A stretch of DNA of 35,836 bases from a virus: positions 1 to 35,836 of IMG/VR virus record IMGVR_UViG_3300032086_003396. The stretch is one strand, 5' to 3'. The translations under genes were made by a program, and so were the position numbers. This document shows, one piece after another, positions 1 to 35,836 of the stretch (the stretch's first letter is position 1; each line of letters opens with the position of its first letter). The notes beneath the pieces are model-generated. The model was not told the origin of the DNA, did not search any database, and saw nothing but the letters and a program-made list of their open reading frames with translations.

Positions 1-65
1 AGGTCTATTAGGCAGCACACTGCCTGTATGCTTCTCGTTTGGATATTATCGCAGAGGGTTATTGG

Positions 66-203
66 ATGTGTAAAGAATTGCCTCCTAAATTAGAATTATT
101 TGTAGTAGAAGAATTAGAGGCATTCGATATTGATTATGAATGGCAGTTCAGGGTTGGGGAAAAATTGTATAAAGAATTTGGAAATCCAAAAGAAGGAGAA
201 TAA
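66..203 (+). CDS. Hypothetical small protein (45 aa)
   Basis: Short reading frame ending two bases before the next start. The ATG at 66 follows a purine-rich AGAGGG at about 52-57, a fair ribosome site. The product is acidic and aromatic-rich, containing CKELPPKLELF and DIDYEWQFRVGEK. I do not recognise a family. The same frame stays open back to a stop at 9-11 and reads plausibly as protein (residues such as CLYASRLDIIAEGYW) upstream of the ATG, so the true start may be earlier, non-ATG, or the frame may be broken near the window edge. Position directly before an operon of small phage genes supports it being coding. Confidence 0.45.
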   Translation: MCKELPPKLELFVVEELEAFDIDYEWQFRVGEKLYKEFGNPKEGE

Positions 204-204
204 A

Positions 205-402
205 ATGAGATTATCAAATCAAGCAGTAGGAGCCTTAATGATGGCTCTTCAGAGATCACTAATGGAGCAGTCGGATATTGTTCCAGTATTACAGGAGATG
301 AATTTTCAGGTCAATCCAGAGGACTCATCTCATACAGAGTTGGTTGTAACTAATCCGCCAACAATTAATTTTGACAATGTCGAACTAAACGAGGAAGGAT
401 AA
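205..402 (+). CDS. Hypothetical small phage protein (65 aa)
   Basis: The frame can be read from an ATG at 130, but the start at 205 is preferred: AAGGAG lies at 193-198 with ideal spacing, and the previous stop is at 201-203. The product begins MRLSNQAVGALMMALQRSL, likely a helix, followed by a short beta-like C-terminus (TELVVTNPPTINFDNVEL). No family, signal peptide or membrane segment is recognised. It lies in a close series of small genes upstream of the sigma-factor gene. Real coding is well supported by the ribosome site and tight spacing; function unknown. Confidence 0.7.
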   Translation: MRLSNQAVGALMMALQRSLMEQSDIVPVLQEMNFQVNPEDSSHTELVVTNPPTINFDNVELNEEG

Positions 403-406
403 TAAA

Positions 407-571
407 ATGTTTAAGAAGACTACCACAAGCCCACGCTATGTAACGGAGGGGCAGGCTCGCGAGCTAGCAGACGAACTTGTTCGAACCGCTCTTAGAGAGC
501 AGGCCAGAGATCTAGAGAAGCATCTTATGGATATTGATAGACGCCTAAGGGAACTTGAAAAACGACGCTAA
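407..571 (+). CDS. Hypothetical small helical, charged protein (54 aa)
   Basis: ATG at 407 follows GAGGAAGGA at 391-399, a strong ribosome site. The stop TAA (569-571) shares its last base with the start of the next gene (TAATG), typical of translational coupling. The product starts MFKKTTTSPRYVTEGQARE and then is almost entirely a charged amphipathic helix rich in Arg, Glu and Leu (RTALREQARDLEKHL, RRLRELEKRR), suggesting a coiled coil or a small protein-binding helix. No family recognised. Confidence 0.7.
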   Translation: MFKKTTTSPRYVTEGQARELADELVRTALREQARDLEKHLMDIDRRLRELEKRR

Positions 572-819
572 TGCCAAGATATCAGTATCGCTGTAAAGCG
601 TGCAAAGAAGTCTCAACTATATACCATCCTTCATCCGAGACGCAATCAACTTGTCCAAAGTGTGATTCAGGATCCACTCTAGTAAAGCTCTTAACAAGTT
701 TTACTACGAGAAAAAAAGGAACAAAATCTAATAAGGTTGGTCAAGTTACAGAGCAATTTATAGAAGATTCACGTCAAGAGCTAGAACAACAAAGAGATCA
801 ACTAAATAAAGAAAGATAA
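571..819 (+). CDS. FmdB-like zinc-ribbon protein (82 aa)
   Basis: The N-terminus matches the FmdB-type putative regulatory zinc ribbon: MPRYQYRCKAC followed by a second CPKC pair, giving Cys8, Cys11, Cys28 and Cys31 as the likely zinc ligands. The C-terminal half (about 45-82) is a charged helix rich in Glu, Gln and Arg. FmdB-like ribbons occur widely in bacteria and in T4-like aquatic phages; their biochemical role is not settled, with nucleic-acid or protein binding assumed. The start overlaps the previous stop and its stop overlaps the next start (TAATG at 817-821), so it is part of a coupled set leading into the sigma-factor gene. Confidence 0.75.
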   Translation: MPRYQYRCKACKEVSTIYHPSSETQSTCPKCDSGSTLVKLLTSFTTRKKGTKSNKVGQVTEQFIEDSRQELEQQRDQLNKER

Positions 820-1187
820 TGTTCATTTATATTGTATTAATCATATCCCTTACATTAAATGCACTCTTGGGCTGGTATGTATCAAGGATACTGCAGAAGT
901 TTATGTTTATATCAGATAATATGTCCGATTTGTTTTTAACCACCAAAGCATTTCAGGTGTTTGTAAAGAACATGTACAGCATGGATTCTTTTCACGGGGA
1001 GCCAATAATCCAAGAGTTGGTAATCCGAATAAAAGAAGTGAATGAAGAAATTTCTAATTTTAGAGATATTTTTGAAGATACATTAGACGCTGAATTGGAA
1101 CAAGAACTAGAGGAAGCGCTAAATGCCGAGGAAGAAGAGCAAGAAAAATCACTATTTTACGCAGGTACACGAAGACGCAATAGTTAA
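819..1187 (+). CDS. Membrane-anchored small protein (122 aa)
   Basis: Residues about 2-22 (FIYIVLIISLTLNALLGWYV) form one hydrophobic segment, a membrane anchor or uncleaved signal, followed by basic residues and a soluble domain of about 100 residues that ends in a strongly acidic helix (about 94-112, Glu-rich). This looks like a small inner-membrane protein with a cytoplasmic tail. Comparable single-span proteins near the late sigma gene occur in marine T4-like phages as far as I recall, without known function. The last 65 bases overlap the start of the sigma-factor gene in another frame, and the final residues (GTRRRNS) are encoded inside that overlap. Confidence 0.7.
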   Translation: MFIYIVLIISLTLNALLGWYVSRILQKFMFISDNMSDLFLTTKAFQVFVKNMYSMDSFHGEPIIQELVIRIKEVNEEISNFRDIFEDTLDAELEQELEEALNAEEEEQEKSLFYAGTRRRNS

Positions 1188-1809
1188 GTATGCGTCGACG
1201 GAAGATCGAGAACTTCGATCCAAGTTATACGAAGAGTATATACAACCTGCATTTGACGATATGGTAGATAAGATAATCTACACTTATCGTTTCACCACCC
1301 TACCAAACATTGACTATCTCAGAGCAGATTGTAAGGTTTGGCTAACAACCATTCTAAACAAATATGATCCCAATAAAGGCTCTAAAGCTTTTTCATATTT
1401 TTCAGTTGTAACGAAGAATTGGTTTATTCACAAAGTCAAGAGAACAAAGAAAAGACTTCAGACCGAGGTCTTTATGGAGGATGTTCTCAACGAGGCTGAT
1501 GAGAATCTAGTTTCAGACGAACCAACCTATTACGATAGAAGGTCGGAAGTGGAATTCTGGATGTCTCTTTACAGAGAGATAGACACTTGGGATTCCTTTA
1601 TGGTCAAGGAAAACGAGAGAAAAGTTTTAATGGCTGTTCGTATTCTTATGGACTCGGCTGAACAAATAGAAATTTTTAATAAAAAAGCTATTTACTTATA
1701 CCTTCGTGAGCTTACGGGATTAAACACCAAGCAAGTTGTAAACAATTTGAATAAGCTTCGCAAGAGATATAGGACGTTCAAGGCAAAATGGGAAAACAGC
1801 GAGATTTAA
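1123..1809 (+). CDS. 55: gp55-like RNA polymerase sigma factor for late transcription (228 aa)
   Basis: Predicted sigma factor that recruits host RNA polymerase to phage late promoters. Residues about 35-112 resemble sigma region 2 as in T4 gp55: a helix with LPNIDYLRADCKVWL, then the sequence YDPNKGSKAFSYFSVVTKN, then a basic stretch KVKRTKKR. T4 gp55 is shorter (about 185 aa) and lacks a region-4 DNA-binding domain. Here residues about 186-222 add a basic helix-turn-helix-like segment (YLYLRELTGLNTKQVVNNL, then RKRYR). The ATG at 1123 has GAGGAAG upstream at about 1110. It overlaps the preceding gene by 65 bases and the following gene by 22. The assignment rests on motif pattern, not on an alignment. 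Confidence 0.72.
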   Translation: MPRKKSKKNHYFTQVHEDAIVKYASTEDRELRSKLYEEYIQPAFDDMVDKIIYTYRFTTLPNIDYLRADCKVWLTTILNKYDPNKGSKAFSYFSVVTKNWFIHKVKRTKKRLQTEVFMEDVLNEADENLVSDEPTYYDRRSEVEFWMSLYREIDTWDSFMVKENERKVLMAVRILMDSAEQIEIFNKKAIYLYLRELTGLNTKQVVNNLNKLRKRYRTFKAKWENSEI

Positions 1810-2096
1810 GTTTAGAGCATTACATCGAAGAGACCACCACAAATATTAAAGAAGATCGTGCAATGGCCAAGTCATTGCTAATGGATGTGATGGCTGATAT
1901 GAAAGCATCTCCTACTGATAGAAGAGAGATGGGTTCAATCGCGGCTAAATATGTAGAAAACCTTCAAAGGTCCAACGAGCAGATGGTGAAGCTCGCTGCG
2001 ATCCTTCAACGTCAGAAGACAGGGCAAGTTGGTCTTACAGAGGACGATAAAGAGCAGCTGTTTGATTTGTTAAACGAGAGCAAAGAAGATGGCTAA
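1788..2096 (+). CDS. Hypothetical helical protein (102 aa)
   Basis: Starts inside the last codons of the sigma-factor gene (ATG 1788, AAGG a few bases upstream) and ends 8 bases inside the next gene, so it is tightly coupled to both. The product is predicted almost wholly helical (MAKSLLMDVMADMKASPTD, then YVENLQRSNEQMVKLAAIL) with an acidic C-terminus. No zinc, membrane or catalytic motif is visible. Placement between a late sigma factor and a tail spike gene could suit a small structural or assembly factor, but that is only context. Unknown family. Confidence 0.65.
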   Translation: MGKQRDLSLEHYIEETTTNIKEDRAMAKSLLMDVMADMKASPTDRREMGSIAAKYVENLQRSNEQMVKLAAILQRQKTGQVGLTEDDKEQLFDLLNESKEDG

Positions 2097-3285
2097 CATA
2101 AAAATGTCGGATTTGGGGTTCGGCTCCCTGAATAATATTCAAGACGGAAACTCTGGCAAATCTGGCGATAGAAGAAGAACCACCGCTACCAGAGCTATTA
2201 GAATGGCTGTTGAAACAGCGTTTGCGAAGAATACGCTAAACAACATAACAGAGTTTAATGGAGTTGTTGTTAGCTTCCGTCCTATCTCCTATCCATCTTA
2301 TTCAAACAAGACTGCTTTGTTTGAGGAGTATTTGATTAAGAGTGGCTCCGAGGGCGGGGACACAAATGAAAAGCCTCAAAAGTACGCCACCTTTGCTTAT
2401 AAAGTATACATTCCAGAGCTAGAGCCTCGCCCAGCCCCCATAAGCAACAACGATCCAGTTTTAGTTACATACCCAGACGTATATTGTGACATTGAGGGGT
2501 ATGAATTTACGCCACTTGAATTAGGAACTTTGGTTTCTGTTAAATACGAAGACGTAGAGAACCTTTTCAATCCTAGAATTGTAAGAAAAGTTGGCGGGCC
2601 TATCCAAATTGAAAACGTTGCTTCGGAAGAGCTTAATGAAAAGTTTAAACAAGGAATTTCTACGACATTGGGAGATCTAGTGGATGTTAAATTCGGAGCA
2701 AAAATTACAATCCAACCTCCGAGATTAAGCGACGAGGAACAGAATCGTTTCCCGGGTGGAGTATACGAACCTAGAACTCAAAAGGCTGTTGATCTCTTAA
2801 CTGAAGCACTTAAGCAAGCCAGTCTTCCAGAAGAATGGGCTATGCTTGAAAGCACGCATTATATTATGAATGCAGAAAGTGGTGGCAAGGTAGGAATACC
2901 AAATTTTAGATATGATTTTTTGCCCGAGAGAGAGCCCCAAAAAATTTCCAGGGTAGATTTAAAGCCAGAGACATGGGAAAGAATTTGGGAGTCGGCCAAG
3001 AAAGGCGAAACCGGCATGGCTGGACTCGACGCCGGCGCCCCCCGGTCTGCGGGCTCAACTTCAACAGGATTAGGTCAGTTGAATAAAGAAAACGTAGAGA
3101 AATATTATCCATATGGTGTTGGCGGAATCGGAAATGCAGCAGCTGAAGCCTATGGGTATGTTAAATATATAAGCGCTAGATACGGAGATCCAGATACCGC
3201 TAGAGCCATGTATGGTCGGACAGGAACCTATGTCAACACCGGTACTGGCGAGGAACAGACTAAAGGTTTTCGTGAGGGGTTTTAA
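2089..3285 (+). CDS. Baseplate spike protein with OB-like domain and lytic transglycosylase-like domain (gp5-like tail lysozyme, 398 aa)
   Basis: Likely the cell-puncturing hub protein that opens peptidoglycan during infection. Residues about 50-170 are beta-rich (EFNGVVVSFRP, YATFAYKVYIPEL, LVSVKYEDVENLFNPRIVRK), as expected for the OB fold of the gp5/VgrG type. Residues about 228-380 resemble a soluble lytic transglycosylase: candidate catalytic Glu263 in MNAESGG, then STSTGLGQL (323-331) matching the family's S-x-x-x-G-L-x-Q core, then a helix with AAEAYGYVKYISARYGD and the A-x-x-x-Y region (ARAMYGRTG). In T4 gp5 the lytic domain is a T4-type lysozyme, so the enzymatic module differs while the architecture is parallel. 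It is followed immediately by a beta-rich spike-like protein. Confidence 0.68.
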   Translation: MANIKMSDLGFGSLNNIQDGNSGKSGDRRRTTATRAIRMAVETAFAKNTLNNITEFNGVVVSFRPISYPSYSNKTALFEEYLIKSGSEGGDTNEKPQKYATFAYKVYIPELEPRPAPISNNDPVLVTYPDVYCDIEGYEFTPLELGTLVSVKYEDVENLFNPRIVRKVGGPIQIENVASEELNEKFKQGISTTLGDLVDVKFGAKITIQPPRLSDEEQNRFPGGVYEPRTQKAVDLLTEALKQASLPEEWAMLESTHYIMNAESGGKVGIPNFRYDFLPEREPQKISRVDLKPETWERIWESAKKGETGMAGLDAGAPRSAGSTSTGLGQLNKENVEKYYPYGVGGIGNAAAEAYGYVKYISARYGDPDTARAMYGRTGTYVNTGTGEEQTKGFREGF

Positions 3286-3287
3286 AC

Positions 3288-4274
3288 ATGGCAAACAATA
3301 AAAATCCAGCAATTAATATTAATCTTATCCCCCCAGCAGACAGGGCTGTGTTTGATACTTTATCCGAGCAAGGACAAGCAGAGTTCTTTGGCTTTGGAAA
3401 AGGAACAAGAAAAAATATAGATGTCCCTCAATATATCACTGTAAAAGAAGAAAAAGTTATTGACAAAGGAAATTCATCTATTGTTCTCGGACTAGATCGA
3501 CCAAACAACATCCTATCGGGCTATGGCGGATCGAAAGACACTCACTGTGCTTCAATTGATATTGTTGCAGGAAGATTGGGACACAGAGCACGCAGAAGAG
3601 ACAATAAAGGCGGACTCTATAATGTGGATCCAAACTTTAAGTTGGATGCTGCGAGAATTTATCTCTCACAGAAAGCAAACGTAGATTCTTATTTTCAGTT
3701 GCCCGCAGGAAAGGTCGGTAACACATCGAAAGACAACCCTAGATCAACCATTGCTTTGAAGGCTGATACTTTAAGGTTTGTTGCAAGAGAGAACATCAAG
3801 TTGGTCACCAGAACTGATAAGGAAAACTCACAAGGTGGCGATCTAACAAATGCTACAACGCAAGGTTATGGTATTGATTTGATAGCGATGAACGATGATT
3901 CGGATCTACAACCGCTCGTTAAGGGAACAAACTTGCAGAGATGCCTGACGGAAACAATTGATGCCGTGCATGACCTCAGAGAATTGTTCAAGAACTTTCT
4001 AGAATACAATAGAACCTTAACGCAAGCTCTGCTGAACCACACGCACCGATCGCCATTCTACGGTCAATTGACTGCTCCAGACTTTGAGAATCTTCTGCCT
4101 AAAGGTGTTGACGTTCTCATAAACACCCTAACGAATGTGGAGGCGCAATTAATGTTGCACATGCAAAAGATGAGCGGCATTAAGCAAAATTATTTGGACA
4201 CTCCTGGCGGCGCCGAAGCAACAGAAGATGGTAAAGGTCTATTTATATTAAGCAAATACAATAGTACAAATTAA
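3288..4274 (+). CDS. Virion structural protein, beta-rich, probably spike/baseplate associated (328 aa)
   Basis: Start at 3288 follows GTGAGGGG. The middle of the protein contains SIVLGLDRPNNILSGYGG, then HCASIDIVAGRLGHRARR, then LDAARIYLSQKANVD and STIALKADTLRFVARENIKL. The last stretch has the regular short-strand pattern seen in the C-terminal beta-helices of gp5/VgrG-like spikes. The C-terminal third is more helical (LFKNFLEYNRTLTQALLNHT). I recall similar proteins annotated only as structural in aquatic T4-like phages. It lies between the lytic spike gene and a 1493-residue structural gene, so a hub or spike-stalk role is a reasonable inference; function not proven. Confidence 0.6.
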   Translation: MANNKNPAININLIPPADRAVFDTLSEQGQAEFFGFGKGTRKNIDVPQYITVKEEKVIDKGNSSIVLGLDRPNNILSGYGGSKDTHCASIDIVAGRLGHRARRRDNKGGLYNVDPNFKLDAARIYLSQKANVDSYFQLPAGKVGNTSKDNPRSTIALKADTLRFVARENIKLVTRTDKENSQGGDLTNATTQGYGIDLIAMNDDSDLQPLVKGTNLQRCLTETIDAVHDLRELFKNFLEYNRTLTQALLNHTHRSPFYGQLTAPDFENLLPKGVDVLINTLTNVEAQLMLHMQKMSGIKQNYLDTPGGAEATEDGKGLFILSKYNSTN

Positions 4275-4276
4275 TC

Positions 4277-7200
4277 ATGGCTGAAATACTTCTAACTCAA
4301 AAATATCAAAGCAAAGACTTCAATATACCTTTTTACGAAAGCCAGACGCAGACGTATAGAGTAAAGATCAAGGTAGATAAAATCAACTCTAATGATGAGT
4401 TGAACGATAGAAGAGATAATTTAGTTACTTTAGGGTTTCAAGAGTTTATAACTTCTTTTATACCCGAGTTTTATTCTTATTTGTTTGATGAAGATTATTT
4501 TGAAGATAATTGTGACCCCGACGAGACTTGTGGAGACAACATACTTGATGTAGCAAGAAATCTTGAAAATGAACTAAAAGAGCAAATCTCAATTGAATCT
4601 TGGTTTGATACTAGCCCACCAAGTTCAAAAAGTATTGTCATCTTAAGAACGTCTTTTGATTTTGACTCCAAAAGGGAACAGTTAGAGGCAGACAAGAATA
4701 TGCCCCTCTATGAGCCTAATCTGCTATTTTTCAACAATCAGCAGAATCTAGCAGGACCCATTGCCGAAACTACGCTAACAGTAGGCACAATTGGTTCGGA
4801 AAACAAGCTGCTGAACAATGGCTTAAGAACGTTTGATGCGCAATACAAAGGTTTTGAAGGACAGATAGAATTAAACGTTGATTTTGGATACATGAGTATC
4901 GCCGCTACGAAGATACTCAATATCATTGTTACTGAACTAACAAAGCAGACGCGAATTCAAACACCAAGCTACAACTTCTCCGAAGCAGATACAGTTACTT
5001 TATTTTTTGGTAAGAATGCCAATAATCAATTAGCAATTTATGGGATGAATTACCTTTTGATTGAGGAATCAATCCAAAGCCAGCCATTAAAGATTGGCTA
5101 TTTTTCAATAGCAAAATATAATAAGCTACTTCAAGATCCGCTAACTTTAGCCATATTGAGAAATTATCGGCAGCTATTAGATTCTATCCAAACAACTAAA
5201 GACAATAGATCCAATTATTCATTCTTTGATTTCTTAGATAATGATGAAGTTAGAGATTCACTCGCATTCACCGAGTCAATATTTAACAACTTTAACCCAC
5301 AACCGAAAAAAGATTTAGACAATGAACTATTGAGAGTCGCCTCCGAGCAGGGACTTATTGATATAAACAATACGGAGGCACTCGAAAAGGGATTTACAAC
5401 CTTCTTCACGTCAGAAGAGATACAAAAAATTAAACAACAAGTGGCTGAAAACCCTGATGTTTATAAGAGAGTTGCCGCAGCCCAAAAAGCGAAAGTTCTT
5501 AATACTGGTGTAGAAGTCACAAAAGTAATTGGAAATTTCTTGGATCAAGGACCAATGGGTCTTGTAGAAAAGGCCAATCCGCAACTTGCATATCTTTTTA
5601 GACAATTGGGCATAGATGAATTAGCAAGAGAAGCATTCCTTTGTTTAACATTCGGACTTAATGTTGAAGCGGGAAGAATTAACCAAGCCGTTCAGAATTC
5701 TCTTGTTCGTGCTTCATCATCTATTTACTATCCTCCTGATAAGCCAAAATCTGCTCCAATTAGCAAGCCAAAGATAGATTTAGAATTATTGAAGCCTTTT
5801 TCAATTTCGGGACCTCTGTGGCCAGAAATAGAAAAAGCAATTATTGATGCTGTTCAGCAAATTGTTCTGGAGGTCATTAAGAAACTGGCAGAGCTTTTAA
5901 GAGAGAATTGTAATTTAAATACTCCACGCTCTACTGACTATGGCAGCAATGATCTAACTGACTTTATTGAGAATAACCCCAATCCAGAAAATTCTCTACT
6001 TCCAATAGTTGGTGCTGGTTCGGGGATAGACCAGATAGCGTCAAAGAACAAAATGTCAAATCAGCAAATATTTGATTATTTAAGTTCCTTGTCTTCTATA
6101 TTAAGTTCAATAGATATTTGTATTCTTTTCTTGAACAGAGAAGATGCATCTGATGACTTAATTGATAGAATCATTGAGTTTAATCAAAACTACAGTCTAG
6201 AAGTCGTAAGAACTGATTTGGTCTCTAGATCTGCAATAATGGGCTTCTTTGCTGACTTGTCAGCGATAGTAGATGTCACAGATCTCTGTAATCAGATAGC
6301 AAACGAACTTTATAACATTAATCAAGATAACGTTTGTTTAACAGAAGGGGATCTCCAAGACGAAAATGTTCAAGAGCTTTTGGATTTAATTGAGAATGGT
6401 CTGGTAGTCGAGCCGCCAAGCTTTGACTTAGATTGTCCGGACTCGAAGTTCTTAGATCCAACAATTCAAAAATCAATTCCTGAAACTTTCAATGCTCTAG
6501 CTGAATCGATTCAGCTTCAGTTTATATCTTCAGCTGAATCAGCAAAGGAAATTTTGTTGGAACCTGTGTTGAAGAATGATTCTAGGGTACTGAATGATCT
6601 TAAAAACGCCGGCATCACTGGTTCCATCGGTCCCTCTATAGACCCGACTTTCTTGGCTGCTATAGTTAGTGCGCTTCAGAGCGTATCAAATATCACAAAT
6701 CTTGAAGAGGCGTGCCCTACGGTTGACATACCAGAACTTTTAGGTTTTGATGCTGCAGCTGGTGTGGGGGCAGTAAGTCAAGCTTTGAAAGTTGTTGCCG
6801 GAACATTTAGTGATCCGAACTTCGCCAACGCAATAAATGGCATCGGAGAAAAGATTAATCAATTAAGTGGTTCCGAAACCGCTGGGAATCCCGTTTTCAC
6901 AACATATCAATTCAATCAAGCGTTTCTGAATAACTTCAAAAATTATATTGATATGACGACATTCAATGATGACACACCGCACAACACGCCTGCAATACAG
7001 CCCGTCGCACCGTATAGCACGCGAACAGAAAAATTTTACACATCGACAGCTGGGTCTTCTTACACGTTTACGACGATCTCATCTACGGAACACACTCATG
7101 GGTTTGTGAATTTTCCCGATCTAGATCCGGTAGTTCACAGCAATACGGAAGCAGCCGCTGATATTGCCAATGACTCAATTCACGAAGTAACGATGCCAGA

Positions 7201-8758
7201 TGGAGAATATGTTCAGCACGAGCATCCACTTACAAAAATATACAATCAAGGAACTTTTGAACTTCTACCGTCACAGCAGCTAATAACGACAGAGACAAGC
7301 GAAGCACTTTTAACTGCTGTAGAGTCTGATACATATCAAGACCTATTATTGGATTTTGGGTTTAATAGTAATACGCAAAATAACAACATGACGTTGGTTT
7401 ATCCAAAGTATATTAATCAATCTTCAAGTAATGAACAATTAAGAGTTCTTCTTAATCTGGGATTATTCTCCGAGGGTCAGTCTGCCGGAACCCAGGAGTT
7501 GGTTATTGTAGACCGGTTTGCAAGTCCGGAGGACCTAGCGGCTGCTACGTTTAATTCTTCTGTTTCAGAGTCAGAATTGTCTTTCTATCAATCTAATCAG
7601 TATGAAAATCTTAACAGCGAAGTTAGCGAAAACTTTGAACAAGGCAATTTGTATGTATCAAAATTTGCTGCTCCTTTGGCACAGAAAAGACTTGTTGAGT
7701 CCGGAGCTAGCGGGGATGTATTAGGGGAATATAAAGAGGCATATTACCAAGATTATGCTTATATCTTTGGAATTCAAGTCCAAGAGATGATCAATTACAT
7801 TTTGCGCAATGGTGTGTTTGATGCTGCCACCTTACAATCCTTAAATTTATTTACTCTAAACGAAGGATGCCCACCATCCGAATTAGCGGACTTTCTTGAT
7901 ATAGACGGCATTATAGAGCAGATGATAGAGGAATATAAGGAAGCGGCTTGTAACGGCGATGATATTCCTTTGGCATCAAAGATTAGGAACGTTATAAAAT
8001 TTGGTATGTATTTGCTTTTGGCTCAAATTCATATTGCTGAAACAATAATAAAAAACATATTTGTAATGACCGCATTTAATTTGAACAATATTTTAAGTCC
8101 GGACAGTTTCTACTTTAGATTTGCAAAGACACAAATGCTGTCCTCATTAACAAGGTATTTTGACAGTATTGAGCAGTTCCAGAACAGCCTGATAAGACAA
8201 GATTTAGTAAGTTACTTCAATCTTAAAATACAAAGACAATCTGTCATTAATAAAGGTGGAATAACTTATGCCGATGGAACTGTTGCGTTCCCAACTGGAA
8301 CCGAGTTCTCCGTGACTGACGAGGATACTTTTGTTGGATTTGATGATATCATTGATTATTTGGTTAATGATAGATTGCAAAGAAGCCGACAGTCTATTAA
8401 TAATGCATTGCAAAAAGCAATACCGGGCAAGAAAAGGGCTTCCTTTGCTGAAGCGCTGTTGAGCCAAATTCCGGTTATTAAATATGACAGTGCCATCCCA
8501 GCGATAGACGCGCCTGAACGTAACACTTGGGAGACCAATCTTAAAAATGAAGTTATTAGAGACTTATTTGATAGTAGAGAAGGATTTTACATCTTAAAAT
8601 CCAGCAGTACATCAGCCTTCACGGTGTCTAATCTAAAGGTATATTCTTTATGGTGCTATATTAATCAAAATTCTGACCCCGAAAATATGCTTTTCAATGT
8701 AATCAATCAAATAGCTACGGAAGTTGAAGGCATAGAAATTGCCGAGGAGATCTCATAA
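4277..8758 (+). CDS. Large virion structural protein of unknown function (1493 aa)
   Basis: One uninterrupted frame of 4.5 kb; the ATG at 4277 lies two bases after the previous stop and lacks a strong ribosome site, suggesting coupling. No enzyme family is recognised. Visible features: a mixed N-terminal region with a Cys-containing acidic loop (DNCDPDETCGDN, about 75-87); long helical stretches with hydrophobic faces (about 515-545, AIIDAVQQIVLEVIKKLAELL); a beta-like, threonine/serine- and histidine-rich segment around 920-990 carrying HTH, HSN and HEH; and a hydrophobic helical segment near 1230-1270. Its size, place between spike and gp25/gp6 genes, and lack of motifs suggest a baseplate or hub component. 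A tape measure is less likely because long uniform coiled coil is absent. Confidence 0.6.
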   Translation: MAEILLTQKYQSKDFNIPFYESQTQTYRVKIKVDKINSNDELNDRRDNLVTLGFQEFITSFIPEFYSYLFDEDYFEDNCDPDETCGDNILDVARNLENELKEQISIESWFDTSPPSSKSIVILRTSFDFDSKREQLEADKNMPLYEPNLLFFNNQQNLAGPIAETTLTVGTIGSENKLLNNGLRTFDAQYKGFEGQIELNVDFGYMSIAATKILNIIVTELTKQTRIQTPSYNFSEADTVTLFFGKNANNQLAIYGMNYLLIEESIQSQPLKIGYFSIAKYNKLLQDPLTLAILRNYRQLLDSIQTTKDNRSNYSFFDFLDNDEVRDSLAFTESIFNNFNPQPKKDLDNELLRVASEQGLIDINNTEALEKGFTTFFTSEEIQKIKQQVAENPDVYKRVAAAQKAKVLNTGVEVTKVIGNFLDQGPMGLVEKANPQLAYLFRQLGIDELAREAFLCLTFGLNVEAGRINQAVQNSLVRASSSIYYPPDKPKSAPISKPKIDLELLKPFSISGPLWPEIEKAIIDAVQQIVLEVIKKLAELLRENCNLNTPRSTDYGSNDLTDFIENNPNPENSLLPIVGAGSGIDQIASKNKMSNQQIFDYLSSLSSILSSIDICILFLNREDASDDLIDRIIEFNQNYSLEVVRTDLVSRSAIMGFFADLSAIVDVTDLCNQIANELYNINQDNVCLTEGDLQDENVQELLDLIENGLVVEPPSFDLDCPDSKFLDPTIQKSIPETFNALAESIQLQFISSAESAKEILLEPVLKNDSRVLNDLKNAGITGSIGPSIDPTFLAAIVSALQSVSNITNLEEACPTVDIPELLGFDAAAGVGAVSQALKVVAGTFSDPNFANAINGIGEKINQLSGSETAGNPVFTTYQFNQAFLNNFKNYIDMTTFNDDTPHNTPAIQPVAPYSTRTEKFYTSTAGSSYTFTTISSTEHTHGFVNFPDLDPVVHSNTEAAADIANDSIHEVTMPDGEYVQHEHPLTKIYNQGTFELLPSQQLITTETSEALLTAVESDTYQDLLLDFGFNSNTQNNNMTLVYPKYINQSSSNEQLRVLLNLGLFSEGQSAGTQELVIVDRFASPEDLAAATFNSSVSESELSFYQSNQYENLNSEVSENFEQGNLYVSKFAAPLAQKRLVESGASGDVLGEYKEAYYQDYAYIFGIQVQEMINYILRNGVFDAATLQSLNLFTLNEGCPPSELADFLDIDGIIEQMIEEYKEAACNGDDIPLASKIRNVIKFGMYLLLAQIHIAETIIKNIFVMTAFNLNNILSPDSFYFRFAKTQMLSSLTRYFDSIEQFQNSLIRQDLVSYFNLKIQRQSVINKGGITYADGTVAFPTGTEFSVTDEDTFVGFDDIIDYLVNDRLQRSRQSINNALQKAIPGKKRASFAEALLSQIPVIKYDSAIPAIDAPERNTWETNLKNEVIRDLFDSREGFYILKSSSTSAFTVSNLKVYSLWCYINQNSDPENMLFNVINQIATEVEGIEIAEEIS

Positions 8759-8767
8759 GGAAAAGAT

Positions 8768-10699
8768 ATGGCAAACTACGGAAATTATATTTTAACTAAA
8801 GAACAAATTGATTCCCTCGTAAGCAAGGGATTGCTTTTTGATGATCTGGCACAAGGGAGCATAACAGATAAATTTAATCGCGGCGATGGCGACATTAGCC
8901 CGGACAATAATGTTAAAATTCAGTCCACACTCCAAAATCGCAACACTCCTGTTAGGACACTGTGGGCAAAAGTATTAATACACTTTAACAATTATCTTCG
9001 CGGAAACAGCGGCACCATAGATTTCGAAGTTGATCTTGGAACAGGCCCCAGTTCAGTTTTAAGTTATGACGGTAGTCAATATTTGGATGTTAGGCATCTT
9101 GAAATATATGAACATGATGAAAATGATGTACCAACTCTTCGGAACCCTAATGCGCCGACTGTCAGAGACCGCGGCGAACAAATATTAGACGCCTATTATA
9201 ATAATTGGAACGAAGCCAGAGGTAAGATTACAGACCCAAATGTACGTGCTCCATGGGGAACAGGTCGGCAAGTTTTTGGTCAGAAACAACGCCGCGCCGA
9301 GGGATTCCCATTGCGTCCAGTGCTGGGGTCGGTTGAGAAGGTAATTGAGCAGACTGTTGACGGAAATACATTTCAGAATACAAGATATTATTTTGACGAT
9401 GTTAGCCCTGGCCAAATTGATGGGTTTATTGACGCATCTCTTCAGCCCGCTAGCGGCACTGGTGGTCGTTTCAAATTAGATCCTGGCTCGCTTACAGACT
9501 GGTATATTTATGCGCTTTGGGCTAAATTGGTAGCTCTTCATACCTCCTTGTATGGGCACAACGTTGGAAGTGGCTACGATCGCATGCCGATGGTTGTTGA
9601 TGCCTCCGACGCTGCGCCCCGACCATCCGGCAACCCGGTAACGGCAGCAAGATTATTTATAAACATTGTTCGTGGAATCGATTCGCCGGAGGGAGGTCTG
9701 TGGCATGATAGATTAAATCAAACTAATTTGGCTCAAGAAGCCTTCGATGCCGCCGAACAAGCGGCTCAACAGCAAGAAGTAGAAGAAGCAGCTGCTGCAG
9801 GATTCACAGTTATTAGCCTACCAAGGAGTGTTAAAGGGCAAATACTTTCTGATCAAAACAATGCTGCAAATAGATTTTTTACAAATACGTTTAACAGCGA
9901 ACTCATCGCGATGGTGCCTTTGATTTATAATTTCTACTTAACATCTGAATATTTTTCAGGAATTGATGAGGCATTTCAAAATCCAAAAGATAGAGTAATA
10001 GACATTATTATTTCTACGATAGCGAATGATAATAATTTTGATTCTACTCCGGATCTTCGTCGTCCTACAGCCAATTCCACAATCTCTAATGCTACCGGTC
10101 AAGATCAACAAGCAGCATTTAATTCAGCCGCCCGTGACTTTATTCTAAAGATGCTAATCAAGACCCCAATTGATATTCTAAAAGGCTTGGTGGAATTGGT
10201 TGACCCGCACGTTGCTATATCAAAAGTTATTAAAACAGGTACAGGGTTTGCGTTTAACGAGTTAGCAGGGGTCATTGACACCGTCACACCAACGCTAAAT
10301 GAACAGATAGCGCAAGAAACAAGTGACGCTATTCAACCAAACCTTAATGGGGAAGACTTAGTAAGTTTGTTACTTTGTATTGTTGACGCTGCGATGAAGC
10401 AGATTCCAGAAGCTCCCCCGCCCGCACCACCAATACCAGAAAACTTCTTCCCGAGAGTTTCTATAGATGGCATAGATTTCACTGGCACTGTATCTGGAAT
10501 GCTTATGATGCCGCCATCTCCTCTAGGGTTAATTTATCTGTTATTGGAACTACTTAAGAATGATGTCACAAATCAAACTGAAAATGTTTCGAACGCTAAT
10601 ACAGAAAGTGCCGATGCAGTCGAATGCACTCCAGAGCCGCAGAACCTCTTGCCAGAACCTTGTGACGATATTGTGACGATACAGGATGATATAGGATAA
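8768..10699 (+). CDS. Virion structural protein of unknown function (643 aa)
   Basis: Start at 8768 follows TAAGGAAAAG, a good ribosome site. N-terminal residues 1-300 are mixed and aromatic-rich (TDWYIYALWAKLVALHTSLY). A short alanine/glutamine/glutamate helix lies near 320-345, then a region with hydrophobic helices (LIKTPIDILKGLVELVDPH, about 463-480), a proline-rich linker (EAPPPAPPIPENFF, about 550-565), a second hydrophobic segment (PSPLGLIYLLLELLK) and an acidic tail with Cys. Hydrophobic segments of this kind in phage structural proteins need not be membrane spans. Located directly before gp25, so probably baseplate. No family assigned. Confidence 0.58.
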   Translation: MANYGNYILTKEQIDSLVSKGLLFDDLAQGSITDKFNRGDGDISPDNNVKIQSTLQNRNTPVRTLWAKVLIHFNNYLRGNSGTIDFEVDLGTGPSSVLSYDGSQYLDVRHLEIYEHDENDVPTLRNPNAPTVRDRGEQILDAYYNNWNEARGKITDPNVRAPWGTGRQVFGQKQRRAEGFPLRPVLGSVEKVIEQTVDGNTFQNTRYYFDDVSPGQIDGFIDASLQPASGTGGRFKLDPGSLTDWYIYALWAKLVALHTSLYGHNVGSGYDRMPMVVDASDAAPRPSGNPVTAARLFINIVRGIDSPEGGLWHDRLNQTNLAQEAFDAAEQAAQQQEVEEAAAAGFTVISLPRSVKGQILSDQNNAANRFFTNTFNSELIAMVPLIYNFYLTSEYFSGIDEAFQNPKDRVIDIIISTIANDNNFDSTPDLRRPTANSTISNATGQDQQAAFNSAARDFILKMLIKTPIDILKGLVELVDPHVAISKVIKTGTGFAFNELAGVIDTVTPTLNEQIAQETSDAIQPNLNGEDLVSLLLCIVDAAMKQIPEAPPPAPPIPENFFPRVSIDGIDFTGTVSGMLMMPPSPLGLIYLLLELLKNDVTNQTENVSNANTESADAVECTPEPQNLLPEPCDDIVTIQDDIG

Positions 10700-10715
10700 A
10701 GGGAGGATTTTGTAA

Positions 10716-11114
10716 ATGGCTTCTGGATTATCACCGCAGCTACCGCTTGTTGTAAGTGAAGTTTTTGGTGCTTATAACTTAAATACAAATTTTGAGGATT
10801 TAGCAAGACAAAACCTTAAAATGCTTATTTTGACCATCCCGGGCGAAAGGATAATGGATCCTAATTTCGGTGTTGGCTTAAGAAGGTATTTATTCGAACT
10901 AAACGGTAGCAATACTTATTCTGCCATCTCCTCAAAAATTAACGAGCAGGTTCAAAGATATTTGAATTATATCCAGATAGACGACATACAGTTTCAAATT
11001 CCTGAAGGAAACCCTGATTTGTTTCCGCATAATCTTTCTGTCTCAATATCTTTCACAATATTGCCACTTCAATTGTCGACATTGCTACAAATTGATGTTG
11101 ACCAACCTATTTAG
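10716..11114 (+). CDS. 25: gp25-like baseplate wedge protein (132 aa)
   Basis: Clear member of the GPW/gp25 family: the diagnostic block lies at residues about 34-61 with LKMLILTIPGERIMDPNFG and then VGLRRYLFE, followed by a helix (INEQVQRYLNYI) and a beta hairpin C-terminus (NLSVSISFTIL). In contractile tails gp25 joins the sheath-side baseplate core and is part of the conserved wedge with gp6 and gp7. Length agrees with T4 gp25 (132 aa). GGGAGG upstream gives a strong ribosome site. It is followed 11 bases later by the gp6-like gene, matching the P2 W-J order. Confidence 0.9.
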   Translation: MASGLSPQLPLVVSEVFGAYNLNTNFEDLARQNLKMLILTIPGERIMDPNFGVGLRRYLFELNGSNTYSAISSKINEQVQRYLNYIQIDDIQFQIPEGNPDLFPHNLSVSISFTILPLQLSTLLQIDVDQPI

Positions 11115-11125
11115 AGAAATAAATT

Positions 11126-12925
11126 ATGGCCAAAAAATTACAACCAATTGATTACACAAGTCGAGACTTTGATTCTATTCGCAGAGATTTAGAGAACTAC
11201 GCGAAAAGATACTACCCCGATTCGTACAAAGACTTTAACAAAGCCTCTTTTGGCTCCTTGATGTTGGATACAGTCTCCTACATCGGAGACATTCTATCGT
11301 TTTACTTGGATTACCAAACAAACGAATCGTTCCTAGAGACATCAATTGAATATAACAATGTTGTTCGTCTAGCGCGCCAGATGGGGTTCAAGTTAAATAC
11401 AAGCCCTTCATCCTATGGAATTTTAACTTTTTATATTCAGGTGCCCTCCGACAATAATACAGCAGGACCTAATTTAGATTATGCGCCCGTTCTTCGTGCC
11501 GGATCAATTCTATCCTCAACGGGCGGGGGTCTATACACTCTAATAGAAGATGTAGATTTCTCTGTATCAACAAACCAAGTGGTTGTAGGAACTGTTGATT
11601 CTACGACAGGAAACCCAACAAACTTTGTCATCAGAGCACAGGGTCGTGCCGTTTCCGGTAGAACCTTGTTTAAGGAAGTTGAGATTGGTAACTTCCAGAG
11701 ATTTTTAAGAGTTGATTTGGAAACCTCAAGAGTTGCAGAGGTTCTATCTGTCTCGGACTCGGAAGGGCACGAATATGTTGAGGTTGACCATCTTTCTCAA
11801 AATGTTATTTACAAAGCGATCCGCAACACGAACACAGCCACCAACTCAACAGTTGTAAATCTTCTTAAAGCGGTTCCTGTAGCAAGAAGATTCGTTGTCG
11901 AAAGAGAAGGACAAGCAACTTATTTGCAGTTTGGTTATGGTTCAGATTCAGAATTGCTTTCAAATTCAATCGCAGATCCAACGAATCTCGTTTTGGACTT
12001 AAACGGACGAGATTACATTACGGACCTAGACTTTGATCCAACGAATCTAATCAGCACAGATAAGTTTGGTATTGCCCCCTCCAACACAACCTTGAGAGTC
12101 GGCTACAGAGTCAATTTAAATAATGACGTAAATGCCGCTGTGAATACAATTGTTGGAGTTGATAGACCGCTATTTAGATTCGCATCCCAAGGATCCTTGT
12201 CGCAGGCTATTAGAAATACGGTCATTTCCTCAATAGAGGTTTTGAACGAAGAGCCATTTGTTGGCGATATTTCACTACCCTCTTCAGACGAGATTAAGCA
12301 AAGAGTCTTTGGATTCTACGCAACACAGAACAGGGCTGTAACAATTCAGGATTACCAGTCTATCTGCTATGGCATGCCAGCTAAATTTGGATCTATTAAG
12401 AGAGCGGCAGTTGTGAGGGACTTTGATGAGTTCAGAAGAAACTTAAATGTCTATGTTATTTCAGAGGACACAAGTGGAAAATTGCTTCCAGCCAACGTAA
12501 CTCTCAAAAATAACTTAAGAAATTGGCTTTTGCAGTATAAAGTAGTAAATGACACAATTGATATTTTAGATGCTCAAATTGTTAACTTTGGAATTAATTA
12601 TGTCGTTGCGGTGGATCTAAATGCAAACCGCTTTACAGTAATCAACAGAGCTAACGCAGCTTTGAGAGATTATCTTTTGAAAAACCAATATGAGATTGGC
12701 GAATCGATTTTGATAACAGATTTCTACAAAGTTCTCCAAAAGGTCAACGGAATTATCGATGTTATTGATTTGGAGATAGTTGGAAAATCTGGCGTCTCCT
12801 ACGCATCTTCTTCATTCGATTTTGAGGAACGGTTGTCGGCTGATGGACGTAGAATAGAAGGCGAAAATAACGCAATCTTTGAACTTAAGTTTCCAAATGT
12901 GGATATTAAGGGAGCTATCCAGTAA
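11126..12925 (+). CDS. 6: gp6/J-like baseplate wedge protein (599 aa)
   Basis: Baseplate J family: N-terminal IDYTSRDFDSIRRDLENY, then FGSLMLDTVSYIGDILSFY and YQTNESFLETS (within residues 5-75) are the characteristic opening of T4 gp6-like and P2 J-like proteins. A middle beta domain follows, with the usual later segment around residues 395-410 (FYATQNRAVTIQDYQSICY) and a C-terminal alpha/beta part (LQKVNGIIDVIDLEIVGKS). The length is somewhat shorter than T4 gp6 (660 aa). gp6 dimers form the ring that holds wedges together around the hub. Its stop overlaps the next start (TAATG). Confidence 0.88.
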   Translation: MAKKLQPIDYTSRDFDSIRRDLENYAKRYYPDSYKDFNKASFGSLMLDTVSYIGDILSFYLDYQTNESFLETSIEYNNVVRLARQMGFKLNTSPSSYGILTFYIQVPSDNNTAGPNLDYAPVLRAGSILSSTGGGLYTLIEDVDFSVSTNQVVVGTVDSTTGNPTNFVIRAQGRAVSGRTLFKEVEIGNFQRFLRVDLETSRVAEVLSVSDSEGHEYVEVDHLSQNVIYKAIRNTNTATNSTVVNLLKAVPVARRFVVEREGQATYLQFGYGSDSELLSNSIADPTNLVLDLNGRDYITDLDFDPTNLISTDKFGIAPSNTTLRVGYRVNLNNDVNAAVNTIVGVDRPLFRFASQGSLSQAIRNTVISSIEVLNEEPFVGDISLPSSDEIKQRVFGFYATQNRAVTIQDYQSICYGMPAKFGSIKRAAVVRDFDEFRRNLNVYVISEDTSGKLLPANVTLKNNLRNWLLQYKVVNDTIDILDAQIVNFGINYVVAVDLNANRFTVINRANAALRDYLLKNQYEIGESILITDFYKVLQKVNGIIDVIDLEIVGKSGVSYASSSFDFEERLSADGRRIEGENNAIFELKFPNVDIKGAIQ

Positions 12926-14451
12926 TGGCAATTTTAAGATATACTGCCAGTGCAGATAATACGATCACAAATGCTTTTGAAGCCGATTTGGTTACAAGAG
13001 GTACAGGCTCTAATATGGGCTATGCTGATTCACTTGAGGTCTTCTCGATCTATGGCCAAGAGTCGGGATCCAATGGACAATCACAAGAACTTTCAAGAAT
13101 TCTAATTCAATTTCCAGTAAATCAGATCTCTACTGACAGAACTGCAGGCACAATCCCAGCATCTGGTTCCGTATCGTTCTACCTTAAGATGTTCAATGCT
13201 GAACATCCATTCACGCTCCCGCAAGACTTTAATTTGGTTGTTGCTCCGATATCGCGATCTTGGTCAGAAGGCACGGGACTTGATATGGATAACTATCAAG
13301 ATATAGGTGTCTCCAATTGGTTAAAGTCTGATTCGAGCACGTCTTGGTCCAGCGTCGGAGGTGATTATCTATCTCAAGACAATTACAATGTTAGATTTGA
13401 AAAAGGTTATGAGAACCTAGAAGTCGATGTTACAACTGTTGTAGAAAACTGGATTACGGGTGCAGCTGGCGGCGAGTACAACAATTACGGATTCGGTATT
13501 CGATTGACTGCCTCACAGGAAGCTTATTTTTCATCATCTCTCGGTACAGACTCTGGCTCTGTAATCCAGAATACAGTAGGGGCAACCCAATCGTATTACA
13601 CAAAGAAATTCTTTGCTCGCTCAAGTGAGTTCTTCTTTAAGCGCCCGGTCCTTGAGGCACGTTGGGATTCCCGCACAATGGATGACAGAGAAAACTTCTT
13701 CTTCTCATCGTCCAGAGCACCTGCATCTGAAAACTTAAACACTTTGCAGCTTTACAACTACATCAAGGGTCGCCTTCGCAACATTCCATCAGTTGGCACA
13801 GGAAGCATTCTTGTTTCGTTTTACTCAAGCTCCAACGGTTCTCCGACTGGTTCAAAGTTATCTCTTCAGGCTGGCGGCAGCACCGTCTCTACGGGCGATA
13901 GAAACGCTACAGGCAGTTATGTGAGCACAGGCATCTATTCGTGCGATATATCGCTTACGGCGGCTGCTACGCCCTTACAGGAGATACACGATGTATGGCA
14001 CTTTGGTGGGGTCGAATTCTTTACTGGCTCTTTCTTCCCAGAGTTGATGCCGACTTATGACAGCGCCCCGACATTTAACAGGATTACCTCTTGTAAGAAT
14101 CTCAAAAAGATATATTCCGCAAGAGATACGGCAAGATTTAGATTTTTCGTTCGTGACAGGAATTGGTCTCCGACTATCTATACCGTCGCAACTGCCAATA
14201 ATCCAACCGACATCATCGAGAGCGCTTCATACAGCGTTTACCGAGTTACGGATAACTTGGCAGCAATTCCATATGGTACAGGATCCGACTTAAGCACTTA
14301 CTTGTCATACGATAAGGAAGGTAATTTCTTTGACTTGGACATGTCGCTTCTAGAACCAGACTACATGTATGAGATAAGATTGTCTTATTACAACGACAGT
14401 ATTGGCGACTGGCAAGAGCAACCTCAAACGTTTAAATTTCGAGTTGAATGA
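12925..14451 (+). CDS. DNRLRE-like domain baseplate/fibre protein (508 aa)
   Basis: Start overlaps the gp6 stop; AAGGGAG upstream at about 12908. Residues about 1-190 look like a DNRLRE-type beta-sandwich: LSRILIQFPVNQI, then a signature pair VDVTTVVENWITG and YGFGIRLTAS. These domains occur in surface and fibre proteins. The middle is serine/glycine/threonine-rich and beta-like (TGSILVSFYSSSNGSPTGS), and the last 100 residues read as an Ig-like strand pattern (SASYSVYRVTD, YMYEIRLSYYND, TFKFRVE). It separates gp6 from the gpI-like giant protein, so it may be a wedge-attached decoration or fibre-anchoring protein. No catalytic motif is visible. Confidence 0.6.
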   Translation: MAILRYTASADNTITNAFEADLVTRGTGSNMGYADSLEVFSIYGQESGSNGQSQELSRILIQFPVNQISTDRTAGTIPASGSVSFYLKMFNAEHPFTLPQDFNLVVAPISRSWSEGTGLDMDNYQDIGVSNWLKSDSSTSWSSVGGDYLSQDNYNVRFEKGYENLEVDVTTVVENWITGAAGGEYNNYGFGIRLTASQEAYFSSSLGTDSGSVIQNTVGATQSYYTKKFFARSSEFFFKRPVLEARWDSRTMDDRENFFFSSSRAPASENLNTLQLYNYIKGRLRNIPSVGTGSILVSFYSSSNGSPTGSKLSLQAGGSTVSTGDRNATGSYVSTGIYSCDISLTAAATPLQEIHDVWHFGGVEFFTGSFFPELMPTYDSAPTFNRITSCKNLKKIYSARDTARFRFFVRDRNWSPTIYTVATANNPTDIIESASYSVYRVTDNLAAIPYGTGSDLSTYLSYDKEGNFFDLDMSLLEPDYMYEIRLSYYNDSIGDWQEQPQTFKFRVE

Positions 14452-14461
14452 TAATTAAAGT

Positions 14462-17400
14462 ATGAGTCTTAAAAAGTATTTTGAAATTACCGAGAACATC
14501 AAGGCGCTCTCCGGTAAAACAGCAGATGATATAGGCTCTCAAGTAGAGTCTGTTGCTTATCATGAACAGGATATCCTTAACGAGGAAAGGTTTATACCAA
14601 GAGTAAACTTTTCTGACCCGGCTAATTTTGCTCGTTATGGTTCAGCTGTAGAATACTACGACCAGTCAATAAAAAGAATTTATAACGAATATCCTTATGA
14701 CGGCTCCTTAAGGGAAAAACTAGAGTGGCGTAATAAATCGACTTACATTGATTTACACATCTTCGACAACCTTTACCCAAGAACAAATGGTTACGTTATC
14801 TTATCCGCTGATGGGTGGGGTACGCAAACTTCAACAGCAGATGGCTACGGACTTTCAAGTGATTTAGAATACATCTATGTAGAAGGTGGACCAAATCCAA
14901 ACCCAAACGGTAATTCGCCAAAATCTACAAAGTTTACGGGCTCAAACTACTACGAACCAGATAAAAACAGAGGCTCAAATTTAGAATTTGATTTGGCATC
15001 TCAAGGTGCTTCATTAGAGTTCTGGCTTAACAAGTCTACGTTCATTACGGGCTTAACAGAAAAAGAGGTTATTTTTGATCTTTGGAATGGAGAGCTATCT
15101 TCTTCTGCTACTTACCTTCGCTTTAGGTTGGAACTAACAGGTGCGGCTGATGGATCTGATCCTTTCCTGCTGACGGTTCTCTCCGGCACCACTGGTTTTT
15201 CACAGCAAAGTATCGCTGCTTCTACTTTTACGACTGCTTCGGTAGCTGACGGAAATTGGCACCATTATGCTGTTTCAGTCAAGTCGGCTTCCGCGGGCGT
15301 CACGACAAGATTTTATGTTGATGGAAATCTAAACAACGAATCAACATTAGGAACCACGGGAATCAACAATACAGATAGCTCTGCTTTAAGAGCTTACGTT
15401 GGCGCTCTCATAACGTCCCCATCTGGATCGTCAGCCGCAGTCGGTGCCGGTAAATTATCTGGCTCTATTGACGAATTGAGATATTGGAAGACACAGAGGT
15501 CTTCTAAAGAAATCGGGCGCTTCTGGTTTACACAGGTGGGAGGAGGCGTCAACACAGACCCAACTCCATTTACGACAACGGAGGAGTCAGCAAACGTAGA
15601 TCTTGGTGTATATTTCAAGTTCAATGAAGGTATTACAGGCAGAACTTCAACAGATAGCACAGTTCTAGATTACTCTGGTCGTTTTTCAAATGGTGCTTGG
15701 ACTGGTTACGGAGCCAATTCTAGAAACACCGGATCTGCTATAGTCTTATCAAATGCGGCCATAAGTGAGTTCCGCGACCCGATTATTTATTCTTTCCATC
15801 CGGATGTTGTATCGCTGTCGGCAGATCTAGAAACTTCGGGTTCTGCGCACGATGTAAACAATAACGCATCCATTTACAATTCAATACCTTCTTGGATTAC
15901 AGAAGAGGATGTAGAGGGTACGAGCAATGTCAAGTATCTCACCCAGATAATTTCAAGCTATTTTGATACCTTGCATCTTCAAATTGAAAGTTTGAATCAT
16001 CTTAAGGACATTCAATACCCAAGCGGTAGCGATAAACCACTTCCATTCGCGGAAAAACTTCTTTCTTCTTATGGGTTTGTAGCACCAGAGATTTTCCTAG
16101 ATGCCGATGTTCTAGAGAAGTTGGCAGACAGAAGTGAAGATAGGGTTTATGAGAAATCTCTTCACGATGTTAAAAACATTATTTACCAAAACATCTACAA
16201 TAACCTTAACTACATTTATAAGTCAAAGGGAACTGAAAAAGCATTTAGAAACCTTATCCGCTGTTTTGGTATTGACGATGAATTAGTCAAATTCAACATT
16301 TATGCAAACAATGTTGAATATGAGATGCGAAACAATAGAAGAAGTATTATTGTTGGAGATAAGTTTGCTAACTTTAACACCGCGGCAGGGCAGAGCGCTA
16401 CGGTTTACAATTACACTGACGCATCAAATGCTAATTCTGTTGGTTTTATTACATCAAGTTCGGGCTTGACAGACGGTTATGCTACGACACTAGAAGCTGA
16501 AATTCTATTCCCTAAAAAGTTAGACGAAACCTCTATCGTTTATGTTGACACAAACACAATTAGCGCATCTCTATTTGGTGTCCACGGCACAGTAGGTTCG
16601 GGAACAGACACAACTTGGGCTTCTCCTGATGCGGTAAACTTCCAAGTTTTTGCTGTTAGAGACGAGCTAAAGTCAACAAATGTTAAGTTTGTTTTGACCG
16701 GTACCGCTGGTGGCTATGTCCCAGAAATTTCATCTTCCTTATATGAGGAAGTGTATGACAACACTAGATGGAATTTAGCTGTAAGAGTCAAGCCAGAGCA
16801 GTTCCCCTTAAAAGGATTTGTATCTGGTACAAACTCTAATTATGTTGTTGAACTTCATGGTGTCCAAGTGGAGGCCGGCGAGGTCCTTCATGAGTTCACA
16901 GTCTCTGGTACTATAGCGAGTCCTCCCGCAGGTTTTGTGACAGGGAGTAAGAGAGTATTTGTTGGTGCGCACAGAACTAACTTTACGGGCGCCCTTCTCC
17001 AGACATCGGATGTCAAAGTAAATGCATGCCGCTACTGGCTAGATTACATTGAAGATGGCGCCTTAAGAGGGCACTTGCTCGATACAGAAAATTATGGAGC
17101 CGCCCAGCCGCATCTTTACGCTTATCCTTTTGATACAACCGCCTCATACGGAGAAATTACAAAGTTTGATACTCTAGTATTTGACTGGGAGTTCTTGACT
17201 AATACTGGCTCCAATGCTAGCGGACAGTTTATCGTTGACGATATAAGTTCTGGTTCTGCTGCACTAACAAGATTTGGAGATTTAGGAAATATCCTAAACA
17301 AGCAGTACACTGCTAGAGGAGACTTTTTCCAAGCATCTTCTACAAATGCAATTGATAAAGACTTTGTTGTTTCTTCAAAATTGAATCTTCCTGAAAATAT

Positions 17401-20400
17401 TCAAGCGGAAGATATGGTTAGGGTTCTCTCCACTGAAGATCAGGATGTATTCACAACTGAAACGCGTCCTATAAATTACTTCTTCGCATTTGAAAAGAGC
17501 ATGTACCAGACCATTTCGGAAGAGATGGTGAATTACTTTGCTACCTTAAAGGATCTACACAACCTTATAGGTGACCCTGTAGAACGCTGGCGACCTGAAT
17601 ACAAACAAATGAAGTTCATGCGCCAGAAGTTCTTTGAGAAGGTCGGCAATGACGAACTAGATTTCGATAAATTCTATGAGTTCTACAAGTGGTTTGATTC
17701 TTCTTTATCACTTATGTTGGGGCAATTGGTACCAGCTTCTGCTGACTTCTCCGACAACGTAAAAACAGTTATTGAGAATCACGTCCTAGAGAGACCAAAA
17801 TATAGAAATATCTTCCCATTCTTGGAGCGCGTCGGGGCGACTGATATAGAGGGAACTGTAATACCCCCCATTCCGCCTTCTGAAGAGACAATTCCTGGCG
17901 GTCCCGAAGTGCCTGGGGGATCCAACTATGGTGGCGACACTAACGCTAGTTCAGAAATAGAATCGGGACATTATGAGGCTCCTCCTACGGATGGCTCTGA
18001 TACTGAAAACAGACCATGGCAAAAATATAGAAGAGAAAAGACTGGTGATAGAGAGGGTATTTTTGAAGTAGTAAAGTCAACGTATGACAGATACACTAAA
18101 TCTACTGCCAAACTTAAGACAAACTATTCTTTCCCCTACGACGGCGTAACAAAGAATTCAAATTATGATCCTAATTTTGTTTTCCAAGCAACGCAGCCTT
18201 ACGGTCCTACAATCACGGCAACAAATATTCCTAAAAACATTATGTTGTCATTCGATATTGATGTTGAAGAACTCTTAAACACCACAGATATTAGAAACCC
18301 GAGAGGAAAAACGAAACTTTCTTACGGGATCAACCCCTCTATAAACAAGTCTGGATCAGAAGATCTAAACTACTATGGTAAAAGTTATGGTCCATTCAGC
18401 CTCTATAGCTCATCCGTAACCACAGGGTACAACAGTGAGGTTGTCCAGAACTACAAATCTGGAACGATGGTTACCAACCTTCACCACGATTTGGTTTTTG
18501 ATACAGGAATTCCGGCACAGGGTCCATTTACAGAGAAGTTTGTTGGCGGTAGATACTACCGACACACAGAATTGAATGATGGAAATGATACGAGAGAAAC
18601 TAGAGCAGAAGGTTTCCGATTGGCGCTTGGACTTAACCCTACAAGCTCTAATATCCCTGCTGGCGCTTCTGGTGCCCTGGGAGTGGTTCCGCCAAACTAC
18701 CCGTTCCTTGACTCACCGGCTGGCTCCGCGCCTTTAGGGTGGCTCCCAGCGCTTCCTACGGCACAGCGCCTCCGCGACGAAACCGCAAAGCGCCCGGTGA
18801 ACATCAAGAACATTTTGATGACGACAGCGTCTGTTGGAACGCGCCTGTCTGGAACGATCGTACATAGCAAAATCGGTAACTACCAAAAGAACTATCAGGT
18901 TGTCCAGACAGCTGGTAGAACTACTAACGACCTCTTCTTCCGTGAGCAAACGTTTAATTTCGCGCCAAACCCAGAAACCTTGGCTACTAGAGGCAGATTG
19001 CCGCTTACGTCTTCAACGCAAAATGTTGGTGGGGATTTAGACTACGCGCTCCCAGATAGATCGGGCCCCAACTCTAATGAAACAGTGTTTGTTAACTTGT
19101 TCTCATCCCCTGGTTCATACGAGGTATTATCGAGAGGCTACAGGGACCCGGCTCACGAAGAGCTATCGGTTTACAATGCTTCACCATATCGCAATCTCGG
19201 TGTAATCACTAGAGGACAGCAGGAATCTGCCTCTTTGGATCCTGTAGAGGCTAATACGATTGCAGTAGTAGACCAGATTAATAAGAATCGCGGTCTAAAC
19301 CAAAGAGCAGCACTCCACGCTGGACCGTTTGGTTCTGATGCCGCATATGGTTCGGTTCCAGAGTTGACATACGTTACAGTACCATCCTGGCACAAGACAA
19401 ACAGAAACCGCCGCCGCAGAATAGAGTTGTCTGGAGCAGCATACATTACGGCTTCCGTATACGATAACCTCTTTGTTCAGCACGCAATCCCACGTTCTGC
19501 ACAACAATACTCTTGGGTGACTGCATCATTGGCAGAGGGGCAGATTATCTATGGCAACGATAGACCATCATGCTTTAGTGCAAGTGTCTTAAGTCAGTTG
19601 ATAGTCTCTGGAACAAGTTATGATGATTTAACTTTTGTTGGATTAACAACTCGTATTTTGGATCCCGTAACGGCGTCTAGCCATATTCAAGGCTTACCAC
19701 TTGATGTTGCTAACTATGCTCAAGCATATGACAATGGTGATTGGACCGGTGGCGCCCCTGTATTCCAGCCTGGGACAGATTATTTCAATTTCTTGATTAC
19801 TACTCGCAATGGACCATACGGATACCCAACTTGGAAACAAATCCGTACTGGCGAGACCAAGATCGCGCGAAAGTTAAGAGAAACGAATAAGATTGGTTAC
19901 GCTATTCCGCCAAAGAGATTGGTAAACAACAATGGAGCGGTAATTCCTAAACGACCAAATTCTTTCGTTGACTTCTACGAAGCGCCTTATTCAATAAACT
20001 CTTCTCCAATAACATTTATTTTTGAAGACAACACAGAAGAGTCGGAGACCAAAAACAACATTGAGGTATCTGTTCCATTCAGAAACCAAATTGATTACTT
20101 CTCTCACAATGAATTGAACAATTTTTATGACCTTAAGTCTGACGTTTCAAATTTACAGTCGTACAAAACAGTGTTGGATTTCACAATCAGCAGCAGCTAC
20201 AGCACGGCGGTTACTTACACCGAAGCTTTGTATCCTGCTGATATTAACATGTTCAACAACATTGTTCGCAGAAGAACGAAATTCTCTATTACCAACATTT
20301 GGGATGATAATCGTAGAGATCGCTCTCTAACGTATGGAGGTAACGCTAATTCGCAAGGAATAACCTTCTTTACTTCTGCTTCTACGTGGCCATTGGATGC

Positions 20401-22810
20401 GCATTTGAATTTCGCGCTCACCACCTCCGTTAATGTTAATGATGGCGCCGGGGAACTTCAGAATGCATACACCAGATTTGCCAACAATACGGATAGAATT
20501 AGACCCGGCGTTACATATGCCGATAGGGTTCCTGCTGGGTCTGCGTCCCTTGGTGGCAATCAAACATTTGCTGGTGATGCTCTATGGGAGGCTGGAACAC
20601 AGTCGGGCAAGAAGCCTTACGAAAGTTACTCAACATATTCACAACACATTGCCAGAGTAGGAAAAGACCACTCAATCGTTCCTGAATTCAGAATTAGTGA
20701 ATTGTTCGAGACTTACAGTGAAGAAAAGGGAGGCGACTTTTTAGCCGATGTAGATAATATATTTAATCTAACAGGTGCTCACATATACGATAGCGCTCAA
20801 ACTGATTTCTTCAAGACATACACAAACTCGGATTTCTTAAAGTATTTCTCCGTAATTGATGACGATCTTAACGATCAACGTTCCGGAGACTTAAAGATTC
20901 AAAGAGATAGGATTTCACTTCGCTGCAATGCGATGGTTAAATTCTTGCCATACAAGGGATTCTATCCTGCAGAAAGAATTTTGGAGTTGGGAACTTTGTT
21001 CTCACAATCTTATGGTACTGTTGTCTTATCAAAGTCTGGCTCCGCACCCTCACAGGCATCGCTCAAGATACTTTTGGAGCCCATGATGTCTCCTGGCATA
21101 CTTTGTAATACAATTAAATCAGGAATTGCGGTAAGTTATCCAATTTTGTCGAATACCTCATCGAATGTGGACGATATTATTGCAAATCATGCCCCTCCTA
21201 GAAACACGTCCGCAAATACTAGATTATTTGAAGGAGTCGTCAATTATGACCGAGGTATTACAAATTCTGGAAACCCTAGCACGCAGGACGGATTCCTTTT
21301 CCAAGAACTGCCTTTCGAAACGCTGTACCGTCCGGAAACATATTTGGGACCAACTTTCTTAACAGGTTCGGGTGCAATTTATGATAATGCTGTATCACCC
21401 GTGACTATAGTAGATAATGGTAGTACGGGACCAATTGCCATTAAATTTGTTGATGGTAAGCGCTTATATCGCCATGCAATCGATAACTTCTTATGTGCTA
21501 CTACTGAATTCTTTACTAATCAGCCGGCAGCATTCTTATCTAGCAGAGAAGATCAGTTTAATGAAGTAGTAAGCGGCTCAACGTATGAGATGGAACTGGA
21601 GATTTTCAGAACGCAAAACGCTCTCAGTGGAGTAATTCAGGTTGCCACAGCGTCATTTAGCATGTATGACAGAGAATCAGCATATGGCTATCCAATTAAC
21701 GATGCGTCCGGATTCGCTACTTTTGACCACGTAACTCCTCCATATTTTTCTGGGTCCGCAAAAGTAACAATTTCTTACACTGCCACCGCTACAGGGCGCC
21801 CCACATTGGAAGATATTTTGTCTAACGCTTCCTACACCTACAGTCGCGATACAGCGGCGGGTTCAACCTCGCCTGCCTCATCGCGTATGCAGATAGATGC
21901 TAGCATTAATTTCAGTGACTACTTTAATACCGTCCCTAATGGAACAGCTACACAATCAAAAACATGGCTAATTCAAAGTAAGTTTGAAACACCAGTCTTG
22001 AACTTTGCTGGTATCACACCAACCAGAACAACATCAAGTGCTGAAATAGGAGCCGGTCTTTCATCGGCAGATCAGATTAAGACTGGCGGAATGTGGCATC
22101 TTTATGGAAATATTCCTGAAAGCTCTAGAGAAGGAATTTTTATCTCCCTCAGAGATACAAGAGAACTTTCACTAGCAGATGTTTGTGGATTCCCTACTGG
22201 TAAGAACGAAAGAGTCGGAGACGTTAAGGAGTCGAATATACTTGAAGAGGCAGTTGTTGCAGTTCCATTCAAGACTGTCAATAACAGAAGAAAGTTTTTT
22301 GGTATTAACAAAAACAATTCGGAATACAATAACATTAAGAAAAATCTTGAGAAGTATGTGTTCCCGCCAAAGTTTGACTTCGCAACAAACAATACGGTAG
22401 ATCCAATTTTGATGTATGCATTTGAGTTCTCTGCAAAGGTTACACAACAAGACATCGCAGATATGTGGCAAAACTTGCCACCCGATATCAATGAGAAGTT
22501 TGAACAAAAAGAAGTTATCATTGATGATAAACAGGTTCTCGATCTATTAGTTAAGAACGCGGAAGACATTCAGTGGCTCGTATTCAAGGTCAAGAAGCGC
22601 GCCAACAAGTCCTTTGAGAAGTACAGAAGATCTTTGGTAACAGAGGATACAAGCGCTATTGAAGATGATATAGGACCATACTCTTACAACTGGCCATACG
22701 ATTACTTCTCGCTCGTAGAACTAGTTAAGATTGACGAAACAGTGCAGTACGCATCTAGCGATGTATTGCCGGATAATACAATAACGCCTGGCATCGAGGA
22801 TCTCGAATAA
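14462..22810 (+). CDS. Giant baseplate/tail protein with tail-protein-I-like segment and two LamG-like domains (2782 aa)
   Basis: An 8.3 kb continuous frame. Order seen: N-terminal wedge-like region (about 1-130); a LamG/concanavalin-like fold at about 172-415 (LEFWLNK, WHHYAVSVKS, RFYVDGNLNNE, GSIDELRYWK); a helical region at about 480-625 ending in YKSKGTEKAFRNLIRCFGI, the pattern found in P2 gpI-like and large baseplate proteins; a second LamG-like fold at about 670-910 (TRWNLAVRVKPE, RVFVGAHRTNF, CRYWLDYIEDG); a helical, aromatic-rich block (about 1000-1125); a Pro/Gly/Ser-rich linker (about 1132-1180); then about 1600 residues of mostly beta-like sequence without recognised motifs. Its place after gp25 and gp6 fits a gp7/gpI-type wedge protein. 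LamG folds suggest glycan or surface binding. Functions inferred. Confidence 0.66.
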   Translation: MSLKKYFEITENIKALSGKTADDIGSQVESVAYHEQDILNEERFIPRVNFSDPANFARYGSAVEYYDQSIKRIYNEYPYDGSLREKLEWRNKSTYIDLHIFDNLYPRTNGYVILSADGWGTQTSTADGYGLSSDLEYIYVEGGPNPNPNGNSPKSTKFTGSNYYEPDKNRGSNLEFDLASQGASLEFWLNKSTFITGLTEKEVIFDLWNGELSSSATYLRFRLELTGAADGSDPFLLTVLSGTTGFSQQSIAASTFTTASVADGNWHHYAVSVKSASAGVTTRFYVDGNLNNESTLGTTGINNTDSSALRAYVGALITSPSGSSAAVGAGKLSGSIDELRYWKTQRSSKEIGRFWFTQVGGGVNTDPTPFTTTEESANVDLGVYFKFNEGITGRTSTDSTVLDYSGRFSNGAWTGYGANSRNTGSAIVLSNAAISEFRDPIIYSFHPDVVSLSADLETSGSAHDVNNNASIYNSIPSWITEEDVEGTSNVKYLTQIISSYFDTLHLQIESLNHLKDIQYPSGSDKPLPFAEKLLSSYGFVAPEIFLDADVLEKLADRSEDRVYEKSLHDVKNIIYQNIYNNLNYIYKSKGTEKAFRNLIRCFGIDDELVKFNIYANNVEYEMRNNRRSIIVGDKFANFNTAAGQSATVYNYTDASNANSVGFITSSSGLTDGYATTLEAEILFPKKLDETSIVYVDTNTISASLFGVHGTVGSGTDTTWASPDAVNFQVFAVRDELKSTNVKFVLTGTAGGYVPEISSSLYEEVYDNTRWNLAVRVKPEQFPLKGFVSGTNSNYVVELHGVQVEAGEVLHEFTVSGTIASPPAGFVTGSKRVFVGAHRTNFTGALLQTSDVKVNACRYWLDYIEDGALRGHLLDTENYGAAQPHLYAYPFDTTASYGEITKFDTLVFDWEFLTNTGSNASGQFIVDDISSGSAALTRFGDLGNILNKQYTARGDFFQASSTNAIDKDFVVSSKLNLPENIQAEDMVRVLSTEDQDVFTTETRPINYFFAFEKSMYQTISEEMVNYFATLKDLHNLIGDPVERWRPEYKQMKFMRQKFFEKVGNDELDFDKFYEFYKWFDSSLSLMLGQLVPASADFSDNVKTVIENHVLERPKYRNIFPFLERVGATDIEGTVIPPIPPSEETIPGGPEVPGGSNYGGDTNASSEIESGHYEAPPTDGSDTENRPWQKYRREKTGDREGIFEVVKSTYDRYTKSTAKLKTNYSFPYDGVTKNSNYDPNFVFQATQPYGPTITATNIPKNIMLSFDIDVEELLNTTDIRNPRGKTKLSYGINPSINKSGSEDLNYYGKSYGPFSLYSSSVTTGYNSEVVQNYKSGTMVTNLHHDLVFDTGIPAQGPFTEKFVGGRYYRHTELNDGNDTRETRAEGFRLALGLNPTSSNIPAGASGALGVVPPNYPFLDSPAGSAPLGWLPALPTAQRLRDETAKRPVNIKNILMTTASVGTRLSGTIVHSKIGNYQKNYQVVQTAGRTTNDLFFREQTFNFAPNPETLATRGRLPLTSSTQNVGGDLDYALPDRSGPNSNETVFVNLFSSPGSYEVLSRGYRDPAHEELSVYNASPYRNLGVITRGQQESASLDPVEANTIAVVDQINKNRGLNQRAALHAGPFGSDAAYGSVPELTYVTVPSWHKTNRNRRRRIELSGAAYITASVYDNLFVQHAIPRSAQQYSWVTASLAEGQIIYGNDRPSCFSASVLSQLIVSGTSYDDLTFVGLTTRILDPVTASSHIQGLPLDVANYAQAYDNGDWTGGAPVFQPGTDYFNFLITTRNGPYGYPTWKQIRTGETKIARKLRETNKIGYAIPPKRLVNNNGAVIPKRPNSFVDFYEAPYSINSSPITFIFEDNTEESETKNNIEVSVPFRNQIDYFSHNELNNFYDLKSDVSNLQSYKTVLDFTISSSYSTAVTYTEALYPADINMFNNIVRRRTKFSITNIWDDNRRDRSLTYGGNANSQGITFFTSASTWPLDAHLNFALTTSVNVNDGAGELQNAYTRFANNTDRIRPGVTYADRVPAGSASLGGNQTFAGDALWEAGTQSGKKPYESYSTYSQHIARVGKDHSIVPEFRISELFETYSEEKGGDFLADVDNIFNLTGAHIYDSAQTDFFKTYTNSDFLKYFSVIDDDLNDQRSGDLKIQRDRISLRCNAMVKFLPYKGFYPAERILELGTLFSQSYGTVVLSKSGSAPSQASLKILLEPMMSPGILCNTIKSGIAVSYPILSNTSSNVDDIIANHAPPRNTSANTRLFEGVVNYDRGITNSGNPSTQDGFLFQELPFETLYRPETYLGPTFLTGSGAIYDNAVSPVTIVDNGSTGPIAIKFVDGKRLYRHAIDNFLCATTEFFTNQPAAFLSSREDQFNEVVSGSTYEMELEIFRTQNALSGVIQVATASFSMYDRESAYGYPINDASGFATFDHVTPPYFSGSAKVTISYTATATGRPTLEDILSNASYTYSRDTAAGSTSPASSRMQIDASINFSDYFNTVPNGTATQSKTWLIQSKFETPVLNFAGITPTRTTSSAEIGAGLSSADQIKTGGMWHLYGNIPESSREGIFISLRDTRELSLADVCGFPTGKNERVGDVKESNILEEAVVAVPFKTVNNRRKFFGINKNNSEYNNIKKNLEKYVFPPKFDFATNNTVDPILMYAFEFSAKVTQQDIADMWQNLPPDINEKFEQKEVIIDDKQVLDLLVKNAEDIQWLVFKVKKRANKSFEKYRRSLVTEDTSAIEDDIGPYSYNWPYDYFSLVELVKIDETVQYASSDVLPDNTITPGIEDLE

Positions 22811-23730
22811 TGGAATTCTTTAACAAAAAAGAAGAAGTCTTGGAAGTTGTACTCACAAACTATGGAAGAGATAAGTTAGCTGCCGGTCAATTTAACCCAA
22901 CCTTTTATGCCTTCTTCGATGATGATATTCTGTATGATGTAAGTGGCTCTGGATACACCGAGGATCAGAACCTCGCTGAATCCAGAATTCAAAGCGACAC
23001 TCCAAAGATAAAGATTATCCCGACCAGAGAGGGCGCCGAAACAAGAGTCAATAGATTTGTTGATAATGTTTCTTCTTCTTTCAATGCCGTGATTGGCGGG
23101 CACACATCAGACCCAGCCAATAACGTTGAGATCTTTCAAGAACAAACTTATGGCGATAAAGGTAAGTTAGACGCATACCCGCTCGGTCGTTCGTCTTATA
23201 ACACACAAAATGCCCCTGCTTGGCAGATGGAAATACTTTCTAACCCTACCTCATCTTTGGGGCAGAGATTTCTAAACGAAGATGATTTTATACAGCCTAT
23301 CCCACAGATTGATATAACAATTGATTACGAGACATTTTTCAAGCAGGGAGAGATAACATCTGATTCTATTACTGGATATCTCGGTGACCCTCCGGGTAAC
23401 TTCTTTTTAGCTTTGAAAGAAAATTATTTAATGATAGAGCTTTTAGAGAGTAATACGCCTTTTGAAAAAGAAAACTTTGAAATTGAAGTTTTTCTATCTG
23501 GCTCCGATGGGCAGTATGTTCAATTAAGCTCTACCCCGCAGAGCGATACCGAATTCATTGCACCCACAGAGGGTAACATTGAATATTGGATGAATGTTTT
23601 GGTGGATAATGAAATCCCACAAGAGGTTATCAGGGAACTAGATATTAACGATAATGCTGTCTCTACGAATGCCAGCAGAATCAAACTTAATAGAGATCTA
23701 TACTCTACAGAAAATGAGGAGCCTTGCTAA
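22810..23730 (+). CDS. Virion structural protein, N-terminal module shared with the gene at 29125 (306 aa)
   Basis: Start overlaps the previous stop (TAATG) with GAGG upstream. The first 35 residues (EEVLEVVLTNYGRDKLAAG, then FYAFFDDDILYD) closely match the first 40 residues of the 316-aa protein encoded at 29125, identifying a small shared family. The rest is acidic and beta-like, with SIQ-poor, glutamate- and asparagine-rich stretches; no catalytic or membrane signature is seen. Located between the giant tail protein and two ~890-aa structural proteins, it probably joins the same particle substructure. The exact role is unknown. Confidence 0.62.
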   Translation: MEFFNKKEEVLEVVLTNYGRDKLAAGQFNPTFYAFFDDDILYDVSGSGYTEDQNLAESRIQSDTPKIKIIPTREGAETRVNRFVDNVSSSFNAVIGGHTSDPANNVEIFQEQTYGDKGKLDAYPLGRSSYNTQNAPAWQMEILSNPTSSLGQRFLNEDDFIQPIPQIDITIDYETFFKQGEITSDSITGYLGDPPGNFFLALKENYLMIELLESNTPFEKENFEIEVFLSGSDGQYVQLSSTPQSDTEFIAPTEGNIEYWMNVLVDNEIPQEVIRELDINDNAVSTNASRIKLNRDLYSTENEEPC

Positions 23731-26411
23731 TGACTGTTTCACTTGGACCTTATCAGAGAGGGCTTCCATTTCTCACAATTCAAGATATTCGTTTTGATAT
23801 CAATAAAGAAAATGATTATCTGCTCACTGTTGGGTTATCTAATGAGAAAATCGTAAAAACTGGTAAAAAGCAGAGAGAAATGGCTTTTGGTAATTTTATT
23901 TATTTCTCTTCGGATAAGTCAGAAATAGATGCCATAGCTTCCGATCTGCCCGCATTGATAGAAACGATAAAGCGAAACCCGAAAAACAAATACTTTTTCA
24001 ACGTTGGCAAAAAAGACTTCAAATACAAAGCAGACGCCGAGGGCGGCAGAAAGATTTATAACTTTTTTCACCAAAAGGAGTTCAAACTAGAGCAAACTAC
24101 AAATTTGTATGTCTTGGCATGCATTTTTATTGAAAGATCAAACAACTTTGTTATTGGAAACATTATCAAGGAAACAATACTAAACAATAGTTTGAGCCCT
24201 ATTACTGCTGACGTGTACTCCCTGGCAGAAACCATTCAGCCGTATGGTTCAATAAATTCTGTGTGGCCCGGCTCTGCTCACATCCAAAACGATCAAATTA
24301 TGGCTGGCAACACTCACGTAGCACAGCAGCATCCGAACTTATCTAGGACTGGCGTATTAAACGTAAGGTTGAAAGATTTAAGAGTTGTTCAGGCAGCACG
24401 AGGACTGAATTTTGATTTCACAACGGTGCAAGAGTCTTATTTTTCTCCGCTAACTCTATCAAGAGGCAAGTCCGGTGCAATAAATGGATCTTTTACGTTT
24501 AATTTATTTAATTTTACTAAAAACAATTCTAAACTTGGCGGGCTAATACAAAATCGAACTTCTTTGTTAGCGTCGGTATCCATAAAAGATATTATCATTT
24601 ACCAGAGAATAGTTGGTAGAGATGCGAGAGGCAATTCATTAACACCCGGCACAAGTGAGTTGTGTGGCTTAAAAGAAGCTAATCCCTTTAAAAAAGTGGC
24701 AAGTTTAAATTCCAATTGTCAAATAGTTCGAAATATCAATGAGAATCAGGCAGAGTATTATGAAATATTCTTCCTAGATGAGACAACTGAAGAAATTAAT
24801 TCAGGTCAAGCTGAATATGAGGCAGAGATTATTTTGGACGATAACACGGACAAACTAGTAATAGACTCCATAAATCCTCTTAAGCGAAACCTTAAAATGA
24901 TCAGCGATGTAAAGCAGATTGCTGATGATCCAGATGTTTATGATGACATAATTGTTGATTATCTTGCTTCTGTGAGAAGCATATTTGGTAATTTACCGTT
25001 TTCTACATTTTCAACTTTGTTCTGGAGAAAAAACTTACTATCTCTCGTAAACCAGTTCAACCCAAACTACGATTCAGATAAGTATCTATTTCTATCTATT
25101 ATGAGAGATTACGTCTCCAAACTGGAGGATATAGTGGCGCAGTATGCTCCGTCCGAATCAAAGATCAAAAATGACTCCAAGATATATCGCTCAAAGAAAG
25201 ATAGACTCCTTAGAGCCATGAAAGAATTTAAGGAAATATATCAATTTGTGGGCACAAAAAACTACGGTTTTGATTATGTTGATCAGACAATAGGCGAAAG
25301 TGTAAAGGTGGTTCCAAGTATTTCATTTGGCGCTTACGGCGAGAGAGCATCCACTGAAGTATCTAAGTATGAAATTGTTAATACTCAAATTGCTACACTT
25401 AACCCTTATGGATTTTTGTCTCCTGCAACATTGAATATGACTCCAAATCCTATGATGGTGAGTGCTGCTAGCTCGTCAATCGCTAACGATAGCGTTTTAT
25501 CAATTGTTTCTAATAAGGTTAGCAATAAAAAAGGATTTGAAGTTAATAAAAGTTTGAAGCGCGAAAACCAAAAAAGAGATATTTTTAACTCTCTTGGCGT
25601 GGGATTTAGAAAAAATCAAATCTCATTGAAAGATAATCTGGCTAGCAGAAAAAGACTTTACAGAACTCTTGATTCGGAAGAGTATTTTTCGGCCACATCT
25701 GAATTTGTATATGAAACGAAGCCTAGTGAGGCTGTGTCTGGCTCCAAGCAAGTCAATATAGAGTTTGAAAAAATAAGTTCTATTTTTAACAGTTCTTTGT
25801 CCAGCAAGATAATTGATAACACAATCACGCTATTCAACGAGCCAACCGTGATTACAAACAAAGAAATGCTTGAAGGCTCCCCGGCATCTCAAAAGTTAAA
25901 TGAGCAGAGCGATTTCTTGGAAACTTCAACCGCTGCTACTAAAGCAATAAACTTCAATTCTGTCGCACGAGTACACTACTTGGATTCTTACGACTCTCTA
26001 AATGGAGTGGGAAAGCAAAATTGGAAGCTTCTCACAGAGCAGAAATACAACGATGTTCAACAAAAATCACAAGCCTTGGTTTGCAAACTTGTTAAAGTTT
26101 CTGATGCCATAGGAACAAATGATATTTTAGACGTTGAACCAATGTCTAGTTTATTTGTTTTGGGCAGTCCTGAAGTAAGAGGCGGCGCACCATTGATAAA
26201 AATAAACGATTTGGTTCGATCAACAAAGCAAGACATTAGAGAATCAGCTGTTTCGGGTGATTTGAATAATGTTAATATTCTATATTCCAAGAGTTTGCCA
26301 ATGAGTATGGTGAGTTCCCAGACCACAACGCAACAGGCTTTAGAAACTAACAATTTAAATACAGCGCTATTTAATATAACAACGACAACTCCATCAAGCA
26401 CGGGCTATTAA
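23730..26411 (+). CDS. Virion structural protein of unknown function (893 aa)
   Basis: The frame is open from a TTG at 23724, but the ATG at 23730 is preferred: it overlaps the previous stop (TAATG) and follows GAGGAG at about 716-721 of 23.7 kb with normal spacing. The N-terminal third is beta/alpha mixed (GLPFLTIQDIRFDINKEND). A central helical section (about 420-515, YLFLSIMRDYVSKLEDIV, then KDRLLRAMKEFKEIYQF) is followed by a serine- and asparagine-rich, beta-like C-terminal half ending in a Thr/Ser-rich tail (TTTTPSSTGY). No recognised domain. Context within the tail block suggests a structural role. Confidence 0.58.
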   Translation: MTVSLGPYQRGLPFLTIQDIRFDINKENDYLLTVGLSNEKIVKTGKKQREMAFGNFIYFSSDKSEIDAIASDLPALIETIKRNPKNKYFFNVGKKDFKYKADAEGGRKIYNFFHQKEFKLEQTTNLYVLACIFIERSNNFVIGNIIKETILNNSLSPITADVYSLAETIQPYGSINSVWPGSAHIQNDQIMAGNTHVAQQHPNLSRTGVLNVRLKDLRVVQAARGLNFDFTTVQESYFSPLTLSRGKSGAINGSFTFNLFNFTKNNSKLGGLIQNRTSLLASVSIKDIIIYQRIVGRDARGNSLTPGTSELCGLKEANPFKKVASLNSNCQIVRNINENQAEYYEIFFLDETTEEINSGQAEYEAEIILDDNTDKLVIDSINPLKRNLKMISDVKQIADDPDVYDDIIVDYLASVRSIFGNLPFSTFSTLFWRKNLLSLVNQFNPNYDSDKYLFLSIMRDYVSKLEDIVAQYAPSESKIKNDSKIYRSKKDRLLRAMKEFKEIYQFVGTKNYGFDYVDQTIGESVKVVPSISFGAYGERASTEVSKYEIVNTQIATLNPYGFLSPATLNMTPNPMMVSAASSSIANDSVLSIVSNKVSNKKGFEVNKSLKRENQKRDIFNSLGVGFRKNQISLKDNLASRKRLYRTLDSEEYFSATSEFVYETKPSEAVSGSKQVNIEFEKISSIFNSSLSSKIIDNTITLFNEPTVITNKEMLEGSPASQKLNEQSDFLETSTAATKAINFNSVARVHYLDSYDSLNGVGKQNWKLLTEQKYNDVQQKSQALVCKLVKVSDAIGTNDILDVEPMSSLFVLGSPEVRGGAPLIKINDLVRSTKQDIRESAVSGDLNNVNILYSKSLPMSMVSSQTTTQQALETNNLNTALFNITTTTPSSTGY

Positions 26412-26414
26412 GAT

Positions 26415-29084
26415 ATGGCTATTACACAAAATAAGAACTTTAAAAACCAACTTCTAATTGTAGACGCCTCTCAAATTGGTAATAGAGACCGCGGCGTGGA
26501 GCCTTACACACCGAACAATGCCATAGTTGATGGTATTAGTCCATTTACTTACCATCCAATGGTTAGGGAAAATTGGGGCACGGACGACCCCTTAAGAGGA
26601 GCATTAGGAAGCTACTACACACAATATAGAGGACTACTGGGCGAAACGTTAATAAACTACTCTGGTATCGTAAAGAAGCTTCAGGACGCGGGTTTAGACG
26701 ACTCCGATCCCGCCCGCGTTGGTGCCTTTGATCGAAATGAGAATGGAACAGCAGCACGAACTGGTAAGTTGCCCAGGCAGTTAGCTGGCGGGAACGATAA
26801 TACAAATATTATATTTCAAAATGTTAATTTCGATGAGGCACAGGGACAGTTAACTTTTGTTTTGTCCGAAGAGGGGTGGGATTCATATGGCGCCCCGCGA
26901 GTAGGTTCAAGCTGGTTCGAAAATAATTTTGTTCAGTATGTTCAGGGCTCTGCAACAATAACCGATCTCATAACAGGCGCTCAAACAACATGGCCCGGTC
27001 TTCTAAACGATGACAATTTTATTAAGAAAGGCAAATTTGATCATACCTCTTTGCATTACTTGATTTCTTCTGATCGATCAATCAGACAAGACTCGGGCAT
27101 AACAACCGATATTGAACCGGTTTATAATTTTTATGTTGCTACAAATCCGGATTACGAAGACGTGATTGCGGACCCAAGTGTTGAAGAATATTTGATTCCA
27201 AATTCCTATTATTTGCAACTAGAATTGCGAAACACCTCTTCTACCTATCTAGATCAATACCACAATGTAGCCTTGACTGTTAATAACAATGTGCAATGGT
27301 TTAGCGCTGATACAAATAGTGAAATTGACAATGATAGCTACTACAACAGGTATTCCGATAACATTCTTAACCTGGGTGGAAATGCAGCCACGCTCCCTCT
27401 TATGAAATCAAATAATGGGGACTTGGCAGTCTTGCATTCAGATCTCGCAGTTTTAAATGAAGATTCTATCGCGACAGAAACGATACCATTTTATAATAAG
27501 ATAACCATTGGTTACGAAGCCGAATCGGTCCAGCCGGGACCTGAGCCAGATTCATATCTACAGACTTTGATTAATGACCCACTAACTAAAGATTTTGTCG
27601 ATATTCTGCAAGCTATATGTGTTAGAGCAATTTCAAATGTGAATTTTGACAGTAACTCTGGATATCAATTTTTCACAAAGGAAGTAACAAGATTAGTTTC
27701 ACAACCCAACTTATCTTTTAATTCACAAGAAAGAAACTATCCAATATTGTTTGATTTAGGATTTCTGCTAAACCCGTCAGGCTCGACTGTTTATACGCTT
27801 CCGCCCGTCATTACCAGCGATGTTGAAGACAACACACTTCCAAACGTTAAATATTTAAGAGATTACTTTGGAAAAACTGAACTTGATTTAGAACCGCAAT
27901 CGGCGCTTAATACCGCCGCGGCATATACTGGCGAATACCTTTCAAATTTCAAGAGGACACTAGAGCAGGTTTACAATGGAGAACCATGTCACACCGAAAC
28001 ATTGCTTTACATTATTGAGAAGTATAGAGTAACCGGCAATACAGAAGAGAAAGTTCAAACCTTTTACATATCTCCAAAACTTACGCCATCAGCACCACTT
28101 GACACCGTTTACTATGATTCACAAGTAAAATATAATCAAAAATATCGTTACGACTTCAAGAAAGTTGTTCTTGTGTTTGGAAACCGCTATGAGTTCGACA
28201 ATGTGGAAGTATACCCAGGTATGGACGGTGTCTTTGATGGTGGGGTTATCGCTGATTACAAAAACGATTTGTCTATAAAGGCTTTGCTGGTTCCCTATTC
28301 TTTTGAGGGAATTCAAGCTTCAGTCATTGACAAGCCACCTGTGTCCCCAGAACTCTCTTTTTACCCCCTGAAGGGCGTGGATACGAGAGTAAAGGTGCTC
28401 TTGAATTCTAGCACCGGAGACTACATGGATAAGCCGATTGCCATCCTAGACTCTGATAAGCAGTTTATTGAAGAGGAATATTCTGGACAAACAGGCATCG
28501 ATAAGACATACGAAGAAATAAGATCGTCGGGATCTAAAATTAGATATACATCCGATGATCCGGTCGACAAATATCAGTTATTTAGAATCAATGCAGAACC
28601 AACTTCTTACGAGGACTTTAACAACAACTTTGTCGAGATAGACCCAGATGTTGGCACTCCAGGCTATTTTGAAGATATCATTATTCCAAATAGAAAGTAT
28701 TATTACTGCGCCAGATCTGTGGATGTCCATGGAAATATTTCTAATCCAACTTACATTTTTGAGATAGAGATGTTTAATAACGAAGGGCAAATCTATTTAA
28801 GACAGCAAGTATTTACTTTTAAAGCTGAAAAGCCGACTTACACCAAGCAAGGTAGAAGATTTATTTACATAGAGCCAAGTTTCCAACAAGTTGCTTTGGA
28901 TCCAAACACAGCAATACCGGCTCCATCAGATTTAGACGAAATACCGCAGGACAGTTTGTTGGGAGTTGCTGAAAGTAAATGCTGGCAGGAAAAGTTTAAA
29001 ATTAGAGTTACAAGTAAAAAGACCGGCAGGAAAATGGATTTAAATATTACCTTCAAAAATTCAGGGGTTACAAATCCAAGTTAA
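26415..29084 (+). CDS. Virion structural protein with C-terminal fibronectin-III-like region (889 aa)
   Basis: Starts three bases after the previous stop. The N-terminal half is mixed, with a conserved-looking opening (NQLLIVDASQIGNRDRG). Residues about 715-785 read like a fibronectin type III or similar Ig-type beta sandwich: DKYQLFRINAEPTSYEDF, then IIIPNRKYYYCARSVDVHG and PTYIFEIEM. The final 60 residues are basic (FKIRVTSKKTGRKMDLNITF). FN3-like folds are common as surface or decoration modules on tail proteins and fibres. No enzyme motif seen. The gap after this gene (29085-29124) carries a possible promoter. Confidence 0.58.
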   Translation: MAITQNKNFKNQLLIVDASQIGNRDRGVEPYTPNNAIVDGISPFTYHPMVRENWGTDDPLRGALGSYYTQYRGLLGETLINYSGIVKKLQDAGLDDSDPARVGAFDRNENGTAARTGKLPRQLAGGNDNTNIIFQNVNFDEAQGQLTFVLSEEGWDSYGAPRVGSSWFENNFVQYVQGSATITDLITGAQTTWPGLLNDDNFIKKGKFDHTSLHYLISSDRSIRQDSGITTDIEPVYNFYVATNPDYEDVIADPSVEEYLIPNSYYLQLELRNTSSTYLDQYHNVALTVNNNVQWFSADTNSEIDNDSYYNRYSDNILNLGGNAATLPLMKSNNGDLAVLHSDLAVLNEDSIATETIPFYNKITIGYEAESVQPGPEPDSYLQTLINDPLTKDFVDILQAICVRAISNVNFDSNSGYQFFTKEVTRLVSQPNLSFNSQERNYPILFDLGFLLNPSGSTVYTLPPVITSDVEDNTLPNVKYLRDYFGKTELDLEPQSALNTAAAYTGEYLSNFKRTLEQVYNGEPCHTETLLYIIEKYRVTGNTEEKVQTFYISPKLTPSAPLDTVYYDSQVKYNQKYRYDFKKVVLVFGNRYEFDNVEVYPGMDGVFDGGVIADYKNDLSIKALLVPYSFEGIQASVIDKPPVSPELSFYPLKGVDTRVKVLLNSSTGDYMDKPIAILDSDKQFIEEEYSGQTGIDKTYEEIRSSGSKIRYTSDDPVDKYQLFRINAEPTSYEDFNNNFVEIDPDVGTPGYFEDIIIPNRKYYYCARSVDVHGNISNPTYIFEIEMFNNEGQIYLRQQVFTFKAEKPTYTKQGRRFIYIEPSFQQVALDPNTAIPAPSDLDEIPQDSLLGVAESKCWQEKFKIRVTSKKTGRKMDLNITFKNSGVTNPS

Positions 29085-29098
29085 TAACAAATTTTAAC

Positions 29099-29108
29099 AC
29101 TATTTATA
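29099..29108. promoter_or_regulatory. Possible promoter-like motif ACTATTTATA
   Basis: This decamer sits in the 40-base gap before the gene at 29125 and is repeated exactly at 32951-32960, the other sizeable gap in the structural/replication region. Read on the minus strand it is TATAAATAGT, close to the T4 late promoter TATAAATA, but there is no minus-strand gene to serve. Read on the plus strand it is merely an A+T-rich -10-like element. Direction and function are uncertain. Confidence 0.25.
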
Positions 29109-29124
29109 TGAAGAGGACAATAGT

Positions 29125-30075
29125 ATGGGATTCTTAGACAATTCAGGTGATATTATTTTAGACGCTGTTTTAACCGATTTAGGTAGAAAGCGCCTAGCAG
29201 AAGGAAATGGCAGATTTAAAATTACAAAGTTTGCTTTAGGAGATGATGAGATAGATTACGGTCTATACGATAAAAACCATCCAAGTGGCTCATCTTACTA
29301 CGATCTAAACATTCTACAAACTCCTGTTTTGGAATCATTCACCAATAACATGTCAAGCATGAAGTCCCGATTGCTTTCTTATTCTAGAAGTGACCTTCTT
29401 TACTTGCCGGTGATTCTAACCAATACCGACCTTCAACCATTCTTATCGGGACTAAGTTCCTACGTTGTGTTGGTTGACGAGACTACGGTTGATGCCCTAA
29501 CACCTACAAACGGCTCTTCATTGGACGATGGCCTTCTAAACGGTTACAGACCAGATCAGGGTGCGCGCTACGTAGCAGCAGACCAGGGGCTGGATACTAC
29601 AGAGGTAAGCAATCAGCAGACGCTAGCAGATATTGACTCCACTCTTGTTGAGACACAATATTTTGTTCAGATCGACAACCGTCTAGGTCAGCTACAAAGT
29701 AGAGGCAGCCTTGCTGAAGGGCAGAACGCCAGAATTCAGCCTTCTTCTATAGATGATGACAACATCGCAACTTACATTTTTTCCACAAATGATAATACGG
29801 GAATCATCAGTTCTCCGGGCGCCGGTGCTGCATCATCCATAAACGGACCTCTAGGAACTAGAGTTCAATTTAAGATTGCGGCATCATTAGACTTAAGAAC
29901 AAGTACATTCTTATTTAATCAGTTGGGTTCTGCCGGAACCTCTAACATCACTAGTGGCACCAATACTTTGCTGGCTGCAAACTACAGATTTATTGATTCA
30001 ACAGTAAGAATCTCGGGTGTCTCTACGGGTTATACTCTGGATGTTCCAGTAAGATTTGTTAAGAAGACTAGTTAA
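29125..30075 (+). CDS. Virion structural protein, paralogous N-terminus to the gene at 22810 (316 aa)
   Basis: AAGAGGA at 29110 gives a good ribosome site. The N-terminus (DIILDAVLTDLGRKRLAEG, then FKITKFALGDDEIDY) parallels the 22810 product in the order VLT, GR, LA, G, F, FA, DD, I, Y. The central part is polar with many Asp, Ser and Thr; the C-terminal third is beta-like (TRVQFKIAASLDLRTSTFLF, trimmed; YTLDVPVRFVKK). No catalytic motif. I remember similar short-module proteins from marine T4-like phage structural blocks, but no function. Probably a baseplate or fibre-adaptor subunit by context. Confidence 0.62.
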   Translation: MGFLDNSGDIILDAVLTDLGRKRLAEGNGRFKITKFALGDDEIDYGLYDKNHPSGSSYYDLNILQTPVLESFTNNMSSMKSRLLSYSRSDLLYLPVILTNTDLQPFLSGLSSYVVLVDETTVDALTPTNGSSLDDGLLNGYRPDQGARYVAADQGLDTTEVSNQQTLADIDSTLVETQYFVQIDNRLGQLQSRGSLAEGQNARIQPSSIDDDNIATYIFSTNDNTGIISSPGAGAASSINGPLGTRVQFKIAASLDLRTSTFLFNQLGSAGTSNITSGTNTLLAANYRFIDSTVRISGVSTGYTLDVPVRFVKKTS

Positions 30076-30090
30076 TAAAAGGATATTATA

Positions 30091-31158
30091 ATGGCAACTT
30101 CATTTAAAGAATTAGAATCATCAAGAGATTCCGTTGTTACGAGGAACCTCCTCCACGAAGCGATTCCAATTACTGGATCTATACTTTCAGGAACTTATTC
30201 AGATGCGAACATTAAAAATTTCGCTCACGGAATGTTTCAGTCAGTTTACGATTATCCTTACTTAAGCTCTTCAGCAAACCACATTATTGATTTGACTTGT
30301 GGTTATGCCGCAGTCTCTGGTCTTTCCGGCGCCACATCTACGCAGAATGCTAAAAAGATTAATATCTACAATCAGATGGCACAGGTTCTAGTTGGATTTG
30401 ATGAGAACGGCGCCGTCCGTCGCTTTGATGAAGACGGTGATTTGTCTGGCGGAACAAAGATAAATGAAGCTTATTTCTTTAACTTTACAAGACTTCTTGT
30501 TAAGGACGAGATCAAGAAAGGTTCGTTTACACTAACATTGGGTGTCAGCGGTGCCTATGGCGCTCCGTTTGGCGGCGGAACAACAATTGATTTGGTTGAC
30601 TCCAGTGGTTCGAACGGTTACAAAGTAAATTCCCCTGCAGGCGAATATGGTATCCTATATGCTACTGGCTCTGCGTTGACAGCATCAGCAGTAGACGGTT
30701 CCGGTAGAGTTCCGGCCGGCTTGCTTTACTACCAAGCAGGCGTGGCTGTGGTAACAGCTTCTGTGTTTGGTTCCCTATTGACAACTCCTGTAAGCATGAG
30801 TACAGCAGACCCAAGTGGGATCGATCAGTTCTTGAGTGGTACCGCTATTTCTGGTAACGCTGATGGCATTCGCCATAGAGTCCAGAATGTGTCTTTCAAC
30901 AACACAACTGAACTAAACTCCACAGTTTACTTCTGCAGAGCGAACAACACTGACTTCAATTACTCTGCAAATCAAACTTATCTTTCATCAAGCAAGATGG
31001 TTGTAAAGACTAATTCGCAGGATCTTCCTGTATCCTATGTGACCTCTGTTGGGCTTTACTCGCCAGATAACGAGTTGCTTGCGGTCGCAAAGTTGTCCGA
31101 GCCTCTTAAGAAAGATCCAAGCACCGAGTTTACAATCAGAGTAAGACTTGATTACTAA
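30091..31158 (+). CDS. Virion structural protein, paralogue of the gene at 31179 (355 aa)
   Basis: AAAGGA precedes the ATG. The N-terminal third is helical to mixed (NIKNFAHGMFQSVYDYPYL), the remainder beta-like. Three segments match the next protein in order: KKGSFTLTLG, then YGILYATGSA followed by GLLYYQAGVAVVTAS, then a C-terminal strand pattern VGLYSPDNELLAVAKLSEPL ending in FTIRVRLDY. It also has the segment CRANNTDFNYSANQTYL. The shared C-terminal half suggests an oligomeric beta domain used for a common attachment surface. Function unknown; structural by context. Confidence 0.64.
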   Translation: MATSFKELESSRDSVVTRNLLHEAIPITGSILSGTYSDANIKNFAHGMFQSVYDYPYLSSSANHIIDLTCGYAAVSGLSGATSTQNAKKINIYNQMAQVLVGFDENGAVRRFDEDGDLSGGTKINEAYFFNFTRLLVKDEIKKGSFTLTLGVSGAYGAPFGGGTTIDLVDSSGSNGYKVNSPAGEYGILYATGSALTASAVDGSGRVPAGLLYYQAGVAVVTASVFGSLLTTPVSMSTADPSGIDQFLSGTAISGNADGIRHRVQNVSFNNTTELNSTVYFCRANNTDFNYSANQTYLSSSKMVVKTNSQDLPVSYVTSVGLYSPDNELLAVAKLSEPLKKDPSTEFTIRVRLDY

Positions 31159-31178
31159 AGTGGTTAAACGGTTATGCT

Positions 31179-32387
31179 ATGCCTTACTACAAGTTTAAAC
31201 GAAATGAAGTATTCAAAAATACTTTAAAGACTTTTCCGAGTGTTAAGTTTGTAGTTTACTCTGGCTCTGCGTATTACAATAACACCCCCAACATTTCAGG
31301 TGCATTTGCTAATCCCATTAGATTAACAGATGGCGGCAATGTATCGTTATACGAATTAAATATTGATAGAGTTTCTTCTTCTACAGGGAGATCCATTGGG
31401 CAAGTCAATGACAATGGTTTAATTTTCCCCTTTGTGGTCAAGAATGGTACAAGAATAGATTTTAGAACATCTACGGAGCCTTCTTTTAATTCAGCATCCT
31501 ATGGAGATGTCCTAGCAAGCTCTTACCCTTACACATCAAGTATAGCAAAAGAATACTATGACACCACAACGCCCAGAATAGGAACAGTCTCATCACTAAC
31601 GGACGGCTATGTTTCTCACTTAAGGGCTCTAAAAAATACCATTAATCACTACAGTTATGTAAATCCGCATTTTGCTTATTCTTCTTCTTTGTATCAAAGA
31701 GATCTCGACACAGTAGAGGTAGGTCTGGTCAACATCCCGACCGTATTCTACGGATCACAGATTAAGAAGGGGTCAATTAATCTTGAATATTATTTCACAG
31801 GCACCCTGATTGGAAGAGCACAGGATACAAATAGGGACGGAGTTTTGTATTCCACATACGGAGTGGGGTCCGGAAGTGCGATTGGATTAGCGCTTTACAA
31901 TGAAGGTCTCATGGTATTAACTGGTGCTGCGGCTTTAAATGCCGGTACTGACGCTTATAAGCCAGCGACAGATAATCCAAAGTGGGTATATTTTGCTCAA
32001 TCAATTTCTGGGTCCATCACAGCCCCGAGTTCATCATACATTATGCAGTTGAGTGGTACATCTTATACACAAACTCTTACAATGTTTGCGACAGCGCAGA
32101 AGGGTGATTTGAATCACTCAAACAACCCAACGTACTTGGAGTATGCGGTAGGCAACTATGCGGCCACAAGTTCACAAGCTTATTTGGAATTAACAACAAG
32201 AAAAGTTAAAAATATTGTTAGTTCCGCTTACGCAGACCCAACCGGATCATTCGAGAAAACAACATACATCTCAAAGATCGGCATCTACGATGAAGATAAA
32301 AACCTTATCGGTATCGCCAAAGTCGCGACACCTGTAAGGAAAACCGTAGAGCGAGACTTCACATTTAAGATTAAGCTTGACATCTGA
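31179..32387 (+). CDS. Virion structural protein, paralogue of the gene at 30091 (402 aa)
   Basis: The ATG at 31179 is preferred over an out-of-frame ATG at 31174; no strong ribosome site is visible. The protein is mostly beta-like with many Ser, Thr, Tyr and Gly. It shares KKGSINLEYYFTG, DGVLYSTYGVGSGSA with GLALYNEGLMVLTGAA, GDLNHSNNPTYLEY, and the C-terminus IGIYDEDKNLIGIAKVATPV to FTFKIKLDI with the 30091 product, so the two arose by duplication. The unmatched N-terminal ~180 residues differ, so a shared C-terminal attachment domain with separate N-terminal parts is plausible. Last gene of the structural block. Confidence 0.64.
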   Translation: MPYYKFKRNEVFKNTLKTFPSVKFVVYSGSAYYNNTPNISGAFANPIRLTDGGNVSLYELNIDRVSSSTGRSIGQVNDNGLIFPFVVKNGTRIDFRTSTEPSFNSASYGDVLASSYPYTSSIAKEYYDTTTPRIGTVSSLTDGYVSHLRALKNTINHYSYVNPHFAYSSSLYQRDLDTVEVGLVNIPTVFYGSQIKKGSINLEYYFTGTLIGRAQDTNRDGVLYSTYGVGSGSAIGLALYNEGLMVLTGAAALNAGTDAYKPATDNPKWVYFAQSISGSITAPSSSYIMQLSGTSYTQTLTMFATAQKGDLNHSNNPTYLEYAVGNYAATSSQAYLELTTRKVKNIVSSAYADPTGSFEKTTYISKIGIYDEDKNLIGIAKVATPVRKTVERDFTFKIKLDI

Positions 32388-32399
32388 TATTATTCGGAT

Positions 32400-32936
32400 A
32401 TGATTTTAGGACTTGACATCTCAACCAGTATTACTGGCTTAACAATATTAGACCCCGAAACTGGCGACATTCTTTATTGCGATCATGTTGATGTGCGCAA
32501 AGAAAAGAATTTCTTTAAGAAAGCCGAAATGATTGAGAAGAAGCTTGATTATATATCGTACCGATATCACGTAAGCAAAGTTTACGTAGAGCAATCGCTT
32601 CAATCATTCCGTTCAGGATTTTCATCAGCACAAACGCTTTCGCTTTTATCAAAGATCAATGGTATAGTTTCTTGGCAATGCTACAAGATGTTTGGCTTAC
32701 AACCTCAATATCTCGCAGCCATATCTGCTAGAAAGTTGGTCGGCATCAAAGTTCCCAAGGGCCAGAAAGCAAAAGAAGTCGTCATGAAGTTTGTTATTGA
32801 CAACGTGGAAGACTTTACTGTAGAGTATACCCGTCACGGCAATCCAAAGCCCGGTTATGCTGACCGCGCCGACAGTTACGTGATAGCAAAAGCGGGGTAT
32901 ATAAATGAAAGACAAGAAGCTCAAAATCCTAACTAA
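32400..32936 (+). CDS. ruvC: RuvC-like Holliday junction resolvase (178 aa)
   Basis: RuvC/RNase H-fold nuclease expected to cut branched DNA during phage recombination and packaging. The first strand LGLDISTSITGLTIL places Asp6; YVEQSL places Glu64; and YADRADSYVIA near the C-terminus supplies Asp155 and Asp158, giving the D-E-D-D set of the family. Length (178 aa) is normal for RuvC. T4 itself uses endonuclease VII (gp49) for this task, so a RuvC-type enzyme is an alternative solution. It begins 12 bases after the structural block and is followed by 125 non-coding bases and a homing endonuclease gene. Confidence 0.82.
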   Translation: MILGLDISTSITGLTILDPETGDILYCDHVDVRKEKNFFKKAEMIEKKLDYISYRYHVSKVYVEQSLQSFRSGFSSAQTLSLLSKINGIVSWQCYKMFGLQPQYLAAISARKLVGIKVPKGQKAKEVVMKFVIDNVEDFTVEYTRHGNPKPGYADRADSYVIAKAGYINERQEAQNPN

Positions 32937-32950
32937 AAGTGTTGTGAATA

Positions 32951-32962
32951 ACTATTTATAAT
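32951..32962 (+). promoter_or_regulatory. Possible promoter -10 region before the homing endonuclease
   Basis: TATAAT at 32957-32962 matches the sigma70 -10 consensus exactly and lies about 100 bases upstream of the GIY-YIG start, but no TTGACA-like -35 box is found 16-18 bases upstream. It overlaps the ACTATTTATA decamer (32951-32960) also seen at 29099. A late promoter or a chance A+T-rich match are both possible. Confidence 0.28.
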
Positions 32963-33037
32963 AGAGACATTGGTGGCGAAAACGAAGTCGCGATCGCCCT
33001 CTTCCTAACTTTCCTCGGAAGATAGTCACCAATCTCT
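32963..33037 (+). other. Folded RNA leader upstream of the GIY-YIG gene (three-way-junction-like)
   Basis: The non-coding gap can fold into a closed multibranch structure. The outer stem pairs ATTGGTG (32969-32975) with CACCAAT (33027-33033) and continues beyond a two-base bulge with AGAG (32963-32966) and CTCT (33034-33037). Inside are a hairpin GCGA/TCGC (32976-32979 with 32988-32991) and a hairpin TCTTCC/GGAAGA (33000-33005 with 33017-33022). A competing GGCGA/TCGCC pairing is possible. There is no T-rich run after it, so it is not a standard terminator. It ends about 13 bases before the ribosome site GAGGAAAG of the homing endonuclease, so it is likely part of that gene's 5' leader. Confidence 0.45.
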
Positions 33038-33061
33038 TCTTACTATATTGAGGAAAGATAA

Positions 33062-33661
33062 ATGTATAATACCCCACCCGCCAGTTCTGGCGTCTATACT
33101 ATAACAAACATTATAAATGGCAAATACTATGTCGGATCTTCTAATAATATTAAAAGAAGATGGCGCCATCATAAAGATACTTTAAGAAGAGGTATCCACC
33201 CAAACAAATATCTACAACGAGCATTTGATAAATATGGTGAAGACAACTTCCTATTTGAAATAGTAGAACTGACAGAAGAATACATCTTAAAAGAACAAGA
33301 AATATTAGACCGGAACTTTGAAGCCACTTATAATATCGCTATTATGGCTGATGCCCCTATGACGGGGAAGAAACACGCCGAGAAAGTAAAAAAACTGCTG
33401 TCTAAAAAACTCTCTGGCAAAAATCACCCTCACTATGGAAAGCCGGTTGATATAGAGTGGAGAAGGAAAATAAGCCTCAAAAAGAAAAAGAGAACGGACG
33501 AAGAAGAAATACAAATCTATAATCGCTGGAAGAGCGGAGAAACAAAGAACGCGATCGCTAAAAGCCTAGGGTGCCACCCAACTACGATAAAAAGAGTTAT
33601 TGACAGAGTTGAAAAGTTTTGCTACCATTCAAAAGATGAGCAATCAAACAAAAAAACTTAA
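33062..33661 (+). CDS. GIY-YIG homing endonuclease, free-standing (199 aa)
   Basis: Selfish DNA endonuclease gene. Residues about 8-90 form the GIY-YIG nuclease: GVYTITN (Gly10-Tyr12), YYVGSSNNIKRRW (Tyr23-Gly25 and Arg32), His37, and LKEQEILDR with Glu78 or Glu80 as the metal-binding acid. A middle part (about 100-145) with SGKNHPHYGKP resembles a NUMOD3 DNA-binding repeat, and the C-terminus (about 160-190) has a helix-turn-helix (AIAKSLGCHPTTIKRVIDR). GAGGAAAG precedes the ATG. The gene lies between the resolvase and primase genes with its own leader, and its last 26 bases overlap the primase start, consistent with insertion of a mobile endonuclease gene. Confidence 0.85.
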   Translation: MYNTPPASSGVYTITNIINGKYYVGSSNNIKRRWRHHKDTLRRGIHPNKYLQRAFDKYGEDNFLFEIVELTEEYILKEQEILDRNFEATYNIAIMADAPMTGKKHAEKVKKLLSKKLSGKNHPHYGKPVDIEWRRKISLKKKKRTDEEEIQIYNRWKSGETKNAIAKSLGCHPTTIKRVIDRVEKFCYHSKDEQSNKKT

Positions 33662-34577
33662 TATTCTCCAACAGGTTCTTGGTGCCTACAGAAAATCAAA
33701 CAATGAGTTTCTTTTTCACTGCCCTTATTGTAATCATCATAAAAAGAAAATGTCTATCAACATTGATAAGGGATATTTCAAATGTTGGACGTGTGATACA
33801 CGAGGTAAAAATCTTTACAGGATAATACGAAAGTATGGAACCTACAATCACAAGTCTCAATGGCGTGATATCACAGGCACCGTTGATTATGAGAAGCTTG
33901 AAGATCTTTTTGCCGAGAAAGTAGAAGAAAAACAAATACTTGATATGCCCGAAGGTTTCGTGTCTTTGGCGAATAAAGATATTCCACCGACCGGATTTGC
34001 GGCGCGAAACTATCTACGAAAGCGCGGCATTTCCAAACAAGATATTGTTTGGTGGAAGATGGGCTATTGTAGCAGCGGAGAGTACGAAGGACGCGTTGTG
34101 ATTCCTTCGTTCGATGATGAAGGCGATCTAAACTACTTTATCTCTCGGTCGTATGACAAGAAAGCATATCCAAAGTACAAGAACCCGCCGGCAAGCAAGA
34201 ACATTATATTCAACGATTTGTTTGTGGATTGGAGTTCGGACATTATTTTGGTGGAGGGTGTGTTTGATGCTGTGGTTGCCGGTCGTAATTCTGTACCTCT
34301 TCTTGGATCCACATTAAATCAAAACTCTTCTCTTCTACAAAAGATTGTAAAAGAAGACGCAGGCGTTTATATCGCTTTGGATCCCGACGCAAGAAAGAAA
34401 GAGTTGGAGATCATCAAAACTTTGTTGGATTTTGATATTGAAGTTTGGAAAGTTGATATCGGAGAGAACGAAGATGTTGGGTCAATGACGAAGGGTAACT
34501 TCCAGAAATGTCTGGACAAAGCGACCCTTATCACATCAGACAACTATTTACTGTTGACGCTCGCTATGTCGGTGTAA
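33636..34577 (+). CDS. DnaG-type DNA primase with zinc ribbon and TOPRIM domain (313 aa)
   Basis: Synthesises RNA primers for lagging-strand replication. The zinc ribbon is CPYC (Cys29, Cys32) with CWTC (Cys50, Cys53). The TOPRIM domain has ILVEGVFDAV (Glu207), PLLGSTL and ALDPDA (Asp249, Asp251), the acidic metal-binding set. YLRKRGISKQDIVWWKMGY and GRVVIPSFDDEG form the usual connecting region. The frame can be read from a TTG at 33600, but the ATG at 33636 is preferred because the protein then begins a normal distance before the zinc ribbon; the ribosome site is weak and lies inside the homing endonuclease gene, so translation may be coupled to it. Length is close to T4 gp61 (342 aa), a functional equivalent. 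Confidence 0.82.
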   Translation: MSNQTKKLNILQQVLGAYRKSNNEFLFHCPYCNHHKKKMSINIDKGYFKCWTCDTRGKNLYRIIRKYGTYNHKSQWRDITGTVDYEKLEDLFAEKVEEKQILDMPEGFVSLANKDIPPTGFAARNYLRKRGISKQDIVWWKMGYCSSGEYEGRVVIPSFDDEGDLNYFISRSYDKKAYPKYKNPPASKNIIFNDLFVDWSSDIILVEGVFDAVVAGRNSVPLLGSTLNQNSSLLQKIVKEDAGVYIALDPDARKKELEIIKTLLDFDIEVWKVDIGENEDVGSMTKGNFQKCLDKATLITSDNYLLLTLAMSV

Positions 34578-34591
34578 AAGGAAACATAAAA

Positions 34592-34942
34592 ATGAAGCTT
34601 ATATTAGAAAACTTTAAAAAGTTTATCAATGAAGAGGAAGACGCTATGCGCGGTGCTGATCGTCCTGGCGCCGGCATTGAAGACATTCCTCAGCCAGAGG
34701 ATGAAGAGACTGTTGACCGAGCATTCGATTCTCCCGAAGAACGTCTTGTTACAAAAATCCAAGCCCGGGAAGTTCTGCGTAATATGACCCGCGAAGAGTT
34801 GAAAGATCTTGTTATGAATCTAGACGCTGCGACTGTTGCTGAACTTCGGCATCTCCTCGCCAACCCGATGTACGCTCCAACGGGCGAGTTTGATAGTCTT
34901 CCACAGATCGGTGATGATCCACGAGATCAAAGTCCTTTATAA
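34592..34942 (+). CDS. Hypothetical acidic helical protein (116 aa)
   Basis: The frame is open upstream into the primase gene, but the ATG at 34592 has AAAAGGAAA a few bases before it and begins just after the primase stop, so it is preferred. The product starts MKLILENFKKFINEEED, a short amphipathic lead that I remember from several small proteins of marine T4-like phages, followed by an acidic, proline-containing section (GIEDIPQPEDEE) and a helix pair (VLRNMTREELKDLVMNLDA, TVAELRHLLANP). No catalytic residues or membrane segment. A terminator-like hairpin follows at 34964. Function unknown. Confidence 0.65.
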   Translation: MKLILENFKKFINEEEDAMRGADRPGAGIEDIPQPEDEETVDRAFDSPEERLVTKIQAREVLRNMTREELKDLVMNLDAATVAELRHLLANPMYAPTGEFDSLPQIGDDPRDQSPL

Positions 34943-34955
34943 TCTAAAATAACAC

Positions 34956-34983
34956 TTGACAGGCTCTATCACTGGTGTATACT
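34956..34983 (+). promoter_or_regulatory. Sigma70-type promoter for the SbcD/gp47 gene
   Basis: A perfect TTGACA (-35, 34956-34961), a 16-base spacer and TATACT (-10, 34978-34983), one mismatch from consensus. Predicted start near 34990, about 20 bases before the GTG start codon, so the leader is very short. This host-type promoter fits early transcription of recombination/replication genes before the phage sigma factor is made. Its spacer and -10 lie within an inverted repeat (34964-34993). Confidence 0.7.
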
Positions 34984-35002
34984 GGTGATAGAGTTTTGTT
35001 TT
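34964..35002 (+). terminator. Rho-independent terminator hairpin overlapping the promoter
   Basis: CTCTATCAC (34964-34972) pairs perfectly with GTGATAGAG (34985-34993). Including two G-U pairs, one G-C and one A-U inside, the stem reaches 13 pairs (34964-34976 with 34981-34993) around a four-base loop, followed by TTTTGTTTT (34994-35002). This is a good intrinsic terminator for transcripts coming from the primase/acidic-protein genes. As DNA it is also a palindrome that spans the -10 box of the next promoter. Confidence 0.6.
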
Positions 35003-35012
35003 AGGGGATAAC

Positions 35013-35836
35013 GTGTATAAGATTGCTCACATTGCGGATACGCATATAAAGAATTTAAAATATCATTATGAATACAAGAAAGTATTCGAACAGCTTTACG
35101 AGATTCTTCGTAAGGAAAACGTAGATTACATTGTTCACTGCGGCGATATTGCCCACACAAAAACCCAAATCTCTCCGGAGTTCGTAGCACTATGCTCAGA
35201 TTTTTTCAGAAATCTTGAAGCGATCGCGCCGACATACGTGATCTGCGGAAACCACGACGGCAACTTGAAGAACAGCAGCCGCCAGGACGCTCTGTCGCCC
35301 ATTGTAAGCGCTTTGAATCTTCCAAACCTTTACCTACTCAAGAACGCGGGTGAAACCGTTCTAGAGCCCGATCTCGCGCTCAATGTGCTATCTGTGTTTG
35401 ACGAGGACAACTGGGTTGCGCCAAGTGACCAATCTCGGATTAACATTGCTTTGTATCACGGTGCGATCGGTGGAGTATCCACTGACGTTGGTTGGGTTAT
35501 GGATCACGGCGATCATGACATTGGAGTGTTCGCTGGTCACGACTTTGCAATGCTCGGAGACATTCACAAGACAAACCAAATTCTTGACACAGAGGGTCGT
35601 GTGCGTTACTGCGGCTCTACTGTCCAGCAGAACCACGGCGAAACCAATGATAAAGGATTCTTAACTTGGGAAATTCGTAGTAAAGATGATTTTACTGTTA
35701 AGCACCACGTTCTCCTAAACCCCAAGCCTTTCGTTACCATTGAACTAACTCCAAAGGGTCGTATGCCAAAGGGCACGAACATTCCTTCTGGTGCGCGCCT
35801 GCGTCTTGTAAGTAACAATAATCTACCTCTAGACGT
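35013..35836 (+). CDS. 47: SbcD/Mre11-like nuclease subunit, gp47-like (partial, 3' end beyond window)
   Basis: N-terminal 274 residues of a calcineurin-fold nuclease, the partner of SbcC/gp46 in processing DNA ends for recombination. Metal-binding motifs appear in family order: ADTH (Asp9, His11), GDIAH (Asp45, His48), GNHD (Asn80, His81), YHG (His149), and HDFAMLGDIHK (His176, His185). The start is a GTG at 35013 after AGGGG at 35003-35007; the upstream promoter and terminator hairpin confirm that the gene begins here. The frame is open to the last base of the window. T4 gp47 is about 340 residues, so roughly a fifth or more is missing. The downstream gene is expected to be gp46/SbcC. Confidence 0.85.
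   Translation, partial: MYKIAHIADTHIKNLKYHYEYKKVFEQLYEILRKENVDYIVHCGDIAHTKTQISPEFVALCSDFFRNLEAIAPTYVICGNHDGNLKNSSRQDALSPIVSALNLPNLYLLKNAGETVLEPDLALNVLSVFDEDNWVAPSDQSRINIALYHGAIGGVSTDVGWVMDHGDHDIGVFAGHDFAMLGDIHKTNQILDTEGRVRYCGSTVQQNHGETNDKGFLTWEIRSKDDFTVKHHVLLNPKPFVTIELTPKGRMPKGTNIPSGARLRLVSNNNLPLD

Follow-up and report, generated by a model that had tools for sequence, protein, structure and literature searches.

In phage T4 the baseplate wedge initiator gp7, a large multidomain protein, is encoded in the slot after gp6, and in phage P2 the slot after gpJ is taken by gpI (Tail_P2_I, PF09684), a protein of 176 aa. The same kind of slot holds proteins annotated as hypothetical in the Microcystis phage Mel-JY01 (WWT39511.1, 1336 aa), in Immutovirus (QQO92079.1, 1265 aa) and, directly after gp25 and gp6, in cyanophage P-RSM6 (AGH56931.1, 8573 aa). 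In the evolved Dit of lactococcal skunaviruses, carbohydrate-binding inserts in the distal-tail protein promote adsorption (PMC10688798).

The gene described here lies at positions 14462 to 22810 of the window (the whole 35.8-kb stretch of viral DNA that was analysed) and encodes a protein of 2782 aa. It shares with T4 gp7 the slot after gp6, the character of a large multidomain, putative wedge protein and a KG motif in register with YSTKGIEASYKFLFK, a match scored by profiles at E 0.01-0.8 and not significant alone; it is 2.7 times longer than gp7, and its C-terminal half is without known kin. With P2 gpI it shares the slot after gpJ, and its HKGTIGAIRRVVEPLGY motif aligns weakly in the gpI register (E 0.0008, prob 24%), but gpI is far too short for LamG domains and its Pfam model gave no match. 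With the Mel-JY01 and Immutovirus proteins it shares the gene slot and a homologous core (residues 432-1113), the Mel-JY01 protein aligning through the second of its two LamG regions (LamG-2); no counterpart of the first (LamG-1) was found in either protein, and neither has a long C-terminal scaffold. The P-RSM6 protein carries the KGT motif IKDFYLSKGTKTAAQYLFKILFG at residue 711, but is far larger, had no detectable LamG domain and showed no significant homology to the window protein (E 0.25). As with evolved Dit, domains are inserted in a distal-tail or baseplate protein of some relatives and absent in others; unlike Dit, which belongs to siphophages, the family here has multiple sites, up to 4 modules per protein and nested LamG domains. 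Sequences of this family have already been deposited without function (e.g. A0A1B1IUQ9 and A0A0F7L9Z0, uncharacterised marine-virus proteins), and the papers searched on LamG in phage baseplates held no description of it. New here is the distinction between LamG-1, which is resident and slowly evolving, and extra LamG modules that are inserted at recurrent sites in relatives.

Reading frame and gene order

The gene and its upstream neighbours are as follows.
10716..11114, + strand: gp25/gpW baseplate wedge protein, context (PF04965, E 1.3e-11)
11126..12925, + strand: gp6/gpJ-like baseplate wedge protein, context (phrog_219, E 6e-19; tblastn to phages, ~30% identity over 99%)
12925..14451, + strand: 508-aa gene between gp6 and the gp7-slot gene, context (similar-size ORF in relatives)
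14462..22810, + strand: whole gene, putative 2782-aa gp7/gpI-slot baseplate wedge protein with LamG domains (ORF, 56 relatives, gene order behind gp25 and gp6)

The ORF runs from an ATG at 14462 to a stop at 22810 without interruption. It had been described as a single 2782-residue protein, and it is one: dozens of independent contigs preserve an open, collinear frame. Direct matches to the protein were found in 56 IMG/VR loci (best-segment identity 39-91%), in most of which the frame is unbroken over the sequence available; because these loci encode relatives, the ORF is not a chance frame. Split ORFs in three relatives (L019, L028 and L046) are probably assembly or frameshift errors. A search with a profile of the core returned at least 477 related stretches. 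A tblastn search of 50,697 phage records with the protein gave no match, nor did a PHROGs scan with the single sequence; a PHROGs scan of 37 family members gave stray matches only, and PDB sequence searches with the single sequence and with a profile found no meaningful relative. In a Foldseek search against BFVD, the same-family proteins A0A1B1IUQ9 and A0A0F7L9Z0 matched nearly the whole modelled N-terminal part at 36-56% identity.

The preliminary description had also counted the protein among the larger phage tail proteins, which was not borne out. Its relatives range from 2783 to more than 4300 aa, with closed ORFs down to 1562 aa in the wider family, and because the gp7-slot gene of P-RSM6 (L088:5908-31629) encodes 8573 residues, a length of 2782 is unexceptional for the slot. 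Giant gp7-slot proteins may be a wider cyanophage feature. The shortest closed ORF seen (1562 aa, 48% identity) belongs to L114 (CP070664.1), located in the 2.8-Mb MAG chromosome of a WOR-3 bacterium, and is either part of a prophage or of a phage contig binned into this MAG. A gp23 search of the MAG gave no match, but gave none in control genomes either and so does not show that the gene is absent.

A late sigma factor-like gene, gp25 and gp6 all lie upstream of the 2782-aa gene in the window. With gp25/gpW and gp6/gpJ ahead of it, the gene therefore occupies the gp7/gpI slot, one 508-aa gene intervening. An ORF of ~500-550 aa was found at the position of the latter in nearly all relatives whose locus extends there. 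The 508-aa gene had no convincing family match; we take its start (DNTITNAF...) to be reminiscent of DNRLRE-type domains. gp25 was present in all 9 of 9 further relatives' records. Among 11 relatives whose records were searched, 6 have both a gp23-type capsid gene (E about 1e-59 to 1e-62) and a gene for the tail sheath; the four longest records (148-185 kb) are among these 6. The phage is therefore assigned to the contractile phages of the T4 superfamily, an assignment made on the relatives' records, the window itself being a fragment.

Probable wedge part and resident jelly rolls

The protein was divided into the following parts.
14600..14797, + strand: putative N-terminal wedge piece, residues 47-112 (weak 18-column resemblance to Mel-JY01, conservation)
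14906..15637, + strand: LamG-1, resident LamG/pentraxin-like jelly roll, residues 149-392 (Pfam PF13385, AlphaFold2, PDB Z 17.8)
15779..16336, + strand: probable wedge core helices, residues 440-625 (hhalign to the Mel-JY01 family; helices at low pLDDT)
16205..16270, + strand: KGT motif, residues 582-603, LNYIYKSKGTEKAFRNLIRCFG (in-register match to gpI and T4 gp7)
16382..17389, + strand: LamG-2, ConA-like jelly roll within the wedge core, residues 641-976 (AlphaFold2, PDB Z 14.9)
17459..17797, + strand: probable C-terminal wedge helices, residues 1000-1112 (alignment with Mel-JY01)
17798..18163, + strand: variable proline/glycine-rich linker holding site S1, residues 1113-1234 (conservation drop, insertions)
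18164..22807, + strand: clade-specific C-terminal scaffold with no fold assigned, residues 1235-2782 (no relatives among the ORFs compared; low AlphaFold2 confidence; no PDB match)

The preliminary description had proposed a wedge segment at about residues 480-625 between two LamG/ConA-like folds, followed by a long C-terminus. This overall architecture stood, with domain coordinates correct to within about 25-65 residues, but the wedge fold was not confidently predicted. In hhalign, the family profile aligned with 17 Mel-JY01-type proteins over columns about 432-1113 (prob 99.4, E 1.5e-21), and the Immutovirus protein aligned with residues 456-616 (E 1e-10); in the respective genomes the genes for these proteins follow gp6 at 1.4-2.4 kb. 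The C-terminal wedge helices end at an ENHVLERP boundary common to Mel-JY01. Near the N-terminus, residues 47-64 (NFSDPANFARYGSAVE) weakly resemble Mel-JY01 residues 291-308 (18 columns, E 0.005). LamG-1 lies between this piece and the core, and profile comparison found no counterpart of it in the Mel-JY01 family.

The KGT motif matched both reference families in register, gpI at the E value given above with a probability of only 24%, and T4 gp7 at E 0.01-0.02 (prob 2-3%); hhalign to T4 gp7 alone was not significant (E 0.81). Both alignments pair the motif YKSKGTEKAFRNLI with HKGTIGAIRRVV and YSTKGIEASYKFLF. The wedge windows ranked first of 37 windows against gpI and gp7 alike, all 37 having been taken from the present family and that of Mel-JY01; the control windows are few and have common ancestry with the test set. 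The Pfam Tail_P2_I model (PF09684) gave no match in the window. AlphaFold2, run on residues 1-1112 (mean pLDDT 58.6), modelled the jelly rolls well and the wedge helices poorly, the helices at 447-466, 489-516, 544-555 and 567-600 being nearly all below pLDDT 50. Taken with the gene order, the homology to the Mel-JY01 family and the weak in-register KGT match make the wedge identity of residues 432-1112 likely, not proven.

A long, modular, LamG-bearing protein whose C-terminus has no assigned fold might also be an adhesin or tail fibre unconnected with the wedge, whose gene happens to lie beside the baseplate genes, and both the low confidence of the wedge fold and the silence of the Pfam gpI model would suit such a protein. 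We nevertheless give this very little credence, since residues 432-1113 match by profile the gp7-slot proteins of Mel-JY01 and relatives, the KGT motif falls in the gpI/gp7 register, and, among the combinations of ORF and library that were scanned, none of the window's other genes scored as gp7/gpI.

Structure prediction bore out both jelly rolls, which had been placed at about residues 172-415 and 670-910. LamG-1 matched Pfam Laminin_G_3 (PF13385) at residues 177-351 (E 7.4e-11, 42.9 bits against a cut-off of 27.6), as did 28 of 37 family members. It was modelled with a pLDDT of about 70-89 over ~171-350, and in comparison with PDB structures residues 108-426 gave Z scores up to 17.8 (PAPP-A2, pentraxins). 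Across the wider family it was found in 80 of 82 loci. LamG-2 was recognised by fold: its strands span residues 675-859, with a pLDDT mostly 71-91 over 631-870, and residues 641-976 gave Z 14.9 to 8i5a (a domain of N-acetyl-beta-phenylalanine acylase), followed by dimethylformamidase. A LamG profile was marginal on this second region in 4 divergent relatives (i-E 0.003-0.009) and did not match this region in the window.

The remainder of the protein had been called beta-rich, a characterisation that the analysis did not establish: the model of residues 1235-2430 (mean pLDDT 46.9) is a mixture of short helices and strands, is not interpretable and matched no PDB structure. Within the clade, identity over the last ~1670 residues is about 45-70% in 1250-1700, 2050-2150 and 2550-2750 and about 30-50% elsewhere. 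A test for an origin of this part by gene fusion gave no match among the ORFs of Mel-JY01, Immutovirus, LR756508 and the window.

LamG cassettes in relatives

Much of the added length of the relatives consists of further LamG modules. Each relative carries 0-4 of these at recurrent sites, sometimes within LamG-1, and Pfam marked five Laminin_G_3 stretches in L020 and five in L048, LamG-1 counted. The inserts at residue 1515 were used to build a LamG profile, with which inserts were mapped in all loci. Where inserts are long their alignment is uncertain, and the sites of a few modules were assigned by hand from mapped flanks. Five sites were located on the window protein.
17858..18061, + strand: cassette site S1, residues ~1133-1200 (LamG in 7 of 34 compared proteins, none in the window)
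18575..18577, + strand: cassette site S2, residue ~1372 (LamG in L027, L036 and L026; empty in the window)
19004..19006, + strand: cassette site S3, residue ~1515 (LamG in 17 of 34 compared proteins, none in the window)
19430..19462, + strand: cassette site S4, residues ~1657-1667 (LamG in 6 of 34 compared proteins, none in the window)
19691..19786, + strand: cassette site S5, residues ~1744-1775 (LamG in 9 of 34 compared proteins, none in the window)

In seven loci (L034, L042, L056, L128, L133, L160 and L176, of which L128 and L034 are on one contig) LamG-1 itself is split by a complete nested LamG module. The window protein and its nearest relatives have no cassette at any site. Because the window copy is cassette-free, LamG-1 and LamG-2 are the only domains to which a claim of glycan binding by the window's own baseplate can refer.

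The modules and the backbone have changed independently. Over 225 same-site pairs, mean identity was 0.68 for the wedge, 0.59 for LamG-1, 0.56 for LamG-2 and 0.32 for the module, and the correlation with wedge identity was 0.70 for LamG-1, 0.87 for LamG-2 and 0.28 for the module. LamG-1, which is near-universal, and LamG-2 are fixed parts of the wedge that evolve in step with it; conservation of this kind does not look like that of host-range receptors, for which the inserted modules, absent from the window protein, are the variable candidates. Module change is decoupled from the backbone: at S3, L036 and L038 are 85% identical in the wedge and 35% in the module, and L047 and L030 are 84% and 30% identical. 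Very close pairs retain similar modules (L036/L027, 88%; L025/L023, 96%), which shows that modules are not replaced at once.

On the backbone tree, S1, S3, S4 and S5 each need 5 changes of presence (gain or loss), and relatives that carry a module can have close kin that lack it. In the module tree LamG-1 forms one side of a starred branch and has short internal branches, and the inserted modules are widely spread and not cleanly sorted by site, with starred branches forcing more than one origin for the S1, S3 and nested modules; both trees are quick searches with several long branches. For 16 of 59 modules the nearest kin lies at another site, at 45% identity at best. The tree and these modules argue for some exchange. 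Low module identity may also reflect, in part, fast drift in place and not exchange.

The LamG fold also binds proteins or plays structural roles, and Ig-like domains decorate many phage proteins. The LamG domains, resident and inserted, might accordingly be decorations, structural or weakly sticky, which lend the baseplate stiffness or spacing but no specific host recognition, the sites being tolerant loops. That LamG-1 and LamG-2 keep pace with the wedge, LamG-1 in nearly every locus, is consistent with this, as is the location of the inserts, which lie in the linker, itself variable, or at a few positions along the C-terminal scaffold. The modules, however, diverge far more than the backbone and do so independently, a behaviour that suits parts under changing selection better than spacers, and we hold decoration to be a possible but rather unlikely account.

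Proposed role and downstream genes

On balance the gene product is probably the wedge protein of the gp7/gpI slot in an uncultivated T4-superfamily clade, and the LamG cassettes of its relatives are probably adhesive. From homology and gene order, residues 47-112 and 432-1112 would join gp6 and gp25 in the wedge. Two LamG/ConA-like jelly rolls are built into this part, with LamG-1 following the N-terminal piece and preceding the core and LamG-2 lying inside the core; the long clade-specific scaffold comes after. In relatives the scaffold, the linker and sometimes a loop of LamG-1 accept extra LamG modules at the recurrent sites; the window protein is the minimal form. Each of the six wedges would then display its set of LamG domains at the baseplate rim, and the displayed modules may bind surface glycans or other host-surface ligands and be swapped to track hosts. 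We read the protein, by analogy with evolved Dit proteins, as a wedge scaffold that may take exchangeable adhesin cassettes; adhesion is inferred for the relatives' cassettes by extension. A bolder version, in which the wedge protein of this clade, an abundant one, is itself the host-recognition device, with up to about six LamG domains per wedge and at least five docking sites (one kind inside the resident LamG) between which cassettes are exchanged to shift host or glycan range, is speculative, and we are inclined to doubt it.

Should the cassettes bind receptors, the adhesion type of these viruses might be read, as from a bar code, from the gp7-slot gene alone, and modular host-range change would be located in a central structural protein. 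The family is large, as the core-profile matches indicate, and its phages have only distant kin in culture, such as Mel-JY01 and Immutovirus, the latter on Flavobacterium sp. LMO8. Its range of 0 to 4 modules on a near-constant backbone offers a natural series for testing the role of LamG domains on virions.

Several further structural-looking genes without assignment lie downstream of the 2782-aa gene, and separate fibres may therefore also be present. The LamG domains of neurexin and agrin bind proteins. By the same token, the LamG modules might dock other virion proteins, such as separate receptor-binding fibres, to the baseplate and not contact the host, and the downstream genes could supply such partners. 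This is unlikely in our judgement, as module number varies from 0 to 4 with no known matching change in fibre genes, which were not compared in detail; the reading of the cassettes as adhesins is preferred.

Two of the downstream genes, at 22810-23730 and 29125-30075, have a common N-terminal motif (VLTNYGRDKLAAG / VLTDLGRKRLAEG) that we take to be reminiscent of tail-collar fibre proteins, and are candidate separate fibre or connector genes. Further downstream, a GIY-YIG-like homing endonuclease-type ORF was assigned by eye at 33062-33661 of the window, and is adjoined by a primase-like gene at 33600-34577 with a CHC2 zinc finger (E 2e-7).
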